Origin: Salinadaptatus halalkaliphilus
GTDB lineage: Archaea > Halobacteriota > Halobacteria > Halobacteriales > Natrialbaceae
Assembly: GCF_006543045.1 (NCBI RefSeq)
Contig: NZ_RBZW01000076.1
Coordinates: 242,820-306,819, forward strand
Direction of reading: 5' to 3'
DNA length: 64,000 bases
Part shown: piece by piece, positions 1-64,000 of the stretch
Position numbering within the stretch: the first letter of the stretch is position 1
How the letters are laid out: the number at the start of each line of letters is the position of its first letter
Made by a program: the position numbers and the translations under genes
The notes under the pieces: model-generated
The model's database searches: none
The model's input: the letters and a program-made list of their open reading frames with translations, nothing else
What the model was told of the DNA's origin: nothing

Positions 1-30
1 TTATGTAAGCGCTCGTGGTAGTGTCGGTGT

Positions 31-822
31 ATGCAAGAGATCGGTGACGGAAACGTCTTGCTTCGTATCGAAAACCACCGCGCGGACGTCGTGCTCAATC
101 GGCCGGAGCGACGCAACGCGATGAACCAGGCGCTACTGGGCGATCTCCGGACGGCACTCGAGGAGGTCGAGGCCCGAGACGACGTTCGGGTCATGGTACT
201 GAGTGGGACAGGGGACGTCTTCTGTGCCGGAATGGACCTCGAGATGATGAAACGACGCGGCGAGGACGACGCACCCGACTTGGAGATGGGTCTCGACGAT
301 ATCACGCACTTCATCGACGACATGAGCGTCCCCTCGGTTGCGAGCATCAAGGGGGCCGCCATCGCGGGCGCGTTCGAACTCGTGTTACCGGTCGACTTCA
401 GAATCATCAGCGAGGACGCAAAGTACGGCGTCATCGAGGTCGAACTCGGGCTGTTCCCGTCCGGCGGTGCGACCCAGCGGCTCCCGCGGCTGGTGGGTCT
501 CTCGAAGGCGAAAGAACTCGTCCTCACCGGCGAGTACATCGATCCTTACGAGGCCGAACAGTGCGGGCTCGTCCACGAGGTCGTCGAGGATCGGTCGGCG
601 ACCGACGACCGCGCTCGCGAGTGGGCTGACTCGTTGGCCGAGAACGCGCCGCTTGGGATGGCGTACGCACGACAGATGCTGAACGCCGCGCTGGAAACGC
701 CACTCGAGCACGGGCTCGAGCGCGAGGGTGAACTCGGCGAGATGCTGACCGAGACCGACGACTACACCGAAGGGTTCACGGCGCGACTCGAAGGGCGCGA
801 ACCCGAATTCGAGGGCAGGTAG
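31..822 (+). CDS. Enoyl-CoA hydratase/isomerase family protein (ECH1)
   Basis: 263 residues, the usual length for a crotonase-fold monomer, which adds water to or isomerises trans-2-enoyl-CoA thioesters. The oxyanion-hole segment CAGMDL lies at about residues 65-70. Both catalytic glutamates of classical hydratases appear present: E116 in GAFELVL and E136 in GVIEVELG. The loop SGGATQRLPRLVG (about 144-156) matches canonical hydratases closely, so true hydratase activity is plausible. A TATA-like TTATGTAA at positions 1-8 places the start site at about the ATG, giving a leaderless transcript. It is followed after 170 bases by an IclR regulator on the same strand, suggesting substrate-specific control. 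The physiological substrate is unknown; family assignment is firm, specificity is not. Confidence 0.9.
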   Translation: MQEIGDGNVLLRIENHRADVVLNRPERRNAMNQALLGDLRTALEEVEARDDVRVMVLSGTGDVFCAGMDLEMMKRRGEDDAPDLEMGLDDITHFIDDMSVPSVASIKGAAIAGAFELVLPVDFRIISEDAKYGVIEVELGLFPSGGATQRLPRLVGLSKAKELVLTGEYIDPYEAEQCGLVHEVVEDRSATDDRAREWADSLAENAPLGMAYARQMLNAALETPLEHGLEREGELGEMLTETDDYTEGFTARLEGREPEFEGR

Positions 823-943
823 TGCCGTGGGAGGGTCGTAGTGGATCAACCGTCAGTTTTCGGTATGGTCGCGGTATACGTCGACGTACGTGACGGTGAG
901 TTATCTCTCGCACACCCGCTGTCGTTTCTCTCGACCGACGGCC

Positions 944-970
944 GTCCGACACTATCGGATAGATTTATTT
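944..970 (+). promoter_or_regulatory. Promoter of iclR1 with abutting 5-5-5 palindrome
   Basis: The inverted repeat TCCGA-CACTA-TCGGA occupies 945-959 and is followed directly by the TATA element ATTTAT (963-968), which is centred 27 bases upstream of the ATG at 993. The palindrome therefore sits on the BRE position where TFB binds. IclR proteins bind short palindromes as dimers, so this is a candidate autoregulatory operator. No second copy was found nearby. Confidence 0.5.
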
Positions 971-992
971 TTCGACCGGCGTGGTATGTGGT

Positions 993-1760
993 ATGGCACA
1001 GCAGGGCCCGGGAACGAAACAGCTCAAATCGGTCCGGACGACGTTCAAGATCGTCGAGTATCTCAAACACGAGACGACCGGAAGTGTCTCCGCAATCGCA
1101 GACCAGCTCGAGTTACCCAAAAGTACGGTCCACTCGCACCTGACGACGCTCAACCAATTGGGGTATCTCAGAAACGACGATGGCACCTACCGGCTCGGCT
1201 ATCGACTCGTCCATCTGGGTCGGACGATCGAGCAGTCCGACGAGTTACGCCGGATCGTCGCGCCGACGATCGAAACCCTGGCCAACGAAACGGACGAACA
1301 AGCGTACTTCGCTATCGAAGAGAACGGATTGGCCACGAATATCGTCGTCGCAGAGGGTACCTGTTCGATACGGAGGGAGTTTTTGCCCGGCGGCCAGGCC
1401 AGAATGACCAACACGGCTACCGGGAAGGCCATTCTGGCACACTTGCCGCCCGAACGGATCGACGAAATCATCCAACGATGGGGGATGCCAGCCGAGGCAC
1501 CGGGAACGATCACGGACGAGGACGAGCTCTACGCCGAACTCGAGACGATTCGCGCCGATGGCATCGCGTACGCTCGAGCCGAGAGCATCAAAGGGTTGCT
1601 CGAGATCGCGATGCCGATACTCGACGACGACGGGCAGCCCCACGGCGCCGTCGAGGTCGCAGGGCCGATCAAACGGCTCGACGACGAGTGCCGCGAGCGA
1701 CTCGTCGACGACATCGAAACGGCCGTCAACGAAATCGAGGTCAATCTCTCACTCCGTTGA
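993..1760 (+). CDS. IclR family transcriptional regulator (IclR1)
   Basis: 255 residues with the two-part IclR layout: an N-terminal winged helix-turn-helix (about 12-70, recognition region around LPKSTVHSHLTTL) and a C-terminal GAF-like effector-binding domain (about 90-250). I chose the ATG at 993 rather than the in-frame GTG at 981 because a TATA box at 963-968 predicts transcription starting at about 992, so the longer form would not be transcribed. A palindrome just upstream of the TATA box suggests autoregulation. It lies downstream of ECH1 on the same strand and probably responds to an acyl-CoA or free acid handled by ECH1. This is inference from context. Confidence 0.88.
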   Translation: MAQQGPGTKQLKSVRTTFKIVEYLKHETTGSVSAIADQLELPKSTVHSHLTTLNQLGYLRNDDGTYRLGYRLVHLGRTIEQSDELRRIVAPTIETLANETDEQAYFAIEENGLATNIVVAEGTCSIRREFLPGGQARMTNTATGKAILAHLPPERIDEIIQRWGMPAEAPGTITDEDELYAELETIRADGIAYARAESIKGLLEIAMPILDDDGQPHGAVEVAGPIKRLDDECRERLVDDIETAVNEIEVNLSLR

Positions 1761-1942
1761 TCGCGTCCACCGTCGATCGGAAATCCGCTCGAGGAGCGTC
1801 ACGCTGGCGGACGGTAACTCGAACCGTCAGCGAGCTGGACGAGAGGCCGAAGATCGTCGTCACAGCACACCAATTCCTGCCCGGATCCCGATTTGTGACA
1901 TCGGTGTGGGTGTAAACCGAAAACGGGCTCGAGAGGGCAGTC

Positions 1943-2722
1943 CTAGTCCGTCACGAACTCACGCACCATGCGCTTGTACTCTTCGGATCGAAGCAACTCG
2001 GAGCCGGCGACGTGTTCTCGCTCGAGAGACTCCTCGTATCGGACCTCGCTGCCGCAGTTGAGCAGCGCTTTCGTCGCGGCGACTGCGGACCCGGAGTTCG
2101 ACAGCACCGACTCGATGACGGTCTCGACTCGCTCGGAGAGTTCCGCTTCGGGGACCGATTCGGCGATCAACCCCATGTCGGCCGCGTCGCGTCCCGAAAA
2201 GTACTCTCCGGTGAGCGTCAGGAGTTTCGCACGCTGGAGGCCGACCGCCCGCGGAAGCAAGTTCGTAACACCGTTCGTGATCGAGAGCCCGACGTTCGTC
2301 TCGGGGAATCCAAACCGCGCGTCGTCGGCCGCGATAGCGATATCCGAGATAACTGCCAGTTCCAGTCCGGCACCGAGGGCGTTGCCAGTTACCTCGGCGA
2401 CGACGACCGTATCGGCGTCGCGGATCATCCGGCTGAGGTTCTGCAGCGCGACGATGCCGTCGACGTGGCGCTCGTAGTTCTCGTAGGACATCCCCGAGAG
2501 GTCGTCCTCGAGTTCGCCAATATCGAATCCCGAACAGAACGAGTCGCCACGACCCGTGAGGTGGAGTATCGAGATGTCGTCGTCCGCATCGATATCACGA
2601 AACGCCGACTCGAGTTCGACCGCGAATTCGCCGCTGATGGCGTTGAGAACGTCCGGTCGATCGAGTGTGAGGCGGCCGATATTCCCGTCCGTCTCGTAGG
2701 CATAGTTGTCTGTAGTTGCCAT
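1943..2722 (-). CDS. Enoyl-CoA hydratase/isomerase family protein (ECH2)
   Basis: 259 residues, crotonase superfamily. The segment CSGFDI (63-68) and the glutamates E121 (GLELAV) and E141 (GFPETNVG) match the catalytic framework. The loop after the second glutamate reads SITNGVTNLLP (148-158) where classical hydratases have PGAGGTQRLPR. ECH3 in this window has the same variant, so the two form a distinct subgroup that may use a different acyl group or reaction. A strong TATA box (TTATATAA, 2743-2750) is centred about 25 bases upstream of the ATG, implying leaderless transcription. A palindrome half-matched to the IclR2 box lies at 2796-2812. It is downstream of iclR2 on the same strand with its own promoter. 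Confidence 0.88.
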   Translation of the reverse strand: MATTDNYAYETDGNIGRLTLDRPDVLNAISGEFAVELESAFRDIDADDDISILHLTGRGDSFCSGFDIGELEDDLSGMSYENYERHVDGIVALQNLSRMIRDADTVVVAEVTGNALGAGLELAVISDIAIAADDARFGFPETNVGLSITNGVTNLLPRAVGLQRAKLLTLTGEYFSGRDAADMGLIAESVPEAELSERVETVIESVLSNSGSAVAATKALLNCGSEVRYEESLEREHVAGSELLRSEEYKRMVREFVTD

Positions 2723-2795
2723 ACCACACGATCAGAACGGAATTATATAAACATGGCGGGCATCCGTCTCAGCGAGACCCGTCAGAGGAGGGTGG

Positions 2796-2812
2796 CGTTC
2801 AGCATTGCTGGA
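2796..2812. promoter_or_regulatory. Second, imperfect IclR2-type box upstream of ECH2
   Basis: CGTTCAG-CATTG-CTGGA has the same left half-site and spacing as the perfect palindrome at 3694-3714, with the right half changed from CTGAA to CTGGA. It lies about 50 bases upstream of the ECH2 TATA box and between the iclR2 stop and the ECH2 promoter. Binding by IclR2 is inference. Confidence 0.4.
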
Positions 2813-2825
2813 TTTTGCCGTCCGG

Positions 2826-3593
2826 TCACCACTGCTCGGCCTTCAACGTCACCGCGTTGGCGGTCGCCAACAGTGCCTCGATAACAGTCGAGTGGACGGT
2901 GTCGCGTTTCAATCGGTGCTCGGGCCCGGACACCGATATCGCGCCGAGGACGGTTTTGTCGACGACGATCGGCGCTGCGACGGCGTAGACGCCGTCGACC
3001 TCCTCGCCGTCGTTGATCGCGTACCCTCGGTCACGGACGCGCTCGAGCGTCTCGAACAACGCGTCGCGGGAATCGATCGTGCGGTCGGTCGCCGCCGGAA
3101 GCCCGTGTCGATCGACGATCGCGTCGACCCGATCGGCGGGTAGTTCGGCGAGGATCGCCTTCCCAGCGGCGAGGTAGTGCATGTGTGATTGCCGACCGAT
3201 GCGACCGCGAGTGTGAAGCGCTCTGTCGCCGGTTGCGCTATCGAGATAGATACACTGACCGTTCTCTTCGGTGACGACCCAGACGGTCTCGCCGGTCTCG
3301 GCAGCTAACTCCTCGATTTCGGGGTGAGCCACGGTCGAAATCGGTTGGTCTTCCCTCGCCCGATACCCAAAATCGAGAAAGCGAAGGCCGAGTCGATACT
3401 CCTTGCCCTCCTGTCGGAGCAACCCCTCGTCCTCGAGGGTCTGGAGGTGGAGGTGGACGGTGCTCTTTGCCATCTCGAGGTCGTCGGCGATCGTCGACAC
3501 TCTCGCACCGTTTTGATCGGCGACGATATCGACGATATCGAACGCCTTCCCGATCGATTTGACCCGGTTTCGGTTCTGGCTTTTCTCGGTCAC
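2826..3593 (-). CDS. IclR family transcriptional regulator (IclR2)
   Basis: 255 residues. The N-terminal winged helix (about 12-70) contains MAKSTVHLHLQTLEDEGLL; the rest is the IclR effector domain. The start is a GTG at 3593. A TATA-like ATTATTATC (3615-3623, read on the minus strand) is centred about 26 bases upstream, consistent with a leaderless GTG start, and no ATG is better placed. The TATA box is flanked by near-complementary GGGAAAAC and GTTTCCC, a possible extra control site. The gene lies between an aldehyde dehydrogenase and ECH2, all on the minus strand, so these are the likely targets. It is clearly a paralogue of IclR1 and IclR3. Confidence 0.88.
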   Translation of the reverse strand: MTEKSQNRNRVKSIGKAFDIVDIVADQNGARVSTIADDLEMAKSTVHLHLQTLEDEGLLRQEGKEYRLGLRFLDFGYRAREDQPISTVAHPEIEELAAETGETVWVVTEENGQCIYLDSATGDRALHTRGRIGRQSHMHYLAAGKAILAELPADRVDAIVDRHGLPAATDRTIDSRDALFETLERVRDRGYAINDGEEVDGVYAVAAPIVVDKTVLGAISVSGPEHRLKRDTVHSTVIEALLATANAVTLKAEQW

Positions 3594-3693
3594 AGGTACT
3601 GGTTGGGGAAAACACGATAATAATGTTTCCCAGTTCGTGTATCAACCGGTATTTACAAAAGTACAGTCGTAATTATATGTCGGCGGCTGCGGT

Positions 3694-3714
3694 CCGTTCA
3701 GTATTGCTGAACGG
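3694..3714. promoter_or_regulatory. Perfect 21-bp palindrome upstream of iclR2
   Basis: GTTCAG-TATTG-CTGAAC (3696-3712), extended by two matching pairs on each side, forms a perfect 8-5-8 inverted repeat immediately after the ALDH stop codon and about 75 bases upstream of the iclR2 TATA box. As DNA it fits an IclR operator and has a degenerate partner at 2796-2812. As RNA it could instead be a terminator hairpin for the ALDH gene, but no U-run follows. Confidence 0.5.
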
Positions 3715-5235
3715 CTACCGGGATGGATCGTCTACCGAGACGTAAACCGTCTTCTCCTGGGTGTAGTGGCGAAGCGCGTCCTTACTCAGCTCTCGGCCGA
3801 TCCCCGAGCGCTTGAATCCGCCGAACGGGCCGCCGGGACGCGGTGTCGCGTAGCTTCCGTTGACCCAGATCGAGCCAGCATCGATGTCCGCAGCGGCTCG
3901 ATGTGCACGATCGATATCGCTCGTCGCGACGCCGGCAGCCAGCCCGAACGGAACGTCGTTGGCGAGGTCGACGGCCTCCTCGTACGTCGAGAAGGTGATC
4001 ACGGTCAACACCGGCCCGAAGATCTCCTCCTGGGCGATTTGCATGTCGTTGGTCGCGTCGGTGAAGACGGTTGGCTCGACGAACCAGCCATCGTCTACTG
4101 GGCTCTCGTCTGCGACGCCGCCGGTTTCGAGCGTCGCCCCCGCGTCGGTACCGCGCTCGAGATACCCCGTGACCGTCTCGAACTGCGCTTGCGAGATGAT
4201 CGGGCCGAGCGTCGTTCCCTCCTGGAGCGTATCGCCGACCTCGAGCGACTCGGCACGATCGACGAGCGCATCGAGGAACTCCTCGGCGATGTCCTCGTGG
4301 ACGAGCAATCTGGAACAGGCATCGCAGGACTGACCGGCATTGTAGAAAATGCCGTGTGCAACGTCGCGGACAGTCTCGTCGATGTCGACGTCGGGAAACA
4401 CCACGTACGGCGATTTGCCGCCGAGTTCGAGTGTCACCGGCGTGACGGTCGACGCTGCCGTCTCCATGATCGTCTCGCCGGTCGTATCCGCACCGGTAAA
4501 GGAAAGCTTCCCGACGGTCGGGTGGCTCGAAAGCGCTGCGCCCGCCTCCTCGCCGTAGCCCGTGAGAACGTTCACGACGCCGTCTGGGAAGATCGATTTC
4601 GACAGTTTCGCCGCGTAAAGTGCCGAAAGCGGCGTCTGTTCCGCGGGTTTCAGTACGACCGCGTTGCCGGCTGCCAACGCGGGCCCGAGCTTCCATGCAG
4701 CGATGATGAACGCGTAGTTCCAGGGAACGATGAGCCCGACGACCCCGTAGGGTTCGGTTCTGGTGTAGACGTGCTGGTCGTCGCTCGTCGGCAACGTGAT
4801 CCCTTCGTCGGCGCGAACCACGTTGGCGTAATATTCGATGAATTCGATGCCGAACTCGATCTCCGCTCGAGCGTGACTCAGTGGCTTCCCACCGTCGAGA
4901 CTCTCGACGAGTGCCAACTCGTCGATGTGCTCGCGCAGCGTCTCGGTCCACGCCAGGATGGCTCGCGATCGGTCGGCCGCCCCGAGCGATCCCCAGGTGG
5001 CGTCGAACGCCGACTGTGCGCTTTCGACCGCACGATCGACATCGGCCGCCCCACAGCGGGGGACCGAGCAGATCGGTTCCTGTACGACCGGATCGATCGT
5101 CTCGAACGTTTCCCCGTTGGCGGCCGGCGCCCATTCGCCGTCGATCCACGTCTCGAACGCGCCGAGTACCTCGAGGTCGGCGCGCGCATCGGCGTGATTC
5201 TGACGAACGCTATCGGTGTAGTACTGGATAGTCAC
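3715..5235 (-). CDS. NAD(P)-dependent aldehyde dehydrogenase
   Basis: 506 residues from the GTG at 5235. The ALDH superfamily oxidises aldehydes to carboxylates. Key residues are visible: N173 in PWNY (oxyanion), K196 in KPAE (cofactor), E270 in ELGGKSP (general base) and catalytic C304 in GQSC. The sequence resembles betaine/aromatic aldehyde dehydrogenases. A longer form starting at a TTG at 5274 is possible, but a Shine-Dalgarno GGAGG lies 8 bases before the GTG. Most neighbours look leaderless, so this ribosome site suggests ALDH is a downstream gene cotranscribed with ECH3, which ends 91 bases upstream. An ECH plus ALDH pair is what a hydratase/aldolase (retro-aldol) route from an enoyl-CoA to an aldehyde and then an acid would need; that is hypothesis. 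Confidence 0.9.
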   Translation of the reverse strand: MTIQYYTDSVRQNHADARADLEVLGAFETWIDGEWAPAANGETFETIDPVVQEPICSVPRCGAADVDRAVESAQSAFDATWGSLGAADRSRAILAWTETLREHIDELALVESLDGGKPLSHARAEIEFGIEFIEYYANVVRADEGITLPTSDDQHVYTRTEPYGVVGLIVPWNYAFIIAAWKLGPALAAGNAVVLKPAEQTPLSALYAAKLSKSIFPDGVVNVLTGYGEEAGAALSSHPTVGKLSFTGADTTGETIMETAASTVTPVTLELGGKSPYVVFPDVDIDETVRDVAHGIFYNAGQSCDACSRLLVHEDIAEEFLDALVDRAESLEVGDTLQEGTTLGPIISQAQFETVTGYLERGTDAGATLETGGVADESPVDDGWFVEPTVFTDATNDMQIAQEEIFGPVLTVITFSTYEEAVDLANDVPFGLAAGVATSDIDRAHRAAADIDAGSIWVNGSYATPRPGGPFGGFKRSGIGRELSKDALRHYTQEKTVYVSVDDPSR

Positions 5236-5293
5236 GTGTATCGCCTCCGTTGGCTCTCTTGGTGCAGCCTGCAATAACTGTTGTGACTAGCTG

Positions 5294-5308
5294 CCACGCC
5301 GGGCGTGG
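5294..5308. other. 15-bp palindrome between ECH3 and ALDH
   Basis: CCACGCC-G-GGCGTGG is a perfect 7-1-7 inverted repeat about 20 bases after the ECH3 stop codon. It could be a weak hairpin terminator or processing site between ECH3 and ALDH, or an operator. The sequence does not decide. Confidence 0.35.
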
Positions 5309-5326
5309 GCCTGGTCGGACCGATCA

Positions 5327-6019
5327 TTACCAGCTCATCTCTTCGATTTCGTGACAGTACTCGTTGACGATTTCCTCTCGTTCCATGACTGCATCGAGGT
5401 CGGCAGCGTGGTTGAGCACGTGTTTGTTCAATCTGAGTGCAGTGTGGGATTTGTTCTCGACGAGATCCAGTGCGACATCGCGCACCTGCTGGTCTAACTC
5501 CGTGCGGTCGTAGACGCCGGCAACCAGTCCGAGTTCCTCGGCTTCCCGTGCGTCTAACTCCCGGCTGGTGTAGATGAGTTCCTTGGCTTTGGGACTGCCG
5601 ATAGCCATCGGCAGGAGCAACGACGAGCCGTTCGTGATCGTCACGCCGACCTCCGACTCGGTGAGTTTAAAGGTCGTATCCGGTGCTGCATAACAGATGT
5701 CGAACGAGAGTGTCCACTCGAACCCGCCACCAACGACCCAGCCGTGGAGTTTACCGATGACGATACCGTCGAACGCCCGAACCGCGTGTGTGATCTCCTG
5801 GAAGAGATCGCCGGCGCTCTCCTCTTCCTCGAGATCGGCACCGGCGGTAAATGCGTCGCCAGCGCCCTCGATGATCAGTACCTCGTACTCGCCGTCCGCC
5901 TTCGAAATCTCCGATGCGAGACGAGACAACAACTCGACGTTGAGCGCGTTGAGCGAATTCGGCCGATCGAGCGTGAGACGGAGTACCTCGTCGGTCATTG
6001 CCGCTGTCTGTAGGGGCAT
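5327..6019 (-). CDS. Enoyl-CoA hydratase/isomerase family protein (ECH3)
   Basis: 230 residues from the ATG at 6019; an alternative ATG lies at 5998. A TATA-like element (6047-6053) predicts a start about 5 bases before 6019, and the reading frame upstream of it lies inside iclR3, so the longer form is unlikely. Both glutamates are present (E101 in GGGFEWTL, E121 in KLTESEVG). The loop TITNGSSLLLP (127-137) departs from the canonical GAGGTQRLPR and resembles ECH2. At 230 residues it is somewhat short. A perfect 6-1-6 palindrome CACACG-C-CGTGTG at 6070-6082, about 17 bases upstream of the TATA box, could be an operator. It probably heads an ECH3-ALDH transcript. Substrate unknown. Confidence 0.85.
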   Translation of the reverse strand: MPLQTAAMTDEVLRLTLDRPNSLNALNVELLSRLASEISKADGEYEVLIIEGAGDAFTAGADLEEEESAGDLFQEITHAVRAFDGIVIGKLHGWVVGGGFEWTLSFDICYAAPDTTFKLTESEVGVTITNGSSLLLPMAIGSPKAKELIYTSRELDAREAEELGLVAGVYDRTELDQQVRDVALDLVENKSHTALRLNKHVLNHAADLDAVMEREEIVNEYCHEIEEMSW

Positions 6020-6068
6020 ACGACTCTGAGAGAGAACCACACACAACTTAAATCTCGCGGTCGCCGAG

Positions 6069-6827
6069 TCACACGCCGTGTGCGATGTCGACCTCGATGA
6101 CATCGACGGCTCGCTCGAGCGGCCTGAGCACCTGCTCGAGGAATTCCTCGTTTCGCATTCGGCGCGTACTACTGTAGACGCTTACGGCAGCGATTACGTC
6201 GTTCGACGGCGAAAAGATCGGTTTCGCGACGCCTTGCATACTGAGTTTCCCCTCTTCTCGATCGAGTGCGTATCCTTGCTCGCGAATCGACGCCAATTCG
6301 CGGTGCAGTTCGTTTTGGTCCGTGATCGTGTGCTCAGTGTTGCTCGGGAGCCCATAATCGTCGATCAGCTGATCGACCCGTTCACGGTCGGCATACGCCA
6401 AAAACACCTTCCCCAGCGCATTGGTGTGTAACCACGTGTGAGACCCATCCGCCTGCGTCGACCGGGTCGTATACTCGCCTTCCGTGCTGTAGACGAAGAC
6501 AGCATAGTCGTCTTCCTCGACAGCAAGCGTCGCCGGTTCGCCCGTCTCTTCGGTTATCTGGCGCAGTTTCGGCCGTGCAACGTGATAGAGATCCTGATCG
6601 AACCGGACGTGTCCACCCAACTTCAGAAACTGCAGCGTCGGTCGGTACGTTCCATCGTCCTTTCGAACGTATCCGAGATCGCAAAGGGTCTCGAGGTGAT
6701 CGTAAACGGTCGTCTGGGGCGTTTCGACCGCTTCCGTGAGCTCCGAAAGGCTCGCTTCTTGTTTGGTGACGAGTGTCTCGATGATCGCGAACGAGGTCTC
6801 CGTCGCCTTGACCCGATGTCGTCCCAT
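6069..6827 (-). CDS. IclR family transcriptional regulator (IclR3)
   Basis: 252 residues from the ATG at 6827. The N-terminal winged helix (about 10-62) contains ETPQTTVYDHLETLCDLGYV and is followed by an IclR effector domain. The frame is open further upstream to 6974, but the TATA element CTATATT (6852-6858) is centred about 27 bases from 6827, so the shorter leaderless form is favoured. A TGGGC-ATC-GCCCA palindrome abuts the TATA box and two more copies of the motif lie 160 and 320 bases further upstream, a strong sign of autoregulation. It is followed on the same strand by ECH3, the likely target. Confidence 0.88.
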   Translation of the reverse strand: MGRHRVKATETSFAIIETLVTKQEASLSELTEAVETPQTTVYDHLETLCDLGYVRKDDGTYRPTLQFLKLGGHVRFDQDLYHVARPKLRQITEETGEPATLAVEEDDYAVFVYSTEGEYTTRSTQADGSHTWLHTNALGKVFLAYADRERVDQLIDDYGLPSNTEHTITDQNELHRELASIREQGYALDREEGKLSMQGVAKPIFSPSNDVIAAVSVYSSTRRMRNEEFLEQVLRPLERAVDVIEVDIAHGV

Positions 6828-6860
6828 ACTCCCATCGAGACACCCGACTACAATATAGTT

Positions 6861-6873
6861 TGGGCATCGCCCA
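6861..6873. promoter_or_regulatory. IclR3-type box 1, abutting the iclR3 TATA box
   Basis: TGGGCATCGCCCA; on the minus strand it reads TGGGCGATGCCCA. It ends two bases from the CTATATT TATA element, so a bound dimer would cover the BRE. It matches boxes 2 and 3 in 12 of 13 positions. Confidence 0.55.
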
Positions 6874-7023
6874 ACGCTAGCTCGAGCGACAGCTGCCGAG
6901 ACAGTAGCGAGATCGTGGTCTCGACAGCGCCCACACACTACATTCAATCGTATTTCGACCCAAGAGTTACGCATTCGAGAGACTTCACGGCCGAAATCAC
7001 GCGGTTACTATCCGATTAGACAA

Positions 7024-7036
7024 TGGGTGATGCCCA
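7024..7036. promoter_or_regulatory. IclR3-type box 2
   Basis: TGGGTGATGCCCA, a 4-5-4 palindrome identical to the core of box 3. Its centre is 163 bases from that of box 1. Function inferred from repetition only. Confidence 0.5.
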
Positions 7037-7177
7037 GCGAAATAGTATGTGAGTAAGACCCACAGCACGTGCGCCACATGTACACGGCCAGCGTTGTAGA
7101 CCACAAATCATCAAATATTAATTTTCATGTTTTTTTAATGATATAGCAAACGGTCGCGAGCCGGAGAGTGGATCGGT

Positions 7178-7194
7178 ATTGGGTGATGCCCAAT
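7178..7194. promoter_or_regulatory. IclR3-type box 3
   Basis: ATTGGGTGATGCCCAAT, the longest copy, a perfect 6-5-6 palindrome. Its centre is 156 bases from that of box 2. It lies about 100 bases past the MaoC stop codon, so it does not serve an adjacent promoter other than that of iclR3 or of an unseen transcript. Confidence 0.5.
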
Positions 7195-7286
7195 CGGAGG
7201 CGTCCCGAGGCGAGCCCGGGAGGATTACCCGGCGCTGACGAATTGTTGGTCTGTGAGAATAGCGCCGATCGGCTGTCGGTCCCCCG

Positions 7287-7730
7287 CTACGGTGTGCGCT
7301 CGACGAGCGTTCGGGTTTCCGCGACCACGACCGCATCGTCGGTCTGATTGATGGCCGTTTCTTCGAGGACGACGACGCCACTATCCTCGTCTTTCGGCTC
7401 GAGGTCGAGAACTGTCAGTTCCGTATGGATCGTATCGCCAATCGCGACCGGTTCGACGAACCGTGCTTCGTCGATGCCGTAGAAGGCGATTACCGAATCC
7501 TCGATGACTCCCGTCTGGACTTTTTGCCCCTCCATGACGTTGAGCACGAGGTAGCCGTAGACGAGTCGCTCGCCGAACGGCGAGTCGGCCATCCGTTCGG
7601 CGTCGAGGTGGATCGGATCGTAATTCCCACTGAGTGCGGCGTAGTTCAGTTGATCGGCTTCGGTGATCGTCCGGCCGTTGGTCGTGATGGTCTCGCCGGT
7701 CTCGAAGTCGTCGAAGTATTTCGTCTCCAT
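7287..7730 (-). CDS. MaoC-like hot-dog hydratase
   Basis: 147 residues. The single hot-dog domain carries the (R)-specific hydratase motif with D38 and H41 in NYDPIHLD, the catalytic pair that hydrates 2-enoyl-CoA to (R)-3-hydroxyacyl-CoA. The start is the ATG at 7730; an upstream in-frame GTG at 7736 would add two residues. It is a non-homologous alternative to the crotonase-type hydratases around it. It follows ECH4 on the same strand after 59 bases and could be cotranscribed with it. The archaeal TATA signal is weak here, which fits a downstream operon position. Substrate unknown. Confidence 0.85.
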   Translation of the reverse strand: METKYFDDFETGETITTNGRTITEADQLNYAALSGNYDPIHLDAERMADSPFGERLVYGYLVLNVMEGQKVQTGVIEDSVIAFYGIDEARFVEPVAIGDTIHTELTVLDLEPKDEDSGVVVLEETAINQTDDAVVVAETRTLVERTP

Positions 7731-7789
7731 ACACACTGTGGACGAACTGGTGTGGTAAGTGTTGGCTTCGCGGTCGTCCTCACCGCGTA

Positions 7790-8548
7790 CTACTGGCGCT
7801 CGAGAAACGCCTGGATTCGTTCGTCGGCTTCGTCGGTCTCGAACGCTTCGTAGAAGTTGAGCAGTTGGTGCAGGGTCGCCTCCTCGAGGTCGTTGTCGCG
7901 GGCGGCGACGAGGGTTTCCTTGGTCAATCTGACCGACGGTTCGGTCTTTTCGACGACGCTGTCGGCAAGAGTCCGAATTTCCGCCTCGAACTCCTCGGGT
8001 TCGACGACGCGATTGAAGAGGCCGAGTTCACGGCCTTCCTGTGCATCGACGGTTCTGCCGGTGAGACAGAGTTCGGCGGCCTGCCCGTAGCCGATGGTGT
8101 CGATCAGTCGCTTCGCGAGCGGGACGACGCCGACGTTGATTTCGGCTTCGCTGAACGCAGCGTCGGTCGATGCGACCCGCATGTCACAGGCCAGAATCAG
8201 CTCGGCACCACCGCCGAACGCCACGCCGTTGACGCCCGCAATCGTCGGTTTCGACCCCGAATCGAGCAGGTCACAGAGCTCCGTCAGTCGCTGGTTGTAC
8301 TCGAGTTGCTCGCTGGCTTCTCGTATGGCGAACTCTCCGACGTCCGCGCCCGCCGAAAACGCCCGCTCACCGGCGCCGCGAACGACGATGAGTCGAACGT
8401 CGTCGGTCGTCAAAAGCGTCTCGACGGCCGTGGTGAGGTCGTCGATGACAGCCAGACTGAGCGCGTTGTGCTTGTCGGCCCGGTCGATCGTCGCCCAGGC
8501 AATATTATCCTCTATTGACACGTCTACGACATCCAATTCGGCGTCCAT
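7790..8548 (-). CDS. Enoyl-CoA hydratase/isomerase family protein (ECH4)
   Basis: 252 residues, crotonase superfamily, with SAGADV (65-70), E116 in GGGAELIL and E136 in SEAEINVG. The following loop is VVPLAKRLIDTIG and lacks the GGTQRLPR signature completely, so its acyl-binding pocket should differ from ECH1. A TATA box (ATAAATATA, around 8568-8576) is centred about 25 bases before the ATG, so the transcript is leaderless. It is divergent from the acyl-CoA ligase at 8764 and leads toward the MaoC gene. Together these three genes look like one activation and hydration unit. Confidence 0.87.
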   Translation of the reverse strand: MDAELDVVDVSIEDNIAWATIDRADKHNALSLAVIDDLTTAVETLLTTDDVRLIVVRGAGERAFSAGADVGEFAIREASEQLEYNQRLTELCDLLDSGSKPTIAGVNGVAFGGGAELILACDMRVASTDAAFSEAEINVGVVPLAKRLIDTIGYGQAAELCLTGRTVDAQEGRELGLFNRVVEPEEFEAEIRTLADSVVEKTEPSVRLTKETLVAARDNDLEEATLHQLLNFYEAFETDEADERIQAFLERQ

Positions 8549-8763
8549 ACGTTCCTTCTACGGACAGGTATATTTATAGTTATGGACCAGCCGGCACTGG
8601 GTAGGACGCTCGCAGTCGCACGGCCCTGGGATCCACTACCAGGAATACGATTACTGGCGTACGGGTACACAGCGGGTACACAATCACCAACACAGTCACG
8701 CAGCTGATACGAGCGATGCCGGTGTCAGGTACCTTTATCAGGATCCATTCGGAGTACTGTGAT

Positions 8764-10401
8764 ATGGACGTCTACGACCACAAGCCGTTGATCTCTCACT
8801 ACGACTCGTGGGAGACCGCACACGATCAGTTTGAGTGGGATATCCCCGAGAGGTACAACATCGCGACCGACCTCGTCTCGAGCCACGGCGATCGACGAGG
8901 GCGTCTCGCACTGGTTTTCGAGGATCAGGATGGCGGCGTCGAGAAGTACACGTTCTACGATCTCGACGTCCGCTCGAACCAGATCGCGAATCTACTTGCC
9001 GATCTGGGAGTCACGCGCGGGGACCGAGTTGCGGTGAGTCTGCCGAACGTGCCCGAGACCGTGTTGCTCCACTTCGCGGTGTACAAACTTGGTGCGGTGA
9101 TCGTCCCGCTCTCGAAACTTTTTGGCACGGACGCCATGGCGTATCGGCTCCGGGACTCCGGCTCGACGGTCCTCGTGACGAACGACGCTGGCCTCGAGAA
9201 GGTCGAGGACATCGCGGAGCTTCCGGCTCTCGAGACGCTGGTGAGCCTCAAGGCCGACGAGCGAAGCGACGTGAATCTGCGCGAGCGCTATCCGACGTAC
9301 AGTCGGTCCTTCGAGACCGTCGAGACGCACAGGGACGACGACGCGTTGCTCATCTACACGAGCGGGACCACCGGCGACCCGAAAGGGGTGTTGCACAGCC
9401 ACCAGTACGTCGCCGGCTACTATCCCGGATTCGAGATGTGGAACGATCTCGACGTCGGCGACGATCAACTCTACTGGTCACCCGGCGATTGGGCGTGGGT
9501 CGGCAGCCTGGTTGCACACCTCTACTGCGCCTGGCACTTCGGCAAGCCGTACGTGACGCGGCTCAAAGGCGGCGGGTTCGATCCGAAGTGGGCGTTCGAG
9601 ACGATCGAGCGCCACGGCATTACGAACGCATTCATCCCGCCGACGGCGCTCAAGATGATGATGGGCCTCGGCGACGAGATCGAACAGTACGATATCGACG
9701 ACCTGGACAATATCTCGACCGGCGGCGAACCCTGTGGCGCCGAGGTCGTTCGATGGGTCGAAGACGAACTCGACGCGACCCTGGTCGATCTCTTCGGCCA
9801 GACGGAGGCGAACATGCTCGTCGCGAATGCACCGAGCTGGTTCGATATCAAGCCGGGAAGCATGGGGAAACCGGTACCGGGTCGGACGATCGAGCTGATC
9901 GACGACGACGGGGAGCCGGTCGATGTCGGCGAGATGGGCGAAATCGCCCTGCGACAGCCCGACCCGGTGATCTTCAAACGCTACTGGAACAAGCCGGAGA
10001 AGACCGAGGAGGCGTTCGTCGGCGACTGGATGTGTACCGGGGATATGGCCGAGAAAGACGACGACGGCTACTTCTGGTACCAGTCCCGGAAGGACGACGT
10101 CATCATCACCGCGGGCTACCGCGTCGGGCCCGCCGAGGTCGAGGAAACGCTCGTCGAATACCCGGACGTCGAGAACGCAGCCGTCGTCGGCGAGGAAGAC
10201 GCAGAACGGGGCGAAATCATCAAAGCGTTCGTGAAACTCGCGGGAGAAACCGAGCCGTCGGACGACCTTCGGAACGATATCACGCAGTTCGTCAAGGATC
10301 GGCTGGCCAAGTACGAGTACCCTCGCGAGATCGAGTTCGTCGAGAGCTTCCCGACCACGACCACGGGGAAGGTACAACGGCGGAAACTCCGCGAGGAGTG
10401 A
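8764..10401 (+). CDS. AMP-forming acyl-CoA synthetase (ligase 1)
   Basis: 545 residues, ANL adenylate-forming family: carboxylate + ATP + CoA to acyl-CoA + AMP + PPi. The phosphate-binding loop YTSGTTGDPKG is at 198-208, the adenine-site motif GQTEAN lies about residue 353, and the C-terminal lysine is in TTTGKVQRRKL. It resembles the acetyl-CoA/medium-chain (ACSM) branch. The frame is open to 8716, but a TATA-like CTTTATC at 8733-8739 predicts transcription from the ATG at 8764. It is divergent from ECH4 and about 200 bases before the Liv transporter operon, which suggests it activates the imported acid. Exact chain preference cannot be read from sequence. Confidence 0.9.
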   Translation: MDVYDHKPLISHYDSWETAHDQFEWDIPERYNIATDLVSSHGDRRGRLALVFEDQDGGVEKYTFYDLDVRSNQIANLLADLGVTRGDRVAVSLPNVPETVLLHFAVYKLGAVIVPLSKLFGTDAMAYRLRDSGSTVLVTNDAGLEKVEDIAELPALETLVSLKADERSDVNLRERYPTYSRSFETVETHRDDDALLIYTSGTTGDPKGVLHSHQYVAGYYPGFEMWNDLDVGDDQLYWSPGDWAWVGSLVAHLYCAWHFGKPYVTRLKGGGFDPKWAFETIERHGITNAFIPPTALKMMMGLGDEIEQYDIDDLDNISTGGEPCGAEVVRWVEDELDATLVDLFGQTEANMLVANAPSWFDIKPGSMGKPVPGRTIELIDDDGEPVDVGEMGEIALRQPDPVIFKRYWNKPEKTEEAFVGDWMCTGDMAEKDDDGYFWYQSRKDDVIITAGYRVGPAEVEETLVEYPDVENAAVVGEEDAERGEIIKAFVKLAGETEPSDDLRNDITQFVKDRLAKYEYPREIEFVESFPTTTTGKVQRRKLREE

Positions 10402-10609
10402 CCGAACCGAACGCACCGGCGTTGCACCAGCTGGCGGTTTCGGTATCGAACGCTTCCACCCGACACCGGCCGGTCGATATGGTCGTCGAAACCGGCGATT
10501 GTAGCACCTGACGGAACAGTATTTTTCTCTAACAATCTTCGGCCGATATTTATTGTCCTGGTGACACTAACCGACATACATATATACTTGGAGTAAGTGG
10601 GAGTGAGAC

Positions 10610-11869
10610 ATGGTACGAGAAGGCCTCTCACGACGAGACGTGTTGGCAGCAACGGGAACCGGTGCTGTTGTTGGACTTGCGGGTTGCTCAAGCGACAGTG
10701 GTAACGGGAACGGGAACGGCGGTGGGGGCGGTGGCGACGATGTCTTCAGAGTGGGACTCGTCGCGTTTCAGTCCGGACCGTACTCGGCGTTTGCACCCGA
10801 CATCCAGGACGCCTTCGAGATGCTCATCGACGACTGGAACGATATGGGCGGCGTTCAGGGAATGGAAGTCGAAGGGTTCAACCGGGACAGTGAAGCCGCG
10901 CCCGAGACGGCGATTCAACGGGCACAGGAGTTAATCGACTCGGAGGGAGTCGACATGTTAGCGACGTTCCTCAGTACCGACGAGGACGGTGGTGTGATGA
11001 ACGTCGGCGGCCGAAACGGCGTGCCGACGGTCACCTGCGCAACCGGCGCACGACTCCTCGTCGACGAGCAGTGTAACCCCTACTCGTTCCGAGCACCGAC
11101 GTCGACGCTGACGAAAGCGAAAGCCGGAGCGGCCGGTGGCGTCGACCTCTTCGGCGAAGAGGTCTTCCAGCTCAACCCCGACTACAGCTGGGGACACGAG
11201 ATCCAGGAAGACTGGGAGCGAACCATCGAGGAAGCAGGCGGCACGGTCGTCGATCAGGGATGGGCCGAACTCGGCGCGAGTGACTTCTCGACGCACGTCG
11301 GCGCGATTCAGGATGCCGATCCCGACTGGATCCAGTTCGGGTTCGCGGGATCCGGCGCCGTCGCGTTCATGACCGAAGCCCAACAAACCGGTATCGACAT
11401 TCCGCAGTTCCACCACGTCGCCTACGAACCAACGATCCTCGGCGCCGGCTCGAGTGTCTTCGACGAAACGCGCGTGTACACGCCGACGGAGTACACCTAC
11501 GACATCGATACGGAAGCCAATCAGGACTTCGTCGATAGATTCGAGTCCGAAACAGGTCGATTGCCAGGGCTCGCCGCCGGCCAGGCCTACCGTCACATCG
11601 AAGCGGCCCTCCGGGCGGCAGACGGCGCCGACGGGACGGGTCCCGACACGTTGGTGTCGGCGATTCGAGAGTGGAGCGGCGAGGTGATTTCCGGCGAGTA
11701 CAATATGCGATCGTGCGACCACCAGGCCTCCTATCCGATGTACATTGCAGAGGTCGACAGCGCGGACGACGACCAGATCTATTGGTCGGTCGAGGAGACG
11801 ATCCCGGCGGACGAGGTCCTGGCCTCCTGTGACGAGGTTACGGGCCGAATGGAGTGTAGCGTCGAGTAA
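10610..11869 (+). CDS. Liv-type ABC transporter substrate-binding lipoprotein
   Basis: 419 residues. The N-terminus has the Tat signal SRRDVLAATG and a lipobox ending GLAGC (Cys about 25), followed by a Gly/Asn/Asp-rich linker typical of haloarchaeal lipoproteins, so it is anchored outside the membrane. The rest is a type I periplasmic-binding fold of the branched-chain amino acid/amide family. A TATA box (CATATATA, 10579-10586) is centred 27 bases before the ATG, so the operon is probably leaderless from here. It heads a five-gene operon. Such binding proteins recognise branched amino acids, amides, urea or aromatic acids; the acyl-CoA ligases alongside favour an organic acid. Confidence 0.92.
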   Translation: MVREGLSRRDVLAATGTGAVVGLAGCSSDSGNGNGNGGGGGGDDVFRVGLVAFQSGPYSAFAPDIQDAFEMLIDDWNDMGGVQGMEVEGFNRDSEAAPETAIQRAQELIDSEGVDMLATFLSTDEDGGVMNVGGRNGVPTVTCATGARLLVDEQCNPYSFRAPTSTLTKAKAGAAGGVDLFGEEVFQLNPDYSWGHEIQEDWERTIEEAGGTVVDQGWAELGASDFSTHVGAIQDADPDWIQFGFAGSGAVAFMTEAQQTGIDIPQFHHVAYEPTILGAGSSVFDETRVYTPTEYTYDIDTEANQDFVDRFESETGRLPGLAAGQAYRHIEAALRAADGADGTGPDTLVSAIREWSGEVISGEYNMRSCDHQASYPMYIAEVDSADDDQIYWSVEETIPADEVLASCDEVTGRMECSVE

Positions 11870-11898
11870 TACGGACGGGTACGAATTACGAATTAGTT

Positions 11899-12807
11899 AT
11901 GGTATTACCGCACAATACGCTACTGCAGATAAGTGTCGACGGGATCGTCCAGGGGCTGTACAGTGGCATCTCGTTCGGGATGATTCTCGTGCTCACAGCC
12001 GCCGGATTGACGCTGATTTTCGGTCTCATGGGCGTGGTCAATTTCGCCCACGGCGAACTGTACGCCGCGGGTGCGTACGCCGGGTTCGTTCTCTTTGGCG
12101 TGACGGGGAATTTCGCGGTCGCGGTCGTCGCCGCGGTCATCGCCGGCTTCGCGATCGGTGCGATCATGGAAGTGAGCATCATCCGGCCGCTGTACGACCG
12201 AGAGCCGCTGTATCAACTCGCCGTGACGTTCGGGGCCGCGATCATCCTCATCGAACTCATCGAGGTTATCATCGGCCCGCAAAGCCAGCCGTTTCCGATT
12301 CCGGATCTACTGTCGGGGTCGATCGCCGTCGCCGGCTACACCTTCGGGACGTATCGGATATTCCTGATCGTCGCCGGAGGGATCCTCGTGACGGCGCTGT
12401 GGCTGTTTCTTACCAAGAGCAAATACGGCCTCATCATTCGAGCAGCGATCTTCGATACGGAGATGGTCGAGTCGATGGGATACGACGTCAATCGTGCCTA
12501 CACCTTCATCTTCGGCTTGGGTGCAGCCTACGCCGCCATCGCGGGCGTACTCGTGGCACCGCTTTTCGGGCTCTTTCCCGAGATGGGGGCCGAAATCATC
12601 ATCCTCATCTTCGTCGTCGTCGTCGTCGGCGGACTGGGGAGTTTCAAAGGCGTCATCGTCGCCGGGCTGTTGATCGGAATTGCACAGTCCTTCGGACAGA
12701 TCTACGTGCCGTGGGCCGCTGAAGCGATCCCGTTCGTACTAATGGTCGCCGTCATCCTCTATCGACCGCAGGGGCTGTTCGGCGTTGAAGGGGTGTTCAC
12801 CGAATGA
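11899..12807 (+). CDS. livH: Liv-type ABC transporter permease (LivH family)
   Basis: 302 residues, almost wholly hydrophobic with about eight membrane segments, matching the LivH permease family (QGLYSGISFGMILVLTAAGL near the N-terminus is characteristic). It forms the transmembrane channel with the LivM homologue. It starts 29 bases after the binding protein and overlaps the next gene by four bases (ATGA), so translation is coupled. The symbol denotes family only. Confidence 0.92.
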   Translation: MVLPHNTLLQISVDGIVQGLYSGISFGMILVLTAAGLTLIFGLMGVVNFAHGELYAAGAYAGFVLFGVTGNFAVAVVAAVIAGFAIGAIMEVSIIRPLYDREPLYQLAVTFGAAIILIELIEVIIGPQSQPFPIPDLLSGSIAVAGYTFGTYRIFLIVAGGILVTALWLFLTKSKYGLIIRAAIFDTEMVESMGYDVNRAYTFIFGLGAAYAAIAGVLVAPLFGLFPEMGAEIIILIFVVVVVGGLGSFKGVIVAGLLIGIAQSFGQIYVPWAAEAIPFVLMVAVILYRPQGLFGVEGVFTE

Positions 12808-13811
12808 CATCGATCGGACTCAAACCACGACTGAAAGCCACACAATCCAGATTCGTTACGGTCAAGACGGACATCGAAGAGACGCTACCGCCACAGGTAC
12901 TGCAATTCCTCCCGGTCATCGCGGGGGTTGCGCTCGCAGCATTGGGATTCGTGTTGCCCGCCCATCCGCTGCAGGTGATGACCCATATCGTGATTCTCGC
13001 GATTTTCGGCGTCGCCTACGACCTGCTGTTTGGCTACACCGGACTACTGTCGTTCGGACACGCCGCGTTCTTCGGGACAGGCGCGTACGTATCGATCTAT
13101 CTCACCACGGCGATGGAGTGGCCGCTGCTGGCGATCCTCGTCGTCGCGATCCTCGCCGGAGTCGTCTTGAGTCTCGTCATCGGCATCATCTCGCTGCGCA
13201 CACACGGGGTCTACTTCGCCATGTTGACGCTCGCGCTCGCACAACTGCTCTACATCATCGCCTACCGGCTGGACGTCACTGGCGGCGCGTCGGGACTCCC
13301 GACCTTCATGCGACCGGAAACGATACTTCCCGTGGTGGATCTGGGGAACAACGTCCACTTCTATCTCCTCTGTGTCGCGATCCTCGTGATCACGTATCTC
13401 GTGATGAAGCGCATCCTCTCCTCGCCGATGGGCGACGTCTTCCGAGCGATCCGGGAGAACGAAGAGCGCGCACAGATGATCGGCTACCACACGTTTCGGT
13501 ACAAACTCGCCTCACTGACGATATCCGGCGTCTTCTCCGTGCTTGCGGGCTCGTTGTTCGGCCTGTTTCTCTACTTCGCGTCGCCGCGGTTCCTCTACTG
13601 GCAGATGTCGGGAGAAGTACTCCTGATAACGCTGTTCGGCGGCGCAGGAACGCTGATCGGACCGTTCTTCGGTGCGACGTTCATCGTCCTTCTCGAAGAA
13701 TTCCTGAGCCCGGTCACCGACCACTGGCTGCTGTTCGTTGGTATCGCGTTCGTCTTCGTCGTGATCCTCTTCCCGAAAGGTATCGTCGGTACGCTCACGC
13801 AGGAGGACTAA
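12804..13811 (+). CDS. livM: Liv-type ABC transporter permease (LivM family)
   Basis: 335 residues with about nine membrane segments. LivM hallmarks include a segment near LLFGYTGLLSFGHAAFFG and a cytoplasmic coupling region around FRAIRENEERAQMIGY that contacts the ATPases. It overlaps the LivH homologue by four bases and is followed by the LivG homologue after four bases, so it lies in the middle of a tight operon. Confidence 0.92.
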   Translation: MTSIGLKPRLKATQSRFVTVKTDIEETLPPQVLQFLPVIAGVALAALGFVLPAHPLQVMTHIVILAIFGVAYDLLFGYTGLLSFGHAAFFGTGAYVSIYLTTAMEWPLLAILVVAILAGVVLSLVIGIISLRTHGVYFAMLTLALAQLLYIIAYRLDVTGGASGLPTFMRPETILPVVDLGNNVHFYLLCVAILVITYLVMKRILSSPMGDVFRAIRENEERAQMIGYHTFRYKLASLTISGVFSVLAGSLFGLFLYFASPRFLYWQMSGEVLLITLFGGAGTLIGPFFGATFIVLLEEFLSPVTDHWLLFVGIAFVFVVILFPKGIVGTLTQED

Positions 13812-13815
13812 TATC

Positions 13816-14559
13816 ATGCTACTGGAAACAACCGATCTAACGAAACGGTTCGACGGGCTGGTCGCCGTCGACCAGGTCGATCTCTCCGTCGAGAAGGGTG
13901 AGATCCAATCGATTATCGGCCCGAACGGCGCTGGCAAGACGACGACGTTCAATCTGTTGACCGGAATGCTCTCGCCCTCCGACGGCGAGATTCGTTTCAA
14001 CGGCGAAGATATTACCGACGAGTCGTCCGAGAAACGGGTCAAGCGCGGTATTTCGCGCTCGTTCCAGATCACGAATATCTTCCCCGAACTCACCGTCCGA
14101 AAGAACATTCGCATCGCCGTCCAGGAAGAGTACGGCTACGGCTGGAACTTCTGGACGAAGACCGAGGACATTCCGGAACTCGAGGAACGAACCCTCGAGA
14201 TCATCGATTACGTCGGCATCACCGCCGACCCCGACGCCGAGGCATCGACGCTCTCACACGGCGAGAAGCGACTGCTCGAGTTAGCGATCGTCGTCGCCCG
14301 AGATCCGGAGTTGATCATGCTCGACGAACCCGCTGCGGGGATGTCCGAAGAGGAGACCAAGGAGGTCGTTGACTTGATCCACTCGCTCAACGAGGAGTAT
14401 ACGATCCTGCTCATCGAACACGACATCGATCTCATCATGGAACTCTCCGACACGATTACGGTCTTGGCCAACGGTGCGGTGATCGCCCAGGGAACCCCCG
14501 AGGAGGTCGGATCGAGCGACCGTGTCCAGGAGGCGTATCTCGGAGGTGAGTTCGTATGA
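13816..14559 (+). CDS. livG: Liv-type ABC transporter ATPase (LivG family)
   Basis: 247 residues. Walker A GPNGAGKTT lies at about 35-43, the signature region is the variant LSHGEKR (the LivG family commonly has this form), and Walker B is LIMLDEPAAGM. It hydrolyses ATP to drive import through the two permeases. It overlaps the LivF homologue by four bases (ATGA). Confidence 0.92.
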   Translation: MLLETTDLTKRFDGLVAVDQVDLSVEKGEIQSIIGPNGAGKTTTFNLLTGMLSPSDGEIRFNGEDITDESSEKRVKRGISRSFQITNIFPELTVRKNIRIAVQEEYGYGWNFWTKTEDIPELEERTLEIIDYVGITADPDAEASTLSHGEKRLLELAIVVARDPELIMLDEPAAGMSEEETKEVVDLIHSLNEEYTILLIEHDIDLIMELSDTITVLANGAVIAQGTPEEVGSSDRVQEAYLGGEFV

Positions 14560-15251
14560 GCCCGTTGCTCTCGGTCGAGGGGATCGACACCTACTACGGC
14601 GATTCACACATCCTCCACGGCACCTCCCTCGAGGTCGCCGAGGGGGAGGTCGTCGGACTCCTCGGTCGCAACGGCGTTGGGAAGTCGACGACGCTGCGAA
14701 GCATTCTCGGCCATACGCCCCCCGAACGAGGCGAGATTACCTTCCGCGGGGACTCGATCACCGATCTCAAGCCGAACGACATCTCCAAGCGAGGGATCGG
14801 CTGGGTGCCGGAAGATCGACGGATCTTCCCGGCGCTGACCGTCGAGGAAAACCTCAAGCTCGCCCGGCGGACCGACACCGTGCCGTTCGAGACGGCCTAC
14901 GACTACTTCCCGAAACTCGAGGAGCTATCGTCCTCGACGGGCGGACAGCTAAGCGGCGGCGAACAGCAGATGCTCGCCATCGCTCGCGGCATCCTCGGCG
15001 ATTTCGACCTGTTGCTGATCGACGAGCCGACCGAGGGGCTCGCGCCGATGATCGTCGACGACGTCGTCGACGCGCTCGAGGAGATCCAGTCGGAAGCGAC
15101 GATTCTGCTCGTCGAACAGAGCGTCGACGTCGTCAACGCGCTGGCGGATCGGATATACATCATGGACAAAGGACGGATCGTCGCCGAAACGGACGACATC
15201 GAGCGTGACTCGGAACTGATCGACCAACACCTCAAGGTCTCGACCGAGTAA
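14556..15251 (+). CDS. livF: Liv-type ABC transporter ATPase (LivF family)
   Basis: 231 residues. Walker A is GRNGVGKSTT, signature LSGGEQQ, Walker B LLLIDEPTEGL. It is the second ATPase of the heterodimeric motor and the last gene of the operon. Its stop codon is only five bases from the stop of the oppositely oriented acyl-CoA ligase 2, so the two transcripts must terminate inside each other or be processed. Confidence 0.92.
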   Translation: MSPLLSVEGIDTYYGDSHILHGTSLEVAEGEVVGLLGRNGVGKSTTLRSILGHTPPERGEITFRGDSITDLKPNDISKRGIGWVPEDRRIFPALTVEENLKLARRTDTVPFETAYDYFPKLEELSSSTGGQLSGGEQQMLAIARGILGDFDLLLIDEPTEGLAPMIVDDVVDALEEIQSEATILLVEQSVDVVNALADRIYIMDKGRIVAETDDIERDSELIDQHLKVSTE

Positions 15252-15256
15252 CCGAA

Positions 15257-16915
15257 CTACGCTCGCTGCTCGAGCGACTGTTTGTCGAGTTTTCCGACGT
15301 CGGTTACCGGGAGCGACTCGAGTATCGTCACGTCCCGCGGTCGCTTGTAGGCCGCCATCTCCGAGTCGGCCCACGAGAGGATATCGTCGGCCTCGAGCGA
15401 GTCGTCGGCGAGCGTGACGAACGCGACGACTTCTTCGCCTCGAGTCTCGTGTGCCCGACCGACGACGGCGGCGTTGTCGATGCCCTCGTGTTCTTTGAGG
15501 ATGGCCTCGACCTCGGCCGGTGACACCGAGTAGCCGCTGGATTTGATCATCGCCTTGCGCCGCCCGAGGAAGTAGAGACAGTCGTCCTCGGTCAGCTTCC
15601 CGACGTCGCCCGTCAGCACGTACTCGCCGTAAAACGCGTCCTCGGTCCGGTCGGGTTTGTTCAGATAGCCGACCATCGTCGACGGCGATGCGACGCTGAT
15701 CTCTCCTTTCTCGCCGCGAGGGAGTTCCTCGTGGGTTTGCCAGTCCCGGACGACGATGTCGACGTCGTGTGCGGGCCGACCCATGAAGCCGTCCTCGACG
15801 GTGCCGAGACCGCGAGTGAATGTATCCATCGTGTGGGTCTCGCTCAATCCGTAGGCAGCCTCGAACATCTCCCCACCAGTGATCGACTCCCATCGCTCAC
15901 AGAGCGCCTCGGTGAGCGACTGGCCGAAACTCGTCGTCGGATTGCGTTCGAACGACGTGAGATCGTACGCCTCGAGCTCCGGATGGTCGACGACGCCACG
16001 AACCATCGGCGTCGTCAGCCAGCCGATCGTCGGTTCGTGGGCATCCGCGGCTTCGAGCAGTGCGTCCGGCGAGTACCGCGTCAACAAGACGACGGTGCTG
16101 CCGTGTATCAGCGGCGTATCGACGGCGAACAGTTTCCCGGCGACGTGGAAGATCGGCATCACCTCGAGTAACCGTGTGTCGTCACCGTAGCCGGTGACCG
16201 CCGCGTTGCTGGCGGCTTTGGTGAGGATCGTCTCGTAGGTGTGTTGACAGCCCTTCGGTTGCCCGGTGGTCCCGGAGGTGTACTGGAGCAAGACCACGTC
16301 GTCCATCGCCGTCGACGGCTCGTCGTACGCCGCGGGGGCGTCCTCGAGTGCCTGTCCGAAGTAGAGGGTCGAATCGTCCGTCGGTTGTCGGTTGACGGCG
16401 GTCGCGTCCGCCATATCCTCGTGGATCGGCGGCGTCGGATCGTCCGGGAGGTACGCCTCGAGGCGCGTATAGACCACGTCCGAGAGCGGCGACTCGTCGC
16501 GAACGTCCTCGAGAACGTCCGCGTAGGCGTCGAGTGCAAGCACGACGTCGACATCGCCGTCCTCGAGTTGATAGGAGACGCGGTGTGCTTTCGCCATCGG
16601 GCTGCAGGGACTCACCCGCATGCCGAGCCGGTGGGCGGCATGGTAGCCGACGTAGTACTGCGGACAGTTCTGGAGAAACAGCATGAGCGTGTCCCCCTTC
16701 CCGTAACCGCGGTCGGCGAGAACGCCTGCGAACGCGTCGACGGCGTCGTTCAACTCCCCGTAGCTGATCTCGGTGCCGTAGTAGATCAGCGCCGGTTTCC
16801 TCGGCGTTTCCTCGGCGTGGCGTCGAAGATACTCGTGAAGCGGTCGCGTCCCGTGTGGAACCGTCGGTTCAGCCGGGACCTCGTCGGGAAACTGCGCTGG
16901 CTGTGTCGTTACCAT
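15257..16915 (-). CDS. AMP-forming acyl-CoA synthetase (ligase 2)
   Basis: 552 residues, ANL family. The core motif YTSGTTGQPKG and the C-terminal lysine region (TDVGKLDKQSL) are present. The frame has earlier ATG codons at 16942 and 16930, but the TATA element TATTATA (16944-16950) predicts transcription from about 16921, which leaves the ATG at 16915 as the first available start. It is convergent with the Liv operon and next to a zinc alcohol dehydrogenase on the same strand. Its sequence is closer to long-chain or aryl ligases than to acetyl-CoA synthetase; substrate not determinable. Confidence 0.88.
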   Translation of the reverse strand: MVTTQPAQFPDEVPAEPTVPHGTRPLHEYLRRHAEETPRKPALIYYGTEISYGELNDAVDAFAGVLADRGYGKGDTLMLFLQNCPQYYVGYHAAHRLGMRVSPCSPMAKAHRVSYQLEDGDVDVVLALDAYADVLEDVRDESPLSDVVYTRLEAYLPDDPTPPIHEDMADATAVNRQPTDDSTLYFGQALEDAPAAYDEPSTAMDDVVLLQYTSGTTGQPKGCQHTYETILTKAASNAAVTGYGDDTRLLEVMPIFHVAGKLFAVDTPLIHGSTVVLLTRYSPDALLEAADAHEPTIGWLTTPMVRGVVDHPELEAYDLTSFERNPTTSFGQSLTEALCERWESITGGEMFEAAYGLSETHTMDTFTRGLGTVEDGFMGRPAHDVDIVVRDWQTHEELPRGEKGEISVASPSTMVGYLNKPDRTEDAFYGEYVLTGDVGKLTEDDCLYFLGRRKAMIKSSGYSVSPAEVEAILKEHEGIDNAAVVGRAHETRGEEVVAFVTLADDSLEADDILSWADSEMAAYKRPRDVTILESLPVTDVGKLDKQSLEQRA

Positions 16916-17022
16916 GTCTACGAATACCATGTGACGCACCAACTATAATAGGTGCGGAATACGAGACCGAGTGGCCGGCTGCTCGAGGGAGAGAAAGCGG
17001 TGTCGAAAAGCCGTGTCGGCAG

Positions 17023-18084
17023 TTAGAACTCGTTGATCACGGGAATGCCGGCCGTCTCGTAGTTCGTCATCGCGGCGAGTTTGTCGGAGACGTCCTCGAG
17101 ACCGACGGTCTCGGAGACGACCCGGCTGGGATCGAGTTTCCCGCTCTGGACCATCCGGAGGATCTCGTCGTACCGCGGGGGCTGCATCCCGAACGAGCCG
17201 ATGAACTCGATCTCTTTCATGACCATCAGGTCGGTCGTCAACGGGACGACGCCCTGTTCTTCTTCGGAGGTGAGGCCGATTTGGATGTGCTGGCCGAGTC
17301 GGCGAAGACACTGGACCGAGTTCTGTGCCGTCTCGGCAATGCCGAGCGCGTCGATCGAAACGTCTGCACCGCCGTCCGTAATCGCCTGGATCTCACGGGC
17401 GACGGTATCGACATCGCCGACGTTGACCGTCTCGGTCGCGCCGAGTTCCGTCGCGGTCTCGAGTTTGTCGGCTTTGATATCGACGGCGACGACGTGTGCG
17501 CCGAGCGCGTCGGCGATGTGGACCGCAGAGAGCCCGACGCCGCCACAGCCGTGGACGGCGACCCAGTCGCCGGCCTCGAGGTCGGCGCGGTGGGCCAGCG
17601 CGTGGAACGCGGTCATGAACCGACAGCCCAGCCCGGCCATGTCGACCGAGGAGACGCCCTCGGGGAGCGCCACGGCGTTGAAATCGGCGCTTGGAACGTG
17701 GACCTGTTCGGCGAACGCGCCCTGTACCGACTCGGCGAAGCCGAGCGGACGGACGTTTTCACAGATGTTCGAATGGTCGGTCAGACAGCAGTGACAGGTC
17801 CCGTCGGCGATGTTGAACGGGACGGCGATTCGATCGCCGACCGAGACCGTCTCCACGTCAGTTCCGACTTCGACGACGGTACCTGCCGGTTCGTGGCCGA
17901 GAATCTGGCCTTCCGGTGGCTGTGCGCCGATCCAGCCCCAGTCTCCCTGCCAGCCGTGCCAATCACTCCGGCAGATACCACAGGCTTCGGTTTCGATGAC
18001 GACGCCGTCCTCGGCAGCCGAGGGGCTCGGAACGTCTTCGATCTCGAGTGGCTCTCCGTAGTCGCTGAGTACTGCAGCTCGCAT
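17023..18084 (-). CDS. Zinc-dependent alcohol dehydrogenase (MDR family)
   Basis: 353 residues. GroES-like N-terminal domain with catalytic zinc ligands in GICRSDWH, GHE and GCRF, and a Rossmann domain with VHGCGGVGLSAV. The structural zinc cluster keeps three cysteines (in TCHCCLTDHSNIC); the position of the first cysteine appears to be Asp. The longer frame starting at 18105 is disfavoured because the TATA element TTTATCGA (18105-18112) is centred about 25 bases before the ATG at 18084. It oxidises an alcohol to an aldehyde or the reverse with NAD(P). It is divergent from ligase 3. It may feed the ALDH in this island, which is inference. Confidence 0.88.
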   Translation of the reverse strand: MRAAVLSDYGEPLEIEDVPSPSAAEDGVVIETEACGICRSDWHGWQGDWGWIGAQPPEGQILGHEPAGTVVEVGTDVETVSVGDRIAVPFNIADGTCHCCLTDHSNICENVRPLGFAESVQGAFAEQVHVPSADFNAVALPEGVSSVDMAGLGCRFMTAFHALAHRADLEAGDWVAVHGCGGVGLSAVHIADALGAHVVAVDIKADKLETATELGATETVNVGDVDTVAREIQAITDGGADVSIDALGIAETAQNSVQCLRRLGQHIQIGLTSEEEQGVVPLTTDLMVMKEIEFIGSFGMQPPRYDEILRMVQSGKLDPSRVVSETVGLEDVSDKLAAMTNYETAGIPVINEF

Positions 18085-18288
18085 GATTGTCACACGATGC
18101 CACATCGATAAAGCACTTTCTGTCCCGGCTATCGACGGCCGGCCACTGTCGCGAGGACGTACAGCCCGGTTTCGAGACCTTCGGGAGGCGACGATACTCC
18201 CTATGAACGAGATGTAGACACGGAAACGGCTCGAGTCCGGGCGTGTCGATACAAACGTTTATTGTGGTGTTATGTGTCATCAGCACCC

Positions 18289-19983
18289 ATGAACGAGTGG
18301 ACGACCAGTTACGATCAGCAGCCACTGCTTTGCGTCACGCTTTCCGATCTATTGCGAAATCGCGCCGATCAGATCGGCGATCAGCCCGCAATCGTGTACG
18401 GGCCAAGCGATCGAACGTACACGTTCGACGAACTGAACGACGTCGCGAATCGAATCGCGAACTCGCTGCTCGAGGCGGGGATCAATCACCAAGAGAAGGT
18501 GTCGGTCATGGCGAGCAACCCACTCACAGCCGTGCTCTCGATGGTCGGGATCAACAAGGCAGGGATGGTGTACTCGCCGATCAATTTCGAGTACAAGGGG
18601 GATGCGCTGTCGTACCAGATCAACGATACAGCACCAGAACTACTGATTATCGAGGAGCAGTACGTCGATCGACTCAACGCTATCGCCGACGGCATACGAT
18701 CGGTTCCCGACGTCGTTGTCGTCGAGGCCGACGACGAGGGCGAGTCGCCTGCGGATCAGTTTTCGGCGACATCCTTCGACGAGCTTCGGGACGGAAACGA
18801 CGACGAGCCGCCGGTCGAGGTATCCTGGGACGACGAAGCGAGCATCGTCTATACGTCGGGGACGACCGGGATGCCGAAGGGGGTCGTGATCCCCTACCGG
18901 TGGATTTTCGCCAACTACACGCTCTTTCGACAACAGCTGCTGAACAGCGACGACGTCGTCCACACCTCGTTACCGATGTATCACGTCGGCGGTGTGTACT
19001 TCGATCTTCACAGCGGCTGGATTGCGGGCGCGCCGACGGTCCTCTGGGATCGATTCAGTCCGACCGACTTCTGGGACCGCATCGACGAGTACGAGGCCAC
19101 GACGGTGACGCTCGTGTCGGTAATGGCGACGTGGCTCGAGAAACAGGGCCAGCGAGACACACCGACGACGCTCAACAAAGTCCACATGCAGCCGTTGCCC
19201 GAACAGTACGAACGGATGGCATCCGATTTCGGCTTCGATTTCGTCACCGTCGGCTTCGGACAGACCGAATCGGGGATGCCCATCGCTGGAGCTATTCGCG
19301 CGGCCCGGGGTGACGATGCGACATCGACCGACGTTCGTCGCGGAAAGCCCCCGGAGACGATCGCCAACGATGTCGAGAGCATCGGCGCACCCGTGATCGA
19401 CGCCGCCCCGGACGACCGATACATGGGTCGGCCGATCGAATCGATTATGGAGGTGACGACGCTCGACGACCGCGACGAACGGACGGATACCGGCGTCCCA
19501 GGGGAACTCGCGGTCCGTCCGAAACTACCCGGAATCATCCTGAAAGCATACTACGGCAAGCCGGAACGAACGGTCGCGGCGTTTTCGAATCTCTGGTTTC
19601 ACACGGGTGATTCGGCCTACGCCGACGATCGAGACAACTATTTCTACGTCGATCGGCAGGGAGATGTCATTCGTCGACGCGGCGAGAATATTTCGTCCCT
19701 GCAAGTCCAGGAGATACTCAACAGCCATAGCGAGGTCGAAACGACGGCCGCGTATCCAGTTCCGGCACGCGAAGGCGGCGAAGACGAAGTCGCAGTGACG
19801 GTCGAACCCGTCGCCGGAGCCGAACTCACCGAGCGCGACCTGCGAGCGTTCGTCGACGATCGAATGCCCGAATTCATGCGACCGGCATACATCGATTTCA
19901 CGGACCAGATGCCGACGACCAAGACGAACAAGTTAGAAAAGTATAAACTTCGACAGCGAACTGTCGACCGGGAAAATCTCTGA
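18289..19983 (+). CDS. AMP-forming acyl-CoA synthetase (ligase 3)
   Basis: 564 residues, ANL family, with the core motif YTSGTTGMPKG and a FGQTESGMP adenine-site motif. The C-terminal end TKTNKLEKYKLRQR carries the usual lysine. The sequence resembles crotonobetaine/carnitine-CoA ligase-like proteins. The frame opens at 18262, but the TATA element GTTTATTG centred near 18260 fits a leaderless start at the ATG at 18289. It is the last catabolic gene before an AT-rich gene-free stretch. Having three ligases in 11 kb suggests three different acids or different steps. Confidence 0.88.
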   Translation: MNEWTTSYDQQPLLCVTLSDLLRNRADQIGDQPAIVYGPSDRTYTFDELNDVANRIANSLLEAGINHQEKVSVMASNPLTAVLSMVGINKAGMVYSPINFEYKGDALSYQINDTAPELLIIEEQYVDRLNAIADGIRSVPDVVVVEADDEGESPADQFSATSFDELRDGNDDEPPVEVSWDDEASIVYTSGTTGMPKGVVIPYRWIFANYTLFRQQLLNSDDVVHTSLPMYHVGGVYFDLHSGWIAGAPTVLWDRFSPTDFWDRIDEYEATTVTLVSVMATWLEKQGQRDTPTTLNKVHMQPLPEQYERMASDFGFDFVTVGFGQTESGMPIAGAIRAARGDDATSTDVRRGKPPETIANDVESIGAPVIDAAPDDRYMGRPIESIMEVTTLDDRDERTDTGVPGELAVRPKLPGIILKAYYGKPERTVAAFSNLWFHTGDSAYADDRDNYFYVDRQGDVIRRRGENISSLQVQEILNSHSEVETTAAYPVPAREGGEDEVAVTVEPVAGAELTERDLRAFVDDRMPEFMRPAYIDFTDQMPTTKTNKLEKYKLRQRTVDRENL

Positions 19984-20381
19984 CTCGTGATAGTTGTCGA
20001 TAGCCACCCAGATGAACCCATAATAGAAGGTATGAATGATTAGCATAATAGATATATAAAATATATCTATATTCCGATCATTTATGGCAGGCACAGCTAG
20101 TCGCCACATAACGGCGCTAATACGTACAAATACACATACTTCGAATTTCTATCGCTCGATGTCTCATAGCCGAACGTTATCCATAACACCATCGTAAAAA
20201 CTATCTGGGAGCATATTATCGTCTGCAAGCTTGTTTCTCCATTAGAGCAGACAATATATCACCCACTATATAAATCATCTGAATACCCAGAGTTCAAATA
20301 TATTCTTCGGGCGACATCTGGTCACCTCGAGATCGGAGGACGAACGCGTAGTTTTACTGCTACGGGCCCGAAGACAGACGT
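19984..20381. other. 398-base AT-rich gene-free region
   Basis: Base composition drops sharply from the GC-rich neighbours to mostly A and T. It includes a perfect 10-bp-arm inverted repeat at 20048-20070 and several TATA-like strings. No credible gene is seen; one short minus-strand frame at about 20170-20245 (ending MLPDSFYDGVMDNVRL) has a protein-like look but is too short to call. The last 35 bases hold the promoter of the cupin gene. It may be the scar of an inserted element. Confidence 0.55.
20048..20070. repeat. Perfect AT-only inverted repeat
   Basis: ATAGATATAT, spacer AAA, ATATATCTAT: two perfect 10-base arms. It lies 65 bases after the ligase 3 stop codon and could be a terminator structure, a protein-binding site or an easily melted DNA element. 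Confidence 0.5.
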
Positions 20382-20759
20382 ATGACCTACCGGAAGGTGA
20401 ACTACGAAGACGTCGATCAGGTCTCGAGTGCGATGCACTTTCTCAGCGACCCCCTCGAGACGGAACAGGTCGGCGTAACCGTCGCTCGCTGCGATCCGGG
20501 CTGGAACAGCCGCCCACACGATCACGCGGACAACGACCACGAGGAAGTGTACGTCCTCATCGAGGGCGAAGCGACGGTCGTCATCGACGACGAACCGATC
20601 GAGATGGAAACCGGCGACGCCGTCTGGATCTCGCCGGAATCGACCCGCCAGATCAAAAACGGTAACCAGGAGAGCGCGTTCGTTCTCGTGAGTGCGCCCA
20701 GTATCGGCGACGAGAACGGCGACGATGGCGAGTGGTTGCTCACTGGCTTTGCCGGATGA
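20382..20759 (+). CDS. Cupin-domain protein
   Basis: 125 residues, a single beta-barrel cupin. The metal-site region PHDHADNDHEEVYVLIEGE (about 46-65) supplies His and Glu ligands of cupin motif 1, and the second motif lies around GDAVWISPESTRQ. Small haloarchaeal cupins of this kind have unassigned roles and may be isomerases, dioxygenases or sensors. The TATA-like GTTTTAC about 26 bases upstream supports the ATG at 20382. It is bounded upstream by the AT-rich region and is probably monocistronic. Confidence 0.85.
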   Translation: MTYRKVNYEDVDQVSSAMHFLSDPLETEQVGVTVARCDPGWNSRPHDHADNDHEEVYVLIEGEATVVIDDEPIEMETGDAVWISPESTRQIKNGNQESAFVLVSAPSIGDENGDDGEWLLTGFAG

Positions 20760-20957
20760 TTGCGGTCGAGACGGTCCCCAGTATGATTTGAGTGGATCGA
20801 CGAGGAGGCGAGGAATCGACGAGGTGCTTCGTGGTCGAACGCTCGCGGGAAGTACCTGACGCGAGAATCGGCGAGACGATTTAGTGTGTCCGTGTCGTCC
20901 ATCGAGCGTAGGTGAGAACCGATCTACTCGAAACACCATGCCGCCATTTCCCTGCTC

Positions 20958-21392
20958 GTGACCGCCGGTCTCGTCGTCGTGCTCCCGCCAGTGTCGGTCT
21001 CCGGGGTCGCCGTTCCAACCATCGGCGTGCTCGTGTTCGGGACCGCACTCGGGGTGCTCGTCGACCTCGATCACTTCGTCATCGCGCGGTTCAAAACTGG
21101 CTCCTGGGACGCCGCCCAGTTCTGTCTGGGCCACCCTACTGCAGTCTTTACCGACCAGGGGCGGATTTTCGACCCGGGGGACGTCGGCGTCCTCTCGAGG
21201 CTGTTGAGTCACCTGCTCGTCACGGGCGTGCTCGTTTCGATCGTCGCCCTCTCGAGCGTCCCGTTGGCAGTCATCGTCGCTGGCGTCCTCTATGCTCACA
21301 TCTGTGCCGATATCGTCTGGGACATCTGGCGCGTCGACAGTCACGCCAACGGGGCGGCCGACACTGGCGAGCTCGCTCGAGCGTTTCGCTGA
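20958..21392 (+). CDS. Small integral membrane protein, start uncertain
   Basis: 144 residues from the GTG at 20958, with about four hydrophobic segments and a conserved-looking VDLDHFVIARFKTGSW region between the second and third, then an HICADIVWDIW stretch near the end. Function not recognised; Asp/His-rich loops resemble metal-dependent membrane hydrolases, but that is weak. The frame is open upstream to a TGA at 20913, and the 15 codons before the GTG continue the hydrophobic stretch (HHAAISLL), yet no ATG, GTG or TTG is available there. The real start may therefore be disrupted, or the protein begins inside its first membrane segment. Confidence 0.65.
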   Translation: MTAGLVVVLPPVSVSGVAVPTIGVLVFGTALGVLVDLDHFVIARFKTGSWDAAQFCLGHPTAVFTDQGRIFDPGDVGVLSRLLSHLLVTGVLVSIVALSSVPLAVIVAGVLYAHICADIVWDIWRVDSHANGAADTGELARAFR

Positions 21393-21495
21393 CCGAACCG
21401 ACGGTCGTTGGGGCGCTGCCGCCGACGCCACGAAACACGAACGGCCGTCCAGCGCAGCCCCCGGCTATATTCCGCGTCCCGTGGTGGGCCACGGC

Positions 21496-22647
21496 ATGAA
21501 GTTGCTCGAGGACAGCATCGTTCCCGACCACGCCCACGACATCAAACAGGAAGCCAGGGAGTTCGCCCACGAGCACATCGAACCCGCCGCGACGGAGTAC
21601 TTTCGATCGGGCGAGTATCCCGAGGAGATACTCGAGGCCGGCCAGGACGCACAGCTCGTCGCCCAAGACATCCCCGAAGAGTGGGGTGGGCGCGGTCTCG
21701 ACCTGCCACAGTTGCTCGCGATCACCGAGGAGTTCTACCGAGCGGACGCCGGCATCGCGCTGACGCTGCAACTGGCGAGTTTCGGCTGTGAGATGACCTA
21801 CGAGTACGGTACCGACCAGCAGTGCGAGGAGTATATTCGCCCAGTCGCCGAGGGCGATCAGCGTTCGGGCCTGGCCGTCTCGGAGCCGGACACCGGCAGC
21901 GACCTCGCGGGGATGGAGACGACCGCCGAACGAGACGGCGACGAGTACGTCATCGACGGCGAGAAGTACTGGATCGGCAACGGCGTCGAGGCCGATTGGG
22001 TGACCCTGTATGCCCGCACCGGCGACGACGAGACCAACCGGTACGGCAACCACTCAATGTTCATCGTACCGACCGATACCGACGGCTACGACGCCGAACA
22101 CATTCCCGAAAAGATGGCGATGCGCGCCTCGAAACAGGCCCACATCGAACTCGAGGGTTGTCGCGTCCCTGAAGAGAACCTGATCGGTACCGAAGGGGCC
22201 GGCTTCTGGATGCTCGCGGAGTTCTTCAACCAGGGACGGCTGGTCGTCTCGGGTCACGGCCTCGGGTTGGCAGCGGCCGCCATCGAGGAGGCCTGGGAGT
22301 TCGTCCACGACCGCGAGGAGTTCGGGCGGACGATCAGCGAGTTTCAGGCGGTACAACACGGCCTCGCCGACATGCTCCTCGACTTCGAGCGCGCTCGCGC
22401 GCTCACCTGGCGCGCCTGCGAGAAGGTCGAGAGCGGCGAGAACGCGGGCTATTGGGCGGCGCTGGCGAAGACGACCGCGACGGAGGCGGCAGTCGACGTG
22501 GCCGAACAGGGGATGCAGTTCCACGGCGGCCGCTCGATTCTCGACGAGCGACGGATCGCTCGCGTCTATCGGGACGCTCGGATCCCCGTCGTCTACGAAG
22601 GCGCAAACGAAATCCAGCGGAATCTGATCTACGGGCAGGCGTCTTGA
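21496..22647 (+). CDS. Acyl-CoA dehydrogenase (ACAD1)
   Basis: 383 residues, FAD-dependent oxidation of acyl-CoA to trans-2-enoyl-CoA. The fold is the usual helical N-domain, beta middle domain ([10 protein letters not shown] about 131-140) and helical C-domain, with the catalytic Glu in VVYEGANEIQRN near the end. The frame is open from 21292, but the TATA element CTATATT (21464-21470) is centred 27-29 bases before the ATG at 21496, fixing the start. Electrons pass to ETF. It provides the first beta-oxidation step for the acyl-CoAs made by the ligases; chain specificity unknown. Confidence 0.92.
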   Translation: MKLLEDSIVPDHAHDIKQEAREFAHEHIEPAATEYFRSGEYPEEILEAGQDAQLVAQDIPEEWGGRGLDLPQLLAITEEFYRADAGIALTLQLASFGCEMTYEYGTDQQCEEYIRPVAEGDQRSGLAVSEPDTGSDLAGMETTAERDGDEYVIDGEKYWIGNGVEADWVTLYARTGDDETNRYGNHSMFIVPTDTDGYDAEHIPEKMAMRASKQAHIELEGCRVPEENLIGTEGAGFWMLAEFFNQGRLVVSGHGLGLAAAAIEEAWEFVHDREEFGRTISEFQAVQHGLADMLLDFERARALTWRACEKVESGENAGYWAALAKTTATEAAVDVAEQGMQFHGGRSILDERRIARVYRDARIPVVYEGANEIQRNLIYGQAS

Positions 22648-22972
22648 TGTGGACTGCTGTAGTCTGGTACCGTTCCAACCGTCGACTGATGGGCCGCAAC
22701 CAGCACAGCTGGATTCGACCCACGCCGCGGATTCGACCCTGCAGTGCAGGCGTGGGACGCTACCAGCCAGCGCGACTGCGACCCGTCATGCGGTCGAACG
22801 GAATACCGGTACGAGAGGCCGTCTGAGACGGCGACTATCGTTCACCCCAGTCGATGTCGAGAACAGTTCAACACAGTGACCGGCTTGAGCGACATGTCGA
22901 AAGAACAATCTCGCTCGAAACGGAGTGTCCATTCGAACCCGTCGGATCGCACGGCTGGGTGCACGGACTGCT
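22648..22972. other. 325-base intergenic region before the sensor kinase
   Basis: No gene is recognised. It has a perfect palindrome GCCGTCT-G-AGACGGC at 22818-22832, which could be a terminator hairpin for ACAD1 or a regulator site for the kinase gene. Composition is like coding DNA, so a decayed gene cannot be excluded. Confidence 0.5.
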
Positions 22973-24961
22973 ATGAGTCGACCACGCGTCCTCTGTGTGA
23001 GCAACGACCGGGCAACGCGGGCAGCCGTTACGCTGTCGCTGACGGACGTCCCAGTAGATGTCGTCATCGCGCAGGACTCGTCTCGAGCTGTCGAGCGCCT
23101 CGAGACCGAGGGGATCGACGCCGTCGTCATCGACGCGAGTACGGTGGCGACCGTCCCGACCGTCGTCGACGCCGTCGATACCCAAGCGCCGGATATTCCG
23201 ACGTTCGTCCACTGGGGCGAAGACGGCGATTCCGTTGCCGTCCTGAGCGAGGTCGTCGCCCGGAGCGACGAGACGGAATCCAGGACGCGGCTGACGGACG
23301 CGATTACCGATCGCATCGTCACCGGCATCGATACGGCACTACAATCGGGATCGGAGCCAGTCACCGGGGATTCGGAGCCACGCATCGCAGATGCGCCGGA
23401 CGACCTCGAGGAACTCTTAGAGCGCGTTCGCTACCGGCTCGTCGACGCCCGTTCGCCAATCGTCGTCGAACGCGTCATCCGAGAGGAGTGTCAGCGCATC
23501 GATCGCTTCTCGTTCGCCTGGGTTGGCGAGTACGACCGGGGCGAACGCGAGATCGTCCCCTGGCTCACCGATCCGACCGCGACGGACTGGCCCTTGCAAC
23601 GAACCTTCGGCGTTGGCAGCGGCGAGCAGCCACTCTTCGAGCAGGCGCTCCAACGTGGCGAGTTACAGCTGCTCGAGGACGTTGGCGCTAATCGGGACGC
23701 TGTACCGCTCGCCGACCACGCACTCGAAGCCGACGTGGAGTCGGTCGCGGTCGCGCCACTTGCCTCGGCGGAGGATCGATACGGCGTGCTCGTCGTTTAT
23801 ACACGCGATACACTGTCGATGGCGGACCAAGCGGTCATCCGATCACTCGCCGACACCGCCTCGTCGGTGCTCGAGACGATCGCCGTTCGTGGTCGCCTCG
23901 CTCACCGGGAACGTGCCCTCAATCGATACGAACGGCTCGTCGAAACGGCAGGCGACGGTATGTACGTCCTCGACGATCAGGGTCATTTCACGACTGTCAA
24001 CGATGCACTCGTCGAGATGACCGGCTATACGCGTGCCGGCTTGCTCGGCGAACACGCGTCGATCCTGTTTGACGAAGCGGACGTCACGGCCGGTCGAACG
24101 ACGATCCGGTCGTTACTCGAAGACGGCGATCAGACCGATACCGTCGAGATGACACTCGAGACGAAAACCGGCGATCGCATTCCGAGCGAAGCACAGATCG
24201 CCATCCTCGTAGACGACGGCGAGTTCCTCGGCTCGGTCGGTGTCGTCCGGGACATTACGGAGCGAAAACGGAGCGAACGGAAACTGCGCGAACAGAACGA
24301 GCGCCTCGATGCCTTCGCCAGAATCGTCAGTCACGACCTCCGAAATCCCCTCGGCGTCTCGCAGGGCTATCTCGATCTCGTCGAGGAAACGGGGTCGATC
24401 GACCACGTCGATCAGGTCCGAGACGGGCTCGATCGGATGGAGTCGATCATCGACGACGTGCTCGCGATCGCTCGCGACGGCGAGTGGGCCGCCGACACCG
24501 AGACCGTCGCACTCGAAGACATCGCCGCCGACGCGTGGGAACACGTCTCGACCGAGACGGCGGCGCTCTCGATCGACACCCAGGCGACGATCGTCGCCGA
24601 TCGGTCGCGACTCCTGCGGCTGCTCGAGAACCTCTTTCGGAACAGCGTGGAACACGGTTCCACGAGCAGTCGGCCACAGGCCGACGACAGTGTCGAAGAC
24701 GACGGTATCGCGGTGACTATTCGTGTCGGCTCGTTCGACGCCCCCGATCGACACGGATTTTACGTCGAAGACGACGGCACTGGACTGCCGGCGGACATTC
24801 GTGACGACCTGTTCGATCCCTCGGTGTCGTCGGGGACGGACGGTCTTGGGATCGGGCTCTGGATCGTTCGAGAAGTTGCGACTGGCCACGGCTGGTCGGT
24901 CACGGCGAGCGAAAGCGAGAACGGCGGGGCGCGGTTCGAGTTCGATTTCGACGAGGAGTAA
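22973..24961 (+). CDS. Sensor histidine kinase with receiver-like, GAF and PAS domains
   Basis: 662 residues. The order is a degenerate receiver-like domain (1-115; D54 kept, but the usual N-terminal acidic pair reads SND), a GAF domain (about 155-320), a PAS domain (about 325-430), a HisKA dimerisation domain with H454 in IVSHDLRNPLG, and a HATPase domain ending with GTDGLGIGLWIVREV. No membrane segments are seen, so it is a soluble sensor of an internal signal. The frame opens at 22925; I take the ATG at 22973 as start because MSRPRVLCVS begins the domain. It is convergent with a response regulator, their stop codons one base apart. Confidence 0.88.
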   Translation: MSRPRVLCVSNDRATRAAVTLSLTDVPVDVVIAQDSSRAVERLETEGIDAVVIDASTVATVPTVVDAVDTQAPDIPTFVHWGEDGDSVAVLSEVVARSDETESRTRLTDAITDRIVTGIDTALQSGSEPVTGDSEPRIADAPDDLEELLERVRYRLVDARSPIVVERVIREECQRIDRFSFAWVGEYDRGEREIVPWLTDPTATDWPLQRTFGVGSGEQPLFEQALQRGELQLLEDVGANRDAVPLADHALEADVESVAVAPLASAEDRYGVLVVYTRDTLSMADQAVIRSLADTASSVLETIAVRGRLAHRERALNRYERLVETAGDGMYVLDDQGHFTTVNDALVEMTGYTRAGLLGEHASILFDEADVTAGRTTIRSLLEDGDQTDTVEMTLETKTGDRIPSEAQIAILVDDGEFLGSVGVVRDITERKRSERKLREQNERLDAFARIVSHDLRNPLGVSQGYLDLVEETGSIDHVDQVRDGLDRMESIIDDVLAIARDGEWAADTETVALEDIAADAWEHVSTETAALSIDTQATIVADRSRLLRLLENLFRNSVEHGSTSSRPQADDSVEDDGIAVTIRVGSFDAPDRHGFYVEDDGTGLPADIRDDLFDPSVSSGTDGLGIGLWIVREVATGHGWSVTASESENGGARFEFDFDEE

Positions 24962-24962
24962 T

Positions 24963-25526
24963 CTACGACAGATCCTGAAATGCACCGACGAAATCGTCGT
25001 GTGAGGACATGCCGGAGACCGTCTCGTTGACCTGTGACTCGAGGTCGGTGACCCGATCGCAGAGTTGCTGATACTCCTCGTTGGTTTCGAGCTCGCGATC
25101 GGGTTTTTCGGACTCGAGCAGCGCTTTCTTCGAGACGAGTGCGTAGTACTCCTGAATGTCGGTTTCGTAGGCCGACCGCGTCGAGACGTCTTCGACCATC
25201 TCGAGCAGTTCGTCCTTCGAGACCGGCTTGACGAGGTAGTCGTCAAAGCCCATCTGAATGATATCGAAGTCCGGGTCGACCGCCGTCACCATGACGACGC
25301 GGCTGTCGTACTCCCGGTCGCGAAACTTCTCGAGGACTTCGTCGCCGGAGAGCCCGGGCATCCGCCGGTCCAGCAGAACGACATCGACACTCTCGCTCAT
25401 CGCCTCGAGTGCCTGCTCGCCGTCGTAGGCGGTCTCGACCGACCAGTCGGCCTCGAGCCAGGCCGCAAATAGATCCGCGAGTCGAGACTCGTCGTCGACG
25501 ACGAGGATCTTCCCCTCGCCACTCAT
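24963..25526 (-). CDS. HalX-type response regulator
   Basis: 187 residues. The receiver domain (about 5-120) has the acidic pair D11-D12, the phosphoacceptor D53 in LLDRRMPG and K100 in DYLVKP. The C-terminal part (about 120-180) is a helical HalX domain, found in haloarchaeal response regulators, with coiled-coil character (TDLESQVNETV). There is no DNA-binding domain, so output is likely by protein contact. The start is the ATG at 25526 because the VVDD receiver strand begins soon after. It faces the adjacent kinase tail to tail, with one base between stops, and is a likely partner. Confidence 0.88.
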   Translation of the reverse strand: MSGEGKILVVDDESRLADLFAAWLEADWSVETAYDGEQALEAMSESVDVVLLDRRMPGLSGDEVLEKFRDREYDSRVVMVTAVDPDFDIIQMGFDDYLVKPVSKDELLEMVEDVSTRSAYETDIQEYYALVSKKALLESEKPDRELETNEEYQQLCDRVTDLESQVNETVSGMSSHDDFVGAFQDLS

Positions 25527-25777
25527 TGGGTTACCCCTCCGTTCGTTCCGTCCATTACTGCCACGAGTCACTCATTGAGCCTCTGGGACATAAAACTCGC
25601 GACCAAATGTAAGATACCATACTATTATTCCGTCGGTGGCGGTTGTGATTCGGGAGCGACCGGACGGTGAGACGGACCACCGTCATACGGAGTGGTGTCG
25701 ACCAGACCGAAACCAACTGACCGAAAACGAGTCCGTCTCGGGACAGTCACCGTCGCCGCTCACCTCGAGGTCGACGC

Positions 25778-27754
25778 TTACTTCCCTTCGAAGTTCGGCT
25801 CCCCGTCGCCCATGAAGGCCGTGATTCCCTCCATGAGGTCGTCGGTTGCCATCAGGTGGCCAAAGGCCGACGCCTCGTACTCGAGACCGGCCTCGGTGTC
25901 GTCCCGACCCGCGAGCATCGCGCGTTTGGTGTACTTCTGGGCGATCGGCGGCCCGCCGGCGAGATCGGTCGCCAACTCGAGGGCGCGCTCTGCGAGGGCG
26001 TCGTTGTCGACGACCTCGTTGACGAAGCCGTAGTCGGCCATCGTCGCGGCCTCGTAGCGCTCGGCCGTGAGAATGATCTCTTTCGCACGGCCCTCGCCGA
26101 CGATGTGTTTGAGTCGCTGTGTCCCGCCCCAGCCCGGCAACAGACCGAGATCCAGTTCCGGCTGGCCGAACTCCGAGCGCTCGCTGGCGACGCGCATGTC
26201 TGCGCAGGTGGCAAGCTCCATCCCGCCGCCGAGACAGAAGCCGTCGATACCGGCGACGACTGGCATGTCACAGGTCTCGAGCGTGCCGAACGTCTGCTGG
26301 CCCTGTTTGGAGAGCTCCTGGGCCGCAATCGGGTCCGCCCCGCCGGCGGCCATACTCTGGACGTCCGCGCCCGCGGAGAACGCCTTCTCGCCCTCGCCCG
26401 TAATCAGGATCGACCGGACGTCATCGTCGTCCTCGAGCAACTCGACCGCCGCGGTGAGTTCCTCGAGCAGTTCGTCGCTGATGGTGTTCATCCGGTGGGG
26501 CCGATCGAGGACGATATGACCGACCATCTCGCCGGGGTACTCGACGCGAATCGCCTCGAAGTCGACGCCCTCGCCATCGTCGTCTGCCGACTCGTAGAAG
26601 CCACCCTCGCCCGCTCGCTCCTCGAGGTAATCGGCGGGCGCGTACCGTTCGTGGCCCGTCTCCTCGTAGGCCGCTTCGAGGGCCTCGAGGGCGTTCTCGA
26701 GGCCGAACTCGTCGACCATTGTGACGGGGCCGTCGGGGAAGCCGGCACCGAGTTTGGTCGCCTCGTCGATCGATTCGGGCGGTGCAACGTCGTTGCCGAT
26801 CAGCTTCGCGGCCTCGTTGGCCATCGACGCGAGCAGTCGCTGCTTGACGAGGTCGGACTGTTCGTCGGTCGGAATCTCCGCGCCCGGGCCGTCCTCGTAG
26901 TCGTAGAAGCCCTTGCCCGTTTTCTTGCCGAGTTCATCGTTCTCGACCGTGCGCTCGAGGAGCGGACACGGCTCGTAGGGCTCGCCCAGCACCTCGTGCA
27001 TGTACTCGAGGACGTGGTAGCTGACGTCGTTACCGACCTGATCACCGAGTTCGAAACTGCCCATCGGCAGTCCCATCTCGAACTTCGTCGTCGAGTCGAC
27101 CTCGGCGATGGTCGCTTCGTCGCTCTCGACGAGCCAGCAAGCCTCGTTCATCAGGGGCACGAGAATTCGGTTGACGATGAAGCCGGGCGAGTCCTTGTGG
27201 ACGCGTACGGGTGACTTGCCGATATCGTCGGCCAGTGCTTCGATCACGTCCAGCGTCTCCTCGTCGCTCTCGGCACCCGAAATGACCTCGACGAGATCCA
27301 TCCGGACCGGCGGGTTGAAAAAGTGCATCCCGCAGAACTGCTCGGGTCGGTCGGTGAACTCCGCGAGCTTCGAAATAGAGAGACTCGAGGTGTTCGTCGC
27401 GAAGATCGTTCGCTCTGGCGCAACGGACTCGAGTTCCTCGTAGACATCCTGTTTTATCTCCATCTGTTCGGGAACGGCCTCGACGACGACATCGACATCG
27501 CCACACGCTTCCGCCATGTCGACCAGCGGCGAGATCCGATCGAGAGCTGCCTCGGCTTCCTCGTCGCTCAGCTGGTCGTTCTCGGCGAGCTTCTCGAGCG
27601 ACCACTCGATCTGCTCGTAGCCGTTCTGGACGAACTCGTCGTTGATATCGCGCATGTTCACGTCGTAGCCGGCCATCGCGAGGACTTCCGCGATGCCGTG
27701 GCCCATATTGCCGGCTCCGAGAACTGCGACAGTGTTGATATCTTCTAACTCCAT
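25778..27754 (-). CDS. Fused 3-hydroxyacyl-CoA dehydrogenase / enoyl-CoA hydratase
   Basis: 658 residues. The N-terminal NAD-binding domain has GAGNMG at 13-18, with FFNPP and the HCDH C-terminal domains through about residue 390; the enoyl-CoA hydratase domain follows (about 400-658) with [13 protein letters not shown] and [10 protein letters not shown]. The order, dehydrogenase then hydratase, is the reverse of bacterial FadB/FadJ and is seen in other archaeal bifunctional proteins. It performs steps two and three of beta-oxidation. The ATG at 27754 begins the Rossmann strand; the longer frame to 27823 runs into the divergent promoter region. It is divergent from ACAD2, 114 bases apart. Confidence 0.93.
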
Positions 27755-27868
27755 GCTCGAACATGTGTCGGGCGGCTGTTTCAACGTTTCCCTATTCACC
27801 GAAGAAACTCTCGTTCGGTTCACATCGGGTTACAAAGGACTATACAACGCCGGTTGGAATGTGTAAGC

Positions 27869-29020
27869 ATGGAATTCGGTCTCACCGAAGAACAGCAACA
27901 GATTCGCGAAGAGGTACAGCGCTTCGCCGAGAACGAAATCGTCCCGCAGGCGACGGCGTTCGACGAAGAGGAGACGTTCCCCCACGACATCGTCGATCAG
28001 GCAGCTGAGATGGGCCTCGTCGGCTCGTCGATCCCGATCGAGTACGGCGGTGCCGGCTACTCGACGCTCGATACCGTCATCATCGCCGAGGAACTGTTCT
28101 CCTACGACCCCGGGATCGCGCTCTCGATTCTGGCCTGTTCGTTTGGCACCGAGGCAATCATGGAGTTCGGAACCGAAGGCCAGAAAGAGCGCTTCCTCGA
28201 GCCGGTTGCAGCCGGCGAGAAGATCTCCGGGGCTGCCATCTCCGAACCCGACACCGGCTCGGACGTCTCCTCGGTCTCGACGAAAGCCGAGAAAGACGGC
28301 GACGAGTGGGTCGTCAACGGCAACAAGATGTGGATCACCAACGGTACCGTCGGCGACTTCTTCGTCGTCCTCTGTAAGACCAATCCCGACGCCGAGGGCC
28401 GCTACAACGGCTTCAGTCAGATCGTCGTCGAATCCGACCGCGACGGCTTCGAAGCCGACAAGATCACCGGCAAAATGGGGATTCGGGCCTCCGACACCGC
28501 CGAACTCATCTTCGACGACGTTCGCGTCCCCGAGGAGAACCTCATCGGCACGCGCGACGCCGCCTTCATGCAACAGATGCAGTTCTTCGATGCCACCCGC
28601 GCCGGCGTCGCCGCACAGGGCGTCGGGATCGCGAAAGGCGCCCTTCGCAACGCCCTCGAGTACGCCCAGGACCGCGAACAGTTCGGCCAGTCCATCTCCG
28701 AGTTCCAGGCCATCCAACACAAACTCGCCGAGATGGCGACCGAAACCGAGGCCGCTCGCAACCTGACCTACAAGGCCGCCTGGAACGTCGAACAGGGCAA
28801 CGACGTCACCAAACTCGCCTCCATGGCCAAGGAGCACGCCTCTCGGACCGCCGTCGAGGTGGCCAACGAGGCCCTCCAGATCCACGGCGGCGCCGGCTAC
28901 GTCAACGACTTCCCCGTCGAACGCTTCTACCGCGACGCCAAGATCACCCAGATCTACGAGGGCACCACCGAGATCCAGAAGAACGTCATCGCCCGCGAAC
29001 TGCTCGGCAAAGGGTTCTAG
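27869..29020 (+). CDS. Acyl-CoA dehydrogenase (ACAD2)
   Basis: 383 residues, FAD-dependent. Motifs include SEPDTGSD (about 128-135), and the catalytic Glu lies in [12 protein letters not shown] near the C-terminus, an arrangement typical of short/medium or isobutyryl/butyryl dehydrogenases. The TATA element ACTATACAA (27838-27846) is centred about 27 bases before the ATG at 27869, so the five extra codons of the open frame are excluded. Divergent from the HCDH/ECH fusion, so the two can be controlled together from a shared 114-base region. It shares family but only moderate similarity with ACAD1. Confidence 0.93.
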
Positions 29021-29029
29021 AAACCGAAG

Positions 29030-29070
29030 TTTTGCTCTGGGGGTACGCCTTGGCGCACCCTCGGCAAAAA
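29030..29070 (+). terminator. Hairpin after ACAD2
   Basis: The arms TTTTGC (29030-29035) and GCAAAA (29064-29069) flank an inner stem of GGGTACGCC against GGCGCACCC with a short loop, giving a long hairpin 10 bases after the ACAD2 stop, followed by AT-rich sequence. This looks like a terminator. Further right, CTCCTCCTTTC (29085-29095) pairs imperfectly with GAAAGAGGAGG (29146-29156). Confidence 0.55.
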
Positions 29071-29285
29071 TTCGATTACAAGCGCTCCTCCTTTCCCTTC
29101 GCTCGTTTCACTCGCTCCGAGTCATACGGGCACGGGCCGGCTTCCGAAAGAGGAGGTGGGCTTTAGTTGATAGCGCGTTTACCTGCCCGTATGAGCGAGC
29201 GCGGAGCACAGACGCAGTGCCGACCCGATTACCGTGGCGGCCACAGAACGCGCTCGCCGAACCCGACTGACGGGGACCGATACGA

Positions 29286-29717
29286 ATGAGCACAGACACG
29301 ATCACGCTGACTCGTGATGCCGACGAGTGGATCGCCATCGACGAAGCAACCGGTGTTGAAGCCCGGGGTGAAACACGGACGCAAGCGCTCGAGCGACTCG
29401 ACGACACAGTCTCGCGTGACGACGAGGCGCGGGTCGTCAAAACGCCCGAGACGCTCGGTGGCAAGCCCCGACTTGAGGGTACGCGTATCGGGGTGTTTAC
29501 GATCGGCGAAAGCATCCGTGAAGGGGGGCAAACGGTCGAGGAGATTTTGAACGGCTACCCCGACCTCTCTAGACGACAGGTGCGTGTTGCACTCGAGTAC
29601 TACGACGACCATCCCGAGGCGATGGACGTGATTCGAATGCAGCGGAAAGCGACGAAGTACCGGCTTCGAAGCCAGAGTCGTGCCCCCAGCACCGAAGAGT
29701 CCGAGACGGGAGCGTAA
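29286..29717 (+). CDS. DUF433-domain protein, probable antitoxin
   Basis: 143 residues. An N-terminal segment of about 45 residues resembles a HicB-like or regulatory strand region, and the DUF433 helix-turn-helix lies at about 55-115 (GGKPRLEGTRIGVFTIGE, then a winged-helix region). DUF433 proteins pair with DUF5615 PIN-like proteins in candidate toxin-antitoxin modules. The next gene starts two bases after this stop codon, which supports that pairing. The antitoxin would bind DNA to repress the operon and neutralise the partner. No experimental role is known to me for this protein. Confidence 0.8.
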   Translation: MSTDTITLTRDADEWIAIDEATGVEARGETRTQALERLDDTVSRDDEARVVKTPETLGGKPRLEGTRIGVFTIGESIREGGQTVEEILNGYPDLSRRQVRVALEYYDDHPEAMDVIRMQRKATKYRLRSQSRAPSTEESETGA

Positions 29718-29719
29718 CC

Positions 29720-30046
29720 GTGCGACTGTTGTGCGACCACAACGTCAACGAACAGTACACCGAGGCGTTCCGACAGCCGGACTGGATCACCGTCGTGACG
29801 GTCCGTGAAGTGCTCGCACAGGACGCTCAAGACGACGAAATTGGACGATACGCAGCGGCGAACGACTGGGTCATCTTCACCGAAGACGACGATCACCTCG
29901 AGTACGAGCAGGATCGCGGCGTCGTGCTATATCACCAGACCGAACTGCCATCACCGGGTGACGTCACTGCCGCACTCGCGGCTATCGACGCCGTCTATAC
30001 AGACCGTAGCGACGTTCGAGAATTCGTACCGGGCGAGTGGGCTTGA
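29720..30046 (+). CDS. DUF5615 PIN-like protein, probable toxin
   Basis: 108 residues from a GTG. The N-terminal motif LLCDHNVNE carries the first acidic residue of the PIN-like fold and IFTEDDDHL supplies the second acidic cluster (about 52-60), as in DUF5615 (Mut7-C-like) proteins, which are proposed ribonuclease toxins. The two-base gap from the DUF433 gene suggests translational coupling. Being paired with an antitoxin gene is the main functional evidence. Length fits the family. Confidence 0.8.
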   Translation: MRLLCDHNVNEQYTEAFRQPDWITVVTVREVLAQDAQDDEIGRYAAANDWVIFTEDDDHLEYEQDRGVVLYHQTELPSPGDVTAALAAIDAVYTDRSDVREFVPGEWA

Positions 30047-30097
30047 GCGGTCACCGTGTCGCCCCAGTATATTACGTCGGAGCGAGAACGGCGAGCC

Positions 30098-31346
30098 ATG
30101 ACGACGCTTTCAGTATCCGGCGGCCGCGTCCTCCTGCCCGATCTGTCGATTTCTCGCGCCGACGTACTGATCGATCAGGACGACGGGACGATTCTCGAGA
30201 TCGGTCCTCGACGCCGAGCACACACTCGTGACACCGGGGTTCGTCAACGGCCACTGTCATACCCCGATGACGTTGCTCCGGGGGCTGGCCGACGACAAGC
30301 CGCTGGATCGCTGGCTCGAGGCGGACATCTGGCCGGCCGAGAGCGAGTTCGAACCCGAAGATATCCGCGCTGGTGCCGAACTGGGCGTCCTCGAGATGAT
30401 CAAATCCGGGACGACCGGGTTCGCCGAGATGTACTTTCACGTGCCGGAAATCGCCGACGCCGTCGAGCGAGCGGGCGTCCGCGCGATGCTCGGCCACGGT
30501 ATCGTGACCGCTGGGAAGGGCGACGAGCCAGCACGGGCCGACGCCGAGGAGAGTCTCGCGTTCGCCCGCAAGTACGACGGCGCGGCCGACGGGCGCATTT
30601 CGACGGCGTTCATGCCCCACTCGCTGGTGACCGTCGGCACCGAGTATCTCGAGGAATTCGTCCCGAAAGCTCGCAACCTCGGCGTGTCGATCCACTACCA
30701 CGCAAACGAGACGCTGAACGAGGTGACGCCGATCGCCGAGGAGTACGGCGTTCGGCCGCTGTCTTACGCCGCCGAATACGGCCTGCTCGAGCCGGATGAC
30801 TTCGTCGCCCACGGCGTCCACGTCGACGACACCGAGATCGAGTTGCTGGCCGACGCGGGAACGAGCGTGATCCACTGTCCCGCCTCGAACATGAAACTCG
30901 CCAGCGGGATGGCTCCCGTACAGCGCATGCTCGAGGCCGGCGTGGCCGTCGGCCTCGGTACCGACGCGGCCTCGAACAACGATCTCTCGATGCTCGGGGA
31001 GGCCCGCGATGCCGCCATGCTCGGCAAACTCGCCGCTGATGACGCCAGCGCCGTCGACGCCGAGGCAGTCGTCCGGATGCTCACGGCGGGCAGCGCCGAC
31101 GCGCTCGGATTCAATTCGGGTCGTCTCGCAGCCGGCGCGCCCGCCGATCTGGCGGTGATCGACCTCGAGTCGGCACATCTGACCCCGGCACATGACCTCG
31201 TGAGCCACCTCGCGTACGCGGCGCGGGCCGACGACGTGCGCCACACCGTCTGTGACGGGCAGGTGCTCATGCGGGATCGCGAAGTCCAGACGCTCGAGGA
31301 GCGTGCCGTGCTCGAGCGCGCGCGAGACGCGGCAACGAACCTGTAA
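30098..31346 (+). pseudogene. Frameshifted MTA/SAH deaminase-type amidohydrolase
   Basis: Two frames together give one protein. Frame one starts at the ATG at 30098 (TATA GTATATTA at 30067-30074, leaderless) and reads MTTLSVSGGRVLLPDLS through GTILEIG. Around 30196-30210 the frame shifts by one relative base, and the rest (DAEHTLVTPGFVNGHCH onward) continues to 31346. The combined 1249 bases would encode about 415 residues, slightly shorter than related haloarchaeal deaminases, so a small deletion is likely. The metal site HCH and later HYHANE, the third His and ASNNDLSM Asp region are intact in frame two. A GTG at 30228 could start a protein lacking the beta-sandwich domain. A sequencing error is the main alternative. 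Confidence 0.7.
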
Positions 31347-31424
31347 GACGGCCACCGGCGGACCGATTCCTCTCTGACCGATCGAACCGAAAGGCAATTC
31401 TGGGCAACAGGAGAAGGATCCGCC

Positions 31425-32603
31425 ATGCTTTCGATCGCGCTTGCCGGAAAGCCAAACGCCGGCAAGTCCACGTTCTACACCGCGGCGACGATGGCGGAAG
31501 TCGACGTCGCGAACTACCCCTTCACGACGATCGACGCGAACCGGGGCGTCAGCTACGTCCGGACCGACTGCCCCTGCCTCGAGCGCGGGGAGCGCTGTAA
31601 CGCCGACAACTGCGAGGACGGCAAGCGCTACGTCCCGGTCGAGTTGCTCGACATCGCGGGGCTCGTGCCGGGTGCCCACGAGGGGAAGGGACTGGGCAAC
31701 CAGTTTCTGGACGAACTGACCAACGCCGACGTGATAATCAACGTCGTTGACGCCTCCGGCGGCACCAACGAGAAGGGCGAACCCGTCGACGTCGGCACAC
31801 ACGACCCGCTCGAGGACATCGACTTCGTCGAGGAAGAGATGGATCTCTGGCTTGCCGGTATCGTCGAGGACAACTGGGAGTCCGTCGAGCGCAAATCCCG
31901 ATCGCCCGACTTCGACATCGACGATGCGCTGACGGAGATGCTCTCGGGCTTTGGCGCGTCGCCGACCCAGATCGCGAAGGTACTGCGTGAGCTTGAGTAT
32001 CCCGCGGACCCGATCCAGTGGGAGGACGACCACCGCGAAGAACTCGCGGGACTGGTCCGCGAGCGAACCAAACCGATCGTCGTCGCGGCGAACAAGATCG
32101 ATATCGCGCCCGCGGAGAACATCGAGAAACTACTCGAGCTCGACAAACCCGTGATTCCGACCACCGCCGAGGGCGAACTCGCGCTGCGTCGGGCCGCCGA
32201 CAACGGCCTCGTCGACTACGATCCGGGCGACGATACCCTCGAGATCGGCGACGGCGTCAGCGACGCCCAACGTGAGGCCCTCGAGGAATTAGCCGACACG
32301 ATGGCCAAGTGGGACGGCACCGGCGTCCAGTCGGCGCTGAACGACGCCGTCTACGACCTGCTCGAGCACCTGACCGCCTACCCGGTCGAGGACGCCTCGA
32401 AGTGGTCCGACGGGAGCGGGAACGTCCTGCCCGACGCCTTTCTGCTACCCGACGGCTCGACGCCCGTCGACCTCGCTTACGCCGTCCACTCCGACATCGG
32501 CGACGGCTATCTCCACGCGGTCAACGCGAAATCGGACCGCGAGATCGGCGACGACTACGAACTCGAGGAGGGCGACGTAATCAAGATCGTGAGTACTAAT
32601 TGA
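31425..32603 (+). CDS. YchF/Obg-family GTPase with TGS domain
   Basis: 392 residues. G1 loop GKPNAGKS (8-15), a G3-type DIAGLVPGAHEGKGLG (about 76-91), G4 NKID (about 223-226) and a C-terminal TGS domain (about 320-392). A conserved-looking cysteine cluster CPCLERGERCNADNCEDG lies between G1 and G3. Bacterial YchF has a variant G4 and prefers ATP; the canonical NKID here suggests GTP. These proteins act at the ribosome or in stress responses. It is an isolated housekeeping gene downstream of the deaminase, starting 78 bases after it. Confidence 0.92.
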   Translation: MLSIALAGKPNAGKSTFYTAATMAEVDVANYPFTTIDANRGVSYVRTDCPCLERGERCNADNCEDGKRYVPVELLDIAGLVPGAHEGKGLGNQFLDELTNADVIINVVDASGGTNEKGEPVDVGTHDPLEDIDFVEEEMDLWLAGIVEDNWESVERKSRSPDFDIDDALTEMLSGFGASPTQIAKVLRELEYPADPIQWEDDHREELAGLVRERTKPIVVAANKIDIAPAENIEKLLELDKPVIPTTAEGELALRRAADNGLVDYDPGDDTLEIGDGVSDAQREALEELADTMAKWDGTGVQSALNDAVYDLLEHLTAYPVEDASKWSDGSGNVLPDAFLLPDGSTPVDLAYAVHSDIGDGYLHAVNAKSDREIGDDYELEEGDVIKIVSTN

Positions 32604-32827
32604 CGAACAACCTCCACGGACAACGATGGGTCCACGCCGCCACTCGGAGTTCGCGAACGCTCGATCGCTCGAGCAGCCGACCTGCGGGCTCGTTCGGGAA
32701 GCAGAATGGACGTGGCCGAGCCGTATCCATGCTGTGGTCGGGCTTCCATGATCGACAAAGAGAGACTGCGACGCTGCCTTCACTGCTGAAATCAACACTC
32801 GGTCTGACAGCCAGGCGAGGCAAGCGA

Positions 32828-33532
32828 TCAACCGCCGAGGAAGTCCTGTCGAACCTGGTCGTCGGCGAGTAGCGCGTCGCCGCTGTCCTCGTATCGGTTC
32901 TGGCCCTGGACGAGCACGTAGCCTCGATCGCAGCGACGCAGCGCTTCCTTGGCGTTTTGCTCGACGAGCAAGATTGCCGTCCCGTCGTCGTTGATCTCGT
33001 CGATCCGATCGAACATGTCGTCGACCAGGTCGGGGGCAAGGCCGGCACTCGGTTCGTCGAGCATCAACAGATCCGGCTCGAGCATCAGCGCCCGTCCCAT
33101 CGCGAGCATCTGCTGTTGGCCGCCGCTCATGGTGCCCGCCTTCTGACTCTTGCGCTCCTCTAAGATGGGAAATCGGTCGTAGATGCGCCGCATGCGATCC
33201 TCGGGGACCTCGTCTAAGATGTAGGCACCCATCTCGAGGTTTTCCTTGACCGACAGCGACGGGAAGACGTTGTCGTTTTGGGGGACGTAGCCGATGCCCG
33301 TTCGAATGATATCTTCGGGACGGTAGCCGTGGATTCCCTCGTCGTCGAACTCGACTGCGCCGCCCATATACGCCGTCAACCCGAAGATCGATTTCATCAC
33401 CGTCGATTTGCCGGCACCGTTCGGACCGACGATGGTGACGTACTCGCCGTCGTCGACAATGAGGTCGACGCCCTCCAGGATCTGTAAGTCGCCGTAGCCG
33501 GCGTCCAAATCCGCAACCTCGAGCAGCGCCAT
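32828..33532 (-). CDS. livF: Liv-type ABC transporter ATPase (LivF family), second system
   Basis: 234 residues. Walker A GPNGAGKST, signature MSGGQQQ and Walker B LLMLDEPSAGL are visible. It is the last gene of a minus-strand LivH-LivM-LivG-LivF operon and shares its start region with the LivG stop (one-base overlap at 33532). No binding protein gene is adjacent, unlike the first Liv operon. Confidence 0.92.
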   Translation of the reverse strand: MALLEVADLDAGYGDLQILEGVDLIVDDGEYVTIVGPNGAGKSTVMKSIFGLTAYMGGAVEFDDEGIHGYRPEDIIRTGIGYVPQNDNVFPSLSVKENLEMGAYILDEVPEDRMRRIYDRFPILEERKSQKAGTMSGGQQQMLAMGRALMLEPDLLMLDEPSAGLAPDLVDDMFDRIDEINDDGTAILLVEQNAKEALRRCDRGYVLVQGQNRYEDSGDALLADDQVRQDFLGG

Positions 33533-34389
33533 CAGACCTCACCTCCGAGGTAGGCCTCGATGACCTCGTCGTTCGATTTGATTTCGGCCGCCGGACCTTC
33601 GGCGAGGACCTGTCCTTGATGCATGACGATGACGTGTTCGCAGTGGTTCATGATGACGTCCATGTCGTGTTCGACCAAGAGGAACGTATAGCCCTGTTCC
33701 TGGAGTTCATGGACGTGCTCGAGCAGTTTCTTCTCGAGGGAGGGGTTGACCCCGGCCATCGGCTCGTCGAGCAGCATCATCTCGGGATCGGTCAACAGCG
33801 CTCGTGCCATCTCGAGGAGTTTTCGCTGGCCGCCCGAGAGGGTGCCGGCGTAGTCGTGAGCGAGATGATCGATCTCGAAGAACTCGAGGGTGTCCCAGGC
33901 GCGCTGGCGAAGTTGTTCTTCCTCGCGGACGACCTCCCGACGTGCGATCGGGGCGACCGACCGCCACAACGATTCGCCCAGTTGGCCCTGGGGTGCAAGC
34001 ATCATGTTCTCGAGGACCGTCATCTCGGGGAGTTCGCGAGCGATCTGGAACGTCCGGACCAGCCCTTCGGTGGCGATCTGATGGGTCCGGCGACTCGTGA
34101 TGTCCGTTCCCTCGAAGACGACCGACCCTTCGCTTGGTTCGTGAACGCCAGTAATGCAGTTGAACGTCGTCGATTTTCCGGCCCCGTTGGGCCCGATCAG
34201 CCCCGTGATAGTGCCGCGTTCGACCTCGAAGCTCGCGCCATCGATCGCGGTAATACCGCCGAATCGTTTGACGAGGTCGTCGACGCGCAAGATCGGCATC
34301 TCGTCCAGTCGGCTCCCGGTCGCTTCAGTACTGTCCTCGCTCGTGGTCGTCGCGGCGTCGGCTGTCGGTTCGGTTTCGACATCACTCAT
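33532..34389 (-). CDS. livG: Liv-type ABC transporter ATPase (LivG family), second system
   Basis: 285 residues, longer than the first LivG copy because of an acidic Thr/Ser/Glu-rich N-terminal tail of about 30 residues. Walker A GPNGAGKST, signature LSGGQRK and Walker B MLLDEPMAGV. It starts at an ATG eight bases inside the LivM gene, so translation is coupled. Confidence 0.92.
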   Translation of the reverse strand: MSDVETEPTADAATTTSEDSTEATGSRLDEMPILRVDDLVKRFGGITAIDGASFEVERGTITGLIGPNGAGKSTTFNCITGVHEPSEGSVVFEGTDITSRRTHQIATEGLVRTFQIARELPEMTVLENMMLAPQGQLGESLWRSVAPIARREVVREEEQLRQRAWDTLEFFEIDHLAHDYAGTLSGGQRKLLEMARALLTDPEMMLLDEPMAGVNPSLEKKLLEHVHELQEQGYTFLLVEHDMDVIMNHCEHVIVMHQGQVLAEGPAAEIKSNDEVIEAYLGGEV

Positions 34390-35734
34390 CGGTCTCACCT
34401 CCGGTCGTTGCCGCCTCCTCGCCCGTCTGCCCGCCGTCGGTTGCGGTCGGTCGTCGCGAGAGATCGGTCGCCGCGGCGATTTCCTTGCGGTGGCCGAGCA
34501 GTCCGTCCGGTCGCCAGATCATGAGCAAGATGAGGACGACGCCGACGAGGATGAAGCGAATTTCGTCGAGCGTTCCGATCATGTAGCCGACGAGCGCCAG
34601 CGGATCGCCACCGCCGAGTGCGACGAACGCGTCGTAGATGGTCGGCGGTGCACGAACGTCGGCGTGCGTGCGGACGATCGTTCTGATGAATCGCGGTCCT
34701 TCCCAAAGGAAGGCGGCGAACGCGAAGCCGCCGATGACGCTGCCGGTGTTCGAGCCCTCGCCGCCGACGATCAGTGCGACGAAGATGTAGAAGGTGACGA
34801 TCGGCATGAAGCTATCCGGACTAACCAGACTTCGGCTGCCCTGCCAGAGGATTCCGGCCAGCCCCATCAGTCCACAACCGACCATGAACACGATGATCTT
34901 CGTTCGATCCGTGTTCTTCCCGAGCGACCGTGCAGCGAGTTCGTCTTCCCGAATGGCCTTGAGCAGCCGACCGAACGGCGAGTACGTGATCCGAGTCAAC
35001 AGCAGGTAGAACGCGACGACGAACACGATCAAGACACCAGTATAGAGGGCGCCCTGAATCACGGACGGCTGGATACCGAGTATGGTCCCGAGGGCGAACA
35101 ACTGGTCGCCGACGAAGCCAAAGACCGGACGCTCGAGGAGCCACGGGATGACGCTGTCGACGGGCGTGTACCGAATGCCGCTGCCGCCGCCGGTACCGTA
35201 CTCCGTGCCGCCGATTTCGAACGAACGGAGGGCGCCGGAGAGCAGCGAAAGCCGGATAATCTCCGAGAGACCCAGCGTGACGATGGCGAAGTAGTCGGCG
35301 CGAACGCGAAGCGCCGGGAGTGCAGCGACGAAGCCGACGAGGGCGGCCGCGATCATCCCGCCGACGACGCCGATCGGGATCGGGAGTCCGAGTCCGGCCG
35401 GGGAGCCATCGGGTGCGGCGGTCAAGATCGCCATCGTGTAGACGCCGACGGCCATGAAGCCGGCCACACCGATGTTGAACAGCCCCGTATATCCCCAATG
35501 AAGGTTCAACGCGAGCGCCACGAGCGCGTAGACGGCCGCGTAAAACGTCACGGTCTGGAGGAATCCCGCGATGGCGTTGACGCTGACGCCGGTAAGCAGG
35601 CCCAGTACCGCGAACCCGACGTAGGTTGCGAGGACGATGCCGGCGATAAGTCCCAGATCGGTGGCCCACTGTGGCAGATCAGACTCGCGGACGCCGTCGA
35701 GCAGTCCGTCCCCGGTGGTCCGATCGTCACTCAT
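34382..35734 (-). CDS. livM: Liv-type ABC transporter permease (LivM family), second system
   Basis: 450 residues, about 110 longer than the LivM copy at 12.8 kb. The LivM core is present, with GYTGLFNIGVAGFMAVGVY and the EAA-like region LLKAIREDELAARSLG. The extra length lies in an extracytoplasmic loop (about 175-215) and a charged C-terminal tail rich in Thr/Gly/Glu. It overlaps LivH by four bases and LivG by eight. Confidence 0.9.
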   Translation of the reverse strand: MSDDRTTGDGLLDGVRESDLPQWATDLGLIAGIVLATYVGFAVLGLLTGVSVNAIAGFLQTVTFYAAVYALVALALNLHWGYTGLFNIGVAGFMAVGVYTMAILTAAPDGSPAGLGLPIPIGVVGGMIAAALVGFVAALPALRVRADYFAIVTLGLSEIIRLSLLSGALRSFEIGGTEYGTGGGSGIRYTPVDSVIPWLLERPVFGFVGDQLFALGTILGIQPSVIQGALYTGVLIVFVVAFYLLLTRITYSPFGRLLKAIREDELAARSLGKNTDRTKIIVFMVGCGLMGLAGILWQGSRSLVSPDSFMPIVTFYIFVALIVGGEGSNTGSVIGGFAFAAFLWEGPRFIRTIVRTHADVRAPPTIYDAFVALGGGDPLALVGYMIGTLDEIRFILVGVVLILLMIWRPDGLLGHRKEIAAATDLSRRPTATDGGQTGEEAATTGGETDE

Positions 35735-36837
35735 GCCGTCTCCACCCCGCCGAAGAGGCCGTCAGGTTTGAAAATCAACACGAGGATCATCAGCGTAAAC
35801 GCGGCGATCTCGTTCATGTCGGCCGGAATCCAGACCAGCGAGAGGTTGATCGTCAGGCCGATCACGAGCGAGCCAGCGAGTGCGCCGTAGATCGAGCCGA
35901 TACCGCCGAGAATGACTGCAGCGAAGATCAACAGTAGCAGGAACCAGCCGAGGTTGATGGTGATCTGGCCACGATCGAGGACGATCAGGTAGCCGGCGAC
36001 CCCCGCCAGTCCGGAACCGATAACCCACGTCGCGAAGATCACGCGTTCGGTCGGAATCCCCGTAATGAGCGCGAGATCCTTGTTGTCCGACATCGCCCGC
36101 ATCGACTTGCCGAGTTTTGTATACTGCAAGAGGAGGTGGATGCCGAGAATCAACGTCAGTGCAGAGATGACGAGCGTCGCTTCGTGCAAATTGATCGTCT
36201 CCATCGGGAGGAAACCGGGTGCTTCCGGCTGGGGCGCCGATGCGACGACGCCTCGCGTTTCGGTCGTGTAAAAAAACGCGATCAGATATCGGAGCGCGAG
36301 CGCGACCCCGACGCTGGCGATGAGCAACGGAATCCCACCGGCGTCACGAAGCCGCTTGTAGACGAGTCGATCGATCGCCAGCGCGACGCCGATCGTGATG
36401 ATCGCGGCGACGATCAGCCCGACGACGATCGCAAGCGGCGCAGAGAGGACATCCATGCCGACAGACCCAGGCTGTGCGCCGCCGTCGGCTCGAAGTAACA
36501 ATCGACTACTCAACTCGGCCACGCCGAGTCCGCCGACGAGGTAGGCGGCCGTCCACCCGGAGAAGGCACCCGTCGTCACGAGATCACCGTGCGAGAAGTT
36601 CGCGAATCGAAGAATGCTGTAGGTCATCGAGAGACCGATCGCGGCAAGTCCGATGTACAGCGAGTCGACAATTCCGTTCCATACGTACGCCCACAACCGC
36701 CCCAGTGGTAGACCACCGGTTACGACCAGCCGTATCAGATCGAGAATCAGAACGGCGATCCCAAGTAACAGTAACCCACCAACGACGTCTTGGGCCGTCA
36801 CATTCGAAAATCGTCCCTGTCCACTGCCTGTACTCAT
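35731..36837 (-). CDS. livH: Liv-type ABC transporter permease (LivH family), second system
   Basis: 368 residues with about nine membrane segments, including LAAIGLSMTYSILRFANFSHGD, abbreviated here as the LivH signature near residues 60-80. It is the first gene of the second Liv operon. A weak TATA-like GTATTTC (about 36862-36869) supports the start at 36837. No binding protein is encoded within the 200 bases upstream, so the system must borrow one from elsewhere. Branched-chain amino acid, amide or organic acid transport is possible. Confidence 0.9.
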   Translation of the reverse strand: MSTGSGQGRFSNVTAQDVVGGLLLLGIAVLILDLIRLVVTGGLPLGRLWAYVWNGIVDSLYIGLAAIGLSMTYSILRFANFSHGDLVTTGAFSGWTAAYLVGGLGVAELSSRLLLRADGGAQPGSVGMDVLSAPLAIVVGLIVAAIITIGVALAIDRLVYKRLRDAGGIPLLIASVGVALALRYLIAFFYTTETRGVVASAPQPEAPGFLPMETINLHEATLVISALTLILGIHLLLQYTKLGKSMRAMSDNKDLALITGIPTERVIFATWVIGSGLAGVAGYLIVLDRGQITINLGWFLLLLIFAAVILGGIGSIYGALAGSLVIGLTINLSLVWIPADMNEIAAFTLMILVLIFKPDGLFGGVETA

Positions 36838-37005
36838 ACGTGCGAGTGTTACACCGGGAGTTGAAATACCTCACGACAGATAATCCACGCCAGTCGCCGA
36901 TCGAAATAAAAATAGTCGAATAAACTATACGTATATCTGACCGTTTTCGAACAGTAGTACGGGTGGGCCGACATCCTCGAAGCGACTGCGTACGACCGGA
37001 CCGCG

Positions 37006-37830
37006 TTACACCGACTGATATCGCCCTAACCGCGTTCCGTCCAGCAAGTATGCGTCGCCATCCGCCAGGCCCGCAGGGAGAAACGGCGAGAGAAACGACT
37101 GATCTGGACGGTTGATCCACGTCCCACCGACGAGGTCGTTGAACGCCGGGACGACGATCAGCCGCGGCGGTGAACCGTCGGTCAGCCAGCCGACGTCGTC
37201 GTACTCGGGCCGGGAGCGAAACGGCGTCGAATCCATCCGACCCCGGAGCCACGCCCGCTCGAGGCGGCTCCCGCCGATGTCGTCCTCGAGACGGACGCAC
37301 GGATGTTCGTGGCCGAGACAGACGATGTCGCTGTCGAGGACGGCCGGCGACGGCCAGGTATGACCGTGACAGAAGCCAATACCGTCGATCGAGACGCCCG
37401 AACCGTCCGTAACGGTAACTGGCGGGTACGCGGTCACCGCGTCCGCCCTACCGCCGGTCGGCAGCCAGGATTCGATGTCGCCGTCGTGGTTCCCCTTGAT
37501 GACAGCAATCTGGCACGAGTCCGGAAGGGACTCGAGTAAGACCTCGAGTTCGCCGCGTTCGGCCCCGCCGGGCTCGCCGATCGAGTGCATGAAATCGCCA
37601 AGCACGACGAGCCGATCCGCGTCGGTTCGCTCGAGGAGCGCGAGCAGCCGTTCGCGACGATCGGGTGCCTGACTGGGAACGTCGACGCCGCGTTCGTCCC
37701 GCAGTCCGGCCTCGTAGCCGGCGTGATAGTCGGCCACGAGGAGCGCACGGCCATCCTCGAGGGCGACGGTCGCGGCCGGCTCGTCGGGCACGGGTTCGAT
37801 CCGAACGTCGGACGGTCGCGGCGGCGCCAT
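37006..37830 (-). CDS. rpe: RPA-associated phosphoesterase
   Basis: 274 residues, calcineurin-like metallophosphoesterase (COG1407 type). Metal-binding motifs are visible in order: ADYHAGYEAG (about 33-42), LGDFMHS (about 77-83), KGNHDGD (about 115-121) and CHGHTW/LGHEHP (about 153-173). In haloarchaea this gene follows rpa1 and rpap1, which is the arrangement here, seven bases after rpap1. The molecular role of Rpe is not settled; an association with replication protein A is established from gene linkage and genetics in Haloferax. Confidence 0.87.
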   Translation of the reverse strand: MAPPRPSDVRIEPVPDEPAATVALEDGRALLVADYHAGYEAGLRDERGVDVPSQAPDRRERLLALLERTDADRLVVLGDFMHSIGEPGGAERGELEVLLESLPDSCQIAVIKGNHDGDIESWLPTGGRADAVTAYPPVTVTDGSGVSIDGIGFCHGHTWPSPAVLDSDIVCLGHEHPCVRLEDDIGGSRLERAWLRGRMDSTPFRSRPEYDDVGWLTDGSPPRLIVVPAFNDLVGGTWINRPDQSFLSPFLPAGLADGDAYLLDGTRLGRYQSV

Positions 37831-37837
37831 CGTGCGG

Positions 37838-39601
37838 TTAGATCGCTTTCAGCTTGTCGTCGGCGGGTTCGTAACACTGGCCGCCCATCAGCGCGTCCTG
37901 GATCGCGTCCTCGACATCGGCTTCGGGGGCGCCGGTCTCGTCGACGACCGTCTCGAGGACGGTCATCCGGTCGGCACCGTCGCCGTCGTCGAGGTCGTCC
38001 ATCGTCTCGACAACGTAGCGCTGGAGATCGACATCCTCGTCGGGTTCGTCGTCGGTCGCGTCGCCGCTTACGTCGTCACCGGACGAATCCTCGCCGGCAC
38101 CGCCGGCGTCACCAGCCTCGAGGGTCGTCCCGTCGTCGGTCGCGTCGGCGCCAGCCTCGAGGCTCGACTCGGGACTGTCACCCAGTTCCGGTTCGGGGTC
38201 GGCCTCGAGCGTCGAGGTCGGCGCCTCGGCGAGATCGTCGCTGGCACTTTCGTCGTCGGTCTCGAGTGGGTCGGTCTCGTCGTCACCGACACCACCCTCG
38301 TCGGCTGGCTCGGGGACATCGATATCGGATTCGCCGGGGGCGTCGACTTCGCTTCCGGTCGTAAATTCGGCACCGAACTCGTCCTCTAGCTGCTCGCGTT
38401 CCTCGTCGTCCATCTCGTACATCCCGTCGTCGAAATCGTCGACATCGAGATCGTCAGTGTCGTCGGTCGCCGGTTCGGTTCGATCGTCGGTTTCGGCAGT
38501 TTCGCCGGTTTCGGCGGCCTCAGTCGATGCAGAGACGACAGCCTCGGAATCACTCGAGTCACCGGAATCGGTAACTGACCCCGCGGATTCGTCGGCCGGC
38601 CCTGGCTCGTCGTCGATAGCGGCAGTCGATTCGACCCCGCTCGAGTCGGGCTCGAAAGCCGCGTCGTTCGGTTCCCCGACGTTGGTGTCGTCCGTTACGG
38701 AGTCAGCGGTCTCCGTTGGCGACGAATCGTCCGTAGCAACCGTTGACGATTCGACCGCACCCGTTGCACTGTCGGTCGCTGCTGTCGCCTCGAAGTCGGT
38801 CGACGGCGGCTCCGCCGGCGCATCCGTGCCGGTGTCTACGATCCCATCGCTGAGCCCGACGCTCGCGAGGTCGGCGAGCGACTCGAACGTCGCATCGCCG
38901 CCGCGTTCACCGCTGGGAGCGATCTCGAGGCTCGCTACCTGATCGCGCTCGCCGGCGACGACCGCGACGGCCTCGAGGGCGCGGTCACGAAGCGCGTCGA
39001 GATACGACGGCGTCGTGGCGTAGTGGTCCTGTGCGAGCGAGAGTCCGGCCGCGAGCCCGCGTTCGACGCCGGCATCCTCGAGGAGATTCGTCAGTTCCTC
39101 GCCGCGTGCGTCGACGGCGGCTGCCTCGGCGTAGGTACCGATGCGCTCGAGCGTCTGTTCGGCCGCGGTGACGACCCAGCGGTCGCGCGTGTCGGCGTCG
39201 ACGGTCGCGATGCTTTCGGGCCGAACGGAGGTGTAGATCCGGTCGCCGTCGTCGGGTTCGAACGTCCGGGCCTTGCCGGTCACCGCGACGAACGCCGGCG
39301 GTTCGATCGACTCGAGGGTCGCCAGCGCGTCGGGCTGGTACTGGCCGGCGTAGACGACGAACGCGCCGGTTGGGTCGACGACGCGTGCGCGAACCATCTC
39401 CTCGTTGACCGACGTTACCTCGGTGAGCGTGCCGACGGCGAACAGCCGGTTGAGGCGCGCGCCAGTCGGCGAGATGACGTAGTTCGGGGCGCGCTCTTCG
39501 TCGCTTTCTGTGTGAGAGAGCGAGGCGTCGTCGTACTCGGCGGCGAAGAGACGATAGGCAACTTCTCGCCTGGGAATCTCCTCGTCGTCGCTCGCGCTCA
39601 T
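37838..39601 (-). CDS. rpap1: RPA-associated protein (COG3390)
   Basis: 587 residues in three parts: a structured N-terminal OB-type domain (about 1-250), a very long acidic Ser/Thr/Asp/Glu/Ala linker (about 255-520) of low complexity, and a compact C-terminal helical domain (about 525-587) ending KLKAI. Its ATG overlaps the rpa1 stop by four bases, so the two are translated together. In haloarchaea RPAP1 binds its cognate RPA1 and acts in DNA repair and replication. The linker is presumably disordered and makes the protein easily mis-sized by gel. Confidence 0.87.
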   Translation of the reverse strand: MSASDDEEIPRREVAYRLFAAEYDDASLSHTESDEERAPNYVISPTGARLNRLFAVGTLTEVTSVNEEMVRARVVDPTGAFVVYAGQYQPDALATLESIEPPAFVAVTGKARTFEPDDGDRIYTSVRPESIATVDADTRDRWVVTAAEQTLERIGTYAEAAAVDARGEELTNLLEDAGVERGLAAGLSLAQDHYATTPSYLDALRDRALEAVAVVAGERDQVASLEIAPSGERGGDATFESLADLASVGLSDGIVDTGTDAPAEPPSTDFEATAATDSATGAVESSTVATDDSSPTETADSVTDDTNVGEPNDAAFEPDSSGVESTAAIDDEPGPADESAGSVTDSGDSSDSEAVVSASTEAAETGETAETDDRTEPATDDTDDLDVDDFDDGMYEMDDEEREQLEDEFGAEFTTGSEVDAPGESDIDVPEPADEGGVGDDETDPLETDDESASDDLAEAPTSTLEADPEPELGDSPESSLEAGADATDDGTTLEAGDAGGAGEDSSGDDVSGDATDDEPDEDVDLQRYVVETMDDLDDGDGADRMTVLETVVDETGAPEADVEDAIQDALMGGQCYEPADDKLKAI

Positions 39602-40911
39602 CGGCTCACCTCCGCGGTCGTCGCGAGGCCGTCGTGGTCCTCGAGGAAGTCCCGGGCTCGCTCCTCGGGATCGTGCTCGCTCTCGGCGAAGGATTCGGCA
39701 TCGAGGTTCGCGCCGTACTCGTCGACTGAGAGGTGGCCGCGCACGCGGTACTCCCGTCCGACCACACGGTCGCGAATCTCGTCCGCGACGACTTCCTGAT
39801 CCATCGCCTCACGGGCGGCCTCGAGTGCGTCCTCCAGGGTACCGCCGTAGACCTGTTGAGTCAACTCATCGTCGAGAACGACCGTCAACGCGCCGGTGCC
39901 GTCGTCGAGAATCGCTTTCACCCGCAGATCGTCGACGCCGTCGACCTCGCCGTGGGTGCGACACTGGCCCTTCTGGATGACGCGGTAGCACTCCGGACAG
40001 CGCTGGATGAGCCCGGAGCCGTCTCGGATCGCGATGACGTTGCCGACGAGTTCGACATCGTAGATGCCGCCGGTGTCGACGGCCTCGCCGACGGCCATCG
40101 TCGTCGTCTCCGCACCGACATCGACCTCGCGCTCGAGGGTGCTCACCTGCGAGAATTCCGAGACGTTGACTTCCGGGACGCCACGGAACTCCTGGACGTA
40201 GGCGTTTTCGATGCGGACGGCATCGCCATTCTCGATCTCGGGCGCTGGATCCCAGTTCGTAAACGGCAGCCGACCGCTTTCGTCGCCGAAGACACCGCTC
40301 AGGATGTCCGTCTCGCCATCTCGACCGTCTATCGTCCGGCGTTCACACTCGAGGACGGCCACCTCGACGGTCCGCGCGCGGTCGCCCGTCTCGAGGGCCG
40401 CAAGTTGGGCCTCGCCGCCGATCTCCGCACGCAACTCGTCGTCGATCGCGGGTGCGTCCTCGGCGACCGACAGTGACGTGCTCTCGCCGAGGTTGAGCTC
40501 GGGCTGGCCATCCCACTCGCGGACGCCAGCGTTGCCCGCGGTGATCGTATCGCCCGGTTCGAGACCGAAGTCTTCCCAGGCGGTGTAGTCGATCGCGCCG
40601 GTGTCGTCGGCGAATCGCCCTTCGACGATGACGTGGTCGTCGCCCTGATAGCGGATCGAGCGCTTACCGGCGGTCAGGACGACGCCCGTAACGGTAACGT
40701 TGCCGTCGTCCGGCGAGACCTCGCCGACATCCTTGCTCGAGGGGGTCACACTCCCGCCGCTCGAGCCGTCGCCGTACTTCCGGCGCAGGCTCTGGGTCGC
40801 TTCGTCGAGCGGAACGCTGTACTCCACCAAGTTCTGCAGGTCTGCTTTGACCTCCTCTTTGTCGACACCGAGGTCGGAGGCGAGATCCTCGGCACGTTCG
40901 TCGAGTTCCAT
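39598..40911 (-). CDS. rpa1: Replication protein A, single-strand DNA-binding subunit
   Basis: 437 residues from the ATG at 40911. The TATA-like TTTAAAT (40933-40939) is centred 25-26 bases upstream, so the transcript is leaderless; a TTG one codon earlier is not needed. OB folds are at about 65-150, 175-260 and 285-380. A zinc finger of the type C-x2-C-x8-C-x2-H is present (C305, C308, C317, H320). It binds single-stranded DNA in replication, recombination and repair. The rpa1-rpap1-rpe order identifies the haloarchaeal RPA1 operon. Confidence 0.9.
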   Translation of the reverse strand: MELDERAEDLASDLGVDKEEVKADLQNLVEYSVPLDEATQSLRRKYGDGSSGGSVTPSSKDVGEVSPDDGNVTVTGVVLTAGKRSIRYQGDDHVIVEGRFADDTGAIDYTAWEDFGLEPGDTITAGNAGVREWDGQPELNLGESTSLSVAEDAPAIDDELRAEIGGEAQLAALETGDRARTVEVAVLECERRTIDGRDGETDILSGVFGDESGRLPFTNWDPAPEIENGDAVRIENAYVQEFRGVPEVNVSEFSQVSTLEREVDVGAETTTMAVGEAVDTGGIYDVELVGNVIAIRDGSGLIQRCPECYRVIQKGQCRTHGEVDGVDDLRVKAILDDGTGALTVVLDDELTQQVYGGTLEDALEAAREAMDQEVVADEIRDRVVGREYRVRGHLSVDEYGANLDAESFAESEHDPEERARDFLEDHDGLATTAEVSR

Positions 40912-41036
40912 CAATGGCCATTCGTACGGCGGATTTAAAAGCGTCCCGGGGAGAACGGGCGACCCGACGGCCGCGACGACCGATTCCCGCCGGTCGAACG
41001 CAGTACGTTCATTTCGATTGCGCTAGAACGGGTCGT

Positions 41037-41246
41037 ATGGAACGTCTCCGCGCCGCCCTCGGCGGGGTGGTCTTCGTCGTCGCGATCTTCGGCGGTATCG
41101 TCGTCATCAGAGTCCTGACGCGGGCGCTGTACGCTGCCATCTGGTTTGCCGAAACCGTCGCCACGTTCGCGTTCGCGGCCCTGATCGGCTACGTCGTCTA
41201 TCGCATTCTACTGGGCTCGAGCGACGATCCGCGACGGATCGACTGA
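41037..41246 (+). CDS. Small two-helix membrane protein
   Basis: 69 residues from the ATG at 41037. Two hydrophobic segments (about 9-28 and 38-59) are joined by a short loop with charged ends: ALGGVVFVVAIFGGIVVI and WFAETVATFAFAALIGYVV. A short basic/acidic tail, RILLGSSDDPRRID, closes it. It is divergent from rpa1 (start codons 125 bases apart). Function unknown. Confidence 0.6.
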   Translation: MERLRAALGGVVFVVAIFGGIVVIRVLTRALYAAIWFAETVATFAFAALIGYVVYRILLGSSDDPRRID

Positions 41247-41360
41247 CGAGGTGCCCGCGAGACGACGGCTTCGCGGAACGACGAACTGCGTTGTGGCGAT
41301 CTACGGTAAATCCGTGACGGTGCGAACGCTTTTGTCCGAGAACCTGAAACCCGAATATCA

Positions 41361-42248
41361 GTGGTTTCACTCGCCGAAGTCGTCGTGATCGCGGGGCTTG
41401 CCGGCGCGGCGACCGGATTCGGTGCGCTGCCGGTGTTCGTCACCGAGCGAATCAGCCACCGGTTCTACGACGCTGCCGTCGGACTCGCCGCCGGCATCAT
41501 GTTCGGCGCCGCCGTCTTCGCGCTCGTCGTTCCGGGCCTCGAGGTCGGATCGCTCTGGGAGGTCGTCGCCGGCGTGTTCCTGGGTGCCGTCTTTTTGCTC
41601 GTCGCGAACCGGCTCGTTCCGCACGTCCACTTGCTCATCGCCGAAGAAGCCGAGGGGGACGGACAAACCTACCCGGAGACGGCCGCCGAGGAGACCGTCG
41701 ACGCCGACGAGATCACCCTCGAGGGTGGAGCAGCAGGACCGTCCGAACTGGACGAATCGGACTCCGGTGCCGACAACGACGGCGACGACCCCGCCGAGAA
41801 CCGCCGTCGTGCGCTGCTGGTCGCCAGCGCGATCACCATCCACAACGTTCCGGAGGGACTGGCGATCGGCATCGCCTTCGCCGGCGGCCTCGAGGGCGTC
41901 GGCGTCGCGCTCGCGCTCGCGATCGCGATCCAGAACGTTCCGGACGGATTTGCGATGGCCGTTCCGGCGAGTCGAACGGGTCTCTCGAACGCGAAAACCG
42001 TGTTGTACACGACACTCTCGGGTGCGGTACCGGAACCGATCGCCGCGGCGGCGGGGTTCGCACTCGTCGCCGTCGTCACCGGGATCTTCCCCCTCGCGGC
42101 CGGCTTCGCGGCCGGGACGATGATCGCCGTCATCTTCCGCGAGTTGATCCCCGCCAGTCACGGCCACGGCTACGCCGACATCGCGACGCTGACGTTCGTC
42201 GCCGGGTTCGCCGTCATGCTCGTCGTCGACGTCGGACTCGCGGTCTGA
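41361..42248 (+). CDS. ZIP family divalent metal transporter
   Basis: 295 residues starting at a GTG. Eight membrane segments in the GufA-like subfamily: the transport motif HNVPEGLAIG is in segment 4 and IQNVPDGFAM in segment 5, both metal-binding. The variable cytoplasmic loop (about 95-155), often His-rich, is instead acidic (ETVDADEITLEGG and DSGADNDGDDPAENRRR). ZIPs take in Zn, Fe or Mn. The TATA-like ACGCTTTTGT region is about 26 bases before the GTG. Confidence 0.9.
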   Translation: MVSLAEVVVIAGLAGAATGFGALPVFVTERISHRFYDAAVGLAAGIMFGAAVFALVVPGLEVGSLWEVVAGVFLGAVFLLVANRLVPHVHLLIAEEAEGDGQTYPETAAEETVDADEITLEGGAAGPSELDESDSGADNDGDDPAENRRRALLVASAITIHNVPEGLAIGIAFAGGLEGVGVALALAIAIQNVPDGFAMAVPASRTGLSNAKTVLYTTLSGAVPEPIAAAAGFALVAVVTGIFPLAAGFAAGTMIAVIFRELIPASHGHGYADIATLTFVAGFAVMLVVDVGLAV

Positions 42249-42375
42249 TACCGTCTGTCGTACCGCTGTGCCACCAACCGAGCACTCGAGTCACGACTCG
42301 AGGAAACCGAGAGTGACGACGAATCGAGCGTGGACACGGTGTCTTCTTTAGGAGTCGCCACGCAGCCGGACGTAT

Positions 42376-43038
42376 ATGCACGTCGTCGTCAACGCCGCGA
42401 CGAGCGCGGACGGCAAACTCTCCTCGAGACGCCGCGAACAGATCGCGATCAGCGGCGAGGCCGATTTCGCCCGCGTCGATCGCCTCCGGGCCGACAGCGA
42501 CGCCGTCGTCGTCGGCGTCGGCACCGTCACGGCAGACGACCCCCACCTGACCGTCAAAGACAGTGCGCTGTGCGAGCAGCGACGTGAGCGGGGCGACCCT
42601 GCACAGCCAGCTCGCGTCGTCGTCGACTCGAGCGGGAAGACGCCAGTCGATGCGGAGATTCTCGACGACGCCGCGACGACCTACGTCTGCGTGAGCGATC
42701 GCGCATCGCGAACGCGGCGGGAGAAACTGGCCGAACGGGCGACGGTCGTCGTCGCGGGCGAGGAGCGCGTCGATCTCACAGCAGCGTTCGACGAACTCGA
42801 GGCCGACGGCTGTGAACAGGTTATGGTCGAGGGCGGCGGCGAACTCATCTTCTCGCTGATCGAGGCCGGGCTGGTCGACGAACTCCGGGTCTTCGTTGGC
42901 CCGAAACTTATCGGCGGACGCGACGCACCCACCCTGGCCGACGGCGAGGGGTTCGTCGCGGACTTTCCGTCGCTCGCACTCGAATCCCTCGAGCGGGTCG
43001 ACGACGGCGTGTTACTGCGCTGGGTAGTCGAGGACTGA
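42376..43038 (+). CDS. 2,5-diamino-6-ribosylamino-pyrimidinone 5'-phosphate reductase (RibD-C type)
   Basis: 220 residues, RibD C-terminal (DHFR-like) reductase domain only. In archaeal riboflavin biosynthesis this enzyme reduces the ribosyl group with NADPH. Motifs: TSADGKL near the start, DAVVVGVGTVTADDPHLTV (about 44-62) and VEGGGELIFSLI (about 152-163). The TATA-like TCTTTAGG (42346-42353) is centred 26 bases before the ATG. It is probably expressed alone. Confidence 0.87.
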   Translation: MHVVVNAATSADGKLSSRRREQIAISGEADFARVDRLRADSDAVVVGVGTVTADDPHLTVKDSALCEQRRERGDPAQPARVVVDSSGKTPVDAEILDDAATTYVCVSDRASRTRREKLAERATVVVAGEERVDLTAAFDELEADGCEQVMVEGGGELIFSLIEAGLVDELRVFVGPKLIGGRDAPTLADGEGFVADFPSLALESLERVDDGVLLRWVVED

Positions 43039-43065
43039 TCGGACTCCCGTCCCACACTCCCGTTA

Positions 43066-43113
43066 CTATTCGAACTCCGGCTCTCGGTCCTCAAGAAACG
43101 CCGCCGCGGCAGG
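43066..43113 (-). pseudogene. C-terminal relic of an enoyl-CoA hydratase
   Basis: Read on the minus strand, the bases ending at a stop codon 43066-43068 encode SPAAAAFLEDREPEFE, which matches the usual C-terminal end of haloarchaeal ECH proteins (compare RLEGREPEFE at the end of ECH1). No ECH frame continues upstream; only the last 14-16 codons are recognisable. It is probably the remains of a deleted gene between ribD-C and msrA. Confidence 0.5.
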
Positions 43114-43179
43114 GGACCCCAAACGGCTCCCGAGACGGCGTCCGCTCACAGCGCCGACAGCGGGGGGTTCGCCAGCAGA

Positions 43180-43713
43180 TTAGGCTCGTACTTTCTCGCG
43201 GAACTTCTCGCGCACCTTCTCGACCTTCGGCTGGGCGTGCATCGTGCAGTAAGCGTCCCGTGGATTCTTTTCGAAGTAGTCCTGGTGGTTCTCCTCGGCG
43301 CGATAGAAGGTCTCGAGGGGCTCGATCTCGGTCACGATCTCGTCGTCGTAGCCGCCCGCTTCCTCGAGTGCGTCGACATAGGACTCGGCGATCGCCTGCT
43401 GGTCGTCGTCGTGAGTCAGGACGATCGATCGGTACTGGCTCCCCACGTCCGGTCCCTGGCGGTTCAACTGAGTGGGATCGTGAACCGTGAAAAACACCTC
43501 GAGGACGTCCTCGTAGTCGAGTTCGGCGGGATCGTACTCGACCTGGACGACCTCGGCGTGGCCGGTGGTGCCGGCACAGACCTCCCGGTAGGTCGGCTCC
43601 TCGACGTGGCCGCCAGCGTAGCCCGAGGTCGTCGACTCGACGCCCTCGAGTTCTTCGAACGCCGCCTCGACGCACCAGAAGCAGCCGCCGCCAAGCGTTG
43701 CAGTGTCGGTCAT
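43180..43713 (-). CDS. msrA: Peptide methionine sulfoxide reductase A
   Basis: 177 residues. The active-site motif GGGCFWC (8-14) holds catalytic C11 with C14; the family's DPTQLNRQGPDVGSQYRS (about 75-92) is present, and a further cysteine lies in DAYCTMHAQ. It reduces the S-epimer of methionine sulfoxide in proteins, an antioxidant role. The start is the ATG at 43713. It stands alone between convergent or unrelated genes. Confidence 0.95.
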   Translation of the reverse strand: MTDTATLGGGCFWCVEAAFEELEGVESTTSGYAGGHVEEPTYREVCAGTTGHAEVVQVEYDPAELDYEDVLEVFFTVHDPTQLNRQGPDVGSQYRSIVLTHDDDQQAIAESYVDALEEAGGYDDEIVTEIEPLETFYRAEENHQDYFEKNPRDAYCTMHAQPKVEKVREKFREKVRA

Positions 43714-43805
43714 GCGTAGAGCAAGGCGGTCGATCCGTATGTATGTGACGTGGGACTGTCTCGATCCAGGAGCGCCTCAGGACGATCTCGATCCAGCAGA
43801 CCGTA

Positions 43806-45221
43806 TCACGACTGTAACGAGCCCGAGAGCACCTTCGCCGCCACGAGCACCGGATCCCACGTCGAGTTAAACGGTGGTGCGTACGCCAGGTCGTAGTTCT
43901 CGAGGTCGAAGACGGTAGCGCCGGACTCGAGGGCGCCGACGAGTGCGTGACTGCGATGGACCGCCCCCTCGCCGTACTCGCTGACCAGACTGCCACCGAG
44001 GAGTCGCCCCGTCTCGCGGTCGGCCGAAAGCGTGATCGTCACCTCGCCGCCCTCGGGATAGTAACCCGCGCGTGACTTCGCCGTTACCGTCTCCGTGACT
44101 GGATCGAAGCCGGCCGCGCGAGCGTCCTCGTGATCCAGCATGCCAGTCCGAGCGGCCTCGACGTCGAAGGCCTTGACCGCGGCCGTCCCCGCGACGCCGC
44201 CACCCTCCGTCGGCGTACCGGTGACGGTCTGGCCGACCGCGCGTCCGTGGCGATTGGCCGTCAACGCCAGCGGGACGTAGACTGGGTCGCCGGTCACGAC
44301 GTCGAGTGCCTCCGCACAGTCGCCCGCCGCGTAGACGTCGGGGACGTTCGTCTCGCGGTAGGGGTCGGTCGCGATCGCGCCCGTCGCCCCACACTCGATG
44401 CCAGCTGATTCGGCGAGCGCCGTTCGTGGACTGACGCCGGTGCCAAGCAGCACCATCTCGACCGGAACTCGGTCGTCGTCGGTAACGACGGCTGAGACCC
44501 GGTCCTCGCCCGCGAGTTCGCGAACTCCAGCGTCGAGATGGAGCGCGACGTCCTGTTCGCGCAGGTGGTCGGCGACGACTTCGCTCGTCTCCTCGCTGAA
44601 GCCCGTCAGCACGCGCTCGCTGCGCTGGAAGAGGTTCACCTCGAAGCCGTTCGCGGCCAACGCCTCGGCCATCTCGATGCCGATATAACCGCCACCGACG
44701 ACGCCGACCGGCCCCTCGCAATCCTCGAGGTACGCACAGGCCGGCCCCCTATCGGGCTGGTGGAACGACTCGCCCTCGCGCGCTCGAGCGACGTACTCCC
44801 GGAGCTCCTTGCCGTCGCTCATCGAGCCGAGCGTGTAGACGCCCTCGCGGCCGACGCCGTCGATCTGAGGGACGACAGCCGCCGCGCCGGTCGCCAGCAG
44901 TAGGTGGTCGTAGGATTGAACGATCGCCCCGCCGTCGTGCTCGGCCGTCACCGTCCGCTCGTCGGGATCGATCGCGACCACCTCGTGGCCCGTCCGCAGG
45001 TCGATGTCGCGGTCCTCGCGGAACTCCTCGGGCGTCACCGAGACCAGGTGTTCGAGCGACTGGATCTCACCTTTGACGTAGTACGGCAGGCCGCAGGCGC
45101 CGTAGGAGACCCACTCCCCTTGTTCGAAGACGACGATCTCGAGGTCTGGGTCGTCGCGTTTGGCTTTGCTCGCTGCGGACATGCCCGCTGCGTCGCCGCC
45201 GACGATGACGAAGGTGTCCAT
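43806..45221 (-). CDS. FAD/NAD(P)-dependent disulfide oxidoreductase, CoA-disulfide reductase-like
   Basis: 471 residues. FAD-binding GGDAAGMSAASKA (8-20), a single redox cysteine in SYGACGLPYY (about 39-48) as in CoA-disulfide reductases and NADH oxidases, an NAD(P) motif VVGGGYIGIEMAE (about 174-186), and the second FAD motif VYAAGDCAE. It uses NAD(P)H to reduce a disulfide or oxygen. The AT-rich GATTTTTCAAG upstream (around 45249-45258, minus strand) suits a promoter. Divergent from the IMPDH-like gene. Confidence 0.88.
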   Translation of the reverse strand: MDTFVIVGGDAAGMSAASKAKRDDPDLEIVVFEQGEWVSYGACGLPYYVKGEIQSLEHLVSVTPEEFREDRDIDLRTGHEVVAIDPDERTVTAEHDGGAIVQSYDHLLLATGAAAVVPQIDGVGREGVYTLGSMSDGKELREYVARAREGESFHQPDRGPACAYLEDCEGPVGVVGGGYIGIEMAEALAANGFEVNLFQRSERVLTGFSEETSEVVADHLREQDVALHLDAGVRELAGEDRVSAVVTDDDRVPVEMVLLGTGVSPRTALAESAGIECGATGAIATDPYRETNVPDVYAAGDCAEALDVVTGDPVYVPLALTANRHGRAVGQTVTGTPTEGGGVAGTAAVKAFDVEAARTGMLDHEDARAAGFDPVTETVTAKSRAGYYPEGGEVTITLSADRETGRLLGGSLVSEYGEGAVHRSHALVGALESGATVFDLENYDLAYAPPFNSTWDPVLVAAKVLSGSLQS

Positions 45222-45291
45222 CGGTGGCTTCTACGCGGGGGAGTGCCTTGAAAAATCGGTCACCGTCAGCGACGTGGTACAACGCTCGATT

Positions 45292-45352
45292 CATACGGAT
45301 TACTGTAACGATTTACCGGTTCTCGCTGTCCCGTTCGAGCGAACACCGGTAA
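45292..45352 (+). repeat. Head-plus-hairpin intergenic repeat, copy 1
   Basis: The 28-base head (45292-45319) begins CATACGGATTA and contains CTGTAACGATTTACCGG. Its last bases form the left arm of a hairpin (45313-45327), paired with 45338-45352: an eight-pair stem, two mismatches and five further pairs. It lies in the divergent region between the flavoprotein and the IMPDH-like gene. Copies 2 and 3 share the head but have different hairpin sequences. Confidence 0.6.
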
Positions 45353-45454
45353 CGAACGCCAACGGACCGTACCAGTGGTGTTCGTTTCGATACGAACAGC
45401 AAACAGCCGTCCCCGACGGCTTTATGCCCGTCGAAGCCGTGTTACTGACGGGTC

Positions 45455-46567
45455 ATGAACAACATCAGGACGGGATTGAGCTACGGAGACGTGCTGCTGG
45501 TGCCACAGCGGTCGCCGGTCGACAGCCGTGACGATGTCGACCTCGAGACGCAACTGACGCCGACTATCGACCTCGAGACGCCACTCGTGTCGGCGGCGAT
45601 GGACACGGTGACGGAGGCCGAGCTGGCGATTGCGCTGGGGGAAGCCGGCGGCATCGGGACGATCCATCGGTTCCTGACGGTCGAGGAGCAGGCCGACGAA
45701 GTCGCGACCGTGGCTGACGCCGGCGTCCCCGTCGCCGCTGCCGTCGGAATCGACGAGGACTACGTCGCCCGTACCGCCGCCGTCCTCGAGGCGGGCGCGA
45801 CGGCCGTCGTCGTCGACGTCGCCCACGGGCATCTCGAGGCGACGCTCGAGGCTACGGCGACGATTCGCGAGACGTTTCCCGACTGCGAACTCGTCGTCGG
45901 AAACGTGGCGACGCCCGAAGGGGTCGAGGATCTCGCCGCGGCAGGTGCCGACGGCGTGAAAGTCGGCATCGGACCGGGCTCACACTGCACGACGCGGAAG
46001 GTTGCGGGTGCGGGCGTACCGCAAGTGACCGCGATCGACGACTGTGCCGAGGTAGCGACCGAACTCGGCGTCACGATCGTCGCCGACGGCGGCATCCGAA
46101 CGTCCGGCGACGCGGTGAAGGCGCTGATGGCCGGTGCGGATACGGTCATGCTCGGGAGTCTCTTCGCCGGCACCGAGGAGGCACCGAGCGAGGTCGTCGA
46201 AGTCGACGGCGTCCGGTACAAACGTTCACGCGGGATGGCGACGACCGCCGCCGCCGAAGCGCGTTCGGACAAGGGCGAAAACGTCCGCGCCGACGAAGGA
46301 GTCGAGGGGCTGACCCCGTACAAAGGTCCCGTCGCCGACGTCGCGGCGTCGTTCCACGCGGGCATCAAGTCCGGCCTCTCCTACTGTGGCGGCCACACGA
46401 TCCCGACGGCTCGAGAGCGTGCGGAATTTGTCCGCGTCGCGCCGAGTGCACAGGAACGAGAAGGCGCCCACACCGACAACGAGTGGGAGACGGTCAGCGT
46501 CGACAGCACGGACAAGGCCGGCGTCGGGACAGAGACAGCCGACACAGCCGACGCGGCGGACGACTAA
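45455..46567 (+). CDS. IMP dehydrogenase / GMP reductase family protein without CBS domains
   Basis: 370 residues, (beta/alpha)8 barrel. Motifs: [14 protein letters not shown] (7-20), [13 protein letters not shown], the catalytic loop [17 protein letters not shown] (active cysteine in HCTTR) and [11 protein letters not shown]; the flap KRSRGM follows. Full IMPDHs carry two CBS domains after about residue 100; here none is inserted, so it could be a CBS-less IMPDH or GMP reductase. The C-terminal 30 residues are acidic low complexity. The TATA-like CTTTATGC is centred 33 bases upstream. Confidence 0.85.
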
Positions 46568-46614
46568 CCGTTCGCAACCAAATCCATATCTGTCGTCCGA
46601 GCGGAGATGGTGTG

Positions 46615-47153
46615 ATGAAACTCGTCGACGGACAGGTTGCGGTTATCACGGGCGCAGCGTCAGGAATCGGCCGTACAACTGCAGAGACGGTTGCGGACCA
46701 CGGCGCATCGGTCGTCGTCGCCGACGCCGACGGCGCCGCGGCGACGGCGAGACGATCGAGGACGCCGGCGGCGACGCGACGGTCGTTCGGACGGACGTCG
46801 CCGATCCCGACGATGTCGAGGAAATGGTCGAAACCGCCGTCGAGACGTACGGCGGACTGGACATCCTCTACAACAACGCGGCCATCGAAGGCCCCGTCGC
46901 GTCACTCGCCGAGTACGCCGAGGACGGCATTCGAGCCAACGCTATCGCGCCGGGGATCGTCAGAACCGAGATGATCGAACGGACGATCGAAGAGCACCCG
47001 GAGATGGAAGCACAGTTCGAGGAGACGGAGCCGATGCCGGGACTGGCCGATCCCGAGGAGATCGCACACGCCGTGGTCTTTCTTGGCTCGAACCTCTCCT
47101 CGCGGGTCACCGGCGTAACGTTACCCGTCGACGGCGGCTATCTCGCACAGTAG
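46615..47153 (+). pseudogene. Broken short-chain dehydrogenase/reductase
   Basis: The start MKLVDGQVAVITGAASGIGRT with its NAD-binding GxxxGxG is in one frame, and the rest (ETIEDAGGDATVV to the end) is in another, so a frameshift lies around 46735-46745. In addition SLAEYAEDGIRANAIAPG joins the residue-95 region directly to the post-catalytic region. The expected 80-90 residues in between, including the catalytic Ser and YxxxK, are missing. The coding length is 539 bases instead of about 750. Both lesions would inactivate it, so this is a pseudogene unless assembly errors created them. Confidence 0.75.
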
Positions 47154-47198
47154 TCGCTCGCAACGTCTGGGGTGGAAAAACGAGTCGATACGACGGTC

Positions 47199-47564
47199 TT
47201 ACGGCTCTCGTCGAACGTTCGACCAGATGCCGAGCGCGCGGTTCGGCGATCGGTCGACGGTCGCCCGGAGTTCACGATCGTCGTCGAGATCGACCGTGAC
47301 TCGATCGAAGTCGGTCACGTACCGGGCTTTCTGATAGCGGCCACGCCGAACGCCGGTCGTTTCGGTGACCAGGGACGCCTCGGTCAGTCGATCGAGCTTG
47401 CGATAGGTCGTCGACTGGGGCTGGTCCGTCGCCTCGGCGATTTCGTCGACGGTCATCGGCTCCTCGAGGACGGCGACGATCCGTCGACAGCCGGCGTCGT
47501 TCAACACGCCGACGACGGTCTCGAGATCTTGCTCGTCGGCAGGCGAGGAACGCTCGAGTGCCAT
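47199..47564 (-). CDS. Winged helix-turn-helix regulator (ArsR-like)
   Basis: 121 residues. The winged helix spans about 14-85, with the recognition region EATDQPQSTTYRKLDRL and a wing containing RGRYQKARYV. No metal-binding cysteines are evident. The AT-rich TATA-like CTTAATAG (about 47620) is centred about 55 bases upstream of the ATG, so this transcript appears to have a leader of about 30 bases. It faces the broken SDR and is divergent from cobO-like. Confidence 0.8.
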   Translation of the reverse strand: MALERSSPADEQDLETVVGVLNDAGCRRIVAVLEEPMTVDEIAEATDQPQSTTYRKLDRLTEASLVTETTGVRRGRYQKARYVTDFDRVTVDLDDDRELRATVDRSPNRALGIWSNVRREP

Positions 47565-47696
47565 TGTGATGCACCCACGTTAGGAGTGGAGACTCAAGAC
47601 ACGTTTGGTCATCTATTAAGAATATTACATTTTTTGGCCGCTCAACGGGATCGAACGACCGGTTCGATTATAGGCTCGGCCCCAGTCGATGTGACA

Positions 47697-48401
47697 ATGA
47701 GCGACGAGCGATCATCTGCCGACCTGACACCCGAATCGACGCGCGAGCAGACGCCAGGCGAGGGGCGGGCGCCGGCCGCCGAGCGGATCGAACCGACCGC
47801 ACCCGAGGCGTTCGGCCTGGTACAGGTCTGGTGGGGTGATGGGAAAGGAAAGACGACGGCGACTCTCGGCATGGGGATGCGCGCAGCCGGCCACGGCCAT
47901 CGCGTCCACGTCTTGCAGTTCATGAAAGGCGGTGCGGCGAGCGTCGACGCCGTCCGCGGCGAGTACAACGCGATGGCGGTGTTGCCGGGAATGAGCTACG
48001 AAAACCTCGGTCACTACGGCTGGCACGGGATGGCCGACGGCAGCGAAGATGCCGATCACGAGGCCCAGGCACAGGCCGGTCTCGAGCGCGCCCACGAACT
48101 GCTCGAGGCGGCGTCCGCTACCGACCTCGAGTCGCCGATCGATCTCGACGCTCCGCCCGAAGCAGGCGTCCACATGCTGATACTCGACGAGATTCTCTAC
48201 GCGGCCGATCGAGGTCTGGTTAGCGAAGACGACGTGCTCGACCTGCTCGAGGCAAAACCGGCGAATCTCGAGTGTGTCCTCTCGGGGAGCCACACCGAAC
48301 CCTCGTATCTGGCGGGTCGAGCGGACCTCATTACGAACGTCCGCAAAGTGGCCCACCCGATCGACGACGGGCAACGTGCCAGACGCGGTACGGAGTTTTG
48401 A
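47697..48401 (+). CDS. cobO: Cob(I)alamin adenosyltransferase (CobO/BtuR family)
   Basis: 234 residues. The N-terminal 40 residues are an acidic extension; the Walker A-like GDGKGKTT is at 47-54, followed by the family features LQFMKGG and the Walker B-like LILDEILYA. It transfers the adenosyl group of ATP to cob(I)yrinic acid a,c-diamide or cobalamin. A TATA-like ATTATA (47667-47672) is centred about 27 bases before the ATG, so the transcript is leaderless. It is divergent from the wHTH gene. Confidence 0.9.
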   Translation: MSDERSSADLTPESTREQTPGEGRAPAAERIEPTAPEAFGLVQVWWGDGKGKTTATLGMGMRAAGHGHRVHVLQFMKGGAASVDAVRGEYNAMAVLPGMSYENLGHYGWHGMADGSEDADHEAQAQAGLERAHELLEAASATDLESPIDLDAPPEAGVHMLILDEILYAADRGLVSEDDVLDLLEAKPANLECVLSGSHTEPSYLAGRADLITNVRKVAHPIDDGQRARRGTEF

Positions 48402-48468
48402 GGCGGATCGGGGTTTCCGGTCGCCGGTACACGCACAAATCCCGTTTGCGGTCGCACGGGGAGTGACT

Positions 48469-48528
48469 GATACGGATTCCTGTACCGATTTGCCGGCCCA
48501 GCCGCCGTCCGGGTCGCGGCTGGGCCGG
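48469..48528 (+). repeat. Head-plus-hairpin intergenic repeat, copy 2
   Basis: The head (48469-48496) reads GATACGGATTC then CTGTACCGATTTGCCGG and matches copy 1 at 24 of 28 positions. It runs into a perfect hairpin: CCGGCCCAGCCG (48493-48504), a 12-base loop, CGGCTGGGCCGG (48517-48528). It lies between the convergent genes cobO and the 48557 gene, where it could terminate both. Confidence 0.65.
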
Positions 48529-48556
48529 AACTGACGGACGGGAAACCGTATGACGA

Positions 48557-48943
48557 CTACGTGTCTGCCATCGCCCGCTCGAAAACCGCCTCGGCGAAGT
48601 CAACGATCGACGTCGGTAACTCGACCTCCGTCGAGATGACGAGTCCACCGGTTTCGCTCAACGGGAGGAAAATGAGCAGTGCGTCTTCGAAGCGCCGAAC
48701 GGAGTAGTGAAACTCACCGATATCGTAGAGCTCCTCGAAGAAGTGGACGTTCAGCAGGTTCGACATCCGTTCGACGCTCATGCGTTCGAACTGCGATTCC
48801 GTGTAGAGTCCCGCAACGTCGTCGCGAATGTACAACGTGTCGTACTCGCTGCGCTCGAAGTAATCGACCGCGCGAAGCTGCTCGCCGAGTTCGTCGCGTG
48901 CGAACGCGACGACGCCCTCGAGATCGGGTTCAGTTTCGGCCAT
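48557..48943 (-). CDS. Conserved haloarchaeal protein of unknown function
   Basis: 128 residues from the ATG at 48943, chosen because GAGGAGA lies about eight bases upstream; in-frame ATG codons at 48970 and earlier have no TATA box 26 bases upstream. The sequence is a soluble alpha/beta protein with no catalytic motif that I recognise (features: RAVDYFERSEYDTLYIRDDV, DALLIFLPL). It has the look of a small sensory or roadblock-like domain, but that is speculation. It is divergent from the CinA-like gene. Confidence 0.7.
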   Translation of the reverse strand: MAETEPDLEGVVAFARDELGEQLRAVDYFERSEYDTLYIRDDVAGLYTESQFERMSVERMSNLLNVHFFEELYDIGEFHYSVRRFEDALLIFLPLSETGGLVISTEVELPTSIVDFAEAVFERAMADT

Positions 48944-49047
48944 ACGAGCATCTCCTCGGGCCGAACTCATTACGTTGACGCTGTCAGGACCACGAGTGGG
49001 CAACTGCGGGAGAAGGAGACTTGACCTCTCGAACCCAACGTCGCTGT

Positions 49048-49731
49048 ATGAACGTTGCGGTCGTCACGGTCGGAGACGAACTGCTCGCCGGACGGACGAC
49101 GGATACGAACGCCACGTGGCTCTGTGAGCAACTGGCCGACCGGGGCGTCACCGTCGAACGGGTGACGACGGTCCCCGACCGAGTCGGCGACATCGCCCGG
49201 GTCGTCAACGAGTATCGCGCGGCCTACGACGCCGTGATCGTCACCGGCGGACTCGGTCCCACCCACGACGACGTGACGATGGACGGCGTCGCCGCCGCAC
49301 TCGGCCGGCCGATGACCGAACACGACGACGCACTCGCATGGCTCGAAGACCACGGCTACTCCCGTGACGATCTGACGACGGGGACTGCCGAGTTGCCAGC
49401 CGGCGGTCGGGCGCTGCACAACGACGTCGGCGTCGCCCCCGGAGTCACACTCGAGGGCGTCTATGTCCTGCCCGGCGTCCCCGCCGAAATGAAGGCTATG
49501 TTCGAGCGAATCGAATCGGATTTTTCCGGCCAGCCAGTCTACCGCGAGGTCGTCGTCGCCGACGAACCCGAGAGCGCGTTGCTCGATCGTCTCACGACGC
49601 TACGCAAGCGCTACGATGTCGACGTCGGCAGCTATCCCGGCGACTCGGTTCGGATTACGCTCGAGAGCACCGACGAGGAAACCGTCGTCGCGGCCGCGGC
49701 GTGGCTTCGCGACCGCGTCGATCGGGAGTAG
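49048..49731 (+). CDS. CinA-like molybdopterin-binding domain protein
   Basis: 227 residues, MoCF-biosynthesis/CinA N-terminal (COG1058) domain. Motifs: VGDELLAGRTTDTNATWL (about 8-25), VTGGLGPTHDDVT (about 66-78) and a PGVPAEMKAM region. Only the first domain of CinA is present; there is no C-terminal deamidase. Such single-domain homologues have been linked to nicotinamide-nucleotide or ADP-ribose hydrolysis, uncertain here. The start is the ATG at 49048. Confidence 0.82.
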   Translation: MNVAVVTVGDELLAGRTTDTNATWLCEQLADRGVTVERVTTVPDRVGDIARVVNEYRAAYDAVIVTGGLGPTHDDVTMDGVAAALGRPMTEHDDALAWLEDHGYSRDDLTTGTAELPAGGRALHNDVGVAPGVTLEGVYVLPGVPAEMKAMFERIESDFSGQPVYREVVVADEPESALLDRLTTLRKRYDVDVGSYPGDSVRITLESTDEETVVAAAAWLRDRVDRE

Positions 49732-49761
49732 CGAGATTACGTGGCATCTCTCGAGGGAAGA

Positions 49762-50118
49762 CTAACCGGCGACTTCGTTCGCTTCGCGGCGAGCCCGCAT
49801 CGTCGTGACGGCGATGTAGGCGCCGCCGGCGACGAGCAACACCATTCCACCCAGTACCTGTAGCCCACTCGAGGCGAACGCGACGAGTGCGAGGCCGACG
49901 CCCGCGGCCGCGTGTGCAACAGCGAAATCCCGGCGACCGTAGGCACCATGGAGGAGAGCGACCGCAGCGAACGTTCCAGCGAACGCCAACAGGCCGAGGT
50001 TCCTGGCATCGAAGCCAAGCAGCGCCTCGTCGACGAAGATTCCGTAGCCATAGAGGGCGAACGCGAGTATCGATCCGGCGCCGATCGTCTGCTCCTGGAC
50101 GTCAACCTGGGTCGCCAT
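49762..50118 (-). CDS. Small four-helix membrane protein
   Basis: 118 residues. After a short polar N-terminus (MATQVDVQEQTIGAG) there are four hydrophobic segments of about 18 residues each, then a basic tail MRARREANEVAG. No family is recognised. The start ATG at 50118 was chosen because the earlier part of the open frame overlaps the zinc-ribbon gene. It follows that gene on the same strand with a 49-base gap and could be cotranscribed. Confidence 0.65.
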   Translation of the reverse strand: MATQVDVQEQTIGAGSILAFALYGYGIFVDEALLGFDARNLGLLAFAGTFAAVALLHGAYGRRDFAVAHAAAGVGLALVAFASSGLQVLGGMVLLVAGGAYIAVTTMRARREANEVAG

Positions 50119-50167
50119 TCGCCCGGTCGTTCGACCGCCCGACGCAAAGCCCTGCCGTTCTCGATTA

Positions 50168-50692
50168 TTACAGCGTTCGGTACTGGCCACGGCTCTCGCT
50201 AACCGCACCGCGCCGAACGAGTTTCTCGAGTGCCGTTCGGACGTACTCGGCCGACACGCCGTGCTCGCTGGCATAATCGATGACCTCGTCTTCGGTCGGT
50301 CGATCGAGGTCCGCGAGCGCCCGTTCGACGATTTCCTTCTTGCTGCCGGTACGGCTGGGTCCGCGCGGATCGCGGTCACCGGCGGTCTCGAGCTCGTCCA
50401 CGTCGAGTCCCGACGCCTCGAGGTACGCTGTGTCGTCGACGACGCCGTCTTCGACGGTCGACTCGAGGTCGGCGAAGGAATCGACCGCCGCGAACGCCTC
50501 GCCTTCGCCCTGGCGACTCGCGAGCATCGACGCACGGACCTCGCGAGCGTGGTCGACGTCGTCGGTCTCGACGAACTTCTTCCGGCGCTCGTAGGATCGG
50601 CGCGATCCACAGCGAGGGCACTGGGTTGTCTCCGAGCGCCCTTCGAGCAGCCAGAGGTGTGAACACTCGTTACAGCCGACGACGGCGTACAT
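50168..50692 (-). CDS. Zinc-ribbon and winged-helix protein (DUF5817-like)
   Basis: 174 residues. A zinc ribbon uses C7, C10, C25 and C28 (CNEC and CPRC), and the C-terminal 60 residues form a small winged helix (TEDEVIDYASEHGVSAEYVR). This pattern matches haloarchaeal DUF5817-like proteins annotated near replication or transcription genes, but the role is unknown. A TATA-like GAACTATCC (about 50715-50726) is centred 26-28 bases before the ATG at 50692, so it is leaderless. Confidence 0.78.
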   Translation of the reverse strand: MYAVVGCNECSHLWLLEGRSETTQCPRCGSRRSYERRKKFVETDDVDHAREVRASMLASRQGEGEAFAAVDSFADLESTVEDGVVDDTAYLEASGLDVDELETAGDRDPRGPSRTGSKKEIVERALADLDRPTEDEVIDYASEHGVSAEYVRTALEKLVRRGAVSESRGQYRTL

Positions 50693-50804
50693 GTCTCGTC
50701 TCGAGGTGAGCGGGCAGGATAGTTCAAGCTTGGGCAAGCGGGGCGAAAGTGGGCTGCAGCGATCGGCCTGTGGCTCTATGTATCGTCGCCTCCTCTCAAG
50801 GCGT

Positions 50805-51143
50805 ATGGAACGCGTGTCGCTGTCCGAGTGCGAACCGACGGAAGCCGCCGAGGGCGTCCACCTGGCGCTGCTGGCCGGAGCGGATGCGATGAATATCCAA
50901 CACTTCGAGATCGAATCCGGCGCGGTCGTTGACGAACACAGTCATCCCCACGAGCAGACGGGATTCATCTACGAGGGCGAACTGGTGTTTCTGACCGACG
51001 GTGCGGAAATCGTCTGCGGGCCCGGTGACGGCTACGCGATTCCAGGCGACCAGCCCCACGCCGTCGAGAACCGCGGCGACGAACCCGCTCGGGGTGTCGA
51101 CATCTTCAGCCCGCCTCGAGCAAACCCTGCCTGGCAGGAGTGA
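50805..51143 (+). CDS. Cupin-domain protein
   Basis: 112 residues, a single cupin barrel. The metal-site motif EHSHPHEQTGFIYEGE (about 45-60) and a second motif GDGYAIPGDQPHAVENRG support metal binding. It could be a dioxygenase, isomerase or small-molecule sensor. The start is the ATG at 50805. Its stop codon TGA overlaps the beginning of copy 3 of the head-plus-hairpin repeat. Confidence 0.85.
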   Translation: MERVSLSECEPTEAAEGVHLALLAGADAMNIQHFEIESGAVVDEHSHPHEQTGFIYEGELVFLTDGAEIVCGPGDGYAIPGDQPHAVENRGDEPARGVDIFSPPRANPAWQE

Positions 51144-51200
51144 GGCGGTCTGCTGTAACGATGTAGCGGCGAAACCGCGACCCGTCTGCGGTTTCGGCAG
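51142..51200 (+). repeat. Head-plus-hairpin intergenic repeat, copy 3
   Basis: The head (51142-51169) starts GAGGCGGTCTG and contains CTGTAACGATGTAGCGG, matching copy 1 at about 20 of 28 positions. The hairpin that follows pairs CGAAACCGC (51170-51178) with GCGGTTTCG (51188-51196). It lies between two convergent genes, the cupin and the CPBP protease. The first base of the head is inside the cupin stop codon. Confidence 0.55.
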
Positions 51201-51267
51201 TAACGACTTCCAGCAGTCCGAACGACACTCACCATCGCCGGATCCGATCGAGTGCCACAGGGAACGC

Positions 51268-51984
51268 TCACCAGGCCGTCGGGAGGACAGCAAGCGCGAC
51301 GAGGACGGCCCAGCAGTTGACCAGCAGGTGCATCAGCCAGGCACCCACGAGGTTGTCGTACCACAGACGGAGAGCGGTCAGTAGCGTGCCCAACACCGCC
51401 GTCGCGATGACGCTCGAGAGCCCGGCGACGAAGACGTGCATGAGCCCGAACAGCAGTATCGAGAGAGCCGCCGCGACGAGAATTCCATAGCCGCGACTGA
51501 TCAGATGTCCCAACAGCAGTCCGCGAAAGAGGATCTCCTCGACGACGGGCGCAACGAGCAACGATCCGACTGCCAGACTCACCAGTCCAAGCGTCGTCGC
51601 GGCCGTCCCCGGGTCGTGTGGGGCGACGCCGAGTGTCCGTGCCAGTCGATTGAACGCGATCAGAAAGGCGATCCCGACGACCGTCGCGAGAAGGGACGCA
51701 CCGATCTCGTTTCGTGATGGACGACGGAAAACTGCACTCGCACGCCACGTCGCTCGGTCCCAGCGCCAGTAGAGAAATCCGACGACGGCGACGCCGGCGA
51801 TCCCCAAGGGCAGGTTCGCGAACTGCGGCGGAAAGCCGGGGTCGTCGCCCATCGCGAGGGTATAGCCAGCCGCGATAGTGACGACGACGGCGACGACGGG
51901 AACGAACGGCACGACCAGCACCCACGGCAGGGATCGATCCGCGAGCGGTTCGCTCGTCGCCTCGAGACGCGCTCGTCTTGACAT
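51268..51984 (-). CDS. CPBP-family intramembrane metalloprotease
   Basis: 238 residues, about eight membrane segments. The CPBP (Abi/CAAX) motif EEILFRGLL (motif 1) and the downstream GLMHVFVAG and HLLVNCW histidine and asparagine segments are present, so a glutamate and histidines form the metal site. Such proteases process prenylated or peptide substrates in the membrane. The TATA-like GTTATATG (52009-52016) lies about 29 bases before the ATG at 51984, which I prefer to the in-frame GTG and ATG at 52008 and 52002. Confidence 0.82.
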   Translation of the reverse strand: MSRRARLEATSEPLADRSLPWVLVVPFVPVVAVVVTIAAGYTLAMGDDPGFPPQFANLPLGIAGVAVVGFLYWRWDRATWRASAVFRRPSRNEIGASLLATVVGIAFLIAFNRLARTLGVAPHDPGTAATTLGLVSLAVGSLLVAPVVEEILFRGLLLGHLISRGYGILVAAALSILLFGLMHVFVAGLSSVIATAVLGTLLTALRLWYDNLVGAWLMHLLVNCWAVLVALAVLPTAW

Positions 51985-52091
51985 GTCTGGGAGTGTCTGC
52001 ATTGTCACACATATAACTACTCGTCGATGCTGTCGGGCCCGTTACTGACGAATACCACGGAGTTATATAGTTCAGTTTACAAGGGCGTCCG

Positions 52092-53462
52092 ATGGCAACA
52101 CAGACGGAATCGACGAGCGGTACAGTTGGGCGGATGGGGGCCTTCGTCAGGCGGTTGGGGCCCACCTGGCTCGCCGGTGCGATCGCCGCGGGGCCGGCGA
52201 CGATGGTGAGCCTGTTGGTCGCGGGCGCGAGCTTCGGCTACACACTGTTGTGGGTCGTCGTCCTCTCGGCCGTCCTTGGAACCGTCGGGCAGTATCTCGC
52301 GATGCGACTCGGGATACTCACCGAGGCGGGAATCGTCTCGGTCGTCGAAGACCACCTCGGCTCGTTCTGGGCGTGGGTACTCGTCGTCGACGTCGTCCTC
52401 GCGGCGGGGCTCGCACAGCTCGCGATCATGCTAACCCTCGCCGATGTCAGCGCGACCATCGTGGGTAACGCGGGCATCGGTATCGCGATGCTGGCGGACC
52501 CGCGCTTCTGGGGTGTCACCTGGGCCGTGATCCTCGCCCTCGGACTGGCCGGGGGCGGTTACCGAGTGGCCGAAATCGGTGCGAAACTACTGGTCTCGCT
52601 GGTCGTGCTCGCGTTCGTCGTCTCGGCGTTCGTCGTCCCGATCGAACCGGCCCAGGCCGTCGGCGGACTCGTCCCCGAGATGCCGGGCGTCGGCGGTGCG
52701 GTCGTCGCGGCCGGCGTCCTCGGCGGCGCCGTCCACATCACGCTGCTGACGATGCAGAGCTACACGATGCGTGCACGCGGCTGGACCGACTCCGACCGCG
52801 ACATCGCCACGTTCGACGTCGTGAGTTCGATGCTCGTCGCCTTCGGCGTATTCAGTCTCGCCGTCTTCCTCGTCGCCGCGAGCGTCCTGCCGGAGGTCGT
52901 CACCGATCCCGCAGCGATCGACGAGATCCAGGCCGCCGAGGCGCTCGTCCCGGTCGCCGGCGAGCACGCGATGTGGATCTTCCTGCTCGGTCTCTGGGGT
53001 GCGGCCGTCTCCACGCTCGGGGGCAACACCATCGTCCCGCCATACCTGCTGGCCGACAAACTCGGCTGGGAGCAGTCCGTCGACGATCCTCGATACCGGG
53101 CCGCGATCGTCGTCGTCGCGTTGGCCTCGGCGATCGGCGCGTTCCTCGGCGCTGCGTTCTTTCAGGTACTCGTGCTCGTACTGGCGTTCGGCCTCGTCGG
53201 GACGCCCTTCGCACTCGCACTCATTCTCTACCTGCTGAACGATCCCGACGTCGTTCCCGAGACAAACTCTCTCCTGCTGAATCTCGGCGGCCTCGTCCTC
53301 TTCGGCGTCGCCGCCGTCCTCGCCGGCGAGTTCGTCCTCGAGGAACTCGAGACCGTCACCGAGCCCGTCTCGGCGTTCGTCGTCGCCTTCGCCGCGGTGA
53401 TGGCGCTCGCGATCGTCGGCCTCCTCGTCAAGTACGTTCGCGAGCGGATGCTCGAGGCCTGA
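52092..53462 (+). CDS. NRAMP-like membrane transporter with degenerate metal site
   Basis: 456 residues, eleven or so membrane segments in the LeuT/NRAMP fold. The first segment retains the pattern GPTWLAGAIAAGPATMVSLL, but the invariant DPGN of true NRAMPs appears here as GPAT. In segment 6 the MPH of the metal site also appears lost (GGAVHITLLTMQS). The ligand positions (Asp, Asn, Met) therefore seem to be Gly, Thr and His, and transport of Mn/Fe by the standard mechanism is doubtful; Mg, another cation or an organic substrate is possible. A TATA box (TTATATAG, around 52063-52070) is centred about 26 bases before the ATG. Confidence 0.8.
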   Translation: MATQTESTSGTVGRMGAFVRRLGPTWLAGAIAAGPATMVSLLVAGASFGYTLLWVVVLSAVLGTVGQYLAMRLGILTEAGIVSVVEDHLGSFWAWVLVVDVVLAAGLAQLAIMLTLADVSATIVGNAGIGIAMLADPRFWGVTWAVILALGLAGGGYRVAEIGAKLLVSLVVLAFVVSAFVVPIEPAQAVGGLVPEMPGVGGAVVAAGVLGGAVHITLLTMQSYTMRARGWTDSDRDIATFDVVSSMLVAFGVFSLAVFLVAASVLPEVVTDPAAIDEIQAAEALVPVAGEHAMWIFLLGLWGAAVSTLGGNTIVPPYLLADKLGWEQSVDDPRYRAAIVVVALASAIGAFLGAAFFQVLVLVLAFGLVGTPFALALILYLLNDPDVVPETNSLLLNLGGLVLFGVAAVLAGEFVLEELETVTEPVSAFVVAFAAVMALAIVGLLVKYVRERMLEA

Positions 53463-53549
53463 TCATCGACGTTCGTCGGTACCACCTACCCCATTGCGGG
53501 GTCGTCGCTCGAGCAAACTTTCTTGCCAGTCGAGAGCGATTGTCACGCC

Positions 53550-54284
53550 ATGTCAACACTCGAGAACGACGTCGTCATCGTGACGGGCGCGAGCCGCGGC
53601 CTCGGTCGTGCGATGGTCGACCGCTTCGCAGACGAGGGGGCCCGCGTCGTGCTCACCGCTCGAGACGAGTCCCGGATGGAAGACATCGCCGCGGAACTAC
53701 CGAGCGACTCGCTCGTCGTCCCCGCCGACGTTCGCGATAGCGACGCGGTCGAACGGGTGATCGACCGCACTATCGAGAAATTTGGACACATCGATACCCT
53801 CGTCAACAACGCAGGTGTGAGCCAACTCGGGATGCACGACTCGCGAAACCACATCGTCGACATCGCCGACGACGACTGGGATACGATCCTCGAGGTCAAC
53901 CTCAAAGGCGTCTTCCTCTTTACGCGGGCGGCCCTGCCACATATGTACGAGCAAGGACGGGGCAACGTCGTCAACATCTCCTCGGGGCTCGGCCGGCGTG
54001 CGGCGCCGGGAGCCGCCGCGTACGTGAGCTCGAAGTGGGGGCTGGAGGGACTCACGCAGACGGCCGCCCTCGAGAGCGACGAATACGGCGTCAACGCCAA
54101 CGCCCTCGATCCCGGCGGTCGGGTCGATACCGACATCTGGGCGCACCTCCCCGACGAGGAACGCGAACAGATCCTCGATCCGGACGTAATGAACGACGCC
54201 GCCGTCCTGCTCGCCGCGCAGGGTCCCGATGGCGTCACCGGGGAGTCGATGACCGCCACGGAATGGGAAAAACGGCTTGGATGA
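53550..54284 (+). CDS. Short-chain dehydrogenase/reductase
   Basis: 244 residues. The NAD(P)-binding TGASRGLGRA is at 12-21, NNAG follows at about 87-90, the catalytic Ser is in ISSGLG and the pair YxxxK in YVSSK (about 163-167). Length and motifs fit classical SDRs that reduce 3-oxoacyl, sugar or steroid-like substrates; the substrate cannot be inferred. The ATG at 53550 was chosen over the open frame at 53523 because the Rossmann strand begins directly after it. It is cotranscribed with nothing obvious; 117 bases later the mptA gene begins. Confidence 0.88.
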   Translation: MSTLENDVVIVTGASRGLGRAMVDRFADEGARVVLTARDESRMEDIAAELPSDSLVVPADVRDSDAVERVIDRTIEKFGHIDTLVNNAGVSQLGMHDSRNHIVDIADDDWDTILEVNLKGVFLFTRAALPHMYEQGRGNVVNISSGLGRRAAPGAAAYVSSKWGLEGLTQTAALESDEYGVNANALDPGGRVDTDIWAHLPDEEREQILDPDVMNDAAVLLAAQGPDGVTGESMTATEWEKRLG

Positions 54285-54401
54285 GATCGGGCTCACTCTC
54301 TCGAGTTTCGACAGCGGGCGCTCGATCGACGTACATCCGAGATCGACGCCGATACCGTCGGTTCCGAAACCCCTATTCGCCTGCTGTCCCGAATGCGGAC
54401 A

Positions 54402-55334
54402 ATGAGTCACCAGCTTCCGGACGTGCAGGCAACGTCGCCCGACGTCACCGTCGGTCTGAGTCAGGTCGGCGTCACTGGCGTCGAGAAACTCGTCAAGATC
54501 GCCCGCGAGGGCAAGCGCCCGCTCGTCTTCACTGCCGAATTCGAGGTCTTCGTCGACCTCCCCGCCTGGCGAAAAGGTGCGGACATGAGTCGCAACATGG
54601 AGGTCATCGACGAAATTCTCGAGGATACCACCCGCGAGGAGGCCTACCACGTCGAAGAGGTCTGTGGCGACGCCGCCGAGCGTCTCCTCGAGAAACACGA
54701 GTACACCTCGAAAGCCGAAGTGTCGATGGAAGCCGAGTTCATGCGCCGCGAACAGACCCCCGCCAGCGACCGCGAGACCCAACATACCGTCGACATCGTC
54801 GCCTCGGCGACGGCGACCGACGAGGGAACCCGCGAGGAGATCGGCGCGACCGTCACCGGGATGACCGTCTGTCCGTGTTCCCAGGGCATGTCCGCCGCGC
54901 GGGCGAAAGAGACCCTCGAGGATCTGGAGGTCGACGAGGAGACCATTACTGAGTTCCTCGAGGAAGTGCCACAGCCGGGTCACTCCCAGCGGGGCCACGC
55001 GACGCTGACCGTCGAGGCCGGCGGCGATCCGGAGGTCGACCTGAACGACGTGATCGACATCGCCCGCGACGCGATGAGCGCGCGAATCTACAACCTCGCG
55101 AAGCGACCCGACGAGGACCACATGACCTACGCGGCCCACTCCGACGCGAAGTTCGTCGAGGACTGCGTGCGCTCGATGGCCGAAGGCGTCGTCGAGGAGT
55201 TCGATCATCTCCCGGAAGACGCCGTCATCACGATGAAACAGTCCAACGACGAGTCGATCCACCAGCACAACGCCCACGCCGAGCGCGTCGTCGAGATGGC
55301 GACGCTTCGCGACGAACTGAACGGCGAACACTAA
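54402..55334 (+). CDS. mptA: GTP cyclohydrolase MptA
   Basis: 310 residues, the archaeal GTP cyclohydrolase IB/FolE2-like enzyme that converts GTP to 7,8-dihydroneopterin 2',3'-cyclic phosphate for tetrahydromethanopterin or folate synthesis in archaea. Motifs: [16 protein letters not shown] near the N-terminus, the metal cysteine in [12 protein letters not shown] (about 148-159) and HSQRGHA (about 192-198). The start is the ATG at 54402, preferred over 54393 because the second Met precedes the conserved sequence. Confidence 0.9.
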
Positions 55335-55369
55335 CAACCCGTCGTTCGCGTTTTTGAGGCCGGTCTCGG

Positions 55370-56128
55370 CTACCGACGCCGGAGGGCGACGATTGCGACA
55401 CAGAGCGCGACGACCGCGACGCCACCGCCGAAGCCGGACAGCCCGTCCGCAACACCATCTGTGTGCTCGGAGTCGCCGTCTTCACCACCCTCGAGTTCGC
55501 TATCGCTGTGTGGATGCTGGCTGTCGCCGTCGCCAACAGCCGTCTCGTCGCCGATACCCGACTCGACGGAGAGTTCGTTCGGGAGGTCCTCGCCAGTCCA
55601 CGTCGCGACGTTGCCCGAGACCTCGTCGGCGTTCGTATCGGTGACCGGACCAGGCATCCTCACGTGATGTGTCGCCGTCGTCTCCTGTGGGCCGGCAGCC
55701 GGCGCGACGACCTCGAGTTCCTCGTAGACGACGGTTTCACCTTCCCTGTATACGTCCAGCCGATCGACGGCATCGGTCTCGAGGTCCTCGAAGACTATCG
55801 TAAGCTGGTGACCACCCTCGAGATCTTCCCTCGAGACCGAGACCGTCCCGATCCACGGCTCGTCCGCATACAGCGACTCGTACCAGTCGGTGACGTCGTC
55901 GTAGCCGGCCTGCTGGGCACTCATCTCGAGCACGTCGTACCCTGCATCGTCGACGGTCACGACGCTTTCGACCGACTCGATCGCTCCCTCGTCGGTGACC
56001 ACCGTCTCGCTCGTCGTCTCGGAGCCGGTCGATCCGGAACCGACTACGGTTCCACACGAAGCGATCACTAGCACGACAACCATCACGAACCCAATAGCTC
56101 CGATCGACCCCGACGCGTCGACGTTCAT
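55370..56128 (-). CDS. Hypothetical membrane-anchored lipoprotein
   Basis: 252 residues from the ATG at 56128. The N-terminal hydrophobic segment ends with IASCG, a lipobox variant (Cys about 25), followed by a Gly/Ser/Thr/Glu-rich linker and an acidic domain. The C-terminal end is a Gly-rich stretch, a hydrophobic helix GVAVVALCVAIVAL and a basic RRR tail, resembling a weak PGF-CTERM sorting signal. The middle has no recognised fold. A TATA-like GTTTATATC (56150-56158) is centred 26 bases before the ATG. Convergent with mptA. Family unknown. Confidence 0.65.
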   Translation of the reverse strand: MNVDASGSIGAIGFVMVVVLVIASCGTVVGSGSTGSETTSETVVTDEGAIESVESVVTVDDAGYDVLEMSAQQAGYDDVTDWYESLYADEPWIGTVSVSREDLEGGHQLTIVFEDLETDAVDRLDVYREGETVVYEELEVVAPAAGPQETTATHHVRMPGPVTDTNADEVSGNVATWTGEDLPNELSVESGIGDETAVGDGDSQHPHSDSELEGGEDGDSEHTDGVADGLSGFGGGVAVVALCVAIVALRRR

Positions 56129-56230
56129 ACGACGGTTCGCCAATCTATCGGATATAAACTCTCGCTCGAACGACGCGTGTGTTTCGCTCGATTTCAGCCG
56201 TCGCTCGTCGCGATGCTCCGCGATCGTGTA

Positions 56231-56340
56231 TTGACGTCGGCAGAAAGCGCCCGGAGCGGGATTTGAACCCGGCAGAGACGGTCCGGGCGTGCGGCGCTTC
56301 GCGCCGTTCCGGGCGTGCGACTCTTTGTTTTCAAATCCCT
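56231..56340 (-). repeat. tRNA-Asp-derived 110-base repeat, copy A
   Basis: It shares about 105 of 110 bases with copy B (57484-57593). On the minus strand it contains, at 56248-56288, a complete acceptor and T-arm of tRNA-Asp: GCCCGGA, nine bases, the T-arm with TTCAAAT loop, TCCGGGC and discriminator G, without D-arm or anticodon arm. A second TCCGGGCGTGCG follows at 56308 around a GCGC-TTC-GCGC hairpin. It is likely a recombination relic rather than a functional tRNA. Confidence 0.7.
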
Positions 56341-56413
56341 CGTCGGCGTTTCGCTGACGCCGCTACTCCTTCGTCGTTACACTCCTCACTCGTAGGTTGG
56401 CGTCAGCAGAAAG

Positions 56414-56486
56414 CGCCCGGAGCGGGATTTGAACCCGCGTCACAACCGTGACAGGGTTGTATGATGGGCCACTACACCATCCGGGC
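56414..56486 (-). tRNA. tRNA-Asp (GUC), copy 1
   Basis: 73 bases. The acceptor stem GCCCGGA/TCCGGGC is complete with discriminator G, the anticodon stem CAACC/GGTTG frames the loop CTGTCAC (anticodon GTC), and the T-arm is GCGGG-TTCAAAT-CCCGC. It is identical to copy 2 and shares the upstream bases CGGGAAACGATGTGGT and a TATA-like CCTTAATAC. Its 3' trailer (TTTCTGCTGACGCC) is shared with repeat copies A and B but not with tRNA copy 2. Confidence 0.97.
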
Positions 56487-56513
56487 TTACCACATCGTTT
56501 CCCGGTCGAAGTA

Positions 56514-56720
56514 TTAAGGGTTGTGTTCTCGTCGTCTCGAGTGGCCTGCTAACTTCTCACAGCACTGGCAGTACCGGGCCCGCCGCTCGAGTCGGCATTT
56601 CATCCGTTCCATATCAGTTGTCACTCGACGCGACGCGGCCTGATAGGGATTATCGTCGGAGTTCATAGATTTCCCGGTCCGGGATCGAAACACGGTATCA
56701 ATCCCTGCGAGGCGACACAT
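56514..56720 (-). CDS. Possible small cysteine-containing protein
   Basis: 68 residues from the ATG at 56720; an alternative start at 56666 would give 50. It has a CQCC cluster near the C-terminus and many Arg, and no recognised family. It lies in the island between the two tRNA-Asp genes, partly inside a 14-base inverted repeat, and overlaps the tRNA-Asp1 promoter region at its 3' end. A weak TATA-like GTATTCAT is about 26 bases upstream. It may not be expressed. Confidence 0.3.
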   Translation of the reverse strand: MCRLAGIDTVFRSRTGKSMNSDDNPYQAASRRVTTDMERMKCRLERRARYCQCCEKLAGHSRRREHNP

Positions 56721-56984
56721 CCGGCTGGCTACGATAATCCCTATGAATACGTGGTTTCGTCGCCTAACTCGGTCTCGAACTGATTCACCAGCGACTGCAA
56801 TTCCTCGGCGGCATATGACGATTATTTGAGATTCGTTGCGATCGCATCTCCCCGCGAGCGGCCTCCGTCGTTCCGTCGTCCTCGAGCGGGCGGCTCTCTA
56901 TAGCCGGCTACCACTCGAGGTCGGTGTCTGCTCGGTTTCCGCGACTACTCGAGAAATGAACGCTCAATTCTGGCCCGGTAGTTT

Positions 56985-57194
56985 TTATCGCTTTTGGCCA
57001 CTCTGGTTAAAAAACGTTTCCAGTGCCATCATTGCCCCTGCGTACGATGCGGCAATCACAGCAGCGAGGAGCAACAGAACGAGGAGGGACGTAAAACTGA
57101 ACAGAATGTAAAGGGACCAGTACGCAGCTATGACGGCCATAAGGAACACTACTGCAAGGAACGGCATGAAGTAGGACGGAATCCTAGCTCCCAT
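56985..57194 (-). CDS. Small two-helix membrane protein in the tRNA-flanked island
   Basis: 69 residues, strongly hydrophobic with two or three membrane segments (FMPFLAVVFLMAVIAAY, YILFSFTSLLVLLLLAAVIAA) and a short polar end NQSGQKR. Composition is less GC-rich than neighbours. The TATA-like TTATACATT (57217-57225, minus strand) is centred about 27 bases before the ATG at 57194, so it would be leaderless. A second ATG at 57167 is possible. Unknown function; small hydrophobic proteins in mobile islands are often toxins or holin-like, which is speculation. Confidence 0.5.
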   Translation of the reverse strand: MGARIPSYFMPFLAVVFLMAVIAAYWSLYILFSFTSLLVLLLLAAVIAASYAGAMMALETFFNQSGQKR

Positions 57195-57265
57195 GATATT
57201 ATAATATTCTGAGACGTAATGTATAATTTTTGGTCCCTGGGGTTTCAGGGTTATCGAATGGCTAA

Positions 57266-57317
57266 TTCACTGAGTTAAACGTGGCACAAGCGAAGCCACC
57301 GTTCAGGACTCAGTGAA
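57266..57317. repeat. Stem-loop with 10-base arms
   Basis: TTCACTGAGT (57266-57275) pairs with ACTCAGTGAA (57308-57317), and inside it GTGGC (57281-57285) pairs with GCCAC (57295-57299). The structure lies between the small membrane protein promoter and repeat copy B. It could be a terminator, an RNA or an element end. Confidence 0.45.
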
Positions 57318-57483
57318 CAATATAACTCGTTCACAGACGATGAGACAACTTCCGAGAAATCGCCACAAGATGTGGCGTCTACAAAAGCAAATATGCCGTA
57401 AGACAACAAATCCAACGCTGGATAGTGATTCACCACGGCCCTCAAGTTCAACCCTCGCTCGTCTCTCCGCTTCTCGCTCGTAG

Positions 57484-57593
57484 TTGGCGTCAGCAGAAAG
57501 CGCCCGGAGCGGGATTTGAACCCGGCAGAGACGGTCCGGGCATGCGGCGCTTCGCGCCGTTCCGGGCATTCGACTCTTTGTTTTCAAATCCCT
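57484..57593 (-). repeat. tRNA-Asp-derived 110-base repeat, copy B
   Basis: The same 110-base unit as copy A with five differences; the minihelix is at 57501-57541 and the second TCCGGGC at 57561. It is followed after seven bases by the inverted repeat at 57601-57651 that lies directly against tRNA-Asp copy 2. The first 41 bases match the 3' end plus trailer of tRNA-Asp copy 1. Confidence 0.7.
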
Positions 57594-57600
57594 GTTGAGG

Positions 57601-57651
57601 TTTTTCACAGACGAGCGACTCGCTCCGCTCGTCGTATTAGTCTGTGAAAAA
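57601..57651. repeat. Inverted repeat at the 3' end of tRNA-Asp copy 2
   Basis: TTTTTCACAGAC (57601-57612) and GTCTGTGAAAAA (57640-57651) are perfect 12-base arms; GACGAGCG and CGCTCGTC pair inside. In the tRNA direction it begins with a T-run just after the discriminator base, so it would terminate or trim the tRNA transcript. Confidence 0.55.
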
Positions 57652-57724
57652 CGCCCGGAGCGGGATTTGAACCCGCGTCACAACCGTGACAGGGTTGTAT
57701 GATGGGCCACTACACCATCCGGGC
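57652..57724 (-). tRNA. tRNA-Asp (GUC), copy 2
   Basis: 73 bases, identical in sequence to copy 1: anticodon GTC in loop CTGTCAC, complete acceptor stem and discriminator G. The upstream CGGGAAACGATGTGGTGT is nearly the same as in copy 1, with a TATA-like CCTTAAGAC about 33 bases before the 5' end. The trailer differs, starting with five T then a hairpin. Confidence 0.97.
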
Positions 57725-58032
57725 TTACACCACATCGTTTCCCGCTGGTAGTCTTAAGGCTTTCCAATCGATCGGCCTTTGGTACGGGGAATCGGGACAC
57801 GACGATGCCCTCGAGTCCGCCCCTGCATGTCAGTATATGCCACGACCCACAAGGAATTTAACCGAGAGTCGGGAACTGTGACGTGTGATCGGCTCTCCCG
57901 GTCAGGGTCGCCCGGTCGGTTAGCCCTGCTTCTGACTCGAGTTAGTAACGCTTAACTGCGTCCCACCGGTAGGAGACTGTAGTATCTCGTGACAGCCACT
58001 TCTCTCCCCATAGCCCACAGGCACACCGACAC
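57725..58032. other. 308-base region between tRNA-Asp 2 and rpoH
   Basis: It holds the tRNA-Asp 2 promoter (minus strand) on its left side and the promoter region of the polymerase operon (plus strand) on its right. TATA-like AATTTAACC (about 57856) and CTTAACT (about 57950) are candidates; a leader of about 60 bases or more before rpoH is implied. No gene is seen. Confidence 0.55.
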
Positions 58033-58260
58033 ATGGTAGACGTAAGTAAACACGAACTCGTTCCGGAGCATACCATCCTCGAGGACGACGACCTCGAGGA
58101 GGTGCTTTCGGAGTACGACATCGACCGTACAGACCTTCCGAAGATCAAGCGCACCGATGCTGCGTTGCCCGACGATGCGGAGATCGGCGACGTGATCAAG
58201 ATCGTTCGGGACTCGAGAACGACCGACCAGGCAGTCGTATACCGACTCGTGGTGGAATAA
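58033..58260 (+). CDS. rpoH: RNA polymerase subunit H
   Basis: 75 residues, the archaeal homologue of the RPB5 C-terminal domain, which binds the DNA-entry side of the polymerase. The sequence [20 protein letters not shown] at the start and [17 protein letters not shown] at the end are characteristic. It heads the operon rpoH-rpoB2-rpoB1-rpoA1 with the rpoB2 start codon immediately after its stop. Confidence 0.96.
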
Positions 58261-59838
58261 ATGGCAACAGAACTCAACAGAGCAAAACGACGGGACATCT
58301 CACGCGAGTACTTCTCGCGCGAACGACTCGCAGAACACCACTATCGCTCGTTCAACGCCTTCCTCAACCGAGGCATGCAGGAAGTCGTCGACGAGAAGGA
58401 GACGATCGATACGGACATCGGCGACAAGGAAGGCGAGGAACCGGTCCACGTCGAACTCGGTGACGTCCGGGTCGTGACGCCCCGCGTTCGCGAGGCCGAC
58501 GGCTCCGAAGAACTGCTCTACCCGCAGGAAGCACGACTGCGCAACATCACCTACTCCGCGCCGGTCTTTATGGAGATGTCGATCGTCAAAGGCGAGGAAG
58601 GCGACGAACGGGTCGTCGACTCGACGGAGACCAAGATCGGTCGGATGCCGATCATGGTCGGCTCCGATAAGTGTAACATCGCCGGCTTCTCCGACGAGGA
58701 ACTGATCGAGATCGGTGAGGACCCCGCCGATCCCGGCGGTTACTTCATCGTCAACGGCTCCGAGCGCGTGCTGATGACCAGCGAGGACCTCGCACCGAAC
58801 AAGATTCTCGCCGAGTACGACACCAAATACGGCGACGAGATTCAGGTCGCCAAGACGTTCTCCCAACGGCGTGGCTACCGGGCCTTGGTCCTCTGTGAGC
58901 GCACCCGCGACGGCCTGCTCGAGGTGTCGTTCCCCTCCGTGTCGGGTTCGATCAACTTCGTCACGCTCGTTCGCGCACTCGGTCTCGAGTCCGACGAGGA
59001 GATCGTCCACAAGGTCTCGAACGACCCCGAGGTCGTCAAGTACATGCTCGAGAACTTAGAGGAGGCCGACGTCCAGACCGAGCAAGAAGCAATCGAGGAA
59101 CTGGGCAAACGCGTCGCGTCGGGCCAGGGCAAGAACTACCAGCTCAAACGCGCCAACTACGTCATCGACCGCTACCTCCTGCCGCATCTCCACGAGGATG
59201 GCGTCGAGGAAGAAGACGTCCGCATCAACAAGGCACACTACCTCTGTCGGATGGCCGAGGCCTGCTTCGAACTCGCGCTCGGCCGTCGCGAAGCGGACGA
59301 CAAGGATCACTACGCGAACAAGCGCCTGAAGGTCAGTGGCGACCTGATGAAAGACCTGTTCCGGACCGCACTCAACAAGCTCGCCCGGGACGTCAAATAC
59401 CAGCTCGAGCGCGCGAACATGCGAAACCGCAATCTCTCGGTCTCGACGGTCGTCCGCTCGGACGTCCTGACCGAACGCCTCGAGCATCCGATCGCGACGG
59501 GCAACTGGGTCGGCGGCCGCTCCGGCGTGAGCCAGCTGGTCGATCGCACCGACTTTATGGGGGTTCTCTCTCACCTTCGCCGTCTTCGGAGTCCGCTCTC
59601 CCGGTCCCAGCCACACTTCGAGGCACGGGACCTCCACGCGACGCAGTGGGGTCGTATCTGTCCCTCCGAAACGCCTGAGGGACCGAACTGTGGGCTGGTG
59701 AAGAACTTCGCACAAGCGATGGAACTTTCCCAGAACATCGAGGACGAACAGGGACTCAAACGCGAACTGGCATCGATGGGCGTCGAGGGCATTCCGGGCC
59801 TCGAGGGAATCAGCCAATCGACGCCGGCCGACGATTAA
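58261..59838 (+). CDS. rpoB2: RNA polymerase subunit B'' (N-terminal half of B)
   Basis: 525 residues. It forms the lobe and protrusion of the polymerase. Features: SERVLMTSEDLAPNKI, the fork-like RRLRSPLSRSQPHFEARDLHA, and CPSETPEGPNCGLVKN near the end, which matches conserved B-family sequence. The split from B' is normal in haloarchaea. It starts directly after rpoH and ends six bases before rpoB1. Confidence 0.97.
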   Translation: MATELNRAKRRDISREYFSRERLAEHHYRSFNAFLNRGMQEVVDEKETIDTDIGDKEGEEPVHVELGDVRVVTPRVREADGSEELLYPQEARLRNITYSAPVFMEMSIVKGEEGDERVVDSTETKIGRMPIMVGSDKCNIAGFSDEELIEIGEDPADPGGYFIVNGSERVLMTSEDLAPNKILAEYDTKYGDEIQVAKTFSQRRGYRALVLCERTRDGLLEVSFPSVSGSINFVTLVRALGLESDEEIVHKVSNDPEVVKYMLENLEEADVQTEQEAIEELGKRVASGQGKNYQLKRANYVIDRYLLPHLHEDGVEEEDVRINKAHYLCRMAEACFELALGRREADDKDHYANKRLKVSGDLMKDLFRTALNKLARDVKYQLERANMRNRNLSVSTVVRSDVLTERLEHPIATGNWVGGRSGVSQLVDRTDFMGVLSHLRRLRSPLSRSQPHFEARDLHATQWGRICPSETPEGPNCGLVKNFAQAMELSQNIEDEQGLKRELASMGVEGIPGLEGISQSTPADD

Positions 59839-59844
59839 CGATAC

Positions 59845-61674
59845 ATGAGCAGCCAACAACGCGAAGCCAAAGTCTACGTCAACGGGTCGCTGGTGGGGAC
59901 CCATCCCGATCCGCACGAACTAGCCGAACAGATCCGCGAAGCACGCCGCATCGGCGATGTCTCCGAGATGGTCAACGTCTCGGTCAAAGACCGCACCCGA
60001 GAAGTCATCATCAACGCCGACGCCGGCCGCGCACGCCGACCACTCCTGGTCGTCGAGGGCGGCGAACCGCGCATCTCCGACAGCGAAATCGAGGCGCTGC
60101 AAAACGGCGACCTCGAGTTCGAGGACCTCGTCTCGCACGGTTACATCGAGTTCATCGACGCCGAGGAAGAAGAGGACATCCTCGTCGCCGTCGATGAGGA
60201 CGATTTGACCGACAACCACACCCACCTCGAGATCGATCCACAACTCATCTTCGGGATCGGTGCCGGAATGATCCCCTACCCCGAGCACAACGCCAGTCCG
60301 CGTATTACGATGGGGGCCGGGATGATCAAGCAGTCGCTGGGGTTGCCGAGCGCGAACTACCGTATTCGGCCGGATACGCGCCAGCACCTGCTGCATTACC
60401 CACAGCTCTCGATGGTCAAGACCCAGACGACCGAACAGATCGGCTTCGACGACCGACCCGCAGCACAGAACTTCGTCGTCGCCGTGATGAGCTACGAGGG
60501 GTTCAACATCGAGGACGCGCTGGTCATGAACAAAGCCAGCGTCGAGCGCGCACTCGCTCGCTCGCATTTCTTCCGGACGTACGAGGGCGAGGAACGCCGG
60601 TATCCGGGCGGACAGGAAGACCGATTCGAGATTCCGAGCCAGGACGTCCGCGGAGCCCGCGGCGAGGAAGCGTACGCCCACCTCGACGAGGACGGTCTCG
60701 TCAATCCGGAAACGACGGTCGACGAGAACTCCGTCCTGCTCGGGAAGACGAGTCCGCCGCGATTCTTAGAGGAACCGGACGACATGGGCGGCCTCTCACC
60801 ACAGAAACGCCGCGAGACCAGCGTCACGATGCGCTCGGGAGAGAGCGGCGTCGTCGACACCGTCACGCTGATGGAAGGCGAGGACGGCTCGAAGCTCTCG
60901 AAGGTCTCGGTGCGCGACGAGCGTATCCCCGAACTCGGGGACAAGTTCGCGTCCCGTCACGGCCAGAAGGGGGTCGTCGGCCACCTCGCACCCCAGGAGG
61001 ACATGCCCTTCACCGAGGAGGGTGTCGTCCCCGACCTCGTTTTGAACCCGCACGCGCTGCCGTCGCGGATGACCGTCGGTCACATCCTCGAGATGATCGG
61101 CGGGAAACTCGGTGCGATGGAGGGACGACGCGTCGACGGGACGCCGTTCCTCGGTGAGGACGAGGACGAGCTTCGCCAGGGCCTCGAGGATGCCGGCTTC
61201 GATTCGGCGGGCAAGGAGACGATGTACTCCGGCATCTCCGGCGAGAAGATCGAGGCCGAAATCTTCGTCGGGATCATCTTCTACCAGAAGCTCTACCACA
61301 TGGTCTCGAACAAGCTCCACGCCCGCTCTCGCGGACCGGTACAGGTGCTGACCCGCCAGCCGACGGAGGGTCGCGCCCGCGAGGGAGGTCTTCGTATCGG
61401 GGAGATGGAGCGAGACGTCTTCATCGGCCACGGGGCCGCAATGACGCTCAAAGAACGCCTGCTCGACGAATCCGACCGCGAGTTCATCAACGTCTGTGGA
61501 CAGTGTGGGATGAGCGCAGTCGAGAACGTCGAGCAACGTCGGGTCTACTGTCCGAACTGCGACGAGGAGACCGACATCCACGAGATCGAGATGAGCTACG
61601 CGTTCAAGCTGCTCTTAGACGAGATGAAGGCCCTGGGTATCGCGCCACGACTGGAACTATCGGACGCCGTCTAA
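59845..61674 (+). CDS. rpoB1: RNA polymerase subunit B' (C-terminal half of B)
   Basis: 609 residues. Conserved elements: [18 protein letters not shown], the hybrid-binding [15 protein letters not shown], and a C-terminal zinc ribbon with CGQC and CPNC (around residues 552-573). It completes the second largest subunit with rpoB2. The gene ends three bases before rpoA1. Confidence 0.97.
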
Positions 61675-61677
61675 ATC

Positions 61678-64000
61678 ATGCAAAACAGCACACCAAAAGA
61701 TATCGGATCGATCAATTTCGGGCTGATGGAGCCCGAAGAGTATCGAGAAATGAGCGCGACGAAGATCATCACCGCCGACACCTACGACGACGACGGCTTC
61801 CCCATCGACATGGGGTTGATGGACCCGCGTCTGGGCGTGATCGATCCTGGCCTCGAGTGCAAGACCTGCGGCAAACATTCGGGTTCGTGTAACGGCCACT
61901 TCGGCCACATCGAACTGGCCGCACCGGTCATCCACGTCGGCTTTACGAAGCTCATTCGGCGGCTGCTCCGCGGAACGTGTCGGGAGTGTTCGAAGCTCCT
62001 GTTGACCGAAGACGAACGCGAGGAGTTCCGTGACGACATCACGGAATCGCGCAAACTCGGCCGCGACTTAAACGACGTCACGAAGGCCGCGATTCGTCAG
62101 GCCCGAAAGAAGGATCGCTGTCCTCACTGCGGCGAGATCCAGTACGACATCGACCACGAGAAGCCCACGACCTACTACGAGGTCCAGCAGGTCCTGACCA
62201 GCGAGTACTCCCAGCGCATCGCGGGCGCGATGCAAGGCGACGAGGAAGCCGGCATCGACCGCACCTCGCCGGACGAACTCGCCGAGAAGACCGAGATCGA
62301 ACTCTCTCGGATCAACGAGATTCTGTCGGGGTCGTTCCGACCACGCGAGGACCAGCGCAAGGCCATCGAGAAAGCGCTGGACATCGACCTCACCGAAGAG
62401 GACACCAACAAGCTGATGCCAAGCGATATTCGGGACTGGTTCGAGAACATTCCCGACGAAGATATCGAGGTGCTTGGTATCGATTCCGATCGGTCCCGGC
62501 CGGAGTGGATGATCCTCACCGTGTTGCCGGTTCCGCCGGTCACGGCGCGACCGTCGATCACGCTCGACAACGGCCAGCGCTCGGAAGACGACCTCACGCA
62601 CAAGCTAGTCGACATCATCCGGATCAACCAGCGGTTCATGGAGAACCGCGAGGCCGGTGCGCCACAGCTGATCATCGAGGACCTCTGGGAACTGCTGCAG
62701 TACCACGTCACCACGTTCATGGACAACGAGATTTCGGGGACGCCGCCGGCCCGCCACCGCTCCGGTCGGCCGCTCAAGACGCTCTCCCAACGCCTGAAGG
62801 GCAAGGAGGGGCGTTTCCGTGGCTCGCTGTCGGGCAAGCGTGTCAACTTCTCGGCCCGAACCGTCATCTCGCCTGACCCGACGCTCAGCCTGAACGAGGT
62901 CGGTGTCCCCGACCGCGTCGCCAGCGAGATGACCCAGACGATGAACGTCACCGAACGGAACGTCGAGGAGGCGCGACGCTACGTCTCGAACGGACCCGAG
63001 GCTCACCCTGGTGCGAACTACGTTCGCCGTCCCGATGGTCGCCGACTGAAAGTGACCGAAAAGAACTGCGAACAACTCGCCGAGAAGGTAGACGCTGGCT
63101 GGGAGGTTAACCGCCACCTCGTCGACGGCGACATCGTCATCTTCAACCGCCAGCCGTCGCTGCACCGGATGTCGATCATGGCCCACGAGGTCGTGGTCAT
63201 GCCATACAAGACGTTCCGACTCAACACCGTCGTCTGTCCGCCGTACAACGCTGACTTCGACGGCGACGAGATGAACATGCACGCCCTCCAGAACGAGGAG
63301 GCCCGCGCCGAGGCCCGCGTGCTCATGCGCGTCCAGGAGCAGATCCTGAGTCCGCGCTTCGGTGAGAACATCATCGGGGCGATCCAGGACCACATCAGTG
63401 GGATGTACCTGCTGACCCACAACAATCCACGGTTCAACGAGACCCAGGCACTGGATCTCCTGCGAGCAACCCGAATCGACGAACTGCCGGAACCAAGTGG
63501 GATCGACGACGAGGACGACCCGTTCTGGACCGGTTACGACGTCTTCTCCGAGCTGCTGCCCGACGATCTGAACCTCGAGTTCACCGGCACCGTCGGCGAG
63601 GATGTCGTCGTCGAAAACGGCCAGCTGATCGAGGGGACGATCGCTGAAGACGAGGTCGGCGAGTTCGGCGGCGAAATCGTCGATCGGATCACGAAGGAGT
63701 ACGGTAACACGCGTTCGCGAATCTTCATCAACGAGGTCTCGACGCTTGCGATGCGGGCGATCATGCACTTCGGGTTCTCGATCGGGATCGACGACGAGAC
63801 GATTCCCGGCGAAGCCCAGAATCGCATCGACGAGACGATCGACGACGCCTACGACCGCGTCCAGGAGCTCATCGAAGCCTACGAGCGAAACGAACTCGAG
63901 TCCCTGCCGGGTCGGACGATCGACGAGACGCTCGAGATGAAGATTATGCAGACGCTCTCGCGTGCACGTGACAACGCAGGAAACATCGCTGACGAGCACT
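61678..64000 (+). CDS. rpoA1: RNA polymerase subunit A' (partial, runs off window)
   Basis: 774 codons are present and the gene continues beyond the window; the family is about 970 residues, so roughly 80 percent is visible. The zinc motif CxxC...CxGHFGH lies near 61-76. The catalytic NADFDGD is at 524-530 with metal-binding D526, D528 and D530, and the RPSLHRMSIMAH segment precedes it. It forms the catalytic core with B'. The start ATG at 61678 follows rpoB1 closely. Confidence 0.97.
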   Translation, partial: MQNSTPKDIGSINFGLMEPEEYREMSATKIITADTYDDDGFPIDMGLMDPRLGVIDPGLECKTCGKHSGSCNGHFGHIELAAPVIHVGFTKLIRRLLRGTCRECSKLLLTEDEREEFRDDITESRKLGRDLNDVTKAAIRQARKKDRCPHCGEIQYDIDHEKPTTYYEVQQVLTSEYSQRIAGAMQGDEEAGIDRTSPDELAEKTEIELSRINEILSGSFRPREDQRKAIEKALDIDLTEEDTNKLMPSDIRDWFENIPDEDIEVLGIDSDRSRPEWMILTVLPVPPVTARPSITLDNGQRSEDDLTHKLVDIIRINQRFMENREAGAPQLIIEDLWELLQYHVTTFMDNEISGTPPARHRSGRPLKTLSQRLKGKEGRFRGSLSGKRVNFSARTVISPDPTLSLNEVGVPDRVASEMTQTMNVTERNVEEARRYVSNGPEAHPGANYVRRPDGRRLKVTEKNCEQLAEKVDAGWEVNRHLVDGDIVIFNRQPSLHRMSIMAHEVVVMPYKTFRLNTVVCPPYNADFDGDEMNMHALQNEEARAEARVLMRVQEQILSPRFGENIIGAIQDHISGMYLLTHNNPRFNETQALDLLRATRIDELPEPSGIDDEDDPFWTGYDVFSELLPDDLNLEFTGTVGEDVVVENGQLIEGTIAEDEVGEFGGEIVDRITKEYGNTRSRIFINEVSTLAMRAIMHFGFSIGIDDETIPGEAQNRIDETIDDAYDRVQELIEAYERNELESLPGRTIDETLEMKIMQTLSRARDNAGNIADEH

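Follow-up and report, generated by a model that had tools for sequence, protein, structure and literature searches.

The window, by which we mean the whole 64-kb stretch of DNA analysed here (64,000 nucleotides), contains a gene for a 456-residue transporter of the NRAMP family, preceded by a proposed operator and a TATA-like box (Table 1). The protein matches the Pfam Nramp family (PF01566) at 218 bits against a cut-off of 29.8 (E 2.3e-64), and scores far below the cut-offs of the NCBIfam MntH/Nramp models (64 vs. 430, 45.7 vs. 272.5, and 26.2 vs. 50 bits).

Table 1. Features of the transporter gene and its promoter (positions in the window).
Feature	Position	Strand	Basis
Proposed thiamine-regulon (ThiR-type) operator, ATACCACGGAGTTATA; same kind at thi4	52052..52067	+	Pattern and matrix scans
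TATA-like box overlapping the operator 3' half, 23-29 nt before the ATG	52063..52069	+	Sequence reading, inference
NRAMP-fold (PF01566) transporter gene, 456 aa, ATG start	52092..53462	+	ORF, Pfam, alignments, model
Codons G34-P35-A36-T37, broken TM1, place of canonical DPGN	52191..52202	+	Alignments, conservation, model helix break
Codons G212-A-V-H215-I-T217, TM6, place of canonical (A/C)xxMPH	52725..52742	+	Alignments, conservation

In phmmer alignments with B. fragilis Nramp (10ky) and D. radiodurans MntH (8e6h, 8e5s), the TM1 motif DPGN aligns with G34-P35-A36-T37, and the TM6 motif (A/C)xxM-P-H with G212-A-V-H215-I216-T217. A MAFFT alignment with a haloarchaeal protein that carries DPGN and MPH (L089) gives the identical register. 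The metal-site substitutions are Asp to Gly34, Asn to Thr37, and Met to His215, while the Ala contributing a backbone carbonyl is replaced by Gly212 and the TM6 His by Thr217. Canonical NRAMP proteins also have a Gln in TM10 with a role of its own, and Leu364 stands at its position (by eye in the phmmer alignments). An earlier note made on this DNA had read DPGN as changed to GPAT and Met-Pro-His as changed to His-Ile-Thr, with all three metal ligands lost, and both alignments agree with it. A canonical metal site in another register is ruled out, as two structures and L089 concur on a single register and no other Asp, Asn or Met is placed in the site.

G34, P35, A36, and H215 are identical in all 82 aligned orthologs (the query plus 81 loci, excluding L042/L044, which are the query itself, L113, whose gene is broken across two frames, and duplicate rows), and T217 in 81 of them. 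Position 37 is T or S in the MAFFT alignment, and Q109, N312, Y157, E161, K165, S246, S255, S307, and T308 are likewise invariant. Given this invariance of G34, P35, A36, and H215, the changed site is, as judged from the sequences, a maintained one, and neither decay nor chance nor sequence error. Since an invariant His occupies the Met position, one possible soft ligand may be left.

The AF2 model (built with 20 sequences) has a pTM of 0.81 and a mean pLDDT of 79.4, with TM1 broken at residues 28-34 and residues 25-32 at pLDDT under 50. Foldseek and VIA-align both rank NRAMP-family structures first. The best 26 VIA-align rows are all NRAMP-family structures or models with Z between 30 and 40, among them D. 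radiodurans MntH (40), BfraNramp (40), EleNRMT (39), and the YcsG integrative model 9a52 (36), and amino-acid and other APC carriers follow at Z 29 and below. The predicted model and the VIA-align rows thus place the protein in the NRAMP/LeuT fold, which upholds the earlier view that the fold is retained.

As given in the part of PMC8806188 consulted, canonical proteins carry DxxN in TM1 with A/CxxM in TM6, NRMT proteins DxxG-TxxA/T, and NRAT proteins DxxN-AxxT. The present protein has GxxT and GxxH instead of the canonical signature, with G34 and H215 kept in the 82 orthologs, and on the same grounds we rejected identities as an NRMT Mg2+ transporter (compared with the EleNRMT segment) and as an NRAT (Al3+) transporter. 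Like the NRMT transporters (EleNRMT, 7qia/7qji), the protein is an outgroup without the canonical metal site and is close in fold (Z 39); it differs from them in its TM1 and TM6 motifs and scores 38 bits only by phmmer. With canonical Slc11/NRAMP (MntH, DMT1; DraNramp, BfraNramp) it shares PF01566, the broken TM1, and VIA-align Z 38-40 over about 370 residues. It differs from these at about 22% identity, in the absence of their DxxN-(A/C)xxM site and TM6 His, and in its regulon, which is the thiamine regulon here. A PF01566 fold lacking the canonical metal motif places the protein among the "Nramp-related" outgroups, so that ligand loss alone is not new. It is already known for the paraphyletic "Nramp-related" proteins, described in the consulted part of PMC12873925 as lacking the residues for metal and proton; PMC10606218 distinguishes orphan-type and NRMT-type outgroups.

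The main rival reading is that the protein supplies metal for thiamine enzymes. In that case, a divalent metal importer (for Fe2+, Mn2+ or Mg2+) would have been recruited to the thiamine regulon, and would use His215 and backbone carbonyls to feed metal to Thi4/ThiC or Mg2+ to thiamine-diphosphate enzymes. The PF01566 membership and the invariant soft ligand His215 are in its favor, as are two outgroup proteins, since the consulted passages report YcsG as a Mn2+ importer (PMC10448178) and judge the A. capsulatum protein to carry mainly Mn2+ (PMC4072509). A site that has no Asp, Asn or Met and departs from the canonical, NRAT, and NRMT signatures alike speaks against it, and the gene context discussed below bears on it further.

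Orthologs at about 52-87% identity were found in 64 of the 145 sampled Halobacteria genomes (in one of these, G140, the gene is split over two frames), including 23 of 37 sampled genomes of the window's own family, which we take as Natrialbaceae because the named relatives belong there. Among 294 sampled genomes of the phylum, no match outside the order is above 30% identity. In a midpoint-rooted tree of 45 rows, which was used solely to see whether the transporter clade holds together and in which branches are long and the placing of the long rows L086 and Bfra is unsafe, this clade is coherent (24 rows, 97/84) and separate from the canonical group and from three further haloarchaeal ones. 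Both alignment and tree put the other haloarchaeal PF01566 proteins in separate groups with different TM1/TM6 motifs. Odd motif pairs are seen there, namely GPGS/TTFS, GPGT/TTVVGYN, and GSGS/TTALWPN (the groups comprise L075 and L085; L076-L084; and L087, L088, and L090-L093).

Within the window's family, the regions upstream of the orthologs have in common a block resembling GAATACCACGGAGTTATAT some 40 nt ahead of the ATG; in the window it lies at 52050-52068 and overlaps the TATA-like box. In the 4.52-Mb genome, the 16-bp pattern ATACCACNNAGTNNTA is matched without mismatch at two places, one in the transporter promoter and the other at the ATG of thi4 (thiazole synthase); the reversed pattern has no such match. 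Only exact matches stand out, since allowing one mismatch gives eight genome matches vs. five for the reversed pattern. The 61 genomes analysed from the family have 42 exact matches in all, vs. nine for the reversed pattern, and 36 of the 42 precede the transporter gene (18), thi4 (16), thiC (1), or a tenA-like gene (1). The other six are at other genes (L190, L191, L192, L196, L208, and L209), and the L191 and L192 sites appear to represent one location in two genomes. Separately, a one-mismatch palindromic site, ATACCACCGAGTGGTG, was seen at L153:1502, about 80 bp before a gene that we take from its sequence to be nadA-like.

Thi4 is present in 131 of the 145 genomes, and a site of the operator kind is found at the thi4 start codon in the 30 of them whose thi4 loci were analysed (weak in a few), as scored with a matrix built from those same 30 sites. 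This matrix, trained solely on the 30 thi4 promoters, has its best position in the 64-kb window at 52051 (18.5 bits; the next scores 11.6). It reaches at least 10 bits in 64 of 94 ortholog upstream regions, which are related sequences, vs. 4 of 1385 random stretches from the same loci and 18 of 1410 shuffles. Among the 30 regions that score under 10 bits, several belong to genes lying behind other genes in an operon; eight loci of genus g24 have a half-site only. In the window's genome, the matrix scores 17.8 bits at the ATG of thiC and nowhere reaches 11 bits at tenA (L157). With an operator common to the transporter gene, thi4, and thiC, membership of the transporter gene in the thiamine regulon is strongly supported at the sequence level. 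The TATA box under the operator would fit a leaderless transcript repressed by occlusion. A search of window positions 46000-58000 with Rfam at gathering scores for a TPP or other riboswitch upstream returned two tRNAs only.

We infer that ThiR binds the proposed operator. An archaeal thiamine regulon under ThiR was reportedly described in 2017 in papers by Rodionov and by Hwang. In line with such a regulon, an HTH-ThiN gene lies beside the transporter gene in several genomes. According to a secondary source, ThiR balances thiamine biosynthesis and transport (PMC12029414).

The presence of the transporter also follows that of certain thiamine genes. By Fisher tests on gene presence, which ignore shared ancestry, TenA is found in 54 of 64 genomes with the transporter vs. 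37 of 81 without (p 2e-6; 145 genomes), and outside the window's family in 35 of 41 vs. 28 of 67 (p 7e-6). The corresponding counts are 50 of 64 vs. 42 of 81 for ThiC (p 0.0016) and 62 of 64 vs. 69 of 81 for the weakly associated Thi4 (p 0.022). ThiM shows no association in the same 145 genomes (33 of 64 vs. 36 of 81, p 0.41). Absence of ThiC was considered as the driver and rejected, as ThiC is missing in 14 of the 64 genomes with the transporter yet also in 39 of the 81 without. Because 39 of the 53 ThiC-less genomes are without the transporter and 50 of the 64 genomes with it have ThiC, the transporter is not the general HMP route.

Two genomes, G001 and G054, contain the transporter and lack both ThiC and Thi4, and therefore need both halves of thiamine or the whole molecule. 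They fit a cargo of thiamine itself or of its thiazole moiety, which is a sub-case of organic cargo. The regulon evidence fits such a cargo equally well, and thi4, of the thiazole branch, is the commonest regulon partner. The transporter nevertheless tracks TenA and not ThiM and has TenA and ThiDN as neighbors, which makes thiamine or thiazole a rather unlikely cargo, although the TenA point is not decisive given the 37 of 81 transporter-less genomes that also have TenA. For the same reasons, namely presence tracking TenA rather than ThiM and the TenA and ThiDN neighbors, the pyrimidine is favored over the thiazole.

A tblastn search over 96 loci found TenA, ThiDN, or ThiR within 5 kb of the transporter gene in 16 of 41 gene-bearing genomes outside the window's family. 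In the 44 loci L001-L041, L096, L124, and L148, nearly all from the window's own family and some with short flanks, the same search found no thiamine gene beside the transporter, so the case in that family rests on the operator. Gene coordinates put TenA no more than 5 kb from the transporter in 10 of the 54 genomes with both genes, against a chance estimate of 0.3-0.7% per genome. On ten annotated plasmid stretches the transporter is always annotated as a "divalent metal cation transporter", and four of the ten (L114, L117, L118, and L121) have a tenA, thiD, or HTH-ThiN (ThiR-type) gene nearby. A Pfam scan of 139 neighboring ORFs from 21 loci, not chosen by function, returned TENA_THI-4 most often (7), followed by SSF (6), ThiN (4), and PhyH (4), when the commonest 25 of 147 families were considered. 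These ORFs were drawn from 181 in 25 greedily picked loci, of which one had no ORF; manual pruning removed the 14 ORFs of L094, L116, and L119 together with 28 individual ORFs, most of them short or in outer positions. Flanks of about 2 kb to either side of other haloarchaeal PF01566 proteins (20 places) showed no TenA, ThiN, SSF, or P-loop neighbor, and in four of these 20 control places the operator matrix gives a score of 10 to 14 bits somewhere within the 5 kb.

The neighborhoods also weigh on the import of metal for thiamine enzymes. Some annotated neighbors would suit it, i.e., a metal-dependent regulator (L117), an "iron ABC transporter permease" (L118), and a superoxide dismutase (L114), and a gene of the PhyH type, which belongs to an Fe(II)-dioxygenase family, adjoins the transporter in 4 of the 21 scanned loci. 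Opposed to this are the association with TenA (a pyrimidine-salvage enzyme), thiDN, and thiR, and the lack of any metal-regulator family among the commonest 25 of the 147 neighbor families. Taken together with the changed site, we regard a metal importer as quite unlikely.

A P-loop protein of about 185 residues, with the motifs GPSNxGKT and VFVNDATIPFQ (e.g., L117:8302-8850, L118:8274-8840, and L121:8301-8846), is encoded in 31 of the 145 genomes, and in all 31 directly downstream of the transporter gene (within about 60 bp). Pfam and PDB profile searches with it gave nothing convincing. This NTPase is perhaps a cargo-trapping kinase. It could also be a signaling ATPase, in which case the transporter might be an NRAMP-fold thiamine-responsive sensor, or else an exporter, rather than an importer; membership in a regulon is silent on direction. 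Such a role seems very improbable, since the predicted model retains a carrier's helical core and its broken TM1, and since the P-loop partner, found in the window's family solely in G104 and the plasmid copy L036, is not needed.

Other genes recur in these clusters. An SSF symporter, annotated as a "sodium:proline symporter" where annotation exists, is present in the clusters of L097, L104, L108, L112, L115, L121, L128, and L130; it could be the precursor carrier in place of the NRAMP-fold protein, or may be a second one. In L096, L101, L102, L124, L127, and L142, the gene immediately preceding the transporter gene, or divergent from it, encodes a PhyH-type dioxygenase, which possibly serves some further step of pyrimidine salvage. 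Matches (L040, L129) to a PhyH-labeled query from L129, a RibD-like reductase by eye, were not counted.

The operator and the thiamine-salvage neighbors argue for an organic solute rather than another ion as cargo. The earlier suggestion that this branch may transport a different ion or solute thus stands as to a changed substrate, and of its two alternatives the ion gives way to the organic solute. We consider the protein to be probably a thiamine-regulon importer of an organic thiamine-pathway compound with an NRAMP/LeuT fold. Its fold, its changed site, and its thiamine-regulon membership are well supported at the level of sequence analysis, and we infer which way transport runs, what is carried, and which ion is coupled to it. 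An organic cargo is strongly indicated; the evidence points less strongly to the pyrimidine moiety of thiamine, which we propose tentatively, at a little under an even chance.

The proposed importer would be a secondary transporter in which the DxxN-(A/C)xxM metal site has been swapped for GxxT-GxxH. When thiamine is short, a repressor, most likely the HTH-ThiN regulator ThiR, would leave the operator over the TATA box, and the transporter gene would then be expressed together with thi4 and thiC. The organic thiamine-pathway compound would be imported by alternating access around the broken TM1 and TM6. Its likeliest identity would be HMP itself or an aminopyrimidine formed by breakdown, which TenA would convert to HMP, and the imported pyrimidine would be phosphorylated by ThiDN. 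It is nearly as likely as not that this haloarchaeal NRAMP branch has turned into an importer of the vitamin B1 pyrimidine, often with a dedicated P-loop NTPase.

A precedent for organic cargo in the NRAMP family may exist in the PxpT/YcsG group (TCDB 2.A.55), which resembles the present transporter, as far as the sources consulted go, in being encoded with genes for the use of an organic compound. The partner pathway there is that of 5-oxoproline and here that of thiamine. C. glutamicum requires PxpT to use 5-oxoproline, as stated in the part of PMC13274462 consulted. The precedent is disputed because YcsG, a homolog of PxpT, is the protein reported above as a Mn2+ importer. In the titles and abstracts returned by searches of openly licensed papers, we found no claim of thiamine or HMP transport by an NRAMP protein.

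By annotation the transporter reads as a gene of metal homeostasis, and its regulon and context place it in vitamin B1 supply; this thiamine-regulon context may be the new part beyond the known loss of ligands. If true, the proposed function would supply a transport step of haloarchaeal thiamine salvage, and would offer a tractable case of an NRAMP metal site adapting to an organic substrate. How that can happen is an open question for the "Nramp-related" proteins and a matter of dispute for YcsG/PxpT. If the cargo is the pyrimidine in particular, a branch of the NRAMP family would clearly have exchanged metal ions for an organic compound, and the exchange would be linked to a defined regulon.

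The neighbors of the transporter gene in the window, which encode a CPBP protease, an SDR, and MptA, were considered as partners and rejected for low or no recurrence (tblastn, 96 loci). Behind the transporter gene, a close SDR (74-76%) recurs in six other loci, CPBP adjoins it in one, and MptA in none. Elsewhere in the window, a short-chain dehydrogenase gene at 46483-47153 appears, by eye, to be divided between two frames and to lack its middle part, and is probably a pseudogene. The two tRNA genes lie about 1.2 kb apart at 56414-56486 and 57652-57724 (-), each scoring 62.4 bits in Rfam.
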